Shown: positions 1 through 64,000 of the stretch, piece by piece | How positions within the stretch are numbered: position 1 is the first letter of the stretch | Layout of the letters: each line of letters opens with the position of its first letter | Origin: Spisula solida | Lineage: Eukaryota > Mollusca > Bivalvia > Venerida > Mactridae | Direction: 5' to 3' | Assembly (NCBI GenBank): GCA_947247005.1 | Contig: OX365950.1 | Coordinates: 12,474,720-12,538,719 of the forward strand | Length of the DNA stretch: 64,000 bases | Notes under the pieces: generated by a model | Seen by the model: only the letters and a program-made list of their open reading frames with translations | The model's database searches: none | What the model was told of the DNA's origin: nothing | Translations under genes and position numbers: made by a program

Positions 1-97
1 TAAAAATACACAAATTCAATGCGAACAAGGGATGTTTAATTCCCAAGGAAATTAAGGTTTCATAAACACATTCAACAGCGTTCACAAATGTTCACTC

Positions 98-633
98 TCA
101 CTTCTCCATTCGAACAGAGCAACAACACATTCTTCTGAAGACTTTCCTCACACGAGAAATGATTCTTATTTTCTTGTTGCTTTCTTTCTGTGCGTCATCG
201 TCGTTCGGTTTCTTGGAATCAGGTACATTTATGCCCAAGTCAATATCATCCATGTTATCATAACAATAGTCCGGTACCTTGATCTCACCACGTGATGTTT
301 TAATGGTCTTCATCTGTTCATATGTCGGATACTCAGGTATATCTTCAGTGAGCTTGGATGCATCAATGTCCTCGGTTACAGATAATGAATCATCATTTTG
401 GCTACAGGTAAGCTTAAGGCTGTTAGACATTATGTCAGAATCATGTTGGTCCTGTGTAAAGGTACATGCAGGCAATGATCTACTGCTTGGACTGGACTTG
501 ATATCAGTTGTTGCTGCCGTATTGCTATGGAAACATGTTGACAGTAGGGTTAGACTTCTGCTTCTGTTGAGGTTTGAGGTCACTTGCTGGCTGTTGAATA
601 CGTTTTGTAAGACAGGTTCCACGTTGAATTGAC
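98..633 (-). CDS. Terminal exon of an unidentified protein with a basic, Cys-cluster C terminus
   Basis: The sequence shows an open frame of 177 residues plus stop that begins right after a good acceptor (pyrimidine tract and CAG at 634-636 on the minus strand). I therefore read it as the last exon of a spliced gene rather than a complete gene. The first half is Ser/Thr/Asn rich and looks disordered. The middle is acidic with several Asp-Tyr and Glu-Tyr pairs, including PDYCYDNMDD. The end is strongly basic and finishes with RRMCCCSVRMEK. A polybasic stretch followed by adjacent cysteines often marks a palmitoylated membrane-attached tail; that is inference here. No enzymatic motif or known family is recognised, and the upstream exon was not found. 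The 122-residue frame at 1165-1533 on the same strand ends in its own stop, so it is not obviously joined. Confidence 0.45.
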
Positions 634-1164
634 CTGTAAAAGTAAAGCATAGATCTAGTGTCAAACAACAATGCATAGGAAATGAAGTACATCTAGTAGT
701 ATGGTCTTAATATATAATCTGCAGGTAATGTTCCTTCATCATTTCAAGTATGTTGATAAAAAAGACTTCTACACAAATACCGAAAGTCATTTTATGTTAC
801 TGGCTCAATTATACCAAATATAAATGTATTGAAACGCGATGATTAGTTTAACAGAACGAGGAGTAACACACGATAACTCAGAATGTGAGTATCTATTTTC
901 ATCGAATACGATGTATCTCACATATGGTGACAAAACATGCGGATATATAGCAAAGTGTGCTTCAAACTGTGCTCCTAAAAGCAGACGGCATTAGCTCCTG
1001 TACTCCTTCCTAGATTGGAGCAATATGTAAACGTAGCCTATATTAAAGGGGTAGTGAATGTGAAGTAATGAAAAGAAGTATGGGATGAAAGGAGTTACGC
1101 ATGGGCCGTGTATACAAAAGGAGAAAAACGCAAATTAGTTACTATATTTAATAACATGTAGCGT
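634..1164. other. Non-coding stretch, nothing recognised
   Basis: AT-rich sequence between two minus-strand coding segments. No coding exon, RNA gene or repeat structure is evident. It may be intron or intergenic. Confidence 0.4.
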
Positions 1165-1533
1165 CTACTTGATTCGCTTGTTAATTTTAATCCAGGCTCC
1201 TGCAATTTGTTTGTTTCGTAGACACTCGTAAGTATTAACAAAATGTTTCATAATATACAATGTACCTTCAATAGTTTGTCTTTGTTCAATGTGAAGGACT
1301 AGTTGGTTATGTATCAATGCTCTCAAACTGTTCACATCACCAGCTCCTGAGTTATGGCGGTCTCCTGCATCAATTGCTTCTCTAATCAGTTCATCTACAA
1401 CTCTTTGCGTAAAACCGCTCAAAAACTGCTTTATTCTGTAGGTTTCTGCTTCAACACAATATAGTATTTCATCTAAGACATCTCTCACAGTTCCTCCAAT
1501 ACGCGCGTTGTCTAATTTTATGGATTCGTTCAT
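1165..1533 (-). CDS. Hypothetical 122-residue helical protein
   Basis: A single open frame starts at the ATG at 1533 with a purine at -3 (AAAGATGA). An in-frame upstream TTG extends it by four codons but is a less likely start. The protein is rich in Leu, Ile, Arg and Glu, with heptad-like spacing (VRDVLDEILYCVEAETYRI, then VVDELIREAIDAG and LRALIHNQLVLHIEQRQ). It reads as a bundle of four or five amphipathic helices, and there is no signal peptide or membrane segment. The helical-bundle look would fit a death-fold-type adaptor, but no family signature is visible, so I give no function. It ends in a stop without a donor nearby, so it may be intronless. A CRE-like palindrome lies about 80 bp upstream. 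Confidence 0.4.
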   Translation of the reverse strand: MNESIKLDNARIGGTVRDVLDEILYCVEAETYRIKQFLSGFTQRVVDELIREAIDAGDRHNSGAGDVNSLRALIHNQLVLHIEQRQTIEGTLYIMKHFVNTYECLRNKQIAGAWIKINKRIK

Positions 1534-1612
1534 CTTTGGTATCAAAATGAACGTGTGTTCGTGCAGAGCGTTGCCTCTATGATTACGTTAGTAACGACGT
1601 TATTCAACGTGA

Positions 1613-1628
1613 TGACGTCACGACGTCA
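1613..1628 (-). promoter_or_regulatory. CRE-like site cluster upstream of the 122-residue frame
   Basis: TGACGTCA, the full palindromic CREB/ATF site, is followed directly by a second CGACGTCA. Other ACGT cores lie at 1585-1610. A weak TATA-like TTTATATTT sits on the minus strand near 1677-1685. Placement close to the start of the minus-strand reading frame suggests a promoter or 5' UTR region. Function is inferred from the motif only. Confidence 0.3.
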
Positions 1629-2314
1629 ATGAACACATACATGCCGTTCAATACGGTTAATTCGGTAATGCCTTTGAAATATAAATGACGGCTGTAAAAA
1701 AACTCCCCGCACTTCACTTCAGTGTAGTTATCATTTGCAATTACCTCCCTTTATGAGAATAAGGCCATGTATTGTGCCATTTAATATGGGGCTATTTAAT
1801 TAAAAATAATTCTCTTTTCCATCTGAGACATACAGCGTGACCTGTATTCGCACAACTTCTATTTTAGTCTAAGAGAAACAAATTATCTTAGTTTGTTAGA
1901 TAATTTACTAAGATTTTAACGAAAGTTTTTACCGAAATCAATATTTCTCAATGTGTTTTAATTTACCCTCCGAAAAAAAACGGCCGATAAGGTAGTGGAA
2001 ATCAAAAGGCTGTGGGGCTAATTTTGACTCAGTTCGAATGACTTCCTACAATATCAGGGAGATAACTCTGTTTTAATAATTTTAGGTGGGATATAGTGAC
2101 TTCCCCTGAATATCATTTTGCTCCCCTGAAACATTGGAATAACGAAGTTAAACAAAGCGCGATCAGAGTAGTTTTCTCCGTGATAACAGAATTGTCTCAA
2201 TGTCTCTAGATCAAAACCTACAAAATGTATGTTACACCGAGATGTTCCTGTTCTAAAGGGATTGCTGTTAGACAAAGAAGAAAAACTGTCATTATAAAAA
2301 AAATGTAGACAAAA

Positions 2315-2386
2315 GGCTCCAGTGGGGATCGAACTCACGACCTCCTGTTTACTAGACAGGCGCTCTAGCCACTGAGCTATGGAGCC
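2315..2386 (-). tRNA. tRNA-Thr (anticodon AGU)
   Basis: A 72-nt cloverleaf is readable. The acceptor pair is GGCTCCA/TGGAGCC (7 bp, perfect), and the D arm is GCTC...GAGC. The anticodon stem is CCTGT/ACAGG with loop CTAGTAA, giving anticodon AGT, which reads Thr ACU once A34 is modified to inosine. The T loop is TTCGATC. The T stem (GTGAG/CCCAC) has one A-C mismatch. No intron and no encoded CCA are seen. A run of four T follows immediately on the minus strand, and a longer T run lies further on, as expected for pol III termination. It appears to be a genuine tRNA gene. The stem mismatch leaves some chance of a decayed or SINE-derived copy. Confidence 0.8.
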
Positions 2387-2458
2387 GGATGAAATCGCTA
2401 AAAATGATAAAGCCGTCTCAAGCGAAACGGTTTATAACCTAATAAATAAAAGAAAAAA

Positions 2459-2588
2459 GGAGAGATCACCGTACGCATATGCAAAATGCCCACCGGCAAG
2501 CTATTGGATGAATTAAGAATGAAAACCTGTCATTCACCAATAGCTAACTGGTGGTACTAATCCCTTTGTATACAAACATGATCTCTCC
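2459..2588. repeat. Foldback element next to the tRNA gene
   Basis: Ends are GGAGAGATCA and TGATCTCTCC, perfect inverted repeats. Inside, CCACCGG and CTATTGG are mirrored by CCAATAG and CTGGTGG. The 130-bp unit can fold on itself and has the look of a small MITE. It lies 73 bp upstream of the tRNA in the tRNA's orientation. Confidence 0.55.
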
Positions 2589-2715
2589 TATACTGTTAGT
2601 CTGAAAAGATCCGCACTATTTATAACTCCTCCAAGACTTGGTTGGTCTGAAGGCATGTTACTACTAACAATGTTTCCCAAACCTGATCGTTTTATAGACT
2701 AAAGACAAGTTATAT

Positions 2716-3124
2716 TACAAGGGAAAACTAGCAAGGTATTCCTGCCATCACGGAACCAAGCGAAAACTAGCAAGATATTCCTGTCATCACGGAACAAAGA
2801 GAAAGCTAGTAAGGTATTCCTGTCACCAGGGAACCAAGAGAAAGTCAGCAAAGTATTGCTATCACCACGTAACTGAGAGAAAGCTAGCAAGACATTTCTG
2901 TCAACACGAAACTAAGAGAAAGGCACAAGGAAACAGAAAGAAAGCCAGCAAGGCATTCATGTCACCACGGAACTGAGAGAAAGCTAGCAAGATATTTCTG
3001 TCATCACGGAACTAAGAGAAAGGCAGCAAGGCATTACTGTCACCACGAAACTGAGAGAGAGCCAGCAAGGGATTCATGTCACCATGGGAACAAGAGAAAG
3101 CTAGCAAGACATTCCTGTCACCAC
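2716..3124. repeat. 39-bp minisatellite, about 10 copies
   Basis: Degenerate tandem unit with core GAGAAAGCTAGCAAG followed by TTCCTGTCACCACGGAAC. The period is 39 bp, with one internally deleted unit near 2917-2940. Because 39 is a multiple of three it leaves short open frames that are not evidence of coding. Confidence 0.8.
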
Positions 3125-3129
3125 GGAGA

Positions 3130-6100
3130 CACGCGAGTTGTCTCCCTTATACGTTCGTAGTACATTTGTCATACTATCAACGTCACTGTATGTAATGATG
3201 TTAGTTATACCAATCTTAATTATGTAAGAACACATACAATACAGTATAATCTCTCCAGAGCGCCGCCCTCTGTAGAGCAACAAACTCTATAACTGCCTAT
3301 AACAACACATTCAAAATTTCCCTAAGCTGCTATTTACTATAATAATAACTTAAACCTCGTCAGAGCAACAACCTAGAAAAACTGACAATGTTTTGCAGCG
3401 CTCGTAGGGTATTGCTATATAGAGGTTGCACTGTAGTTGCAAAATATAACGATACTTAGTTCATTGGATTCGCAATTCAGCGCACATGGTTAATGCAGTG
3501 TTTGTCTTGTTTGTACATATTGTGCTTCATAAATAAAGCGATATTTTCCACCTGTGATCCTTACCTATTGGTATGATATAATAATAATAATATTTACAAT
3601 TCGCGGTTCAGATGCTTTGAAAATGTGGGCACGTTTGTGGAAATGTAGGCCTTTGAACTATATTCATATTAATCATTATATAATTACAATAATAGTATTT
3701 ATATTAATTTTAGTAAAACATCTTCATCAATGATACATTTAGCCGTGTGTGTTGGCGTGAGGAATCGAACTAGTAAACCATGACTTACTTTAATTAATCG
3801 AATTCGTCAACACTGATCTTAACAGAAGTCATTTTGACTTAGGGGTCACCGGTACAGTGTATCACCTTTGTCGCGTTCAACGTAAAACAACCGGAAGTGC
3901 ATTTTGTCCCCGACATTTAAAAAACCAGACACGACTGACAATAATTCTCCCACAATCACAAGAAGCAAGTTTTTGCAAGAAGTCATTCGGTAAATTACCA
4001 ATCCTTTTATCCGGATTCAACTAATTCATTATTGTTGTTAATTTTCTTTTTTTTACAATTCATCACAGTCGGATGTTGGGTGCAGTATTTTATCCGAGAA
4101 AATGTCGCTTTGTTGCTGAAACATACGTTTTAAGAAAATGTGATTGATAATTAGAAGATAAATAATTTATCTTCATGAATGACATATTTTGAAAAACGAA
4201 AATTCTGTCATTTCTAGCAAAAACATTGAGTTGTAAAAACCCTGACACTTACACAATGCATACTTGTTACGTTGTCTGTCATGTTTATGAAATTCTGCGT
4301 TTACTAATAATTTTCCTACAAGCGCTTAATTGCTTTGATAAACAAAATCAATAAAATTATCGAATATCGATCTTTTGACATACGTGCATTGTATTTTTGG
4401 AGTTAGTGAAATGATAATTTATGTTTCGATGACCCGACGTTGATTTATTGCGACCATAAAGTTGCATTCTGAACACCTCGGCCTTTATGTATTGCAATAA
4501 GAAATATTATATTTACCGGTGACAAACGGAAATGGTCGAGCTTTCACGATTGAATACAGTTACTGCGAAGTTTCGTTTTCCGGGCAAATCAGTTAACACG
4601 CATTGGGCATATTATAACAGTATTCAGTCGACGGCAAGTCAGTTGGTGATTAGTCAAATAGTTAGGTTTGTCATATAAAATGACTACTGCTCCAGAGTCA
4701 TTATTTATGTAATTTTCATGACATGGGATACACAGTGTTATGAGGTGGAATAATTTATTAGATTTGTGTGAGTATTTTCTATTGATTTTAAATTTGATTA
4801 AATATGTATGTACATAATTATGTAATAACAGTATTTAACTATGAATATGCATAGTGCAGTGATTTAAAAATTTATCTGGTTCAACTGAACTTCAAAACAT
4901 TTTGAATTTATTTAATCAATTTTGGTGGTTAAACATTGGCTAAAACGTTTGTTACAAGAACCATTTCAAAATAATTTACAATTAAACTATATATCGTTAC
5001 CAGGGTTACGTAGCGTTATCAATTATTCCAAGACATTTAACTTGTGTGCGTCAAAATGCCTTGTTAAAATGGATAAAACATGCAAGTATAATTTTTTCGA
5101 CAAATCTATGCGATGTTATACGTTAACGACTTTATTCTTTGACGATGCTTTTTATTTTTATTAATGTTTAACTATAATGCTACATCTAAACAAATATTTT
5201 GTTCAGTTGAACATATAATCGAAAAATTGTCATAATGTAAATGAGACTGAAATAAAGAATAAATAGATAATGTATCATTTACTTCCTGGTGACATGATCA
5301 CGATAATATTCAGTTGGATACTTATTTCTATTTTACACTTAACAATTATTTACCTTCACATGTAATAACGGTATGCGTCCGGTTTGTAACATTAGCTAAT
5401 GTATATGAAATGAGTGGGAATGGTGCATACATAAATTTGGGTAAATGTTTATCAAAACAATACAAAACACTTTAAGGATGATTAGTGTACATAGTATGTG
5501 TTGCATAACCGTTTGAATACGTAATAAAAATTGTATTATTATTGAAAATGCTTTGACGAAGCATGTGCTTTTGTATACCTTTGACGTACTAACATCTCAT
5601 GTTCCCGTGACATATTTGACTTATACATGTCTCTTAGATAATCCCGTCAAATTGTAACGAACACGGAATTGTTTAGTTTGTATCTGGTGGATGTTGTACA
5701 CTTAGAATCAGGGAATTCATTAAGTACTTTGTTCCTTTAAATTCCATACAAAGCAGGCACTCAATGATATTTACACTACATACTTCAGATAGAGTATCTG
5801 CATTTTCATAGAAAACGCTGTTAACCAATAGGTACTTTTCAGCCATCATCTAAATTTGAGCATTTTCAGTGTGTTTCAACACATTAGCTCTCAGTATCCT
5901 TTGCTCCTCGGTAAACTTTCGAACACCCATCAGACCCACTCCTTCGTGGAATCATAGTTATCTAGTTCCATTACTAAACCCAAGTGCTTGAGACAAATCG
6001 TGTTCGTTTATCACCCATTGGAATGTCATGATATATCGCTATCTCGGACACCACGTAACCTCGAAACTTTCTCTGGCGTCAAGTACTGTTTTAGGCCTAT

Positions 6101-6933
6101 CAGACTTAGCCTTGTCTTTCCACTTCTAAATTATCGTACCCAACTGACAAAAAACAAATATCTTCGAGACGGTTGGATAGTTTTTAACAAGGAATTAGAT
6201 ACGTGTATGCGTCATCCTTGTAAAACATCAGCCATTTGCATGTCTACCTTCTACGGAAGCGCAACATTGTGTCATTATTTTACAGACTGACCATTGGTAT
6301 TGACAGTGAAAACGAATGCTATTCTGAATACAAGTCAAATAGTTTCCTGTGGGTGATTACCTGCGGCCTTGTAATTTAGTTGTATTGTTTAGGATGTGTT
6401 TTTTGCAGTTTGGATGCAATTCGAATTTATTCCGGTGTAAGTTTAAATTAATGTTTCTGTCAAAATAATTCCAATACATGTAAAATCGGACAATACCGAT
6501 TATCTTCCAATTATTTGGTTGTGTTAAATGTATGTGCCGAACGAATGAACAAATTCAAAAGAATTAGAAAAAAACTTATAATGTATCAATACCATGCTTC
6601 TGTTAATCTAGGGATGTGTTCTCTACGGGATGTAGTCCATTGCCCACTATATTTATTACTGACTGGGAATCTTATGCAGCTGCAGACACCTGCTGTTTAG
6701 ATTCGTGGTCTCGCGTTCAAAGTTAAATTTCGGAATAGTTCTGCTTTCTTTGGTAAATAAACTATTGTAATGCGATAAAGACCGATGTTATCCGCAGGGA
6801 ACAATAGAATTAGTCTGGTTCACGACATTCTTACAAAATGCTTCTTTTTTTTGGATATTTTTTTTGAAATCGTAAACCATCGAGAACATGTCACGTGCCC
6901 CTCCGTGGTCATTTTACTTTTGGCAATCCAATA
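3130..6933. other. Gene-poor AT-rich stretch
   Basis: About 3.8 kb of AT-rich DNA in which I find no exon with splice sites and no recognisable protein. Small open frames near 4922 and 5988 have no conserved features. A small open frame near 6515 begins with a non-ATG codon. No tandem repeats were noticed. Confidence 0.4.
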
Positions 6934-6960
6934 TAACCTGCGGCTCAAGGCCGCAGGTTA
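6934..6960. repeat. Perfect 27-bp hairpin
   Basis: Arms TAACCTGCGGC and GCCGCAGGTTA (11 bp, perfect) with loop TCAAG. The same arm sequence occurs singly at 62166, and a near match lies at about 6358, so it may be the end of a dispersed element. Confidence 0.6.
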
Positions 6961-7366
6961 ACAAGAACTAAGTTATACATTGTAAGATATGTAATAGTCA
7001 TTCACCGACAGAAACGTGTTTAATCAAAAGTAATACGGACGGGTTGCTGACTACACACAATTAGTACCGGAAAGGATAGACGTTGCAAATGTCCGTATGT
7101 ATACAGTGACCACTACCACTGGGTAGAGTGTTGCCACAATGTGTCGTGGTTAATGTAATGTCTCGGACTGAGCATGAGGTTCTAAAATGTGGAGCGATTG
7201 CACTGTCTCCTAATGTTGCCAATGGGTTGATGAACTGTCTCCGCAAGGATGAGTGTTTCTCAAATTGGTGTACTGCCTCTGCAGGACTTGATGATGCTCG
7301 TGAATGATTGTACTTATTGTGGAGGGGCTGTATTATCCATATGGGATTGTGTTGTTTATTCTGGAG

Positions 7367-8420
7367 TGGTCTTTGTACTGTCTCTGTGGGACTGAGTGAG
7401 TGGTTGCATTGTCTCTGCGGGACTGAGTGAGTGGTTGTACTGTCTATGTGTGGCTGAGTGAGTGGTTGTACTGTCTCTGCGATACTGAGTGAGTGGTTGT
7501 ACTGTCTCTGTGGGACTGTGTGAGTGGTTGTACTGTCTCTGCGGGACTGAGTGAGTGGTTGTACTGTCCCTGTGTGGCTGAGTGAGTGGTTGTACTGGCT
7601 CTGTGTGGCTGAGTGAGTGGTTGTATTGTCTCTGCGGGACTGAGTGAGTGGTTGTACTGTCTCTGCGGGACTGAGTGAGTGGTTGAACTGATTCTGTGGG
7701 GGCTGAGTAAGTGGTTGTACTGTCTCTGTGGTACTGAGTGAGTGGTTGTACTGTCTCTGTGGGGCTAAGTGAGTGGTTGTACTGTGCCTGTGTGGCTGAG
7801 TGAGTGGTTGTACTGTATCTGTGGGACTGAGTGAGTGGTTGTACTGTCTCTGTGGGACTGAGTGAGTGGTTGTACTGTCTCTGCGGTACTGAGTGAGTGG
7901 TTGTACTGTCTCTGTGGGGATGAGTGAGTGGTTGTACTGTCTCTGTGTTGCTGAGTGAGTGGTTGTACTGTCTCTGTGGGACTGAGTGAGTGGTTGTATT
8001 GTCTCTGCGGGACTGAGTGAGTGGTTGTACTGTCTCTGTGGGACTGAGTGAGTGGTTGTATTGTCTCTGCGGGACTGAGTGAGTGGTTGTACTGTCTCTG
8101 TGGGGCTGAGTGAGTGGTTGTACTGTCTCTGTGGGACTGAGTGAGTGGTTGTACTGTCTCTGCGGGACTGAGTGAGTGGTTGTACTGTATCTGTTGGACT
8201 GAGTGAGTGGTTGTATTGTCTCTGCGGGACTGAGTGAGTGGTTGTACTGTCTCTGCGGGACTGAGTGAGTGGTTGTACTGTCTCTGTGGGACTGAGTGAG
8301 TGGTTGTACTGTCTCTGCGGGACTGAGTGAGTGGTTGTACTGTCTCTGCGGGACTGAGTGAGTGGTTGTACTGTCTCTGCGGGACTGAGTGAGTGGTTGT
8401 ACTGTCCCTGTGTGGCTGAG
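7367..8420. repeat. 31-bp minisatellite, about 34 copies
   Basis: Tandem unit made of GACTGAGTGAGTGGTTGTAC followed by TGTCTCTGTGG. Point changes alternate between TGTGG and TGCGG and between GGACTG and GGGCTG. Three units return to the same frame (93 bp), so long Ser/Thr/Gln-rich open frames appear; I read these as by-products. It grades into a related 48-bp array on its right. Confidence 0.9.
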
Positions 8421-8659
8421 TGTTTCTGGAGTGGAGCAATTGTTCTGTCTCCACTGGACTGAATATGGCTCTGGAGTGGTTATATTGTCTTTGTGGTGAC
8501 TGAACGTTGCTATGGAGTGACCGTACAGTGTTTGTGGAGCCTAGTGTTGATCTGAAATGAGTGTACTGTTTCTAGGGGACTAAGTGTTGCTCTGGGGTTG
8601 TTTTCTGTCTTTGCGGGACTGAGTTTCGCTCTGAAGTGGTTGTACTGATTTAGTGTCTC
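8421..8659. repeat. Degenerate transition between the 31-bp and 48-bp arrays
   Basis: Diverged units such as CTCTGGAGTGG, TTGTCTTTGTGG and GACTGAACGTTGC carry parts of both neighbouring units but no fixed period. Confidence 0.5.
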
Positions 8660-9655
8660 TTTGGAATTGAGTGATACTCGCGCTCTGAGGTGGTTGTACT
8701 GACATAGTGTCTCTGTTGGCCTGAGTGATGCTGTGGAATAGTTGTACTGACAAGTGTCTCTGTTGGACTGAGTGATGCTGTGGAATAGTTGTACTGACAA
8801 GTGTCTCTGTTGGACTGAGTGATGCTCTGGAATAGTTGTACTGGCATAGTGTCTCTGTTGGACTGAGTGATGCTGTGGAATAGTTGTACTGACAAGTGTC
8901 TCTGTTGGACTGAGTGATGCTCCGGAATAGTTGTACTGGCATAGTGTCTCTGTTGGAATGAGTGATGCTGTGGAATAGTTGTACTGACAAGTGTCTCTGT
9001 TGGACTGAGTGATGCTCTAGAATAGTTGTACTGACATAGTGTCTCTGTTGGCCTGAGTGATGCTGTGGAATAGTTGTACTGACAAAGTGTCTTTGTTGGA
9101 CTGAGTGATGCTGTGGAATAGTTGTACTGACAAGTGTCTCTGTTGGACTGAGTGATGCTCTGGAATAGTTGTACTGACAAAGTGTCTCTGTTGGACTGAG
9201 TGATGTTCTGGAATAGTTGTACTGGCATAGTGTCTCTGTTGGACTGAGTGATGCTGTGGAATAGTTGTACTGACATAGTGTCTCTGTTGGACTGAGTGAT
9301 GCTGTGGAATAGTTGTACTGACATAGTGTCTCTGTTGGACTGAGTGATGCTCTGGAATAGTTGTACTGACAAGTGTCTCTGTTGGACTGAGTGATGCTGT
9401 GGAATAGTTGTACTGACAAAGTGTCTCTGTTGGACTGAGTGATGCTCCGGAATAGTTGTACTGACATAGTGTCTCTGTTGGACTGAGTGATGCTCCGGAA
9501 TAGTTGTACTGACATAGTGTCTCTGTTGGACTGAGTGATGCTCTGGAATAGTTGTACTGACATAGTGTCTCTGTTGGACTGAGTGATACTCTGGAGTAGT
9601 TGTACTGACATGGTGTCTCTGTTGGACTGAGTGATGCTCCGGAATAGTTGTACTG
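8660..9655. repeat. 48-bp minisatellite (46-48 bp), about 21 copies
   Basis: The unit reads TTGGACTGAGTGATGCTCTG, then GAATAGTTGTACTGACATAG, then TGTCTCTG. Units lacking two or one bases (GACAAGTG, GACAAAGTG) shift the reading frame, which argues against coding. It shares ACTGAGTGA, GTTGTACTG and TCTCTG with the 31-bp unit to its left. Confidence 0.9.
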
Positions 9656-10145
9656 ATACTATGGGGCTGAGATTTGCTCTGGAGTGGTTAAACGGTCTCT
9701 CTCTGTGTAATTGAATGTTGCTCAGAGGTGGCTGTTCTGTCTCCGCAAGTCTATATTTGTGATGCTTTGGAATGGCTGCAATGTCTCGGGGGGTAACATG
9801 ATGGTCTTAGATAGTTGTACGGACTCCGCATGAATGAGTGTTATTCTGGAATGAGTGTACTGTCTCGGTGATGTAATGTGATGCTCTTTGTGACTGTTCT
9901 GTATTCGGGGGGTTGAGTATTGTCCTTGGTAGCTGTACTTGATTTGTATTATCATCAATAATGAAATGAGAATTGTTTTTATAAAAAAGAGAGGTGCATG
10001 AATTGCATGTATATGTACGTTTGTATTCGAATTGTGATAATAACGATGAAGGTATGTTTTCGTTCAAACCAGAGACATATTAGGACAAACATGTACCATA
10101 AACATTTTAAAGGAGTGAGTTAATACACGTTTGTTTTGTTTCAGG

Positions 10146-10787
10146 ATGCTTCTTGCATTGTACACGATAACACTCGTGGTTGGGGCGCTGTCTCAAGGAA
10201 CCAATGTTAACAAACAGCGGAGAAACAATGTGGCTACCTTGATACCTCAATGTTTCCACGACGGACGATGGTTCCCCGGCGGGTCCATCATTTCCGCCGG
10301 TAGATCACTCGATTGGTGTTTCGGTTCATTCTGTGATATGAATGGCAAGATCAAACACTGGGACGACTATAATTGTCCGCCGCCAAATAAACAACATCCA
10401 TTTTCAACTCTTCTGTCTCAGCAGAAAACGCCGACTACGACGACAACACCGAAGCCGGTAATCAGACCACGCCCTACAACGCCACCTGTACGGCTTACAG
10501 CGCCACCTATACAAGCAACAGTGCCACCTGTACGACCAACATCGCCACCTACATTCTGGTTTCCCCAAACCACACAAGAACCTTTCTTTAATAGTTTTTC
10601 GGATCTCGGCTGTTTCTATGGTGGAACATTTTACTGGGCGGGACAAGATATTGAAAACAAACGACGTGGTCGCCGGTGTTTTGGAACATATTGTGACTTT
10701 AATGGACGTCTCAAGCATTGGCAGGAAGATTGTTTATTTACAATGGCACCTATCACATCATTACTTAGTTCCGCGGATCAGACGTAA
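10146..10787 (+). CDS. Secreted protein with two four-cysteine VWC-like modules and a Pro/Thr linker
   Basis: 213 residues. The ATG lies two bases after a clear acceptor (TTTTGTTTCAG, ending 10144), so an upstream non-coding exon is likely. Residues 1-16 form a signal peptide (MLLALYTITLVVGALS). Module 1 has Cys36, 58, 63 and 77; module 2 has Cys156, 178, 183 and 196. Spacing is almost identical, and shared residues include CFG, YCD/FCD, NG and KHW. Each begins with a C-x-x-x-G-x-x-(F/Y) pattern reminiscent of half a von Willebrand C domain, but the match is too weak for a firm assignment. Residues 95-140 are a Thr/Pro linker with repeated TxPP motifs, probably O-glycosylated. An AATAAA lies 119 bp after the stop. 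It is probably an extracellular matrix, mucus or shell protein; that role is inference. Confidence 0.75.
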   Translation: MLLALYTITLVVGALSQGTNVNKQRRNNVATLIPQCFHDGRWFPGGSIISAGRSLDWCFGSFCDMNGKIKHWDDYNCPPPNKQHPFSTLLSQQKTPTTTTTPKPVIRPRPTTPPVRLTAPPIQATVPPVRPTSPPTFWFPQTTQEPFFNSFSDLGCFYGGTFYWAGQDIENKRRGRRCFGTYCDFNGRLKHWQEDCLFTMAPITSLLSSADQT

Positions 10788-10905
10788 CCTGGCAACCGGA
10801 AGTGACTAGTCCTGTGAAGCTGAATGTGTTGCGATCGACGGTTTCTATTCGCAGCCTTAGAGGAATAAGGTCAAAAGTGCCAAAATGCTTTTTTGAGGAA
10901 ACAAT

Positions 10906-10911
10906 AATAAA
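10906..10911 (+). promoter_or_regulatory. Polyadenylation signal AATAAA of the two-module secreted protein gene
   Basis: AATAAA within CAATAATAAACTG, 119 nt downstream of the TAA stop on the same strand. Confidence 0.65.
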
Positions 10912-10929
10912 CTGTCTGAAAACTACTCT

Positions 10930-12057
10930 TTGCAAAAATCAGTTTTTTTAATTCAGTTTGGTCAACATGACATTTTTCGGAAGATACCTGTAGATCTATA
11001 AGAGGCGCATTGCGATTCAGTTTCCAAATTGTTTATATTATAAGATTTATAAGATCGTAAGTGGCACGTGCGACCTTATTCTTATAAGCAAGAGGATAGT
11101 ATAATGAGTCTTTAGCCATAATTGATGAAATCTACTCAGAATACGTATAGCTTTACTTAGAGGGATTTGTCTCTCTGCACAAACATTGTCCGTAAATCAA
11201 AGCTAATATTACTGTTCCGCTTTGACCACCTCGACTTTGTCTGAAGCAATAGTTTCGCACATTTATTTATTTTATTTGTATGTTCCATCATTTGCCCTGT
11301 GTCGGTTTCATTTGTGTTATATCTTCAAATTACATGTACAATGTACTATAAATTATATGCAGCTAGTTTTACCATTATGTTTGCCCTGTCTTAAAATCAA
11401 CATAAATATTAATTAACGTAGAGTTTGCCAAATGCATATATCATGGGTATGTTTACTGTGCTTCTTTAGTGACCGGTGGCATTTGAATATGATCTTTTAA
11501 ACTCCCTCAAAACCAGACTCTCTGAAAACCGGAATTTCAATAAAATCGGACGATTTCTTAGGTCCCGAATGTTCTTCTTAAGTCAACTTAAAAGTTTTAA
11601 GTACATGAAAACCAGAAAATGAACACTGTATGCCAATCACATTAGAGAGCGGACAGGTTATGCAATAAATCACAAGATTGTCCAGTAGTTATCCGCCCTT
11701 GCGTTTTAAGCATAGGCACATGGTTTCAAATTATTTTAGTGTACTTTCTGAGTGTACCCTATATATAGAGAAGGTTGTGCAGCGGCCATGTTTAGCCGCA
11801 ACAGATATGACGTTACGAACGCTGGTACCCAGTTTTTCTACAGTTGTCATAGCAAACACGGACACCAGTTCCTGTAACGTCAAATGGTGTTAAGGGCAGA
11901 TATCTCCTAAACAAGCATGGTGGCCTATGATTTTTGTGCATAACTTTTATATTTTCTAACACTGAACACCCTTCTTACACAATGCTTGAACAAATTATGT
12001 GATATAGTGTAACTTTGCCGCAATTCTCTTACTTGCTGGTTTTTGTGGTCTCGCAGG
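10930..12057. other. Non-coding, nothing recognised
   Basis: AT-rich sequence after the secreted-protein gene. No splice-flanked exon or tandem repeat was found. Confidence 0.4.
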
Positions 12058-12160
12058 TTAGACCACAGGTCCGTGAAAAGTGACCTAGCCCACCTATATA
12101 TACATATTTAAATATGTATATATAGACGGTATTGGACACTTTTCATGGACCTGTGGGTTA
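12058..12160. repeat. Hairpin element with AT palindrome centre
   Basis: Outer arms read TTAGACCACAGGTCC and GGACCTGTGGGTTA. Next come GTGAAAAGTG and CACTTTTCAT, with a central perfect palindrome CTATATATACATATTTAAAT continuing symmetrically. Confidence 0.6.
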
Positions 12161-12253
12161 GACTAACTTAGACACTATACTCAAGATTTACTAAGAAATA
12201 TGTCTATTAATTAAGTGCACTGTTTAATGAGTTTAAGCCATAACTTACTACTA

Positions 12254-12467
12254 CTGTAAATCACATATTTTCGTGGGTATTAAATTTCGTGGATTATGAT
12301 AAAAATCCATTTTTGTGAGGTCGTAAATTCGTGGATTACAAAACATGGAAGAGTATAACCGGGCTATACTTCGAATATTCGATAAACCGTGCGCATTGAA
12401 TTTCGTGGTCGAGTTTAACAAAGCAATCAACGAAAATTCAACTCCCTTGAAAATAATGATTTTACCG
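12254..12467. mobile_element. MITE, family A copy 1 (TA target)
   Basis: Ends CTGTAAATCA and TGATTTTACCG are inverted, flanked by TA on both sides. Internal TTTTCGTGGGTATTAAATTT and TCGTGGATTA blocks recur in three other copies (37890, 43279, 58647). The TA duplication fits a Tc1/mariner-mobilised element; no coding capacity. Confidence 0.7.
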
Positions 12468-13240
12468 TATACTACATGTACAGATGTAAGACTACTATGA
12501 TTGTAGCGTTGTATGCGGCAAATGCATCGAGTCAGATACACGTGCATCGAGAGTATTTGTTCGCACGTCGTCCGATTAATGAGGGAGTTGTCAGATGTAT
12601 GCGGACTAGTTAAGTATTGGATCGTAACCTAAATACACTGACATGTCAACATGTCGCCCTACATAATTATACCTTAACTATATACCAGGTAATGTCTAAA
12701 ACGCCTAATATACATACTACATTTTTATTATAGTACTAAGGGTGTTTATTTTGCACCTGCTTGAACCCAATTACGCCACCATATTTTGCTGATAAATAAA
12801 AGCACCCTTAATCACTAAGCATAACTTAACAGACAGGAGCAAGGCCAGACTGGAATTGATGTTACGCATACAAGCCTTGAACTTTGTGATTATGGTTGGG
12901 GGTCCTTATGATTGTGGACATTAGGGACTTTAATGACACTTTTCAATTAAATGTTACGCTGGCTGGCCCCTGCCCTGACATAATGATATCATCAATAAAC
13001 CGTCAACGGTACCTACGTAACTCGGGATTTGTTTTGTTGAGAACAAAGCACAGGAAACATGCCTGCTCCAAATGGCTCCTTGGTGGCAATTGTGTGCTTC
13101 AATTATCATTATTGTGCAATAGTTCTCCGTAACAAAGGGTCTTTTTCGTCAGCAAAATAATATTGAAACCAGGTGAGCAATCTAGGACACTCGAGTTTAT
13201 CGGGAGGCTTGAGAAAGTTATACGAAATCATTTTACCTTT
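12468..13240. other. Non-coding, nothing recognised
   Basis: No gene or clear repeat is seen. A short open frame near 12896 has no conserved features. Confidence 0.35.
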
Positions 13241-13367
13241 TCGACTGGGCTATTTCGTGTTATAGTCTGGTTCCCGTCCCAAGCTTACTTTACTTCTATG
13301 ATACTACTACTGTAATATTGGGGACGAGAACCAGATTGTTGCCTGTACTACAAAACTGCCCAGTCGA
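13241..13367. repeat. Hairpin element
   Basis: Outer arms TCGACTGGGC and GCCCAGTCGA; inner arms TCTGGTTCCCGTCCCAA and TTGGGGACGAGAACCAGA. The 127-bp unit is nearly self-complementary at both ends, typical of a small foldback or MITE. Confidence 0.6.
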
Positions 13368-13830
13368 ATAGGCCTAATGTTATAAGACCACAATTGGGAC
13401 TCAAGACAGCTACCATAGACTGTTTATTTATTGAGTTGGCCTAAATATTTGGATTGAGAGGAAACCAGTAGAATTAGACATGTGGTTTATATGGTGTAAA
13501 ATATCAAATGCACTTGCACAGATATTAGTAACATTAAAAAAGAAAGAAAACATTCGGGCGGGGAAGGATGCACTCAATTGAAACAGCCGAGCACAGGAAA
13601 CATAAAAAACAGCACAGGCCACAATTACATGCACAATGTCCAACGCATAAACGGAACGAGACAATTAACTTAACCACTGAAAGTCCATGTCCCAGCTGTC
13701 AAGAGCCACTATATCAGAACAGCGCTGCAACTGTTTCAGCATTGCAACACCGCAAAAATTTAGTTGGAACTGGTAACCTACATATCGCGTGCACTTTCAG
13801 TGTATTGAACCCTCAGACTGTCACCTTTAG

Positions 13831-14640
13831 TCAACGAACATTCAGGAGCGAACCTTTAAACTAGCGGGCCTTTAGACTTGCCGACCTACAGACAAGCGTA
13901 CATTCAGACGAGCTAGCCTTTAAACAAGTGAAACTTGAAATATTAAATTAACGAAACTTTAGACTTGCAAACTTCAGACTTGCGGAACCTTCAGACATGC
14001 ACATACTCACACGAGCCGTCAATGTAACTAGGGATACTTTAAATTAACGGAACTTTAGAGTAGCGTTACTTCAAACAATGCGACACTCAAACAAGCACAT
14101 ACTCACACGAGCCGTCAATTAAACTAGTGAAACTTTAAATTAACGGAACTTTAGAGTAGCGTTACTTCAAACAATGCGACCCTCAAACAAGCACATACTC
14201 ACACGAGCCGTCAATTAAACTAGTGAAACTTTAAATTAACGGAACTTTAGAGTAGCGTTACTTCAAACAATGCGACCCTCAAACAAGTACATACTCACAC
14301 GAGCCGTCAATTAAACTAGTGAAACTTTAAATTAACGGAACTTTAGAGTAGCGTTACTTCAAACAATGCGACACTCAAACAAGCACATACTCACACGAGC
14401 CGTCAATTAAACTAGTGATACTTTAAATTAACGGAACTTTAGAGTAGCGTTACTTCAAACAATGCGACACTCAAACAAGCACATACTCACACGAGCCGTC
14501 AATTAAACTAGTGATACTTTAAATTAACGGAACTTTAGACTAGCGTTACTTCAGACTATACGGGTCTTCAAAAAGCACACATTCAGGAGAGCGAACCGTT
14601 TATTAACTAAACGTCCGACTAGCGGGTTTTCGGATTCATT
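13831..14640. repeat. 16-bp minisatellite organised as a 96-bp higher-order repeat
   Basis: Diverged 16-bp units (for example AGCGGGCCTTTAGACT, TGCCGACCTACAGACA, AGCGTACATTCAGACG) open and close the array. In the centre, about six copies of an exact 96-bp block, built from six different 16-bp units, repeat with a constant 96-bp spacing: the motif ACGAGCCGTC starts at 14011, 14107, 14203, 14299, 14395 and 14491. Copies are almost identical in the core. Confidence 0.9.
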
Positions 14641-15103
14641 GGCAATCAGAGTGACGGACTATCAAACGATTGATAGGTCTAAAATATGTAAGTTTTTATG
14701 TATATATGGAGCCTTAGTGACGTTTGCTATCCTCTGATGAGGACGTGACACTGGTTTATTGAATCAATTATCACTGATATGCATTTATTACAATAAATCA
14801 GGAACAATTGATATCGTTTATGATTTATCGGATGTCAAGTCAAATTGTTTCGTGGGAAAGTGAATCAATGTCCAGTAATGGTCACGCGATCACGTTTGCC
14901 AGTAATTTAATAAAGAAATGGCTGAAATCATTTGGAAATCGCACTGTAAAGAGTTGTTTTAATTCCCTTTCCATTGCCTTATTGATCATATACTTGTAGA
15001 GCTCATAAATGACCTTAAGTATATGCAAAGACCTCTCCAATTTTAATTAACAATGTAGCATTCTGTAGGATAATTGCTAGATACATTGTATAATTTACTT
15101 TAA

Positions 15104-16423
15104 GGACGTTTGATACAGTTGTTTATGCGTATCATTTCTACGGGGATAGAGGTCGCGTTTTTGCACTGGATCGTCATGAAAATTGGGCACAATGTTTGTC
15201 GTGATACTATCTAGGGTTAGTATAAATATGGGTACTTTGGGGGTAAAAAATATATTCACTGAGCAAACGATATGAAAACACTCTGGTGAAATAGCGGTTA
15301 CATTGTCATTCATTTTTTGTTAAATTAGAAATTATTACTTGGGTTACCTGTACCCATTATAATGAGTGTTTTAATTGCCTGAGACTCCAAAGATCCCCTT
15401 TAACTGATATATAAGGAATAAATTAATGATCCCTTGACTAAAATTGTGAAGATTATTCAAGTGAGCGATTCAGGGTCCACCTGTGCACCCTTACTATATG
15501 GAATGCGACGTCATTGCCAAATTGGGAAAAAGGGGAGATAATTCAGTCATAATAGCACAAAGTGTAGCGTGATAACCTATGTTTTATTTTAATTTTTAGA
15601 TAAAGTACACTTTGATCAACATCCTTAGCCAAAAACAATTATGACAAGACTAGAAATTATAGGGAAAACATATATGCAAATTGTACTAAGTTGGCCTTTT
15701 GCGCCATTTTACCGCCTTTTTACCGCAATTTTTTACAAAGAGACACAATTACGACGTAACTTCACCTAAAATAATTCTTGTAACACGTCAATTTCTTCTA
15801 AGTTTATAGAAGAAATACTTTCATGTATATAATAAGCAAATGTAAGTACTCTTTTGGTATTAGAATATTTTTTCCGTGCAGATAATGCGTCACTTTTACG
15901 CAATTTCACTAAGGTTTTTATGATATAAGGGGACAATAATGACGTCATAGTGCAAAAGTAGTTCCGTGACCTTTTTTATTTAACATTTGGATTGAGTACA
16001 CTTTTATCAACAAAATTAGCAGAAAAAAAATTATATTGGTCATCGAGGTCGTTTTTGAGCTACGGCCGATTTTGTGTATTTTTTGGTCTTTTTTAGCAGT
16101 CATTTTTCGGAAATTTGTGAATTATCCTATCAATACCAAAAGTGTATAGGAATGTTTGAATAATATGTGTTTGTTCATACAAACCCATGGAAATGTTTTT
16201 AACAAGAAATAATATCGATTTTAATGCAAAAATGAATACATTGCGAAATATCCGATGTTTTGGTCATTTTCTTGAAAAGTGATGTTGCAAAGGGGCCCAT
16301 GACCCCTTAAATAGTATTGCGACATACTTTTTTATTTCATAAAATGCTTAAGAATATATCAAACTATAATTGTGCCTATTGTTTGGTATCTTTTAAAAAA
16401 AATAATTACCCTATCAAACGTCC
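15104..16423. mobile_element. Non-autonomous DNA transposon with TTAA target duplication
   Basis: Twelve-base inverted ends GGACGTTTGATA and TATCAAACGTCC are each flanked by TTAA (15100-15103 and 16424-16427). The 1.3-kb interior has no transposase frame. TTAA duplication is the mark of piggyBac and Kolobok superfamilies; the ends alone do not decide which. Confidence 0.75.
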
Positions 16424-16455
16424 TTAATGTACCATCAATAGAAAATGAGCAATTA

Positions 16456-19400
16456 CACCCTGTCTAAGCGTAGAATCGAGCGTGCGGATCGATTACGACG
16501 GAGCAGTGCGGAAAATGCGGATTGTTTTTATGGTCAAGGTAATGTTTTGCTTCATCATTCTTTTAATTTAAAAACTACGAGATTGAGAATTGGCCAAGGA
16601 TGACCTACAATAAATGCCCCTCGATCGTGATGCATTGAAATATTCATAGCACTTTTAGTTTTTTCTAACATTCGGGAAAAACGCACCGAAACTCGCCTGT
16701 TTTGCTACCGTCCCATAGTTTTCTCGTCGTAAATGGTTCAAATATACGTTAATCATCCTTATTTTCTCGTCAAACATGTACAATACATCATATTTAACAA
16801 ATACCTCACCGCTCAAGCGGTTTAAAACTAATTGAAACCTCGAAAACCCAGCCGTCAACGAGACATGAATTTTTACGACAGAGGGGAAGAATCGGTGCGT
16901 ATTTTCGAGCGGCCGGATTTTACGGAAAACGTTGTTTACACGGCTTTTGTAGGTCGGCCCGTTGACAAAAATCATTTTGTAACTGTTTATATGATATTAG
17001 TTGGTGTTTCTTAAATGAGTACCGCCAATTTCACACTAAATCGCATTTTTGTAACGATGTATTCCTTCTCGAGCGCATGTCTATCGTCTAGGTACAATGT
17101 GCTTCACGATGGTGGTGATGGAGAACATGTCGTACGACTGAACGTCTACGTAGCAGTTATGAGTGGACGTCCTGATTGGGGAAGGTCTCTGGTGGTCCGA
17201 AACCGTGGACACTTTATCCACAATGCGTGTTCGCTACATATATTTCGGTGCACAGCAAAGTCTGCCAACGTCAGTATGACGCACATCAGCTTCACGCTTA
17301 TAACAAGTGGTCAGTTGATCATGCAGTGGTTATATTATCAATATTTACGTATTCGATATATATATTGTTACAAAATGGACTGTTATCTACAGTCTCTGGC
17401 TACAGTTATCTCCTTCGAGCTATATAGCTGCGCATTTAAGAAAATAATCCCCTATAATAGTTGATGTGTAAAAACCTTAGCTGAGGGTAACACTGTTGGC
17501 TAAAAAATTGTGCTTGTTGTTAGATCATTGGTTCGCAGTAGCTGGTTGTGAGACTAGGATTTTGACTTGTCAACATTTTCTTGAAAATATCTTACGAACA
17601 TAAAAACGTTACAGAGTGTTTCGTCGTAGAGAAAAACTCAACCTGTGCTAATTGGTGCATTATGTACATTCTATGTGAGACAGGAGAAATTCGCTATTTA
17701 AAATAGTGCAAGATGTGAGAGCTAATGGACTTTTGAACGGACATTTTTTAGTTAGACGATCTATCTTTTAATACACCATTGTTGGATCCAAAATGCTTTC
17801 CAAATGTGTTGAGACCAAAAAGAGAATTTATCGGTGACAGACAGTTGGTCGTTTATCAAGGATTCAACGTCTTTGGTGGGATTTCAGGCACTTTGTAAAT
17901 ATGCAAGTTGTGAAATCATTGCAGTTTGGCCAGGTAATCGGCGAAACTAAAGCAGATTCACACACATGTTATCACCGGAGGTGCGCATAAATATAAGGAC
18001 TTGCCTCGGCTAGGTGCCATTAAACATAAATAAAGAATTAAACTATTTACCTTCAAAAACCACCGTTTGTTTACCTGTTCGGCCTGATGTGAGAGCAAAA
18101 TCGTTACGTCACAAGAAACATGATTGGCCATCGTGCATATCCCCTTCTCTTCGCTTATACCCTCGTAACATGGATAGCAGCAGAAATGATGTGTCGAGAG
18201 TGATTAATACCAGTTGGAAAACTTACTTTACAGTCGACCTTATATCGTTTAGTACGAGGGTGTTCAAAAAGAAATACAACTCCATGCATAGATTTGTATT
18301 TTAGGGATTTCGCGCGTCAAACAGTTAAGTATATGACTAAAATACCACTTGTTGAATTTCAATGATGTGTTTACACTCGATCTGAGGGCACACAGTGAAA
18401 AAATCCCTGAATTTGAAGGCAATCATTGCGTAAAGCACCGAAGTGGGTTTATGTTAAAGCTGTGCCTTCAGCTAGGGTATTTACACATCAACTATTATAG
18501 GGGATAGTATAGCTCGGAGGAAATAACTGTAGCCAGTGACTAAAGATAACAGTCCACTTTGTAACAATATCGAATACGTAAACATTGATAATATAACCAC
18601 TGCATGGTCGACTGACCACTTGTCATATGCGTGAAGCTGGTGTGCGTCATACTGACGTTGGCAGACTGCTGTGCACCGAATTATATGTAGTGAACACGCA
18701 TTGTGTATAAAGTGTCCACGGTTTAGGACAACCAAAGACCTTCCTCAAACAGGACGTCCACTCATAACTGCTACGTAGACGTTCAGTCGTACGACAAGTT
18801 CTCCATCACCACCATCGTGAAGCACATTCTGCCTAAACGATAGACATGCGCTCACGAAGGAATACATCGTTACAAGAATGAGATTTAGTGTGAATTTGGC
18901 TGTACTCATTTAGGAAACACCAACTAATATCATATAAACAGTTACAAAATGATTTTTGTCCACGGGCCGACCTTCAAAGGCCGTGTAAACAACGTTTTCC
19001 GTAAACTCCGGCCGCTCGAAAATACGCCCCGATCCTTCCCCTCTGTCGTAAAAATTCACGTCTCGTTGACGGTCGGGTTTTCGAGGTTTCAATTAGTTGT
19101 AACCGCTTGAGCGGTGAGTTTTTTTTGTTAAATATAATGTATTGTATATGTTTGAAGAGGAAATAAGGAATATTAAATATATTTGAACCATTTACGACGA
19201 GAAAACTACGGGACGGTAGCAAAACAGGCGAGTTTCGGTGCGTTTTTCCCGAATGTTAGAAAAAAATACAAATGCTACGAATATTTCAATGCATCACGAT
19301 CGAGGGGCATTTATTGTAGGTCATCCTCGGCCAATTCTCAATCTCGTAGTTTTTAAATTAAAAGAATGATGAAGCAAAACATTACCTTGACCATAAAAAC

Positions 19401-19468
19401 AATCCGCATTTTCCGCACTGCTCCGTCGTAATCGACCCGCACGCTCGATTCTACGCTTAGACAGGGTG
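16456..19468. mobile_element. 3-kb element with 1-kb terminal inverted repeats
   Basis: The left arm (16456 to about 17485) and right arm (about 18465 to 19468) are inverted copies with high similarity over about 1 kb, both starting CACCCTGTCTAAGCG at the outside. The flanks read AATTA on each side (16451-16455 and 19469-19473), which looks like a 5-bp target duplication. The roughly 980-bp centre has no recognisable transposase. Short open frames inside the arms (for example 17015-17464) appear in mirrored, diverged form in the other arm and have no known motif. Foldback-type or other long-TIR element; superfamily unknown. Confidence 0.8.
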
Positions 19469-19947
19469 AATTACTAGTAGCAAATTTGACTTTGCGAGAT
19501 CTCATGTACTGTGAGATTTAGGTTACGTGCCGATTGTTATTTATATTGTATAGGTCTTCGATATGTGTAACACAGGGGAAATAACATAATGGTGTTAGTA
19601 CAATGTATGTTAAGCCCGGTCAGTGGTAAGTGTACCACTACACTGCCACAGTACACTTCCAGGTTGGATCTCGGATTGAACGGGTTATGTTCCTCGATGC
19701 CTTTGGCTACAGTGGTATCAATCATGAAAGCTCGACCATTTCCAACCCGATAAAAATGCATAAAAGCTGACGTGATCAGAATACCGTCGTATGCTCCACA
19801 TGTGGATACAATGTAAAAAAGGTGCCAGTTGCTTGTGGAAGAGCACGTTTGGAAAGGATGGTAAATAATGCCAGTAAAACATGGGCGGTCGTTAACTAAG
19901 TTGTAGAACTTGTTACCCACCCCCTTTGAAATTAAAGCGTATCACTT

Positions 19948-20035
19948 GCACTTCACTCTCGACACCTCATTCCTGATGTCATCCATCCATGGTATGAGAG
20001 TAGAGTAGCAAGTTCTCTTTTGACGACGATACACC
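19948..20035 (-). mobile_element. SINE tail fragment
   Basis: GACACCTCATTCCTGATGT and following bases match the 3' part of the minus-strand SINE at 42872-43075, and a third diverged copy lies near 50590-50650. Confidence 0.4.
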
Positions 20036-20154
20036 GGTATGTATTCCCAAAAAAAGAAAGAAAAAAGTTAAGTTACCAGTTTTCGTGGACGGCTTTCAGC
20101 AATTCAACCATTCAGTCATTCAGTCATTCAGTCACCCTTTGCCATTTTACTTAC

Positions 20155-20412
20155 CCTGACCATTGGGCTACCTAAAGAAACCTGCGTTCGAGTCTCCTTG
20201 TGAAGTCTTTTTTATCTCCTGGTTTGTGTGCAGCCAACATCGAGATACCGTGCGGCCAGGAATATCGAACATGTACAGACATCGCCCTCACTGGTACCAA
20301 TTAACACCTTGGTCGAGTAGAATACTATGGGTTATTCTTGCTCAGAGAAATTAAGCAGCGGTAGAGACGGGGATCCCAAAGCGTGCGCCCTACCCCCTAA
20401 GCCACCGCGCCC
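20155..20412 (-). mobile_element. tRNA-derived SINE, damaged copy
   Basis: Read on the minus strand from 20412, the head has an A-box-like GTGGCTTAGGGGGTAGGGC and then GGGATCCCCGTCTCTACCGC. The part that would hold the B box is deleted. The following CTCTGAGCAAGAATAACCC block matches the SINE at 46556-46850, so both belong to one family. Confidence 0.5.
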
Positions 20413-20902
20413 AAATACAATACTACATTTTAACAGATAAACAAGCCTCATATATGTGTATTATTAGAAAAAAGTGTTGGTGTGTTTTATCACAAATCTA
20501 AAGTAATCATGACTATTTGTACGAGTATAATACTATAGTATACAAAAAAGCCGCCACATATGATATCCTTACGACAAAAATTTACTCCAGTGACCCTTCA
20601 TCACAATGACATACATAACTCGATATGCGACAAAGTATGTCTTTGTCTAAATTGTCATAAACTGGAAATGACATTATCTGGTAATTAATTAACAGGTGTT
20701 TTATTTCCCTATTATGATACACCAAGTTTATATACAAGGACACCGGCACGCGTACTCGTAAAAGAAAGTGTTTGCTTGATTTTATAGATCGACCGAACGG
20801 TATTTTATAGATTTTTTAATATTCATGTAATTATGAATCATGGAGCGAAAACGTCCGGGTGTGCATGCATCGAATGGCGTGTGCGTGTCGAAAGTGTAGG
20901 AC

Positions 20903-21437
20903 ATTAAATTGCGTGTACATGCAGATAGGGTAGGTGCGTCAAATTGCGTGTACATGCAGATAGGGTAGGTGCGTCAAATTGCGTGTACATGCAGATAGGG
21001 TAGGTGCGTCAAATTGTGTGTACATGCAGATAGGGTAGGTGCGTCAAATTGCGTGTACATGCAGATAGGGTAGGTGCGTCAAATTGCGTGTACATGCAGA
21101 TAGGGTAGGTGCGTCAAATTGCGTGTACATGCAGATAGGGTAGGTGCGTCAAATTGCGTGTACATGCAGATAGGGTAGGTGCGTCAAATTGCGTGTACAT
21201 GCAGATAGGGTAGGTGCGTCAAATTGCATGTACATGCAGATAGGGTAGGTGCGGCAAATTGCGTGTACATGCAGATAGGGTAGGTGCGTCAAATTGCGTG
21301 TACATGCAGATAGGGTAGGTGCGTCAATTGTGCGTACACGCAGATAGGGAAGGTTTGCCAAACTGAGTGTGGTTGCAGATAGGGTAGGTGTGTCAATTGT
21401 GCGTGCATGCTGATAGGGTAGGTGCGTCAAATTGCCT
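20903..21437. repeat. 35-bp minisatellite, about 15 copies
   Basis: Unit GCGTCAAATTGCGTGTACAT then GCAGATAGGGTAGGT. The central copies are almost identical, and the last three to four diverge. There are no unique spacers, so it is not a CRISPR-like array. Confidence 0.92.
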
Positions 21438-21748
21438 CTTCTTTTAGAAAAATAGTTAATAGTCTTAGTATTGCATTACTGGCCTAAATATATATTAACT
21501 TGAAAACACGAAATCATGTAACAAGTTCCGCGTACGTCACAGGTCTTCAAAATTAATTACAACCATTTATCAATAACGAGGAAATGTTGTATATACGTAC
21601 TGGTATATTATAACTGATATCAAAGTTGACAAAATTTAAAAACATATTTCAGTTAAGGTGACAACCGGGTCGAGAGGTGATGTATTTTGTGTTTCGGAGT
21701 CAGACTTGTGTGATACTATTACACCGTATAATTAATATGACTAACCGG

Positions 21749-21756
21749 TATTTAAA
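21749..21756 (+). promoter_or_regulatory. TATA box of the Ulp1-like gene
   Basis: TATTTAAA in a GC-flanked context about 130 bp upstream of the ATG at 21883, leaving a 5' UTR of roughly 100 nt if transcription starts about 30 bp downstream. Motif-based inference. Confidence 0.4.
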
Positions 21757-21882
21757 ACTCCGCCTATGTACTCAAGTTGAACTACATTAAAACTGAGTCG
21801 TAACGAATTCCAGTAGGGCTGGCTGTTAAGTTCGTTATAAGCATTATTCGCTCTAAACATTATATGAAATAATCACACGTAC

Positions 21883-22281
21883 ATGGCGTTGCTAAGTACT
21901 CCGTACGTCCAAATACACCACATAAATGGAAATCACTGGATTGTTTCAGCCGCAAGTAATCCACCAGGACCGATTGAAGTTTATGACTCAATGTCGAAGA
22001 AGAAACTTAGTGATATAACTGCGCAGTACATGAGACAATATCATGGCATCGATTGTAGAATAGAAATTATGAACATTCAACAGCAAGCTGGAACCAAGGA
22101 TTGTGGATTGTTTGCTTTAGCAAATGCAACCACTCTTTGCGTGGGTGCTGACCCAACATCACTTGTCTACCACCAGACTGAGATGAGAGACCACTTTAGT
22201 GGATGCCTTGACCAGAAGACTATGACACTGTTTCCACACGATGTTAAGGGATGCAAGCGTAGGGTGAAACATATAATGTGA
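21883..22281 (+). CDS. Compact Ulp1/SENP-like cysteine protease (C48 type)
   Basis: 132 residues, one exon. An in-frame TGA at 21865 with no acceptor between it and the ATG fixes the start. Visible catalytic features are His18 in GNHWIV, Asp35 in VYDSM, Gln66-68 in NIQQQAG, and Cys74 in TKDCGLFALA. This is the His-Asp-Gln-Cys order and spacing of Ulp1-type desumoylating/deubiquitinating proteases. The domain normally spans about 200 residues, so the N-terminal third before the catalytic His is missing or replaced by a short lead. The protein may still fold, or it may be a transposon-borne remnant, since Ulp1-like domains are frequent cargo of animal and plant DNA transposons. A TATA box lies upstream and AATAAA 55 bp downstream, so it looks like a self-contained transcription unit. 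Substrate is unknown. Confidence 0.75.
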   Translation: MALLSTPYVQIHHINGNHWIVSAASNPPGPIEVYDSMSKKKLSDITAQYMRQYHGIDCRIEIMNIQQQAGTKDCGLFALANATTLCVGADPTSLVYHQTEMRDHFSGCLDQKTMTLFPHDVKGCKRRVKHIM

Positions 22282-22336
22282 AAACATTTGATTGCGCATA
22301 AAAAATCCATGGATATTTTTAATCTATTACGCAACA

Positions 22337-22342
22337 AATAAA
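22337..22342 (+). promoter_or_regulatory. Polyadenylation signal AATAAA of the Ulp1-like gene
   Basis: AATAAA in CAACAAATAAACATTTT, 55 nt after the TGA stop of the protease frame. Confidence 0.65.
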
Positions 22343-23060
22343 CATTTTAACTGAAAATGTGTGTTTACTTGCGCTGAACTATATTTCATACAAATTAGGT
22401 ATATGTTTTGCATTTAATGTTGAATGTACATGTGTACGTTTTCAATACATCATTCCAATTAGAAAATATAAAATGACGATCTCAATATTCGATTTATTTT
22501 GCACGTTTGTATTACTTTTTATTCAAAATCAACAGCGATAATTAGCCTAATTTACATAAAGATGTTTTCGTTATTTTTTTAATACAGATCTCATTTTAAA
22601 ATCATTTGACATTCAATGTGTTCTATTTGTTTTGTTTTGCCAATGATATACATTTATTTAAAATGCTAACTGATGAGATATGGAGTTCTATCAGTGAAAT
22701 AAAACCTATATCAGTCACTGGTTATCACCTACAATGTGACTGATATAAGCCCCGCCCCCTCACAGGGACTACTTTAATTTACCAAAATCTCAACACTAAA
22801 ATGTCTGTAACTTTTTTATTACTGAACGGAAACATGTCATGTGGGGGTTTTTATTCTTAGTTAGACCATTTCCTACAAGTTGGTGTATGATTTAATGTAA
22901 AATTCTCAAAAAAGTCATTTTCACCTATTCACCATAATCCAAGATGGCGGATTTTGAAGTGAAAAATATGAATGGAATAACGTATTCATACGTAGCCTAA
23001 CCACAGTGGTAATTTCCCATAAATAGTACCAGTTTTGACACCATAAAAGCATTAAATAAA
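22343..23060. other. Non-coding; one short hairpin
   Basis: No gene seen. TATATCAGTCAC and GTGACTGATATA form a hairpin at 22707-22746, followed by a CCCCGCCCCC stretch. Confidence 0.4.
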
Positions 23061-23223
23061 TAGAATATTTGTTTGTTTTTATTGAATATGGTTAATATCT
23101 CATCTTGTAGTGATAAAATTTTAAAATTTTCACTCGCGCTACGCGCTCTTGAAAATATTGAATTTTATCACTACACGATGAGATATAAACCATATTCAAT
23201 CAAAAAAAAACAAATATCCTCTA
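23061..23223. repeat. Foldback element, about 70-bp arms
   Basis: ATTGAATATGG, ATCTCATCTTGTAGTGATAA and AATTTTCA on the left are mirrored on the right (TGAAAAT, TTATCACTACACGATGAGAT, CCATATTCAAT). The loop region is CTCGCGCTACGCGCTCT. Confidence 0.75.
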
Positions 23224-23660
23224 TGTACATGTTCAATGTTTACAAATGATACAAAATAAAAGACATACATGTATATTTGTTTGATTTATTTATTTTACAG
23301 AGCTGGGCATTGTTGTCGATGTGTCTGTATTTATAGCTACTCAGTCACATATAATAACGATAGCTTTACATTAATATGTATTTACCGGATAATACTAATT
23401 CACTTAGGGACTCAAAATGGCGAAAACAACGACGACGTGGAAACATCTTACACAACGACGTAACTGACGTACAACTGCTCGTTAGGTTACAAGTAACAAT
23501 ATTTGTACGATATTGAACTAGAAGATTAACTTGGACTTCTTCAAGTAACAAACAATTCCACAATGTTAAGAACATGGCCGCAGCCATTGTCATGAATCAT
23601 ACACAGACCGCCCGGATGACTATTCAATGCGATGTCATACCGGATGGGTATTATTAGTTA

Positions 23661-23792
23661 CATGGTCATCTAGTGACCTGGTACGGGATGATACATGGTC
23701 AGTAAAATTCGTACCTGGCGAGGCGAAGCCGAGTCATGGTACGAATTTTACTGACCATGTATCATCCCGTACCAGGTCACTAGATGACCATG
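23661..23792. repeat. Perfect 55-bp inverted repeat with GC-rich loop
   Basis: The arms from CATGGTCATCTAGTGACCTG through AAATTCGTACC (55 bp) and their complement match without a mismatch. The 22-bp loop contains CGAGGCGAAGCCGAG, itself partly self-complementary. Confidence 0.9.
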
Positions 23793-24638
23793 CAACGAAT
23801 TTACCCTACCGATGACCCTTTATAATGGATAACCACACTAAATTAAAGACCACCTCTATAGAAAGAGCGCTGAAATACGTACATTGGTCTTTTTTAAACC
23901 TCAATATAAAGACCAACTCAAAATTAGACCAGTTGAAAATGGCATGACTCTCAAGGGTTGACTAATTATTAAGATGTTATTTCAACTACACCCTATCCCA
24001 GACCGAGAGCCGCCCCAGACCAAAAGGGAGCAAACTCGTACAGAACGTACATTAGTCAAGGGAGACAACAATGTAAACACTGTGTACATAAAATATTCAT
24101 TGACAATCTACACCGTGTTTTGTTGTCTAAATATACTTCAAAATAAATAAAATCGGCGACATACCTACAAAAGCATTTCATAAAAGGCTTTCATTTTGTT
24201 TAGACATAATTTTAACCACCTCGGACTTCATCAAGTTCATGACATTCGTCTTGAATATTTCCTCCACTCTGCGGTCTTTCCGCTCGGAAAATCGAAGATA
24301 TTGCAAAGCGACACGGTATGCAGTTAGATGCTGGCCTAATCCATAATCACAAGACAGCAACAAACATCATACAATTGTGCTTGCATATAATCCAAAAGTG
24401 CAACATGATTTCGCGACGAGTTTTTAAATTTACGATCCACGTCGACATGACTGCTCAACTCGGTGGACGATCAATCCCGAATCCATCCAGCGTCAAAGCC
24501 TGTGAAAATGATACCCATTGATCACTAGGCGTCTGATTTTCATCTTAATTTAACTCGTATAGTTGAGCACACGATGTTTTTGTTCGAGCGACCTTGACTG
24601 ATGTAAACAGTACAGCTAGAGTTTCTTCCCTTAGCGCT

Positions 24639-24770
24639 AGTGACTAGGTATTGAAATAGGCCTGGTCACGTGGGCACCGGGTATTGAATTTAGTGACTAG
24701 GTATTGAAATAGGCCTGGTCACGTGGGCACCGGGTATTGAATTTAGTGACTAGGTATTGAATTTAGTGAC
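24639..24770. repeat. 54-bp direct repeat, two and a half copies
   Basis: TAGTGACTAGGTATTGAAAT and the following AGGCCTGGTCACGTGGGCAC repeat exactly, then a shortened third unit. It shares GTGACCTGGTA and GGGAT with the palindrome at 23661. Confidence 0.8.
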
Positions 24771-24892
24771 CTGGTATGGGATCACATCGTGTCACCACGT
24801 GATCGCAATGGACCAATCACCTTCGTTGATTTAGCTACTAATTTGTCAGAGGTAGGGTAATTTACAGTTGGTGCCATACGTAGTAGCTAGGG

Positions 24893-25126
24893 TATAGTTT
24901 TATCAAAGAGTTTCTGGAAATCTTAAACCTACGGACAAATTCTTCATTATAATTATTTTAAACGGCCGGCACATTGGTGTCAGACATGTTTTGTAGGAGT
25001 TTGTCAACTGAATCATAATTAGTATTGAACAACCCGTTTACACAATTTGGAGTTGTAAATGATTTATAAATAACTTTAATTTGAATGTAAGTTTAAGATT
25101 TCCATAAGTGCGTTGATAAAACAGTA
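24893..25126. mobile_element. MITE, family B copy 1
   Basis: Ends TATAGTTTTATCAAAGAG and CGTTGATAAAACAGTA are inverted, followed inward by TGGAAATCTTAAA and TTTAAGATTTCCA. The same ends define copies at 44596 and 53970. Confidence 0.65.
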
Positions 25127-27297
25127 CATTGGAGTGGATGTAGAAACGTCAAAACACATGCAGACTTTATTCACACAAGATAATCGAATGTCGCACATTC
25201 ATAACTTCTGCATAGATGTTCACTCACACCACCAGATCTGAATTTCTATCAAAACTGAATACATGAAATACCGGGATCACAAACGAACATTCATATACCG
25301 TTTACCGAGATTCTCACTTTGTCCCGATTCTTAAAACGCGCACGGACGATTCTAGAATGTACCGTATTCTCAAATTGCTTATAACATATACATTGGATAC
25401 GTAATTATGGAACATAGTATAAGTATGGTAACATGACCAAATCAATATACATGTACGTATACATCTGAGATATCAAAGCTGATGGCGGTGAACTCACATG
25501 GAATTATACATTTGTTTAAAATATACGTATCTGATAGGTGCCCCCCCCCCCCCTTCTTAAAACTCTCGTCGGCTTTGTTGTCAATAAATCGGTGTAATAT
25601 CGAACTGTCGTAACCACAACCCACAGTCTTTCTGCTATCCCAGTAACAACCTGCACGCTAAGGTCCTTCCAGTCGTTCATTATACGCTGAGAAAAAGAAC
25701 GCTGACTGATAGGTTTCTCAACTATTGGTTTTGTTGTTTCCTCAGGTAGTGTGGAGTTGACGATAGGGTAAAAAGTTTCTTCTAATCATATTGTCCATTT
25801 ATTGATGAATCAGTTTATACGGAAGGATCATATTACCACGCCTTCTACGATACTCCAGGGTAGGTAAATTAAAGGCATGTTCAACATAAGACATACGTAT
25901 CTGAGCTGAATCCAAAATATACAAACATTCACCTCAAGTCCTACCAATTGAAAGCCGAAATATCTCTGTCCGACCACAATCGTCCGCCGATGTTTGTCTG
26001 TCGAAACGATCGTCCGCCGAATTCTGTCTGCCCAATACAACGGCCAACCGATTATGTCTGCCCAACTTTATAATCGCCCAACAAACTTATTTGTGCAAAT
26101 GCATGTATAGTTGTGCGTTCGACTGAGACAGTCGTAGTATGTGGCCATCCGGTGTTATTCCAGCCTAATTATGACCTCCCGCTTCGAGGCAAGAGACAGA
26201 AATACTGCGTGAAATAATCCGGGCGCGCTGCCCTAGCTCTTTTCGAATATTACCCCTTGATTCTTTAATGTGTCAGGGCTTATCAGCATTTAGATATAAA
26301 TTTTGAAGCAACATTTTTTCGTTTACAACAGTGCAGATGTAGAAGTATGTTTTATGATAATTGCATCAGTGCATATCATTAAATTTGCACAATGTGCACA
26401 AAGGAAATTTGTTGACCCTTGTCAAATTTTGAGTAGCATATAATAAAGATAAGATACAATAAACGATGGACAAACACCTGTACAGAAAGTGACGTGTCGC
26501 GAATGGATAACTCCCAGAACATGTGACAACTGATGACATGTATAATATATAATGTTTTATCAATTATCTCAATAAGGATTGGAAAACAAATCATGAATTA
26601 TGAATATTATCAGGAACGATCAAACAGTTCTGCAGTACACTGAACCATTCAAGTTAACCGCGGTGTGACGTTTGTAGCAGCGGTAATTAATTACCACTCG
26701 TGTAATGAGGCAAGAAATAACCATAAAACACACATGTCATGTATATATTTTTTTTTTATTTTCATGCACGTGATGAACATAATGTAAATGTGCAGTATAT
26801 GCATTGTTGCGGTAATATACAATATAAGTCATGACAGCAAGCATGACTTTTTGACTAACGTTTAAGTATTACTAATGGAGTATAGTATGCAACAAATGTC
26901 AAAGTCAAAGGGTCAACGTCCTCACAAATACAAGGATGAGTGACCGGGTGCCGTGTGTTGTTGTTTGTGACGTGATGTTTGTAGTCTTTCCTGCTCGCCT
27001 GTTATGTAGCTATATACTATACATTTATTGTCATATCATATAATACATAAAACAGTACATGTACATGTTATATGCTAGTAGTGTATACTAATATATGCGG
27101 GTCACATTGATGGCGGTGACGCCAGAAGGACATCTATGATTGAAAAAGAGGGACGTGCCGTCAGTCTGTTGATAATGGAGAGCATGCGCCAGACCGACGG
27201 TTCGAGGCAACGTTAAGTGAGGAAATGACGAAATTGACATAAATTAGTCACATGACAATTATACTCGTAGTATGTTATCTTTACATTTCAATACACC
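25127..27297. other. Gene-poor stretch with a dispersed repeat
   Basis: No supported exon. A 13-bp C run lies near 25540. The segment 26115-26220 (GCGTTCGACTGAGACAGTCG, then GTGGCCAT) is shared with 31751-31855 and marks a dispersed repeat of unknown class. Confidence 0.4.
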
Positions 27298-27711
27298 TCA
27301 TCTTCGCCCCAGTGACGGCATGCCCTCCGTTAGAGGGACAAAACATGGAGATATGTGTTGTGCTAACACCATTTGAAGCCACGTAACGTTGCAATTGTAT
27401 GTATTCGGGAAAAGATTAAAACAATAGTTTGTGCATTCTAGATACGCAGTTGTCCCGTACTTGACAACGCCTTGACAGTTGAAAATATGAGCTGATTTAT
27501 TCACACCAATTAAAATACAATTATTGTCTGTCTTATGTAGGTGGGAACATTTACACAACTGCGCTTCCAATAAATCACTGCACTGAAGACGTGCAGCATA
27601 GACATAATCGAGCACGAGGAAGCTTTGGGGATGTCGTGAGACATTTTGTGACATCAGAAGGCATCGGTATGCGTCACGATGTACTCCCGAAGCCTCGGTC
27701 CCGTTGAGCAT
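27298..27711 (-). CDS. Doubtful Cys-rich reading frame, 137 residues
   Basis: Open frame from an ATG with a weak context to a TGA. It holds ten cysteines (LCKC, LECTNYC, YNC and SPC among them) and two potential N-glycosylation sites, which would fit part of an extracellular domain. There is no signal peptide, no clear splice acceptor upstream and no AATAAA downstream, and I do not recognise a family. It may be an exon of a larger secreted or receptor protein, or a chance frame. Confidence 0.25.
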   Translation of the reverse strand: MLNGTEASGVHRDAYRCLLMSQNVSRHPQSFLVLDYVYAARLQCSDLLEAQLCKCSHLHKTDNNCILIGVNKSAHIFNCQGVVKYGTTAYLECTNYCFNLFPNTYNCNVTWLQMVLAQHISPCFVPLTEGMPSLGRR

Positions 27712-28345
27712 ATGCAGTAAAATTAAGTGCTTTGTATGCGTGAAATCATACCTGTGAGGTGACCCTTACCTATGTGACATCAGCATAGGCTATCTATACA
27801 GCTGAGGGTCATTAAATACATTCGTAGACCATCGTTCTCTTTTGATTTTTAATTGTGGCTAAATAATAGCTTCTTGAATCATTACAAACATTAACTTGTC
27901 AATGCAATTTTCTCTTCAAAAATGCTAACAAGTAGCATTTCATCAGCAATAGTATTATTGAAGTAACGCGCGACCACCCCCTACCGACGTAATGTACCTT
28001 TCTCATAATTTCAACACATGTAGTTAGTTGATTTACATTCCCAAATTTCTTTTACATTATTGCAAGATAAAATTATGAAGTTATTTGGACATTGGTGTTT
28101 GAATTAAAAACTGTTTGATCAAATCCAGTCACGTTTTCATAAACGTCAATATCTCTATGACTTTACACAAGGGAATTCGTGCGACTGTTAAATTGTACAC
28201 GGGTCTTGGAAAAACACAGCAGCAAACACCCAATAGCTGCTACTTAGAGCGAAAGGAGGCCATACAGCATGCAGGGGCCTTCTGTTTAAGTGGCAAAAGC
28301 AAATTTCTAAATGAACACGGTGCAGGGATGGGCAGATAGGTTAAC

Positions 28346-28461
28346 GTAAGGACGTTTCACACAACGTCAGTCAAAATGTGCGAGGTGTTTTCATTGTAAC
28401 ATTACCGTAGGGGCGTTTCACACAACGTCAGTCGAAATGTGCGAGGTGTTTTCATTTTAAC
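28346..28461. repeat. 61-bp tandem duplication
   Basis: GTTTCACACAACGTCAGTC and AAATGTGCGAGGTGTTTTCA occur twice, 61 bp apart, with few changes. Confidence 0.8.
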
Positions 28462-28780
28462 TTAAGTCATTATGTCTAGCTTTAATCCTTAACTTAAGAC
28501 TATATAAGATAGTGTGGTAGATATATTTAATCATATCAAATTGATTATGATTATCTTAATAACATACAAAAATGTACTTTCATTCCGGGCTTACCATTAA
28601 CGTCAATAACGGCGCTGGTGTAAAAATATAAATAGCGCTTTGTGGTCGCGGTAAGGTGGTATTTTTTATTTATTTAGCCATGTTTTCTTTGAAAAATGTT
28701 GTTTCATGCAATAGTATTAGCGCTTGTATCCGAAAGGCTGTAGTTTCATGTAGTTTGTATTTCCTTCTGCCATTGGGTAT

Positions 28781-30300
28781 CAAAAGATGCCAGAAGATGG
28801 TTTACTTTATACCTGTATGACACCAGAAGATGATGTGCTCCATACCTATGTGACACCAAAAGATAATGTGCTATATACCTGTGTGACACAAGAAGATGAT
28901 GTGCTCTATACCTACATGACACCAGAAGATGATGTGCTCTGTACCTACGTGATATCAGAAGATGGTGTGCTCTGTACCTGTGTGTCACAAGAAGATGATG
29001 TGCGCTATACCTACATGACATCAGAAGATGATGTGCTCTATACCTACATGACACCAGAAGATGATGTGCTCTGTACCTATGTGACACCAAAATATGATGT
29101 AATCTATACTTATGTGACACCAGAAGATGATAACCTCTATACATAATTTTATGTGGCACCAGAAGATGGTGTACTCTATACCTGTGTGACACCAGAAGAT
29201 GATGTGCTCTATACCTACATGACACCAGAAGATGATGTGCTCTGTACCTATGCGACATCAGAAGATGGTGTGCTCTATACCTGTGTGACACAAGAAGCTG
29301 ATGTGCGCTATACCTACATGACACCAGAAGATGATGTGCTCTGTACCTATGTGACATCAGAAGATGGTGTGCTCTGTACCTATGTGACACCAAAATATGA
29401 TGTAATCTATACTTATGTGACACCAGAAGATGATAACCTCTATACATAGTAATGGTGTACTCTATACCTGTGTGACACCAGAAGATGATGTGCTCCATAC
29501 CTATGTGACACCAGAAGATGATGTGCTCTATACCTACATGTCATCAGAAGTTGGTATGTTCTATACATATATGACACCAACGATAATGTGCTATATACCT
29601 GTGTGACACCAGAAGATGATGTACTCTATACCTATGACACCGATGATGTGATCTATACCTATGTGGCACCAGTGGATAATGTGCTCTATACCTATGTGAC
29701 ACCAGAAGATGATGTACTCTATACCTATGTGTCATCAGAAGATGATGTGCTCTAAACCTATGTGACATCAGAAGATGATGTGCTCTATACCTATGTGACA
29801 CCGATGATGTGATCTGTACCTATGTGGCACCAGTGGATAATGTGCTCTATACCTATGTGACACCAGAAGATGATGTACTTTATACCTATGTGTCATCAGA
29901 AGATGATGTGCTCTATACCTATGTGACACCGATGATGTGATCCATACCTATGTGGCACCAGTGGATAATGTGCTCTATACCTATGTGACACCAGAAGATG
30001 ATGTACTCTATACCTATATGTCATCAGAAGATGATGTGCTCTATACCTATGTGTCATCAGAAGATGATGTGCTCTATACCTATGTGGCACCAGTGGATAA
30101 TGTGCTCTATACCTATGTGACACCAGAAGATGATGTACTCTATACCTATGGGTCATCAGAAGATGATGTGCTCTATACCTATGTGACATCAGACATTGAT
30201 GTGCTCTATACCTATATCACACCAGGCGATTTTGTGCTCCATACATACATGACACCAGAAGATGATGTACTATGTACCTATGTGACACCAGACATTGCAT
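28781..30300. repeat. 30-bp minisatellite, about 50 copies
   Basis: Unit ATGTGCTCTATACCTATGTG then ACACCAGAAG, period 30. A larger block of about 300 bp ending in ATAACCTCTATACATA is repeated (ends near 29146 and 29449). Both strands stay open over long distances (plus: TPEDDVLYTY-type decapeptides; minus: SHRYRAHHLL-type) because 30 is a multiple of three. Occasional 1-2 base changes in length and stops break the frames, so I do not call a protein. Confidence 0.92.
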
Positions 30301-33300
30301 TGGGTAAAAAGGCATCAAATGTGCAAATCTTTACTGTATGCCTCCTAATTTTGAGGGGGCATAATAGAAACACAAAAGTCAGCATGAAATGAAAACAACT
30401 TTTAATGAATATCATTAACAAGATTTTATGTGACAATATGGAATGACATGCAACCAGTAACAACACAGATAATAATGCTTTCTTTGAACAGATAAAATTT
30501 TATATACAAAATATGAGCAATAGTCACAATACAAGAAAATGGGGTAAAATGATCAATATCTGTATCGTGTAAACACCTATCAGTGGTTAGCCACTTAGGG
30601 AACGGGAGGGAATAGACAATTCTTGACAAATGACATTATGCCAAAATAGAGACTGCTCAGCCTTAGACCTCATCAAAGGTTGCTTAGACAGGCTTCGTGA
30701 TTATAAAGCTTTATGCTCAAACTTTAAATATGTCAAACAATAAAATGTCTCATAATTTACTGAAACTTTTATATTACATGGACCATGAAAAAGCCTTATA
30801 CTAGTAATCATGGGGCCTGATTTTTCATGCGGCAGTATAGACACGTTTGTTTTAATGTTTTAATTAAGGATGGAGTTGAAAGCCCCGGTGTAATAAGGCC
30901 CCCTGCAGCAAACTATTGGTAAGTAGAATATCTGGATACAGACTGAAGATTTGACCCCTTAACATAACAGTAAGAAGCACCGCTTACTTACACTATACAA
31001 CATCACTGCACAAATTGTACACACATATATCTACATACACATACATAAATATAGTTTATATATGACATAGGCAAGAACACACAATTTAATATAATAATTA
31101 TGCAGGCCTAATGGTAAATAGTAATCATTTTCAGGCCTGAAAATTCCAGCTTCAAAGCCTGAAACTCTTTATTTTCAAAAATAAACAAAAAAGAAAAAAT
31201 CTGGATTTAAAAACCTGAATTCAGATTAAGGCCTGAAATATATACGGCCTGGATTTCTGATACTGGTGGGTAGATATAGAGTTCTCAACATAAGTATTAT
31301 TTCCTTGAAATTAGAACATTTCACATTTTAAACTGTCTAGAAATATGTACACGTTTTTGTCCTCAAAATGACAAACTAAAATATTTTATATTCAACAAAA
31401 GTCAAGGAATATGTAGAATTTAAATGGATATCTCCAAATAAAATTTTCAATAAATAATCTATAGTTTCACAGCCTTTAGACTAGCTGAGTATGCAAATAA
31501 TAATTACTATTAAATGCCTTAGGAAATTCCATCTTGGGCATTATCACTTGTAAAGCATACAATCTTTCACATGACCATGATGAGTTTATATCATCAATCT
31601 TCGTTCATTTACAAGGCTTGAATGACCCATTGATAAGGACAATTATGGTCACGTTGCTTCAAACAATGCCATGTGCCAAAACTCTAGCTCTAAACATATG
31701 GATAAATATAAAAAATATGGATAAATATAAAAGGTTAAATGATTTTTTTGCGTTCAACTGAGACAGTCGTAGTGCGTGGCCATTTGGTTTTTTCCCTGAC
31801 TAATGGGCCAATGACCTCCGCCTTTGAGGGAAGAGGTTGAATAACCAGGAAATAATCAACATCATACAGATGAAGGAGGAAATTTTGTTTCATGGTCAAA
31901 TACATGATTGTACTAAATTATATATGTATCAACTATATGTCAACAACCTTGTTTACCAAAAGGTTATTTTCACAAACAGGGGAAATGCATTATAATTAAT
32001 TAACAATAAGGTCTACAGTAAAATATTGCTTGTTTCCCATTCCACTACCTACCTGAAAGATTTGTATAAGGGTATCATAATAGTTTTTGTTGTTGTTTTT
32101 TGAAGGGGGAGGGGCACATTAGCAAAGTCATTCAATAGTACTTCTAAAAAATAGATTTTTTTCTTTTCTTTCCTACCTACCTACCCAACAATGACACGAG
32201 TGATGAGAGAAGAAACAAATACTTTTAAATGTTTGCCTAAGTTAATGGATTTGTTTAATTAATGAACAATCAATGGATTCTGAAATTATACATTCAGATA
32301 AATGGCCAAGTATAGTGTATGTTGTTGTTGTTGTTGCCGACATGAAGCAGGAAGATGTATTCAGTGACAGATGGTCCATTTACTCACCATTACATAAACA
32401 GCAAGTTATCCCAGGGGCTATCAGATGTTTTAACTCAAGACAAACTGTAATTAATAACCTTGATATACAAGAGAAAATCTTGTGATTCGTCAGCTTTACA
32501 AAATACGTACAACACTAACAAGCAAAATGTACTTATAACAACTGATATTCTGTGCTTTCATCACAAGTTATGTACAAGACTAACAACGTAAGTGTACTTA
32601 TAACGACTGATACTCATGTACTGATAACGACTGATACTCTGTGTTTTTTGGAATGTTCAGAGAAGGTATAGACAGAATGTTTAGAGTGTTTATCATGTTT
32701 GATTCATCGAGGCCAACAGTCATCATACAAGCACACACACATGCAGGGACACACAGAACATGACAGCTGACAACTGCCACCCAGGACGATATACCATGCA
32801 TTAACGACTGTGGTATATCATTGCTCTCTAGGTCATTATGTCAATCAATTTTAACAGTAAATTATAATCACATGGTCCAAAGGATTAGCTTAAAAACCTT
32901 CGCCAAACAACTAGAACAAACAATTAGGCGGAGCAATGTAAGCTCTGTTGTAATGTAAATTAGACCCCAAAGAAGGACAAATTGGCTTACCCCCTGGTCG
33001 GCCTGTTAAGATATTGGTAGGTCACCCGGGCAACCAGTCATCCTAGGTGGTTATATAGAATTCAGCCAGAATTAGCTGAGATATAGCACCATTGCACCAC
33101 ATTGTGTATTTATCACATAAACACATTTTAAAATACTACAATAAGCAACAAGCATTTAAGAGTTAACAATAAGTTAAGCTTATTGTGTGCAAATATCTAT
33201 ATTTTCTGATTTTAAATATTTTCAATTACCCATCTGATTGATGTAAAACATGTGCATATGTCACTAGCTACTAACTCTCCATCATGGAGGAGGTTAAATG

Positions 33301-33589
33301 AGTCTGGGTCAGTACAAATAGCTTGCAAATAAATATTCACAGTCTCTGGACATAAAACAATATATAATCATCACTCGAGGTGTAACAAGATAAATCATGA
33401 CTGACATAATACATTATAACAAACACGTACATGTACACATGACAGTTTGTGAACATTTGACACCTGTAGGGGAGAAACTTACACCTAAGTATAATAGGAC
33501 ATCACAACATGACAAGCTTTGGATTCTTTCCACACAACCCAGACTGTCAGACTGCGTAATTATGGCAAAACATTACCAGTCTAGCCCAA
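30301..33589. other. Gene-poor AT-rich stretch
   Basis: No supported gene. A dispersed repeat shared with 26115 lies at 31751-31855. GCCTGAAA-containing short repeats lie at 31130-31250. Confidence 0.4.
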
Positions 33590-33735
33590 GGGTGGTATTC
33601 GATATTGATCTTATTTGATTGGAGTATAAGGATAGCCAATCATATCGCCTGTTACTGACCAAGAGTTTAATATAGTGTGATCTGATTGGTTGTCCTTATC
33701 TTTAAGTCTAGTAAGATCAGTAATGAATACCACCC
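33590..33735. mobile_element. 146-bp MITE
   Basis: Ends GGGTGGTATTC and GAATACCACCC are perfect inverted repeats. Inner TTGATCTTA, AAGGATAGCCAATCA and TGATTGGTTGTCCTT blocks also pair. Confidence 0.7.
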
Positions 33736-33910
33736 GTCTTTCAGACGAGACGTTAAGCGAGTTCCCGTGTATGATGCTTTACATCAGCACGTAAAAAGAA
33801 CCAGGGATGCTGCTGGAACTTGGGCATCTTCTGTATCAAGCACTATCCCTCAAAAACTAAAGTGACTAGCCTCACCCATATGGATTTCCAGTGGCGAGGA
33901 TAAATAAAAG
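33736..33910 (+). mobile_element. SINE-like fragment
   Basis: GTCTTTCAGACGAGACGTTA, GCGAGTTCCCGTGTA and CACGTAAAAAGAACC resemble the conserved central/3' block found in many invertebrate SINEs (GACGTTAA...CACGTTAAAGAACC). The tRNA-like head is absent. Assignment rests on remembered pattern, not a search. Confidence 0.45.
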
Positions 33911-36900
33911 CATATAAATCAAACCACCCCTGTCATTACACAAACACCATTCCCACAGCTTCACAACCTTTCCTTTCCTTGAAACTTCAAAATTTTCAGT
34001 TGACCAAAATCTTAACGATTTATGCTGTTTCAGGGAAAATAGTTTTGACATTTTCTCCAGCTAGTATTGGAAGGTTGGCTGAGTTACGCTGAGGGGACTT
34101 CATGGAGGGAGATGGTGGATTTTTGACTAGATTATCTATTAAATTCTGTCCAACAATAGTATTGGGCTCTTTTAGCAGTTTAATTCATTTTTTTATTTCA
34201 GTAAGGTAATCTCTGCTAATCTCACTTTTTTTATCTGATAATCTATGGGTTAATATAGACGGGAATGGAATGTATGTGAATGTACATGTTTGATCAAAGT
34301 GCCGGGTGCTTATGGTCTGTGAAGTTTCTGTTTTCTGTGTTCATTTTGTGCTTTTTGTGCTCAACTTATTTGGTTGAATGCTACTTCCCCTGTCCAAACT
34401 GGTTTCCTCTTTTTTTTGACAAATTCTCTTAGAATATAGAATAACAGCCTTCTGTGATCATGTGTTATATCTGTACTGACTTGTATATTATGTAAAGACT
34501 GTATAGTATAGGGAATGTATTTTAAATTCAGTCTCATTTATGGATGAGACTGAAACAAATTATATAACTGAAATAAACTTTAAAATTGAAACTACATTTG
34601 TATCACAAATATATCAAACTGACCACAGTGCAATAACATAATGCCCAAAAGGCATAAAAAGGTATAATAATATGTTAACAGTAAAAACTATCTGTTGACT
34701 AGCACATCAATGTATTGACCAAACAATACACAACATTACAACATAAAGATAACAGAACAGATGACTGAGACGAGACAAATAAACAACACTAACATACAAC
34801 ATGTTGTTTGGTCTCAATCATAATACTAATTTCCCGTAATATAATTGTAATATAAATTATTTCTGTATACATGTATTAACAGTTTAAAAATATTTACATT
34901 TATCTTGTATATCGGCGGTCTCACAGGCAAACAACCCAACTACATTTTTCCAAAAAATATTCTTTTTCTCGCAATCTACATTTCATACAGTACCGCGTCT
35001 TTTGCTAAAATATTGTATCTGTTAGTCAATTGAAAGAGTGAGTTTCGACCAAACGAGAAAACATCGTAACATCATTTCATATTTTTGATGCATATTTTCC
35101 TCATGAGAAAAAGACGGAACCACACAGAAATGATGTTTTGTCTAACAAAACCGTACTTGCTTGATAAGTTGTCAGATAAACATGTACATACATCGTCAAA
35201 CTTTATTTTAGTGACATAACAATATAGTTTGCGACGAATATGTTGAAGAAAACGCAATTCAAACTGATTTGTTGGACTTTATGCTATATTCACATTTACT
35301 GAGAAAATAAAATGAATTGAGATCCTACATGGTGGTTTGTGATGTTCGAACTACAGTTATAGTTAAAACTAATGATAGCTCGTAGCATTTAAGTGCTTCT
35401 CAACCTGATTTTTAATGATTATAGTAGTTACGCTTTTTTCTCATTGCAAAATCTGCATTTCAAAGATTTTTTTTGCAGATACTGTGTTTCTTTTTTTCCT
35501 CTCCTGAAAAGTAGTGATTTTGTAGTTACGGCGTTTGCCCGTGAGGCAGACGATATAGAGGATCTATCACAAGCTGTCAAGTGATATAACTTATACTAAA
35601 CGAGTTCTTGAAATTTTATTAACAGAGCCTCTGTCGAGCTTAATCACATTTCCTGAATGAGTTAAATATAAGCTTGAATCAATTGGAAACTAGTACTAGA
35701 TTCTTTTTATCACATGACACTACGAACATGAGCATAAACATCTTTCTGTTGAAAAACATGCTAAAAATAGGTGATGAAGTGACGTCATATAAATGTTATA
35801 CATGTACTGTAGTATAAGAATATTCATACTTGCTATACTAACCCGTATACAAGGCAAGTCATCTGATGAAATAAATTATGTACTATCAAATAACCGTCTA
35901 CAAAAATATGGAGATCCCCTCCAATCCTAAGAATATTCGGACATATGAATATTCATTCATAAGGCAAAACATATTTCTACAACAATGTAATTCATCAGTG
36001 TCTTAAGGGATTACCTGATGAACACAATTAAATGGCTATCATCAATTGAAAAAACTACTGTAGACATGGTAAAGCTAGATAAAAAATGAACTAATCTTCT
36101 TATATCATGCATAATTTAACCTTTATGACAGTCTTTATAATTTGATCTAAGGGAAGTAATTTCAATGCATAATTCAGATTTAGCCAGCACTTACTTCCCT
36201 TGACTGATTATGTTTTATCTAAGGGAAGTAACTCCAATGCATATTTCAGATTTTGCAAGCAGTTATCTCCCCTTCTACATTTCCAGTATTGCTGGTGAAA
36301 AATGATACATTCATCATTTCAAGCGGTTTTAGTAAAATTATACAGTTTACTGATGTATGCACATACTATAACATCAATACACATTAAATATTTTATAACA
36401 CAAGTTATTTTTTCAGTTGTTGTAAAGGAACAGACCATGCACAAGTTTCTCGCAGGGAGTGATAAAATATACTGTAATATATTTTATGCATCAAATTTGT
36501 GCATGTAAGATCATATCAATACACATGAGTTAACATGCTATACATTGACATAAACAAATGTATTTCCCCTGATTGATAAACCAGACTTTGTACAATAAAG
36601 TCCCACAGACCTGTATGATTATATCAAAGGATCAATGTGTAAAAGCATTGCTTCAAAATTGAACTGTAATATGAAAACATCCGAATACAAAAATATAACG
36701 TATGATAATATTTCACAGAAAATATAGAGTTTTGGTTATTTACTTAAGACACATAAGATCTATCTATAGGCATTAAGCCATTACTCCACAGGCAGCCAAT
36801 ACATTTACTAGAACTATCATGTTACTAAACTAGCGACATGGTATGGAGATTTTAACTAGATACTCAACCTTCTATTAGCATAATTTTACAGCTGAAATCT

Positions 36901-37889
36901 TGTCTATAGTTATAACCCAAATTGCATGTTATCATAAACGTGAAGTACCACAAAGACACTCGACATGTAATACAAACACAATTCTAAAGGACCCCTATTG
37001 CACGATTTGAGATACATCTTCATACTGTCCCTATAATTATATACTGTTTTTCAGGCTCACTTCATCTGGCCCATGTAACTTTATCAATGTCGCTTCTTCA
37101 CAGCAATTAAATCATATTTACTTCCTTTAAGGTTATTTGTGTAAAATAAAAATTTAAACCACAAAAAGTTTAAAACATTTGCGGTTTGAGCACGGAATAA
37201 GGTTGAGCATAAAAAGTTAAATAATCTTGTATCGAGAAAGAGAGAAACTTTGGAATGATGAGTTAACACTTTAGAGGTATTCCTGCACCTTCTGTGGGTA
37301 CTGAAAATGGACCCATTCCCAAAGACCCAATACAAAATGGGAAACTTCATCCATTTTTCCTAATTGTATCAATCTTATTTTTGACATAAACATATTTTTG
37401 AAGCTCAATTGTCTGTCATTTAAATGGTATCAACAAGAGTATTATAGTGTGCCCAGGATAATGTGAAAGGCAGGAAGTTTTGGTATGGTCCACAAAGGTG
37501 GATTACAATTATGTGCACCAATTATCAGTGATGTTTTGAGTACAATACTAACCTTATCTGTTTATTTAAGTGATTTGTAAAACCGATTTTGCCACAGTTG
37601 ACCTAACCGATTTATGTTTGTAAATATCACATTATCCTGGGCGGACTATACCACACTTTACAAACCTAAACATTGCTTGGGATACAATTAGATGACATTG
37701 AATTAAGCTATAAAGCTTCTTGTTGTAAAAATTCCCAATTCATAACAGGGTCCTTTTCCCAAAAGAGGTAGGAAACCCCCTGAAACCTTTTTATTTTAAA
37801 CAATGGATGGAGAGGTTAAATTTGAGCATATGGGATAACATTAGAAGGCACCTAGCCAAGCATAAACATCAGTATCATACTTAACATTA
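33911..37889. other. Gene-poor AT-rich stretch
   Basis: No exon, tRNA or tandem array recognised. Two similar blocks, CTAAGGGAAGTAA followed by TCAATGCATA at 36148 and 36219, form a local duplication. Part of this region could be distal CLOCK 3' UTR, but nothing in the sequence shows it. Confidence 0.35.
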
Positions 37890-38159
37890 CTGTAAAATCA
37901 CTTATTTTCGTGGGAAATCAATTTTGTGGATTTCGGTAAAATGCAATGGAATCATGGAATCCTAAATTTGTGGATTGCAAATCATTCAAGATGAAACCTA
38001 GATCATTATTCACTAGAGTCACACCCTGTTCACATTTCTAAGTCTTTATTGTTACCCGATTTTTTTTTTTTGGGGGGGGGGAGGAGTATATTAAGTGGTC
38101 AAATTTAACATTGAAATCAAGGACACATTAACCCCACACATTAAATAATGATTTAACAG
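37890..38159. mobile_element. MITE, family A copy 2 (TA target)
   Basis: Ends CTGTAAAATCA and TGATTTAACAG, flanked by TA on both sides; internal TATTTTCGTGGG and TTTGTGGATT match copy 1. Carries a T/G homopolymer insertion at about 38061-38083. Confidence 0.7.
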
Positions 38160-38568
38160 TACATTGTGGTGTACAAATTCGGACCAGAAAACTTTAAATA
38201 ACATTCATAACAGTGATCACAACAAATTGTACGAAGAAATCACAAAATAACATAGCATTTACATAAATATACATAAAATATACATAAAAATATGCATAAA
38301 ATATACTATTTACATAAATATGCATACTACTAATATATATAACTTCATAAAATTACAGATCAATTCATCTACAATACTTCAGAAATTTAATAACACTTGT
38401 CATATTTTTAAAAAAAAATTAAATTGTATTTTCCAACAATTTACTGTAGACTGATCAGCAGGCTTAGATGAAGCACATAATTATGAGCTATGAGGAAAAT
38501 ATCAATTCCATAAATGGGGCCACAGTAGTACCTGGTCCTCTCTTACATCAAACAAAGTTTTGTATAAA

Positions 38569-39170
38569 CAAGGGGGCCCTAGGTCGCCCACCTGTGCACA
38601 TTGATCCAGTAGAACCATATTTTTCATATTTTTAAAAAAAAGTTTTTCTTATCGGTTGCGATGGCAACCAGAGTTCTGCATGGATCATAATTCTTTTAGC
38701 TCTTTTAAGGAAGGATAACCCATGGAACATTGTTACCCATTTAACATGAATACCAGCACTTTTAGAGAAGATTTTAAAAGATTTTACTATAGATATATAA
38801 GGAAAACAGGGCCCCACCCACTGGCGGCTATGTTTTTTGACGAATCAAGACAAAAATGTCAATTTTGTAAGAGGATCACCCAATAACTATTCCTGTAAAT
38901 TATTTTGAAATCTGACCAGTGGTTGATTTTTAAAAGATTTATTGGTTGCCATGGCAACCAGAGTTATTTATAGATAACAATTCTTTTAGTTGTTATAAGA
39001 AAGGACCACCCAAGGAACATTTCTGTGAAGTTTGGTTGAAATTGGTCAAGTGGTTTTAAAGTAGGAGAAAAAGTCATTTGAATGAATTGTTGACGGACGC
39101 ATGGACAGCAGACGAAGAGTGATCACAATAGGTTGCTCACCTTGTCAGTATGTGACAGGTGAGCTAAAAA
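38569..39170. mobile_element. Dispersed element, GGGCC...GTGAGCT family, copy 1
   Basis: Starts near AAGGGGGCCCTAGGTCGCCC and ends GTGACAGGTGAGCTAAAAA, preceded by a GACGAAGAGTGATCACAA block. Head, tail and the GGACG-type block recur in the element at 47821-48634. Non-coding; class not known to me. Confidence 0.6.
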
Positions 39171-39249
39171 AAACAACAACTTCAATCATAAAACAAAACA
39201 TATGTATGATCTTGTACCCATATATACCTCTCTAGTCAATTTTTTGGTA

Positions 39250-40767
39250 CCCACTTATACCGCTCTAGCCACAGTGCTGAACACACAAATACTGCTCTAG
39301 CCACAGTGCTGTACACACAAATACTGCTCTAGGCACAGTACTGTACACATAAATACTGCTCAAGCAACAGTGCTGTACACACAAATACTGCTCTAGCCAC
39401 AGTGCTGTACACACAAATACTGCTCTAGCCACAGTGCTGTATACACAAATACTGCTCTACCCACAGTGCTGTACACACAAATACTGCTCTAGCCACAGTG
39501 CTGTACACACAAATACTGCTCTAGCCAAAGTGCTGTACACACAAATACTGCTCTAGCCACAGTGTTGTACACACAAATACTATACTGCTCTAGGCACAGT
39601 GCTGTACACACAAATACTGCTCTAGCCACAGTGCTGTACACACAAATACTATACTGCTCTAGGCACAGTGCTGTACACACAAATACTGCTCTAGCCAAGT
39701 ACACAAATACTGCTCTAGTCACAGTTCTGTACACACAAATACTGCTCTAGCCACAGTCCTGTACACACAAATACTGCTCTAGCCACAGTGCTGTACACAC
39801 AAATACTGCTCTAGCCACAGTCCTGTATATAGAGGATATTACATGAGTATCTTTTCATATTGAATTTATTAAATGAGTTGAATAAAATGATAAAATGCGA
39901 GGCTCTGCCGAGCAGTTTATCGATTTTATTCAACGAGTTTAATAAATTCAATGTGGAAAGTCACAAATGTAATGTTCTTTTTATCACATGTTAGCCTTTT
40001 CCAGCCGAAATATAAAATAGCTACTTATTTTCACTATAATAAACGCGCAACTTTGACAACGTCGCCTATACTTAGAATGACGTCGCGTCAAAGCTTTATT
40101 ACACTAGTGTATTATCAAAAATAAATAATGGCTTTATTACGCTACCGCGACGTCAAAAATGTGATAAACACAAATACTGCTCTAGCCACAGTGCTGTACA
40201 CACAAATACTGCTCTAGCCAAGTACACAAATACTGCTCTAGCCACAGTGCTGTACACACAAATACTGCTCTAGCCAAGTACACAAATACTGCTCTAGCCA
40301 CAGTGCTGTACACCCAAATACTGTTCTAGGCACAGTCCTGTATACACAAATAGTGCTCTAACCACAGTCCTGTACACACAAATACTGCTCTAGCTAAGTA
40401 CACAAATACTGCTCTAACCAGCCATGTACACACAAATACTGCTCTAGCCAGTCATGCACACACAAATACTGCTCTAGCCAGTCATGTACACACAAATACT
40501 GCTCTAGCCAGCCATGTACACACAAATACTGCTCTAGCCAGCCATGTACACACAAATACTGCTCTAGCCAGCCATGTACACACAAATACTGCTCTAGCCA
40601 GTCATGTACACACAAATACTGCTCTAGCCAGTTATGTACACACAAATACTGCTCTAGCCAGCCATGTACACACAAATACTGCTCTAGCCAGTCATGCACA
40701 CACAAATACTGCTCTAGCCAGTCATGTACACACAAATACTGCTCTAGCCAGTCATGTACACACTAGT
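39250..40767. repeat. 32-bp / 30-bp minisatellite downstream of CLOCK
   Basis: Left part: CACAAATACTGCTCTAGCCA followed by CAGTGCTGTACA (32 bp). Right part (from about 40410): the same unit with GTCATGTACA instead (30 bp). The array is interrupted by a 340-bp insertion at 39826-40165. It ends 100 bp beyond the CLOCK stop codon and is therefore probably transcribed in the 3' UTR. Confidence 0.92.
39826..40165. mobile_element. Foldback element inserted in the minisatellite
   Basis: The array breaks off at 39825 and resumes at 40166. The insert has a hairpin at 39846-39963 (TGAATTTATTAAATGAGTTG mirrored by CAACGAGTTTAATAAATTCA) with loop GCGAGGCTCTGCCGAGC. It also holds TTTATCACAT and ATGTGATAAA as a second inverted pair reaching its right edge. 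Confidence 0.65.
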
Positions 40768-40867
40768 ACTTTTTTTTAGCTGTTTGGCTCATTATTTGGA
40801 TGAGCACAAAATTAATGTATACAGCCCGAAAATCGCATATTTTATCTAATAAAATGTACACAGTCTA

Positions 40868-41172
40868 TCAATTTGAGAACTTTTGTAATGAAGCCTCTGG
40901 GGCATCAGATAGTGATAAGTAAACCTCAGCATCTTGGGGAAGCATGGGAAACGGTAGAACGGGTGACTGGTTCACCATCACATTATGCATTGGGACCATC
41001 ACTTGGTTATCCTGCTGTTCGTTTGATTGTCGATGTTGTGACATAGCTTGTTGTTGTTGTTGTTGCTGTTGTTGTTGTTGCTGCTGCTGCTGTGATGGAC
41101 CCTGGTGTCGATTATGAGGGGTCGGTGGAGACTGTATGGACTGTTCTCCGCCCATAACTGCAGTCATATTAT
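40868..41172 (-). CDS. CLOCK: CLOCK last coding exon: second polyglutamine tract and stop
   Basis: 305 bp. It begins in phase 1 after CCTTTCAG and encodes a 15-Gln tract (CAG x4, CAA x4, CAG, CAA x6), then a hydrophobic/acidic tail ([19 protein letters not shown]) ending QKFSN and TGA at 40868-40870. No AATAAA is evident in the next 100 bp, so the 3' UTR probably runs into the minisatellite. Confidence 0.92.
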
Positions 41173-43812
41173 CTGAAAGGTAAAATTTAGATTAAATAAA
41201 ATCATTCTTTCTCAAATAAACACTAAACTGAACCAATTCAGACTTTGACTCTAAATTTTAATCAGTATTCATACAATTTGAAAGGACATTTTCGAAAGTT
41301 TTGTGCAATATGTTGGTTGATTTTAATTCATCTTATAAAATTTCGAAAGACTATAACTTTATCAATACTTATTTTTTCATCAAATAGTTTTCATTTTAAG
41401 TAGAAAAGTTCATTCTTGAAGTGGTGCAAAACTGGATTTCCTCATGATATTTTAGGGCCCCAGTAAAATGAAAAACTTTTGCTTCTTCTATACACACCAC
41501 AATTTGTTTTCCTGATTTTTTAATAAGAATTTAGAGAAAGGGCTGCTTGGCATAATGTTGGAAGTGTACAATCAGTAATATTACGCCCGGAACTGAATTT
41601 TTCCCAAAATAGTTCCGTACGTAAGAATAATTCCGCCTGTTGTCTGGAATTCAATTATAATGTGCCAATTCCGCTTCTATTCTGCCCAGAATCCACCTCA
41701 TTATTTTGTACAGGTAATTTTGGCGATAGGTAGGAGGGGTGACAAACAATATATCATTCTAGGCCTTATGTATCCCCCCAAAACATTATTAAACATTAGA
41801 AAAAAGCCCTGTGAATATTTTGAAGTTTTGCACCCCAAGCAGAAGTTTACTTACTGGAATTAGCATTTATCATACTAGGCATACTCCCTTCAGCAAATAA
41901 AATTTGTTGATGGATTTTTCTCAATTCTTCTTGTTGCCGTAATATAGCATCTTGAACTTGATTAGCTTTTTTGCGTAACTGTTCATGTAACTGCCTCTGT
42001 ATCGGGGTCATATATACATTAACTGAAGGTGACGCAGCCTGTAATAGGAAAAATAATCTCATAACAACATATCATACAAAACTTCCCGAAACAAATTCAA
42101 GTACTTTTCAAGGACTTTTCAAGTACATTTCCCCGATTTTCAAGGACTAAAAAAGAGCATAATTTCACAAAATATGCCTGTCTATGGGCATCGTGAAGGA
42201 AAATGAAACAACCCAAATTGGCCTATTTCTCAATTGTTTAGTTATTCAAAGGCCATAATAAAAGATGGCCTTGGCCATCGAAACTTGGCCTATATAGTAC
42301 ATCGATAAACAGTGTCACCAAGTCTGAAGACACTTATATGAAAACTGTTTGAATTAGAGTACAGGTAAGGCCAATTTCACATTTTTGGTAATTCAAGGGC
42401 CATAATCAAAGGAGGCCTGGGCCGATTGCACTTATAATCAAACATGGCTTAGATATTATGCCCATAAACATTGTCATCAAGTTTGAAAACAATCAGATGA
42501 AAACTGTTTGAATTAGAGTACAGGCAAGGCTAATTTCTGTTTTTTTTTGGTAATTCAAGGGCCATAATCCAAGAAGGCCTCAGCAAAATTAGCCAATAAT
42601 ACTTTTTACAAAATGAAATTTGATGTTGATAAGTTTGTAATTTTATTAGCTTCGTTTTGAGGGGGACATGAATGTATGTACATACCACATTGATTGGGGA
42701 AATGGTCATCCTACCAGGTGTAGATGTCTTTATAGCAATAGAATTACTACTTTCTGTTGAACATCGTGTAGCTGTCATCTGCTGTAATACAAGATATAGC
42801 CATTTTAGTTTATATAGTATATAATAATATTCTAAGGTCGATCATGAAACAAGTTTTCTAGCTTATAATAATCACTCTTGACACCTCATTCCTGATGTTA
42901 TCCAACACCACAAGGGTATGCGAGAAGAGAAGCCAGTTTCCCTTTTATACTGAGTGTCTAGCAAGGTAATTTCTAAAACCATTTTTATTTTGTCTTTGGT
43001 ACAACGCAGCCTGGAATTGAACCCGGAACCTCTAACATTAGAAGCTGAAGCTCTACCACCAGGCTATCGAGACAGTTAATCCATTATCATTGATTTCATT
43101 CTTTTTTAAAATTTCGAAAACGTTTTACGTATTTATAGGTTAAGCTCTTAGCAAACAAGTTGTTACAATGACATTTTACATGAATTTCCACATTTTTTTT
43201 ACTATTCAAATTAATCATGCTTATTTCCTTATGCATAATAATTAGTAAATTAATTCTAAAATGTCTAAAATTGAACTTCTGTAAAATCACAAACGTTTGT
43301 GTGTATTACATTTCGTAGATATTGATAAAAATCCCTTTTCGTGGGGTCGTTAATTACAAAACATGGAAGGGCAAAACCAAGTTATGTATTTGGGAGTTTG
43401 ATAACTCGTTGGCATTAAATTTTGAGGTCGAGTTCAACAATGAAATCAACAAAAATTGAACTAAATAAAATAATGATTCTACATTATCGCAATCCGATTC
43501 AAGAACATTCTGACCTGTGAAAATATCTACTTACAGTGTAAAATGGAATAAACATGGTATTAACCCACTCCCTAAGAAAAAGAATATAACGAATATTTAC
43601 CGGGAGGACAGCAGGTTGACTCGTGCTCGGTGTAAGAGCTGTTTGCGGTAATATCCGAACATACGGAGATTCCTGTTGTGGTTTCTGTTGACGACCATGT
43701 ACAACATGTTGTATAGGCATGGAAGTGTATGACGATGTGACAGTCGTTGTCTGTAATAACTGGGATCCAACAGAACATGACGTCTGAGACTGCTGCCGCT
43801 GTTGCTGTTGTT

Positions 43813-43844
<32 letters not shown>

Positions 43845-46800
43845 TGTTGCTGCTGTTGTTGTTGCAAATGACGATGCAGAAATTGTTGAAGTTGTTGAGA
43901 TACTGTACGAGATCGTACTTGCGACGTCGATGTAGGATGCTGGGAAATATCGCTGTTATCCTTGTCAGATATTGCACAAACTAAAAATAAACAGTCATGT
44001 AATTAGTAATTACCGGTAACAAGAGCACCCAGCACATAGCAACATTTCTTCGCAACCAGAAGTTGTAATACTGTTAAATAGGTACTAACTATTATTTTTG
44101 GCTTATTTCAAAGTGTAATGCAATGTATTAGTGAGCTATAAATGTAATTATCAGTCTGAGTGCTGAGTGTGGCACTCAGACTCAATAATTACATATATAT
44201 CCCATAACTAGTACACAATGGCATATAATTTGTATCAAATGTTATTTTCAACACTCATATAACAATTCCATTTATTTTCCTTATCTAGATTTGCAATTTA
44301 TGAGAAATAATAGCCCATAAAAACATTTTCAATATTTGAGTGTTGAGTGCGGAGTGTAAGTATTGGTTGTAATCCCGGCCCCAGGACTTCAAGCACTTGA
44401 TCTTTTTCTGCAATAGACTCAGAATAATGTTTCTGTTTTGTGGTGCCATTTTGAGTTCAGCCTCCCATGGAAATTAACTCAAAGTGACATAACCATGGAC
44501 GAAAGTTAGAAATGTTGAAAAACCTGTAATCCTCAAAAATTAACATAATTTGTATAGGGAAAATGAAGACTTTTTGGTTAACTGAAAAACCTGGATACTG
44601 TTTTATCAAAGCACTTACGGAAATAATAAACATACGTTTTAATTTAATTTCTTAATTATAACTTCAAAGTTTTAACATAGACATTGGGGACTGATCAATA
44701 CGGTTTGTTCAAAGGCTGGTTAATAATTGATTACAACCTTTTACCGCAATTTGCATCTGTTAAAGAGCTATAAAGAATTTAAAATTCAAGAACGTAAATT
44801 TAAGATTGCCGTAAGTGCTTTGATAAAATAGTACCCTGAAATTCAGCTCAGGAGATCGTGGCCAGGCTCGTGTGTTAAGTGGACGTTGATATAAACATGA
44901 TTTTGTACTAATCATATATCAAGCTATAGAAGACAAACAAAATCTCAGTAAGAGTCTGTGAGAGATGCTGGTAATAATTTGAAATTGTATTTGTATTGAG
45001 TTTGTTGAGACAAACTTAATCCATGAATCATATCAAGTACAGTACAATAAATCAAAGGTTGCAGCACATGTGTAAAAGGAGAACGCATGTCTGCAACCAA
45101 GGTTTTCATCATTAACTGATTAGTTGTTGTTCTGCCAATCTCTTACCAATATTAATAATGAAAATACTGTCTGTCCTTTCACCAGACTATAAACCTCAAC
45201 ATTCATTTCCTTTGAGTTATTTTAATGACAGAGTATCAAATTGAACGGAAAATGTCAAGTTAGTTCCAAGGATATCTGGAAAGTAATACCAGACAAATGT
45301 GCAAATGTCAATAATTTCCTTAGCAAAGTATGTGTGTACAATGACATGAAATGGGTATGAAATTATCCACCACAATTTGTGACAAATTGGTCATTTTTGT
45401 GATAATATAAAATTTGAGACATAATAATTGGTCATTTTTGTGATAATACAAAATTTGAGACAAAATAATTGGTCATTTTTGTGAAAATATAAAATTTGAG
45501 ACATAATAAAAGGACAGTTTTGTGATAATATAAAATTTGAGACATAATAATTGGTAATTTTGATATAATATAAAATTTGAGACATAATTGGTAATTATAT
45601 ACAATGTTCATTAGTCTTTTTATACATATAAATCAAATATTTGACGAAGAAATAATATATCCTCAACAAGCTGGCAATAACAGGCAGATCTAACTTTTAC
45701 ATTGAAACACAATACCACATGATAACTGGAAGGGTTTTTGACAATAACTGTATGTATTCCAAAAAGGGCGATAACTTCCGCATTAATATTCTAAAAAGCC
45801 TGACAATATGCACACCTAGACTTGGTACCAAGAGTTAATGGTAGGTTTCATTGAAATCTGACCAGCGGTTAAGGAAAACACGCATTGGTAAACTTTGTGA
45901 CGTCCGTCCGAAATCCAGCACAAAATAAAAGTCTCCCCCACTTTTTGTGGAAGACATAATTTCAAAAAGAGGAAATACAATCTTACAACTTGACTCGGAT
46001 CTTCCCCCAGACGTCACAGATCCTACAGACGGGCTAGGTGACATGTTAAACATTGGACGAAAATGATCTTGGTCCACTGGTGATGGTTCTTCTTCATCAA
46101 CACCTAAATCTTTCCGCTTCTGTGTACGTACGTCAGCATAGCTGTAAATGTCAAAGTCAGAGACCTCAATATTGTTATGAAGTCTAGTCTCGATATAATG
46201 ACATCTGATATACTGACATCATTTATTTGGAACAAGACTCTTTAATATTGCTGTAAAGTCAGGTCTCGTTATAAATACATCCAATATACTGACATTATGT
46301 TTTGGAGACAAAATTATTAAAACACACTTTGTATCAATTCAGCATACTGACATATTCATTATAATGAAATTTTCTGGGAAACAAACATCGTTGTTGTATC
46401 AAGACCCGACTGTATTTGCAAATTAGCAAATCTACTAAAACATCATATTTAAGACATTTTGCTAGAACATATCAATACACTTTACAGTCAAAAAGCAAAA
46501 TACATTTTCATTAAACCCAAAGATATTGCCATGTCATTTAAAAATTAAAATTACTGGGGAGCAGTGGCCTAGAGTAAGACATCGCTTGGGGATCAAGAGG
46601 TCCCAGGTTCGATCCCCATCTACGCCACTGATTAAATCCTCTGAGCAAAGAATAACCCTCATTGACTTTGCATCACTTTACTCAGGAGTATAAATGGTCA
46701 CCTGAGAGGGTCAAAAGGCAATGTGCTATGGCTGCCAGTGACTTCACACAAAAAAGTTCATTCTTTCTAGAGCAGAAAATGCTGAAATCCGAATTATTAC

Positions 46801-49800
46801 GGCGTTGCAGGACCATTAAATTATTATACGAGACAAAGAAGACAAATTGAAATACAATGTACTATACCTGACAACTGTGTTTGTACAATTAATAAATTCT
46901 GGTTTAGAGTTCCACTGATGATATGTTATATAATATCTAGTTTTGAGCCATATCCACTGCTGACCTTTGGTCAAGAATCTATAATAACACGATGTCCCTT
47001 CTCCAGTTTTCATTACTAAAAGAACAAAACATGACGTCAGGCATAATGTAACTTCTGTGTAGAGTCCATAATTATAATCATATGATTAAAACAGTAAGTT
47101 TTTCAAACTTCATGCGTAATATTCCAGATGACAAATAAAATCCTGTTGGTTCAAAAGAATTGTAGTAAAAATTCTGCTACCATGTCAACATGTTTCAAGA
47201 CGAAAAAGCATACAACTTACATTATTCTGTAGTTTAACATAAAATGACTGATGTTTTCACACACTACATAGATGACGTATTGAATTCACAAGTAACAAAA
47301 CTCACTGCACAAAAAGTTGCAAAACAAATCAATAACTAACACAAAATGTGTTAAAATTATCACTTCTGCGTATTTTAATTTAGGAACGTGCTAACTTTAT
47401 TTGTTAAATACTTCCAATGCACATAATTATTTATATCAATTTGTACTCCAAGATACTTCAAATGCACATATTCATACAAACTGCTACGATCAAATATTTC
47501 AAACTAAAGAAAGGGAAATAGGAAGCAAGACAAAGTTTAACGCACATGTAGGCTAACTACAAATTGCTAACTGCAGAATGTTGCTAGGAAACCGTTTCTC
47601 AGCATTTTTTTTTTTTTAAATGGACGTCATTCAATACTTGATACTGTCAAACCATTGTAATGGTATAGTGGATGAATGTTCAAGGATTCTATGAATGAAT
47701 TCAACCATCAAACTCACTGCATCATCAATCAAGTTTTTATCTGGATTGCTCATGACGGAGAAAAGCCGCAATTTACGAGCTTACACAGCCTTGCCTTTTT
47801 ATTTAAACCCATAAACTTACAAGAGGGCCAAAAGGGCCATAGGTCGCTCACCTGTCCTAGTAGTTCATGCACCCCTAATGGTAGCCTCTATTGCATGTAC
47901 AAGGTTTTCATATTGTCTTATGCTTTATAGTTTACATCACATTTAGACCCAATGTTATATTGAAGTGATTGGACCTTGTGACCTAGTTTTTGACCCCGGA
48001 TGACCCAATATTGAATTTGATCTGGATTTTTTTGAGATGATCATTGTGACCAAGTTTCATAAAGATTAGACCAAAATTGTGACCTCTAGTGACTCCACAA
48101 GGTTTTTCTATGATTTGACCTTGTGACCTAGTTTTTGACCCCATATGACCCAATATCGAACTTGACCTAGATTTTGTTGAGATGATCATTGTGAACAAGT
48201 TTCATAAAGATTAAGTCAAAATTGTGACCTCTAGTGACTACACAAGGTTTTTCTATGATTTGACCTTGTGACCTAGTTTTTGACCCCGGATGACCCAATA
48301 TCGAACTTGACCTAGATTTTGTTGAGATGATCATTGTGACCAAGTTTCATAATGATTAGGCCAAAATTGTGACCTCTAACGACTACACAAGGTTTTTCTA
48401 TTATCTCACCTTGTGACCTAGTTTTTAACCCCGGATGACCCAATATCGAACTTGACCTAGATTTTGTTGAGATGATCATTGTGACCAAGTTTCATAATGA
48501 TTAAGCTAAAACTGTGACCTCTAGTGTCTACACAAGTAATTGTGGACGGATGACGGACGAAGGATCGGACGACGGACGGACGAAGAGTGATCACAAAAGC
48601 TCACTCTGTCACTTTGTGACAGGTGAGCTAAAAATAGTATGATTTTACATCATCATGGCACATACGCATTGTACATTACTGTTTTCAAGTTTCAGATCAT
48701 GAAGACACAACATTTTGGGACAGACAGATGTAATCTAATAGTAAATGTATTATAATAATTCCAGGGTATTCAAAAAGTTCGAGGAAATAAGCTCTACCAT
48801 TTTATTACCTGATCAAAACTGCAGAAGTGTGTTCAACTATAGACTGGGGTACCGGGTATTGCAAATACAAAACATTTTAAAAATTTTAGTCCAAACATAC
48901 ATTGGGTCCAAAAAGTATAATGTAGAATACATAATAAGTTCTAGCTTAATTGATTGTAAATAGAACGTTAATTGATTCTTAAAACCAGCAATGAAACAAG
49001 ATACACTTGTAAACCTGGAAGTCTTAGCATTTCCTATGCAGCTTTAATGAGATCTATCTGCAGTACCACTTAAATTGTTGTGACGTGATTTGACGTTGAG
49101 CAGCCCATTCATACTTTCCAGTGCAGCAAATCTGGATTATTCCGGAAATATGGGACCCCCATACTACATCTATAATATTATATAATATTATGACTATGTA
49201 GAGGTATGAAAGAAGTATTGAATCTCGTTGAATACTTACATTGCTCATGTGAGACGGTCACTCCATCAAGATCATCTGGATGATAGTAATCATAACCTGA
49301 TGTCCCTAACACTTCAAATGGTAGAAAACCTATAATGGGAGGTGCTCTGAAAACATAAAACAAGTACATGAGATCGTGTCAAGTCAGTACTAAGGGGTTC
49401 TACTGACAGAAGCATAATGAACCATCATGAAAATAAGGCACAAGTCTATTTCAGGTGCCATTAGCACACATCCCCAGGGGATCCACTCGTTTCTGAATCT
49501 GAAGGGACATTTTGATACTTTTAAATAAATTTAATCATCTTAAAGGCAAAATACCTATAAATTTAAGAGAAACCAAAATCTTGAGGGTCAAAATGTGACT
49601 TTTTGAAAATTTCAAGGGTCAAAACCCCTACTCCTGAGTCAAATGGAACCCCTGATCCCAACACCAAAATTTGACATCAAACATTACTCTTAAATTCAGC
49701 TGACCATAACTTGGTCAATACAAATTTTTCCATCAAAGAACTTTTATTTCATGCAGAAAAGTTCATTCTTTCCTGTGCAGCAAATCCAGATAATTCTGGA

Positions 49801-52800
49801 ATTGTAAGACCACCGTATTTATTTACAAGTAATTTTAAAACATACGGGGATTTCACAGATGAACAAGAGGGCCATTGGTCCATAGATTTTTATTCAAATA
49901 TTGTTTTTTAAGCCCCACTGTTTAACAGTATATAAGTCCTCAGCAGATCACCTGGTCACAATGACATTATCCTGACACTGGGCGAAAACAGCAGTTACCC
50001 CTGGAACTAACCACACTGAGTATCAAGCAAGGGAGATATACCAGTACCATTTTAATGACTTTACCATTTTAACGACTTTTGGTAATATCGCTGTCTCAGG
50101 GATCAAACCCAAGTTCTCTTAAACTTGAAGTGGACCCACTAGGATAATGAGCTAATAATGCCATTGAGGGAGGTCCAAAAAGTTTGAGGAAATAGTTCTG
50201 AAATCTTTATTACCTGATCAAAAGTGCCGAAATTTGGGGTATTACAACATCCTAAAGTGCTAATTTGAGGACAATCATGCATCCATGCATCAGTAAAATA
50301 ACCTTGTTGGTAACCTAGTAACCTAGTATTAAACATGACCTGGGGTTTTCATACTGATTAGGTCAAAACTCTTATAGACAGGCCTAAATGTAGAATTCTA
50401 ATAGTTTTTCTTTATCGTCTATAGCAACCCTAGCTTTTTACCCCAAATGACCCAATTGCACACTAGACCAATAATTTACAGCAACAAAAAAGCTCATTTT
50501 TCTGCATGATAATTGTGTGAACTGTATAACTTGCAGTAATATCCACTAATATAGTAATTTATTTTAGGTTGAATACGAAACAAGTTCTACACTCCAGACA
50601 CCTTATTCCTGTCTCATGTTATCAATCACCACAAACAGGAGACAAATTCTTATCAACAATTCAATGACCTTGTATGTCAAGTATTTTATTGAGAACAGAA
50701 GCAATCTTGTCAACAATTCAATGACCTTGTATGCTGTGTATCTTATTGACTTTCTTACAGTGCAGATATTTGTCTGCAAACTTCAAGGTTGATATGTGAT
50801 ACTCATCATACTAAATATTCTGCACTCACAGAGTATTGTTCATTATTACATGATTCATCAAGATATATATAGGTTATATATATTTATCTGATGTTCAACT
50901 AACATCTGAGCTCATGAACGCTGCTGGAGATTTAGGTAGTACTAAAAAAATTTAACCTGGTAGTAATTTAACTGTAAAATATCCCTAAAAGGGGATCACT
51001 ATAATATTTGTAGATAGTTCACTCTAATTTTATTCACATTGTTTAGCTGTATAGTAGCATGGATGCATAACTTGTTTTGACATTATGATGCATCTCCATG
51101 AAGTCATGACGTCCTTTCCCGCAAAATATTGAAAGATATGACGTCATGACGTCACGACGTCATGCTACATTTGGCATACTTCCCGGGAATTTAGTCCAGA
51201 TGGGAATTTAGAGTTTGCTTTCAATAGCAATGAGTCTTGAAAACATCAAATATGGCAAAAGGCTGGTTGATAACACATGTAATAATGGCGGGATAAAAAC
51301 GTGTGTATACATACAAGTCTACATTGATCTATGGCAGTTTGTCATAAACTGTGAATGGGAACCTATAATTGTTCTAGGTGTGAAAAATTATTATATACCG
51401 GTACAATGATACAACATACATGTCATATCTCCCGCATCGTGTGTGAGTCTACCTCATTTGAGACTCTACTCTGTGACGCACTCCCGCATTTTGATAAAAT
51501 CTACTGGATTTGAAAAAATCCACATAAGACGCTCAGAATGATTCAAGTTTCACTTTCCTCGTAATTTCCGGTGATAAATTTACAACAAGTCATAAGATAA
51601 CGAACCTTTATAACACCCCAGGAGAGTGGTCACTCCAATTAACAATCGATAATTGACCCGGTAACTAATTTTGCAGCCGAAAATATTTTGGTTTACTGGT
51701 TAGGTTTAAAAGTCACACATGACCGTACATTACAAAACTTAACTCGTAGCAGTTACTTCCCCTTGCAGTTACAGTATTAAAGGATCTCAAAAATTTTAAG
51801 TTTTTAATTTGGAACTTGCATGATATTCAGTCAACATCAATTTCAGATACATTTTTTGAAGCTTTTAAATTTACTGAATTGATTTTATTTCTGTATTGTC
51901 AATGCATTATTGAGTTTGACTGAATATCTTAGCAACATTTTGAACATATCAGTTCTTTTCTATGGTTATTTTTGTCTGGTGATCTTCTGCTTGACATGTC
52001 TACTTTTCAGGTGTATGATAAATGAACTGGTATACCATAAATGTAACAATAGTAATACATGTCAAGTCAGCATTTGGTTTGGTAACAAGTTACAAATATC
52101 TGAACTATGAGTCAAAAGTCTTGAACATACTGGAACCTGACATTTGTTGTTTACATCATGAATGTCATCACAAATATTAGTTTAAATTTCTTCATGAAGC
52201 ATGTATGCATGCATGGTATTGTCATACAAGTAAAATAAGTGCAAACTGAATATAAACTTCATTAATTATAGTCGATAGTTCGAGCAAGAAAAACTCCTGC
52301 ATTTTATTGAAATCTCCAGCATTTCCATCACCAATCTCCTGCAAATGGTTCAGCAAAACATGGCATGCATGATACAATGTGACAATGACAACATCAAGAC
52401 TAAACAAAGACGTGACAAGTTTTTAAAAAAATTTATTCAGTTTTATTCAGCTGAGTCAATATCAATGAGTAACAATAATATTAATTTCATATATAAAGAT
52501 TATCTCTTGAGAGCGTATCAGTTCTGAACACATATCATGCTATCTACACACAATATGCATAAAATAAGAGGTCAAACATAACTAATCCCCTCGATAACAA
52601 GTAAATTAATTAAGAATTGCAAGCAATACAGAAGTCCCCTACCGGTTTTAAGCCATTTTCAATGTTTCTGTTGCCATAGCAACCACAAGTTTGGTCGGAA
52701 TCAAAATATGTTTGGACGTGCATTATCCCCTTATTACCCCCTATCCACATACCAAGTTTCATAAACCGAGCTAGGAAACTGTTTGAGTTATGTCAGGATC

Positions 52801-55800
52801 CAGGTTTTTTGACGGAATGACGGACGGACAGAGGGCAAACCTATAGTCACCTCCGGTCAAAAACCGGTAGGGGACTAATTACGGTAATTTATTATTATAG
52901 GACAAACTGATCGGTACGGTTATACCAGAAAATAGCATTTCTTAGCGATTTTCACCATGTGTAATAATTACGCTCTTTCGAAAATCACAATTTCGCGAGG
53001 ATTTATGTACGAGAAATGCCAGGACTGATGGATTCACGAACTTTTCTACATGCCAATATATCAACTTATACAGTAGATATGAACTTTAACAAGTGGTTAT
53101 TATTAAGAAATATTGGCAAATTTAGCAAATACACTAAACTTTATTCTAACATTAACAAGAGATGTTTGTAAAACATGTATGCCCCCATGGCAGCCCAATA
53201 GTCAGAAATGGTAAGGGTCACAGTGACATACTGACCTCAAAACCAATAGGGGTCATCTACTGTTGATGACCAACCTCTATGTAAAGTTTGAGGATCCTAG
53301 GGCAAAGCATTCTTGAGTCATTAAATGGGAACCATTTGGTCTACCCACCTACAGATCTACACGGACATGTGCAAAGCAATATATGGGCGCATAATTAATT
53401 ACGATGAATTATTACAAACATAGATCACTACTAAGGAAGTTTCAAAATTTGTGCATGCCAAATGTCTGAAATTCAGAATAGGCCAAGAACTTAACCTGTG
53501 AAAATATTGACTTATATAGTATTTACAAGAAATCTTTACATAACGCTTCAAAACATCAATGTCTAGATTACTGCATTTCATGGAGTGTTTAAAGAAAATA
53601 ATAAAATATATATTTTCTCAAGTGATGTAGCCACAAGTGAAAGTATAATTTTCTATGATCTCGAGTGAAATGAATTTTGACCTTAGTTTTCTGTTTCTCA
53701 TAATTTTTTATGCTTCAATTTCTCTTAAAATGGTACAGTAATTGACTTAAATGGACAAATAATCACGTTGAAATTGGAATGTCAAGACGTAACGCATATT
53801 TTTTAATCCTGCATCGTTGCCGTTACATTTCTTTTTCTGTATAGTCATAGAACCAACTTCTAAAACAGCAAAAATAACAATTTTCACTGTTATTTTGACT
53901 GATAAATCTATATAATCCATTCATGGCATTAAAATTAAAATAAATTATACTAAATCTTGTACTCCTTGGTACTGTTTTATTCAAGCACTTACGGAAATCA
54001 TAAAATTATGTTCAAATTTAAATTCTTGATAGTTCTTTCAACAACTACAAATTACAACAGATGAATAAATATCAATAATAAATCAGTTAATGAACTCTTA
54101 CAAACTGTATCTTTCCCCAGTTTGCAGTCGTCAAAAAACTATGAAGAATTTAAATTTGAACGTAACTTTATGATTTATGTAAGTGCTTTGATAATCAGTA
54201 CCCATATAACCAACCATAATCCTAATCCATCTAACCATTAGAGAGAACATATCCAGAAACGACACACAGCTACTCACCTATGATCTAGGAACAAGAATTT
54301 CCATTCGAGACTATGTCTGGAAGTAAACTCTCTATTATTATCCACTATTGACATCTCACGAACCAGCTGAGATGTTTGTAATCTTACTGTACATAGGAAG
54401 TATACTTGCTCCTCATTGCACAAGTTAGCAGACGGAACACCCTCATCTGAAACAAAATAATAATCAAAGCACTGTAAGATCTAGATGATTTTATAGCAAT
54501 AAAGGCCTTCATGATAGTTTATCACATGTAGAAATATACATACATGCCATATCTCCCGGATCGTGCGTGAGTCTACCGCATTTGAGCCTCAACTCACGCA
54601 CTCCCGCATTTTGATAAAATCTACCGGATTTGACAAAAATCCGCGTAAGAATCTCAGAATGATTAAAGTTTCACTTTCCTCGTAATTTCCGGTGATAAAT
54701 TTACAATTAATCAACACGTCATTACATAACAAACCTTCATAACACCCCAGGAGAGTGGTCACTCCAATAAACAATCGATAATTGCCCCGATAAGAGTATG
54801 CTAAGGTGTCATAAACTGATAAACATCTTCCCAAGCAGCCGAAAATATGTTTGTTTACTGGTTAGGTTTAAAGCCCACACATGACCGTACATTACAGAAA
54901 TAAACTCGTAGCAGTTACTTCCCTTTGCAGTTACAGTATCAAAGGAAAAGGACCTCATTAAGTTTTAGTTTGGAATTTGGAATTTGCATGATATTCAGTC
55001 CACATCAAGTTCAGATACATTATTTGAAGCTTTTTAATTAACTGAATTGATTTTATTTCTGTATTATCAATGCATTTTTGAGTTTGAATGAATATGTTAG
55101 CACCATTTTGAACATATAATTTCTTTTCTATGGTTTTTTTTATCAGGTAATCTTCTGCTTGACATGTCTTCTTTTCAGATGTATGATAAATGAACTGGTA
55201 TAGCATAAATGTAACAATAACTAGTACATGTCCAGTCAGCATTTGGTTTGGTAACTTACAAATGTTTTAACTATGAGTCATAAGACTTGAACATACTGGA
55301 CATTTGTTGTTTACATCATGAATATCATCCCAAACACTAGTTTAAATTACTTCACGAAGCATGTATGCATGCATGGTATTGTCATACAAGTAAAATAAGT
55401 GCAAACTGCATATAAACTTCATTAATTTTAGTCGATAGTTCGAGCAAGAAAAATCTCCTGCATTTTATTGAAATCTCCTGCATTTCCATCACCAATCTCC
55501 TGCAAATGGTTCAGCAAAGTATGGCATGTATGAATATATATGAGCCATTTTCCAGAAAAACAGGCTTAGTGACAAATTATGAAAATCATGATAATATAGC
55601 ACTAGAAAAACGAGACTTGTATGAACAGTTTCTGAAAGTTTGAGCAAAATATCACATCCAGTTACAAAGTTAGACTTCTAAAATTTGCCAATCATGTCTA
55701 TTTTTTTAATGATGTAGCAAACGTCTGATAGAAGTGAACATTAATTTTGTGCAATATTATTTTCAAAAAAAAATTCCACAATAAATGACTTAGCTATGCT

Positions 55801-58800
55801 CTGAACAAGTTCAATTATGGTCATTTTTTACTTGACCTTTGAGATATTGACATAATTGTGTCCCATGACACCCTCTAATGATGGTGTGCCAAGTCATTAA
55901 AAAATCATTTGATGTATGGCGAAGTTACAGTCTGGACAAATTTCGGGACAGACATCAACCTACGGACGACCACAAGAGTGACTCCTTCATAATTCATGAA
56001 GAAACAAGACTGCGTTCAATAAACGCTTATGCCCCCTGTGGAAGCCTTGTCCATAAATAAGTCTAAGTCCAAAATTAGGTCAAGGTGAAGGTCAAAATGG
56101 GGTAAGGTGATACAGGCATGTGGAGAGTGTTCATACACAACATCCATGCAAGTATGAAAGCTTTGTAGCAAGCCATATTAATGCTAGAAGAAACGGTCAA
56201 TTTGGGTTAACCAGGACGGACGGACGGACGGACGGACGGACGAACGGACGGACGGACGGACAGGTGAATCACTATATGCCCCCCATCTATCGATAGGGGG
56301 GCATAAAAATAAACCTAACAGTAAGTACTTCATTATCCAAGTACTCAAAAATAAACCAAAGAGCATGATTCTGTTCTCATTTTAGAGCATTTTCTAAACC
56401 TTATTACATAATTACTGTATAATGTCACTAAGCTCAGTTTTCCAGAAGAATGGCTCATGTATTATACATATTTACATATGTCACGGTCTGAACCTGTTCA
56501 CAGTATGGGTGAGGGAGTGTGTAGGCAGCCGGCTAGCTCAGTCGGTAGAGCATTCGCCCTGTAAGCGAAGGGTCCCGGGTTCGAGCCCCGGTCTGGTTGC
56601 ACATTTTTCTCACCCTGTGACATTTGGCGCCCAACGGGGGACCGTGGCATGGCAGTCAGGTTGCTTCACAGCTCCTGTGCTTGAAATTATTTCTACTCTC
56701 TGAAATTCGGGACGCATTTCCATTTCAGAGGGGGAATATGTCACGGTCTGAACCTGTTCACAGTATGGGTGAGGGAGTGTGTAGGCAGCCGGCTAGCTCA
56801 GTCGGTAGAGCATTCGCCCTGTAAGCGAAGGGTCCCGGGTTCGAGCCCCGGTCTGGTTGCACATTTTTCTCACCCTGTGACACATACAATTATAGTACAC
56901 AGTGGCAAACAAAAGAAATATACAAGTGTTTTAAACTTGCACTCACAATAATAAATTGTTCAATACAGTCTGGAGAGGTTAATTGATACCGGTTTTTTTT
57001 CCTTTTTCTTTTTATCAGGTTTAATACCTTTTCTCAGTAACTTTTTTGTTATATACGGCTGCCATTCAGTGTATCAGCTTTCCTGGACTGTATCCTTACC
57101 AGTACTAACTAACCCTTCCACAGGGAGCCAGTCACGTTCCCACATGTGGAGGAAAATTGACTATGTTGTCAAATGTTCATGAAAGGGTATGACCTGTCTC
57201 AACCAGGAATTGAACGGGATACAAATCCAGCATACAAACCAAACAGTCACAGCAATTAGTATAATATACAAATACCTGTAGATGAGAGGGTCCGTCTGAA
57301 GCTGCCTCTTACAGTCACCGGCTCATATTGTACATTTTCCCGGGGATCTATCGCTCCTCGACGAAAATTACATTCAAAACACAACCGATTCTCCTCTGTA
57401 AGATAAATGGAAAACATTTTAAATCAATCTCTCAAAAGTAGAAAAAAACAAAATTTATAAAATTATACAAATTCAATTTGATGATTTGTATGGAATTGAG
57501 TTGTTGTATGGTGATTGTTGATCGGAGGGTGTAATTGTCTGGAGGTAATTGTTACAATCAATTTCCTATGAGATTGACATTTAAACATACTCCTTGATAC
57601 ATCAATACAGACATTCATCAAAGTAACAGCTGCTGCCTTGTGATAATTATATCAAGTTGAACTTCAAAAGCAGCTCTTTCTTGGTTAATATATTCAATTC
57701 AATTAGCAAGGCAACATTGGGCAGAGCATAAATTCTGGTTTAAAGGGATTATTATAATAATCATAGCAATTTCCCTGAATCAGTTGCAAAGTCATTGACC
57801 TTTTAGTACTAGTAAATGTCAAATAATAACGAAACAACAAATTTAACTGCATATCAAAGGGGTTCCATTTGACTCTGAAGTAAGGGTTTTGACCCCTAAC
57901 ATTTTAAAAAGCCATATTTTAACCCTCTAGTTATTGGTTGGAAAGGTGATTTTCTCTTAAAATCATAGGTATTTAGTCTATAAAATGTTAAAATTTAGTC
58001 TAAAGTATCAAAATGACCCTTTAGATTCAGAAGCTAATAGAACCCATGTATAAGCAAACATACCGGTACATATGTGGCAATAATAAGCATTACATTATAC
58101 TCCTGATGACAACAAGTGACCCGAGTATTTGAGTACTTGGTCATTGAACTGATTATCGAATAGTACAATCAACACTCGGGTACTCAGAAAATGACCAGTC
58201 AGCCTTTTATCTGAACAAGGCTTACCCCAGGCCATTTTAGCACCCAAATCCCGAGGCACTTCAATTTTTTAAATATTTACTTCCTTACGTTATACATAAC
58301 ATGACACAGGAAATACATCATTACGTACTAAAGTGGGAGTAACATAATCTATATATAACTAAAATGGTGTTTTATCACATAAACATGTCCCTCACAAAGG
58401 GTGGTAACTCAAGCGTAAACATGGGTAATCATGAGCAGATTGTTTTTTTATAAATAAACTTATAACGCCTCCCTGGTATAATGCTGGATGAGATTATAGA
58501 CAGCATATCTACATACAACAAGAGCACAATAAGGAAGGTCTCACTATATATTGGATATTTCACCATACATCCAACATGAACGCTCACTCTGCTAAATCTT
58601 CACAGACAAACAATATTGATTTGTTTAAATAGAAGTGAATTAGGTACCGTAAAATCCTTGGTTTTTCACAGGTATTAAATTTTGCGGATTTCGGTGAAAT
58701 GGTAATTTGGTGGTTTGTTAAATATTGAATGAAGGACTTCTTGTTACATACTTTTGAGGTTAAGTATTTAAGGGGATTGAATTTCGTGATCTAGCGCATC

Positions 58801-61800
58801 CACAATATTAAAGAAAATTTATCCTTTGCGAATATCAATAATTTAACAGTATGCTAGTTCACATAATGTCAGTTTATTCCAGAACTTAAGCTACAATTAA
58901 TCTGTTTATTCCAGAAAATAACACTCCTATGCTGTGTACGTGACTAATGAAATGCGCCATAAGCAAGGCCCTAACTTGAGGACACATAATTATAATGATC
59001 AAAATAGGCAGCTGGCAGATTATTGTTTGTAGTATCGTTTGTGGACCGCTGAAACCATAATAAAAAGATTTTCTCTAAGCAAAGGTCTTAAGAACTTCTT
59101 AAGAGTCAGATGAGTGCTTTACGCTCATCAAACTCAGACTGAATACATTACAATGTCACCCAGTATCGATCATGGCCTAGATTTTACAGAAACAAATAAT
59201 GTGGAACAGTTTCCTAAAGAGTAAGACATTACGTAAAACTGTGAGCTCTGGAGTGTGACCAAAGATATGATTTGGCCAGAAACCCCAGCTGACACAGTAT
59301 CAAACCTAACACTCTGTACAATACCTAACACTCAACACTGAAGCGAACACTCAGTACTACACCTAACACTCAACACTGAACTGAGCACTCAGTACTACAC
59401 CTAACGCTCAACACTGAACCGAACACTCAGTACTATACCTAACACTCAACACTAAACCAAACACTCGGTATTACACCTAACGCTCAACACTGAACCGAAC
59501 ACTCAGTACTACACCTAACACTCAACACTGAACTGAACACTCAGTACTACACCTTACACTCAGTACAACACCTAACACTCAGTACTGCACCTAACAGTCA
59601 ATATTGTACCTAACACTCAGTGCTACGCTTAACACTCAGCACTGTACTGAACACTCAGTACTGCACATTACTCTCAGTACTGCACCTAACACTCAGTACT
59701 GTACCTAACACTCAGTACTGCACCTAACACTCAGTACTGCACCTAACACTCAGTACTACACCTAACACTCAGTACTGCACCTAACACTCAGTACTGCACC
59801 TAACACTCAGTACTACACCTAACACTCAGTACTGTATCTAACACTCAGTACTGTACCTAACACTCAGTACTACACCTAACACTCAGTACTGCACCTAACA
59901 CTCAGTACTACACCTAACACTCAGTACTACACCTAACACTCAGTACTACACCTAACACTCAGTACAGTACCTCACACTCAGTACTACACCTTACACTCAG
60001 TACTGTACCTAACACTCAGTACTGTACCTAACACTCACTACTACACCTAACACTCAATACTGTACCTAACACTCAGTACTGCACCTAACACTAAGTACTG
60101 TATCTAACACTCAGTACTGTACCTAACACTCACTACTACACCTAACACTCGGAACTTTACCTAACACTCAGTACAGTACCTCACACTCAGTACTGTACCT
60201 AACACTCACTACTACACCTAACACTAAGGACTGTATCTAACACTCAGTACTGTACCTAACACTCACTACTACACCTAACACTCGGAACTGTACCTAACAC
60301 TCAGTACTGCACCTAACACTCAGTACTGTACCTAACACTCACTACTACACCTAACACTCAGTACTGTACCTAACACTCACTACTACACCTAACACTAAGT
60401 ACTGTATCTAACACTCAGTACTGTACCTAACACTCAATACTGTACCTAACACTCAGTACTGCACCTAACACTAAGTACTGTACCTAACACTCAGTACTGT
60501 ACCTAACACTCAGTACTGTACCTAACACTCAGTACTGTACCTAACACTCAGTACTGTACCTTACACTCTGTACTGTACCTAACACTCACTACTACACCTA
60601 ACACTCAGTACTGTACCTAACACACTGTACCTAACACTCAGTACTGTACCTAACACTCTGTACCGCACCTAATACTCAGTACTGCACCTAACACTCAGTA
60701 CTGTACCTAACACTCAGTACTGTACCTAAAACTCAGTACTACACCTAACACTCAGTACTGTACCTAACACACTGTACCTAACACTCAGTACTGCACCTAA
60801 CACTAAGTACTGTACCTAACACTCAGTACTGTACCTAACACTCAGTACTGTACCTAACACTCAGTACTGTACCTAACACTCTGTACTGTACCTAACACTC
60901 ACTACTGTACCTAACACTCACTACTACACCTAACACTCAGTACTGTACCTAACACACTGTACCTAACACTCAGTACTGTACCTAACACTCTGTACCGCAC
61001 CTAATACTCAGTACTGCACCTAACACTCAGTACTGTACCTAACACTCAGTACTGTACCTAAAACTCAGTACTACACCTAACACTCAGTACTGTACCTAAC
61101 ACACTGTACCTAACACTCAGTACAGTACCTAACACTCTGTACCGCACCTAATACTCAGTACTGCACCTAACACTCAGTACTACACCTACCACTCAGTACT
61201 GTACCTAACACTTAGTACTGTACCTAACACTCAGTACTGTACCTAACACTCAGTACTACACCTACCACTCAGTACTGCACCTAACACTCAGTACTACACC
61301 TACCACTCAGTACAGTACCTAACACTCAGTACAGTACCTCACACTCAGTACTGTACCTAACACTCAGTACTGTACCTAACACTCAGTACTGTACCTAACA
61401 CTCAGTACTGTACCTAACACTCAGTACTGTACATAACACTCAGTACTGCACCTAACACTAAGTACTGTACCTAACACTCAGTACTGTACCTAACACTCAG
61501 TACTGTACCTAACACTCAGTACTGTACATAACACTCAGTACTACACCTACCACTCAGTACAGTACCTAACACTCAGTACAGTACCTCACACTCAGTACTG
61601 TACCTAACACTCAGTACCGCACCTAACACTAAGTACTGTACCTAACACTCAGTACTGTACCTAACACTCAGTACTGTACCTAACACTCAGTACTGTACAT
61701 AACACTCAGTACTGCACCTAACACTAAGTACTGTACCTAACACTCAGTACTGTACCTAACACTCAGTACTGTACCTAACACTCAGTACTACACCTAACAC

Positions 61801-61988
61801 TCGGTCCCTTACACTCAGTACTGCACCTAACACTCAGTACTGCACATAACACACAGTCAAATCTTACCATTTTCATATTCAGGCACGCCATTTCCTGAGA
61901 CGACTCTATAATTGTATAGAATATTATGCAGGTTAGCAGACTCTGTCTTGCCAACATAACTGTATATTGATCTGTTTACCATGTCAGA
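40868..61988 (-). CDS. CLOCK: CLOCK circadian transcription factor (10 exons; 5' end outside window)
   Basis: CLOCK is a bHLH-PAS factor that pairs with BMAL1/CYCLE on E-boxes to drive period and cryptochrome genes. Ten exons, all with GT-AG borders and matching phases, join into 594 residues plus stop. About residues 1-110 are the C-terminal part of PAS-A, including [12 protein letters not shown], which resembles the vertebrate LRGTIDPKEP. Residues 115-225 are PAS-B and PAC, with [34 protein letters not shown] and [14 protein letters not shown] nearly as in human CLOCK. A 22-Gln tract follows in exon 7, then the helix with [13 protein letters not shown] in exon 9, and a 15-Gln tract with the C terminus QKFSN in exon 10. 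The bHLH exons are not found up to 64000. NPAS2 is the alternative vertebrate paralogue name; invertebrates usually have one gene. Total coding length would be typical for CLOCK once the N terminus is added. Confidence 0.93.
41173..41854 (-). other. CLOCK intron 9 (last)
   Basis: 682 bp, AT-rich, no repeat recognised. Confidence 0.7.
41855..42038 (-). CDS. CLOCK: CLOCK exon: conserved coiled-coil segment (mouse exon-19 equivalent)
   Basis: 184 bp, encoding [20 protein letters not shown] and [19 protein letters not shown]. It corresponds to the segment whose loss gives the mouse Clock-delta19 mutant and which binds CIPC and affects transactivation (established knowledge). Acceptor CTATTACAG, donor GTAAGTAAAC. 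Confidence 0.94.
42039..42685 (-). other. CLOCK intron 8
   Basis: 647 bp with two related blocks of about 170 bp (AATTCAAGGGCCATAATCAA and GAAAACTGTTTGAATTAGAG at about 42340-42415 and 42500-42570). They are probably fragments of one dispersed repeat. Confidence 0.6.
42686..42781 (-). CDS. CLOCK: CLOCK exon with NAGNAG acceptor
   Basis: 96 bp, phase 0 on both sides, encoding [16 protein letters not shown] and [10 protein letters not shown]. The acceptor reads TATTACAGCAG, so splicing at either AG would include or skip one Gln. The exon can be skipped without a frameshift. Confidence 0.85.
42872..43075 (-). mobile_element. tRNA-derived SINE in CLOCK intron 7
   Basis: Minus-strand head GATAGCCTGGTGGTAGAGC (A box), then GGGTTCAATTCC (B box), then a body ending in CATCAGGAATGAGGTGTC. 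The tail motif recurs near 19950 and 50600. It lies in the same orientation as CLOCK. Confidence 0.65.
43279..43485. mobile_element. MITE, family A copy 3 (degenerate)
   Basis: CTGTAAAATCAC end, internal AAATCCCTTTTCGTGGGGTC and ACAAAACATGGAAGG as in copy 1; the right end is ATGATTCTACAT. The target TA is no longer clear on the left. Confidence 0.6.
43601..43980 (-). CDS. CLOCK: CLOCK exon: first polyglutamine tract
   Basis: 380 bp. [12 protein letters not shown] is followed by 22 glutamines encoded by mixed CAA and CAG codons, then a Gln/Ser/Thr/Pro-rich activation-type region. The mixed codons should limit slippage compared with a pure CAG run. Other frames over the tract give long Asn, Ser, Leu or Val runs and are artefacts. 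Donor GTAAATATT after CTCCCG, phase 0. Confidence 0.9.
44143..44194. repeat. Hairpin in CLOCK intron 6
   Basis: TGTAATTAT and CAGTCTGAGTGC pair with GCACTCAGACTC and AATAATTACA around loop TGAGTGTG. Confidence 0.7.
44596..44833. mobile_element. MITE, family B copy 2
   Basis: Ends TACTGTTTTATCAAAGCACT and AGTGCTTTGATAAAATAGTA are inverted over about 29 bp with CCGTAA/TTACGG inside. Lies in CLOCK intron 6. Confidence 0.75.
45380..45597. repeat. 41-bp minisatellite, about 5 copies
   Basis: Unit TTGGTCATTTTTGTGATAAT then ATAAAATTTGAGACATAATA, AT-rich, in CLOCK intron 6. Confidence 0.85.
45987..46141 (-). CDS. CLOCK: CLOCK exon: post-PAS segment
   Basis: 155 bp. [20 protein letters not shown] corresponds to [20 protein letters not shown] in vertebrates; the rest is Ser/Pro rich and probably disordered. 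Acceptor CATTTACAG, donor GTAAGATT. Confidence 0.93.
46556..46850 (+). mobile_element. tRNA-derived SINE in CLOCK intron 5
   Basis: Head GGGGAGCAGTGGCCTAGAGT (A box) and CCCAGGTTCGATCCCC (B box), then CTCTGAGCAAAGAATAACCC shared with the damaged copy at 20155-20412. Opposite orientation to CLOCK. The 3' boundary is approximate and comes within about 20-30 bp of the neighbouring exon's donor. Confidence 0.7.
46868..47015 (-). CDS. CLOCK: CLOCK exon: end of PAS-B and PAC
   Basis: 148 bp, encoding [20 protein letters not shown] and [18 protein letters not shown]. Acceptor TTCTTTTAG, donor GTATAGT. A SINE ends close to its donor in the intron. Confidence 0.96.
47821..48634. mobile_element. Dispersed element, GGGCC...GTGAGCT family, copy 2, with internal 145-bp tandem units
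   Basis: Starts AAGAGGGCCAAAAGGGCCAT, AGGTCGCTCACCTGT and ends GTGACAGGTGAGCTAAAAA. A 145-bp unit (GACCTTGTGACCTAGTTTTT onward) repeats four times at 47972, 48117, 48262 and 48407. Near the right end, a GGACGGACGAAGAGTGATCA block is shared with copy 1. Lies in CLOCK intron 4. Confidence 0.75.
49240..49346 (-). CDS. CLOCK: CLOCK exon: PAS-B core
   Basis: 107 bp, encoding [20 protein letters not shown] and [14 protein letters not shown]. Acceptor TATGTTTTCAG, donor GTAAGTATT. Confidence 0.96.
49477..49652. mobile_element. MITE, family C copy 1
   Basis: Ends GGGGATCCACT and AAATGGAACCCC are inverted. Internal GGTCAAAATGTGACTTTT and TCAAAACCCCTACT recur inverted at 57859-58045. CLOCK intron 3. 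Confidence 0.6.
51415..52371. mobile_element. Non-autonomous DNA transposon with 6-bp target duplication, copy 1
   Basis: 957 bp. Ends CATACATGTCATA and ATGGCATGCATG, flanked on both sides by ATACAA (51409-51414, 52372-52377). Strongly similar along its length to the copy at 54539. No transposase frame. CLOCK intron 3. Confidence 0.85.
52633..52876. mobile_element. 244-bp MITE
   Basis: Ends AGTCCCCTACCGGTTTT and AAAACCGGTAGGGGACT are perfect 17-bp inverted repeats, with an internal GACGGACGGACAG stretch. No clear target duplication. CLOCK intron 3. Confidence 0.8.
53970..54200. mobile_element. MITE, family B copy 3
   Basis: Ends TACTGTTTTATTCAAGCACT and AGTGCTTTGATAATCAGTA, with ACGGAAATCATAAA and TTTATGATTTATGT inside. 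CLOCK intron 3, 78 bp from the next exon. Confidence 0.75.
54278..54446 (-). CDS. CLOCK: CLOCK exon: PAS-A/PAS-B link and start of PAS-B
   Basis: 169 bp, encoding [19 protein letters not shown] and [17 protein letters not shown]. The second motif is almost invariant in CLOCK/NPAS2. Acceptor TTTGTTTCAG, donor GTGAGTAG. Confidence 0.95.
54539..55532. mobile_element. Non-autonomous DNA transposon with 6-bp target duplication, copy 2
   Basis: 994 bp. Perfect 13-bp inverted ends CATACATGCCATA and TATGGCATGTATG, flanked by AATATA on both sides (54533-54538, 55533-55538). CLOCK intron 2, about 3 kb from copy 1 in the same orientation. Confidence 0.88.
56001..56308. mobile_element. Dispersed element with GGAC microsatellite, copy 1
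   Basis: Starts CAAGACTGCGTTCAATAAAC, GCTTATGCCCCCTGTGGAAG and ends ATCGATAGGGGGGCATAAAA after a (GGAC)n run at 56215-56262. The head and tail recur at 62701-63000. Confidence 0.65.
56479..56622 (+). repeat. TRIM 5' LTR
   Basis: 144 bp, TG...CA ends. GGGTGAG before and CTCACCC after the tRNA-like part can pair, holding it on a stem. Confidence 0.88.
56525..56600 (+). tRNA. tRNA-like sequence inside the 5' LTR (Thr-UGU-like)
   Basis: A box TAGCTCAGTCGGTAGAGC and B box GGGTTCGAGCC. The anticodon arm is TTCGC/CCTGTAA/GCGAA and the T arm CCGGG/CCCGG. The loop would place UGU as anticodon, but position 33 is C instead of the universal U and the acceptor stem has one mismatch, so decoding is doubtful. 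T-run ACATTTTT follows. Probably a pol III promoter captured by the LTR. Confidence 0.6.
56739..56882 (+). repeat. TRIM 3' LTR
   Basis: Identical to the 5' LTR over 144 bp. Confidence 0.88.
56785..56860 (+). tRNA. tRNA-like sequence inside the 3' LTR
   Basis: Exact copy of 56525-56600, with the same C33 and acceptor mismatch, again followed by ACATTTTT. Confidence 0.6.
57276..57395 (-). CDS. CLOCK: CLOCK exon: end of PAS-A
   Basis: 120 bp, encoding [19 protein letters not shown] and [10 protein letters not shown]. Acceptor ATCTTACAG, donor GTATTTG. Phases fit both neighbours. Confidence 0.88.
57859..58045. mobile_element. MITE, family C copy 2
   Basis: Ends GGGGTTCCATTTGACTC and CTAATAGAACCC; inverted relative to the copy at 49477. 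CLOCK intron 1 of the window. Confidence 0.6.
58647..58849. mobile_element. MITE, family A copy 4
   Basis: CCGTAAAATCC and ATTTAACAG ends flanked by TA; internal GGTATTAAATTTTGCGGATT and GATTGAATTTCGTG match copy 1. Confidence 0.6.
59303..61855. repeat. 19-bp minisatellite, about 130 copies, with 38-bp dimers at one end
   Basis: Unit CTAACACTCAGTACTGTAC with TGTAC/TGCAC/TACAC variants. The first 300 bp are organised as 38-bp dimers (ACTCAACACTGAACCGAACA). At 2.5 kb it is the largest array here. It lies inside a CLOCK intron and ends about 13 bp from a splice donor. Confidence 0.93.
61868..61988 (-). CDS. CLOCK: CLOCK exon (first in window): PAS-A part
   Basis: 121 bp, reading [20 protein letters not shown] and onwards, equivalent to SDLVDQSIFNFI in vertebrate CLOCK. 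Acceptor TTTTCAG and donor GTAAGAT. The 19-bp minisatellite starts about 13 bp beyond the donor and a 38-bp repeat ends about 45 bp before the acceptor. The exon starts in phase 0 and ends in phase 1. Confidence 0.85.
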
Positions 61989-62033
61989 CTGAAAATACAA
62001 GATATGCAAGTATGTCAGGAAGTTGGACAATCA

Positions 62034-62138
62034 GACATCAAAGCCACATACAGCCAGCTCAATTAAAGTCAAACATCAAAGCCACATACAGTCAGCTCAA
62101 TTAAAGTCAAACATCAAAGCCACTTACAGCCAGCACAA
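62034..62138. repeat. 38-bp tandem repeat, about 2.7 copies
   Basis: ACATCAAAGCCACATACAGT then CAGCTCAATTAAAGTCAA, located about 45 bp upstream of the CLOCK exon acceptor on the minus strand. Confidence 0.8.
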
Positions 62139-62700
62139 TGTTGATCAAGCCACCAAATATTGAAGTAACCTGCGGCTGTTACAAGTGTCCTTGGTGGCTT
62201 TAGTTTTTGAGTAGCTTAACATTTATTTATAAAAATTATATAGGGTAACATTATCTAGACAGAAACAGTATACCTATTACCTATCGTCACGTTTTATTTC
62301 TCCAAGGAATCAATAATGGGGAATAATTGTGAGAACATGAGACACAAGCATTATGTATCTGAGATATTGTACAGTATTCAGGGCTTCTCTAAGGCATATT
62401 TGCTCAATCCTAAAAAAACCAGTCGCACGTCTATTTCTAGTGTCATTAGCACACATCCCGCACTCAGTTTAAACATCGTTTTAGCGGATGAAATTTCAAA
62501 TGATCACAACTTTGTCAATTATTAGAATATTTTCACCAAATAACTTTCATTTTCTGCAAATAAATTTCCGAATTTTTGGACCCCTGTGTATAATTATAGT
62601 ACAATTTGTATAGGAGAAGGGAGAGCACTCTATTGTACTATGTAAGCTAATAATATGCATGTTCGAGTAACCTTCTCTATATCTATTTATTCATTTTTAA

Positions 62701-63000
62701 AACAAGACTATGCTCAATAAATGCTTACGTCCCAGTGAAAGCCTTGTCCATAAAAATTATCTAAGTCAATAATCTGTTAAAAAAATGTTGGATAGTGCTA
62801 CATTGCTTTGACAATGCAAGGTGTTTATCATGGTCAACAAGTATGCCAAGTTTGAAAGCAATGCCTTGATGGGCTTCAAAAATATTTGAGTTTCAACTAC
62901 TTGAAAATTTTGGGTAACATTTTCTGATGAACAGACTAAGGGACATATGGACAGGACAATCACTATATGCCTCTTGCATCAGTAGATGCCAGGGCATTAA
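62701..63000. mobile_element. Dispersed element, copy 2 of the 56001 family
   Basis: AACAAGACTATGCTCAATAA, GCCTTGTCCATAAA and CACTATATGCCTC match the head, body and tail of the element at 56001, with a degraded GGAC region. Confidence 0.55.
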
Positions 63001-64000
63001 ATGTAACAGTCTTCGACGTAAGTGGGTTGCCCGATGTCCGGGACAAGTCAAAATCCCAGCGGACAACCTGATCTAAAAAGAAGATTGTCCATCCGGGCAA
63101 GTCAAAATTCTAAGAATGAAAGACCAAATTATCCTCAAAACATAGCTACGATAAAAGAAATCAAGAATGTAGCGATCAGAAAATTAATTCGGCGAATTTC
63201 ATGGCGAAGCTAATTTCTGAACAAAACTTTACCTAATGTCGTAAAAGATCCATTTTACTGCATGTTTATGTCGTAAAATTGTCGTTAAATGGTAACATCC
63301 GGGGGAATTTGTAGATTGTAAACAATTAGCGGTTTCACGAGTTAACACATTTATTGCAGTCTGCAGTCGGTCTAGGGCAGCTAAGTTACCAAGGTGATTA
63401 TGATTGAAGCGTGCCATTGTTTGATCAACTGGTCTCATTGGCAATTAATGATGTTAAATTGCTTTCCTGTTGAACTTTTAACACTTGCTAATTGTTTCAA
63501 CGAGAAACAGAAACTTGTACAGTGCGATTCACATTTTGAACATTGAACAACAACATGTTGCTTGGATCCTTCTTTATTTATTACAAAAACGATTATTTAA
63601 TATTATTCTTGTTTGTTTGTCATGAAATGTAAAATAATTAAATACTACCAGGGCCATATCCCTAGATAATAAAGCACCAAAACAATTATTTTCTATGTTA
63701 AATTTGAGACATTTTTGTCTAAAGACGTAGTCTAAATGTTCTTTTTGATAAAAAATAATTTTTACATGAGGTAAATACTGTAGTGTACCTCTTCATGAGT
63801 AAGTGGCTGATTATAAAACTTACTGGTTATTTTCTTATAAGCAAAAACATGAATTTTGTATAACTATAGAAGATTCTACATTGGTAAATATACTATCAAA
63901 TCAGGATTTCACTCAGATTAGAGAAACAAAAGAAATGCAATATTTTAAGTTTTGGTGCCTAACCATATACACATAGTTCGAAAATCACAGAAAATAGCAA
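63001..64000. other. Presumed CLOCK intron or upstream DNA, nothing recognised
   Basis: Searched on the minus strand for the missing bHLH and PAS-A exons without success. A 71-codon frame at 63229-63444 has no bHLH-like pattern. Confidence 0.35.

What the first reader, a model, noticed from the sequence alone, without database searches (positions are those of the whole stretch)
56479..56882. Animal TRIM retrotransposon whose LTRs carry a tRNA-like pol III promoter
Seen directly: two identical 144-bp repeats with TG...CA ends, a tRNA-Lys-type primer binding site, a polypurine tract and CATA duplications, in only 404 bp. Each LTR contains a near-complete cloverleaf with A and B boxes. Plant Cassandra TRIMs carry 5S rRNA promoters in their LTRs (established knowledge); an animal counterpart built on a tRNA would be a parallel solution. 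GGGTGAG/CTCACCC pairing around the tRNA suggests a structured transcript. The C33 change argues against a decoding tRNA and for promoter use.
Basis: partly seen in the sequence, partly recalled or inferred. Interest (0 to 1): 0.88.

Follow-up and report, generated by a model that had tools for sequence, protein, structure and literature searches.

The report
tRNA-carrying mini-retrotransposon in surf clam
A 404-base jumping element in what appears to be a surf clam genome carries a tRNA-like start signal in both of its ends, a design already described under the name Helenus, and a few of its copies are fused to larger retrotransposons in a way that hints at who moves it.

Summary
The genome held for the window matches the published Spisula solida assembly. 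It has 103 exact LTR/primer-site junctions (reversed-pattern control 0). Of 34 distinct places with both outer ends complete, 20 have perfect 4-bp target duplications and 8 one mismatch. This is a real, recently mobile TRIM family, but not a new kind: Kojima (2024, PMC10886601) described TRIMs with tRNA-like LTRs as 'Helenus'. New relative to what I read there: a family in Heteroconchia (his bivalve Helenus are all Pteriomorphia), and three places where the TRIM is joined to Ty3/Gypsy elements. One such composite has a clean CTAG/CTAG duplication around the whole. A second has CTTT/CTTT, but in a locally repetitive target. The third has none. TRIM and Gypsy also share a ~40-nt module before the purine tract. 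This points to integration in trans by Gypsy machinery. Pol III transcription remains untested.

The parts
56475..56478 (.). left target-site duplication CATA
56479..56622 (+). 5' LTR, 144 bp, TGTCAC...GTGACA
   Evidence: identical to 56739-56882
56507..56513 (+). GGGTGAG, 5' arm of the stem that encloses the tRNA-like part
   Evidence: pair probability 0.98-1.0
56527..56600 (+). tRNA-like sequence (Thr-TGT by anticodon, C33)
   Evidence: ARAGORN, Rfam RF00005 51.5 bits
56534..56545 (+). box A, TAGCTCAGTCGG
   Evidence: fits TRGCY...YGG given for Helenus in PMC10886601
56578..56588 (+). box B, GGTTCGAGCCC
   Evidence: GGTTC as in PMC10886601
56604..56608 (+). T5, possible pol III terminator
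   Evidence: T5 in 104 of 117 LTR copies, T4 in 3, T1 in 1, 9 not parsed
56609..56615 (+). CTCACCC, 3' arm of the enclosing stem
56623..56738 (+). internal region, 116 bp, too short for gag or pol
56625..56636 (+). [quoted passage not shown]
56691..56738 (+). pre-PPT stretch that resembles two Ty3/Gypsy families of the same genome
56727..56738 (+). polypurine tract AGAGGGGGAATA
56739..56882 (+). 3' LTR, 144 bp
56787..56860 (+). tRNA-like sequence of the 3' LTR
56864..56868 (+). T5 of the 3' LTR, presumed end of the element RNA
56883..56886 (.). right target-site duplication CATA

Best explanation
The 404-bp sequence is an intact, recently inserted copy of a non-autonomous LTR retrotransposon, a TRIM of the published Helenus type, in a clam whose assembly matches Spisula solida. 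Shown: LTR/primer-site/purine-tract anatomy, many copies, 4-bp target duplications, and places where TRIM and Ty3/Gypsy sequence are joined. Inferred: RNA polymerase III starts at the tRNA-like promoter in the 5' LTR. Transcripts that read through the T5 in the 5' LTR and stop at the T5 in the 3' LTR form the genomic RNA, with the tRNA-like part as the repeated (R) region. tRNA-Lys primes first-strand synthesis. A Ty3/Gypsy particle supplies reverse transcriptase and integrase in trans.
For: Anatomy. 103 exact LTR/PBS junctions, reversed-pattern control 0. 55 matches to the whole element with only 40 of 1443 candidates scored. Perfect 4-bp TSD at 20 of 34 distinct complete-ended places, one mismatch at 8, more at 6; chance rate from mismatched pairs 9 of 1122. 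Composite 1 (L011+L045, contig C12): TRIM LTR-INT-LTR-PBS joined to Gypsy pol and a Gypsy 3' LTR, flanked CTAG/CTAG with no further likeness of the flanks. Composite 2 (L047+L046+L043, C16): Gypsy with both LTRs joined to a TRIM array, flanked CTTT/CTTT. Pfam, above the cut-offs: reverse transcriptase (L011, L046), RNase H (L011, L043), integrase (L043) and PNMA-type gag (L046). The 48 nt before the 3' LTR of TRIM-A score higher against both Gypsies than against any of 4000 background windows. The last 12 LTR bases of TRIM and one Gypsy agree at 11, which alone is not significant (E 0.45). Helenus description in PMC10886601.
Against: No transcription data. The T5 lies downstream of the promoter in the 5' LTR too, so most pol III transcripts should stop before the internal region; read-through is required. 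Composite 2 sits in an imperfect local repeat (flanks alike over about 20 nt), so its CTTT match is weaker evidence than it looks. Composite 3 (L007/L019) has no matching duplication (TTTA against TTAA). The sequences at the primer site of the Gypsies (TTGGTGGCCCAG in L047; TGGTTCCCAAC beside L007, not checked against an intact copy) differ from the TRIM's Lys site, so they are not shown to be its usual helper. Integrase matches in L045 are below Pfam's cut-off. The LTR copies are too alike (mean about 98% per position) to show selection on the boxes.
Confidence: 0.86

Rival explanations
1. [quoted passage not shown]
For: A T5 directly downstream of the tRNA-like part would stop pol III inside the 5' LTR. 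The predicted RNA prefers a rod to a cloverleaf. Nucleotide 33 is C.
Against: Only 48 bp lie upstream of the tRNA-like part, and I see no TATA box on reading (no promoter scan run). Boxes A and B fit the Helenus pattern, which PMC10886601 reports as kept in most Helenus LTRs, with examples from fungi, wasps, fish and molluscs. Cassandra, the 5S counterpart, carries conserved pol III promoters and terminators (PMC7215508 passages).
Confidence: 0.15
2. The TRIM-Gypsy composites are neighbouring or nested insertions later joined by deletion, not joint integration.
For: TRIM copies are numerous, and a carrier repeat shows that copies suffer small deletions after insertion. Composite 2 lies in a local repeat in which two insertions could have met. 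Composite 3 has no duplication.
Against: Composite 1 has one clean CTAG/CTAG duplication with a TRIM end on one side and a Gypsy end on the other. In composite 2, taking out the composite and one CTTT leaves a regular 17-18-nt repeat (inference). The joints lie at an LTR end (L043) and directly after the primer site (L011), where reverse transcription products end.
Confidence: 0.28
3. The LTR tRNA is a working tRNA-Thr gene amplified for decoding.
For: ARAGORN and Rfam score it as a tRNA. PMC10886601 says seven bivalve families can encode tRNA-Thr.
Against: C33 in 97 of 117 LTR copies, A in 1, 19 not parsed. Lower score than the real tRNA-Thr, and the folded LTR RNA favours a rod. PMC10886601 judges a functional tRNA unlikely.
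Confidence: 0.04
4. Head-to-tail tRNA duplication or satellite, not a retroelement.
For: Tandem arrays with a 260-bp unit exist.
Against: Dispersed copies with TG...CA ends, PBS, PPT and 4-bp duplications at different sites.
Confidence: 0.01

Closest known systems
Helenus (Kojima 2024, PMC10886601), animal branch
   Same: TRIM with a tRNA-like sequence with boxes A and B in each LTR, PBS and PPT, 4-bp duplications, Lys-type primer site among those used in bivalves, Gypsy dependence proposed, 311-1263 bp long; tandem arrays reported for one family.
   Different: Host matches Spisula solida (Heteroconchia), while the paper lists bivalve Helenus only from Pteriomorphia. Several internal regions (116, about 107, 245 nt) under one LTR, head-to-head copies, and joints with Gypsy elements are shown here. 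Sequence relation to a named Helenus family was not tested.
Cassandra (plants)
   Same: TRIM with a small-RNA-gene pol III promoter in the LTRs; tandem LTR-internal arrays (PMC7215508, passages).
   Different: 5S rRNA instead of tRNA; plants; partner called unknown in that paper.
Ajax (nemerteans)
   Same: TRIM with a presumed pol III promoter in the LTR.
   Different: Partial 5S rRNA, 5-bp duplications (PMC10886601).
biv-TRIM (Satovic et al. 2019, PMC6934838; abstract and passages seen)
   Same: Short TRIM in bivalves with tandem arrays.
   Different: No clear PBS; its conserved TGATCCCAAAGGAC segment is absent here.
Ty3/Gypsy elements of the same genome (L043/L046/L047; L011/L045/L019)
   Same: Pre-PPT stretch, purine tract, last LTR bases, 4-bp repeats around composites.
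   Different: gag or pol frames present, LTRs of about 510 and 644 bp (the 644-bp one without a close match to the TRIM LTR), different sequence at the primer site as far as seen.

Membership tests
Helenus (TRIM with tRNA-like LTR) | two LTRs, under 1000 bp, no coding | tested here: met
   404 bp, 144-bp identical LTRs, 116-bp internal region
Helenus (TRIM with tRNA-like LTR) | tRNA-derived sequence with boxes A (TRGCY, YGG) and B (GGTTC) in the LTR | tested here: met
Helenus (TRIM with tRNA-like LTR) | PBS and PPT at the ends of the internal region | tested here: met
   the host tRNA-Lys gene itself was not retrieved (searches not answered)
Helenus (TRIM with tRNA-like LTR) | 4-bp target duplications (animal branch) | tested here: met
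   20 of 34 perfect, 8 of 34 with one mismatch, 6 of 34 worse; mismatched pairs 9 of 1122
Helenus (TRIM with tRNA-like LTR) | mobilised by Gypsy | tested here: inconclusive
   composites and pre-PPT likeness speak for it; the primer site is not shared with the Gypsies seen, and only one composite has a clean duplication
Helenus (TRIM with tRNA-like LTR) | pol III transcription | not testable with these tools
   no RNA data; also unproven in PMC10886601
Helenus (TRIM with tRNA-like LTR) | sequence relation to published Helenus consensus | not tested
   Repbase and the paper's supplements were not available
Cassandra / Ajax | 5S rRNA-derived sequence in the LTR | tested here: not met
   Rfam finds only tRNA in the LTRs
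biv-TRIM | conserved TGATCCCAAAGGAC internal segment | tested here: not met
   absent
Functional tRNA gene | U33 and a normal cloverleaf | tested here: not met
   C33; rod preferred over cloverleaf in silico

The most novel reading that the evidence does not exclude
The genome preserves fossils of trans-mobilisation of a TRIM with a pol III-type promoter. TRIM and Ty3/Gypsy cDNAs were joined (end to end, or by a jump directly after the primer site) and inserted in one concerted event by a Gypsy integrase. This would name the helper class directly and show that a helper need not share the TRIM's primer site.
Probability: 0.5. Interest if true: 0.6.

Novelty: new member of a known kind. Interest (0 to 1): 0.42.

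Why it matters
Helenus is known, so the headline design is not new. What is useful: (1) a family outside Pteriomorphia, which either pushes the bivalve origin back before the Pteriomorphia/Heteroconchia split or argues for a separate birth or transfer; (2) physical evidence, through composites, bearing on which enzymes insert such TRIMs. The partner of Cassandra is called unknown in PMC7215508, and for animal Helenus PMC10886601 infers Gypsy from primer-site likeness and duplication length. (3) tRNA gene counts in this genome may be inflated by LTR copies (inference).

Tried and rejected
Rejected: a functional tRNA gene (C33, rod fold); tRNA tandem duplication (dispersed copies with duplications); Cassandra/Ajax (no 5S); biv-TRIM (motif absent). 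The tRNA-like part as its own primer was considered: the primer site is Lys-type, the LTR sequence ends ...TGGTTGCA and does not complement it on reading; not computed.

Led nowhere: exact pattern scans of viral contigs and prokaryote genomes found 0. Two protein searches for the host's identity found nothing at E 0.001. One search (pre-PPT pattern) gave 0, but my pattern was wrong by one base, so it says nothing. Selection on boxes or T5 could not be tested because the copies are too alike. Primer-site variants (24, 13 and 12 of 66 primer-site-bearing junctions, 17 others once each) would fit copying of the tRNA primer, but the copies are not independent (carrier repeat), so I give this little weight. 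Solo LTRs were not tested: my queries favoured copies with an internal region, and the one single LTR (L075) is flanked by primer sites. Composites were found by listing frames in five loci (L007, L011, L019, L041, L043) and by a short RT-motif scan of all fetched loci (hits in L011 and L046 only); others may be missed.

The chance figure (9e-5 for at least 2 of 3; 1.9e-4 with the empirical rate) treats the flanks as independent and should not be leaned on.

Full report
WHAT IS THERE. The finding is exact. Two identical 144-bp direct repeats (56479-56622 and 56739-56882) flank 116 bp. The repeats begin TG and end CA, with inverted tips TGTCAC/GTGACA. CATA stands on both outer sides. Two bases after the first repeat comes TGGCGCCCAACG, which is the complement of the 3' end of animal tRNA-Lys (recalled; the host gene was not retrieved). 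The internal part ends in AGAGGGGGAATA. Each repeat holds a tRNA-like sequence (51.5 bits in Rfam) with box A and box B. Its anticodon reads TGT (Thr) and nucleotide 33 is C. A T5 follows the tRNA-like part in each repeat.

STRUCTURE OF A TRANSCRIPT. GGGTGAG and CTCACCC on either side of the tRNA-like part pair with probability 0.98-1.0. LTR RNA 56500-56622 folds better than 200 of 200 dinucleotide shuffles (z -4.07); the bare tRNA-like part does not (91 of 200 shuffles fold as well). The best fold is a long rod (-55.7 kcal/mol); the best fold that keeps the cloverleaf is -46.7. The flank pairing alone was matched by 86 of 5000 mono-shuffles and 4 of 5000 random window positions, so it is suggestive only.

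HOST. The genome that holds the window has 931,988,947 bases in 36 contigs. One contig, C17, is 42,436,359 bases long, exactly the N90 scaffold length of the Spisula solida assembly (PMC11101916, passages). The other contig lengths seen fit its chromosome table to about 0.02 Mb. The published total is 932,108,243 bases in 38 scaffolds, so the held copy differs slightly. I take the host to be Spisula solida (Venerida, Heteroconchia); this is an inference.

COPIES. A search with the whole element gave 55 matches, with only 40 of 1443 candidates scored. The exact pattern 'LTR end + primer site' occurs 103 times; the reversed pattern occurs 0 times. I examined 30 of these 103 (loci L048-L077; some overlap the first set) and 40 loci from the first search. 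Counting places with distinct flanks in all fetched loci except L045-L047, there are 49; 34 have both outer LTR ends complete. Of these 34, 20 have a perfect 4-bp duplication, 8 have one mismatch and 6 have more. Left and right 4-mers from different places match in 9 of 1122 pairs. The 34 include TRIM parts of composites and arrays, which cannot show a duplication of their own, and one duplicated region (L037/L040). Of 32 two-LTR elements, 4 have identical LTRs by the script's strict count, the window's copy among them. The family is young: 117 LTR copies average about 98% agreement per position.

VARIANTS. Under the same LTR there are internal regions of 116 nt (here), about 107 nt (L010, L017, L050, L051, L065-L068 and others) and 245 nt (L054/L055, same flanks). 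Tandem arrays LTR-INT-LTR-INT-LTR (such as L015, L044, L058) and head-to-head forms (L010, L031, L075) occur. In 14 of 40 loci the element, single or double, sits at one and the same place inside a larger repeat. The flanks fetched there (up to about 2 kb on each side) are about 98-99.7% alike, apart from inserts or breaks in L020, L022 and L024 and one 93% piece. In these copies the last four LTR bases are missing; a loss of 7 bases between two TGT copies, removing one copy of a TGTA duplication, would explain it (inference).

WHO MOVES IT. Three places join the TRIM to Ty3/Gypsy sequence. (a) L011+L045: TRIM LTR-INT-LTR, then 15 nt of primer site, then a snap-back stretch of Gypsy pol, more of pol, and a Gypsy 3' LTR ending CCCTGTTACA; an insert of about 1.2 kb interrupts the Gypsy 3' part. 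CTAG stands on both outer sides, with no further likeness of the flanks. (b) L047+L046+L043: a Gypsy with both LTRs (the 5' one interrupted), whose 3' LTR end ...GGTAACA runs straight into TRIM base 6, followed by a TRIM array. CTTT stands on both outer sides. But here the two flanks also resemble each other over about 20 nt (CTTTGTTGTTTAATGT-ACTT against CTTTGTTCTTTAATGTGACTT). The site looks like an imperfect 17-18-nt tandem repeat. Taking out the composite and one CTTT leaves that repeat regular, which fits a 4-bp duplication, but two insertions into neighbouring units followed by a deletion are harder to exclude. (c) L007 and L019, about 9 kb apart, face each other, with the 3' part of Gypsy (a) beside L019, 99.6% alike over 1012 nt. 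I did not fetch the middle, and the outer bases (TTTA, TTAA) do not match.

Pfam finds reverse transcriptase, RNase H, integrase and PNMA-type gag above its cut-offs across L011, L043 and L046; the integrase match in L045 is below its cut-off. The 48 nt before the 3' LTR of TRIM-A score higher against both Gypsies than against any of 4000 background windows. TRIM-B does so against the L043 Gypsy (0 of 4000), and TRIM-C at 1 of 4000; B and C against the other Gypsy are weaker (27 and 83 of 4000). The last 12 LTR bases of TRIM and Gypsy (a) agree at 11 (E 0.45 alone). Against this: the sequence after the Gypsy 5' LTR in L047 is TTGGTGGCCCAG, and beside L007 it is TGGTTCCCAAC, not the TRIM's Lys site. 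So TRIM and Gypsy ends seem to have been inserted together at least once, but these Gypsies are not shown to be the usual helper.

MODEL. Shown: anatomy, dispersal, 4-bp duplications, composites. Inferred: pol III starts a little upstream of the tRNA-like part, some transcripts pass the T5 of the 5' LTR and end at the T5 of the 3' LTR. That gives U3 = first ~40 bp, R = the tRNA-like part to T5, U5 = the last 14 bp. The T5 in the 5' LTR is a cost of this design: most transcripts should be short. In a read-through RNA the 5' leader could pair with U5 next to the primer site (inference).

WHAT IS KNOWN. Kojima 2024 (PMC10886601; I read the abstract, the text up to the start of Methods, Results, Discussion, and the figure legends and tables) names such TRIMs Helenus. 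They are found in fungi, six animal phyla and one plant, with 4-bp duplications in animals, Lys among the bivalve primers, and seven bivalve families that can encode tRNA-Thr. Bivalve families are listed only from Pteriomorphia. A full-text search for 'Helenus' with 'retrotransposon' found two papers; the second is a meeting report (passages). A Helenus family in Heteroconchia, and Gypsy composites, were not in the parts I read; my searches do not prove that they are unpublished. Relation to a named Repbase family was not tested.

VERDICT. The added value lies in the host lineage and in the composites.

Noticed in passing
L009, L013, L014, L016, L018, L020, L022-L026, L028, L041, L042: A larger repeat (about 2 kb aligned on each side, limited by what was fetched; no frame of 90 aa outside the TRIM in L041) carries one or two TRIM units at the same internal place in 14 loci. 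Its ends and nature are unknown.
   Followed up: partly
L010, L031, L075: Head-to-head TRIM copies joined at or near the primer site, purine tract or LTR ends, as if formed from reverse-transcription intermediates.
   Followed up: partly
L011, L071, L074, L075: LTR plus about 15 nt of primer site followed directly by unrelated or inverted sequence, near the place where plus-strand strong-stop DNA would end.
   Followed up: partly
L024:1165-2004: Sequence inserted near the end of the internal region of a carrier-embedded TRIM copy, with inverted ends (CAGTCATGGCGAAAG ... CTTTCGCCATGACTG), probably a DNA transposon.
   Followed up: no
16456-17424 and 18508-19468: Large inverted repeat in four pieces (arms 90-98% complementary, about 1.1 kb between the innermost arms), likely a foldback DNA transposon.
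   Followed up: no
21883-22281: Open frame with an Ulp1-type peptidase domain (Peptidase_C48), possibly from a DNA transposon.
   Followed up: partly
23653-23800: Near-perfect palindrome scoring 76 and 73 bits to Rfam MIR1883 on the two strands, below the gathering score of 128; probably a MITE.
   Followed up: no
59304-61857: 19-bp tandem repeat, about 136 copies.
   Followed up: no
2314-2386: Ordinary tRNA-Thr (AGT) gene, minus strand.
   Followed up: yes
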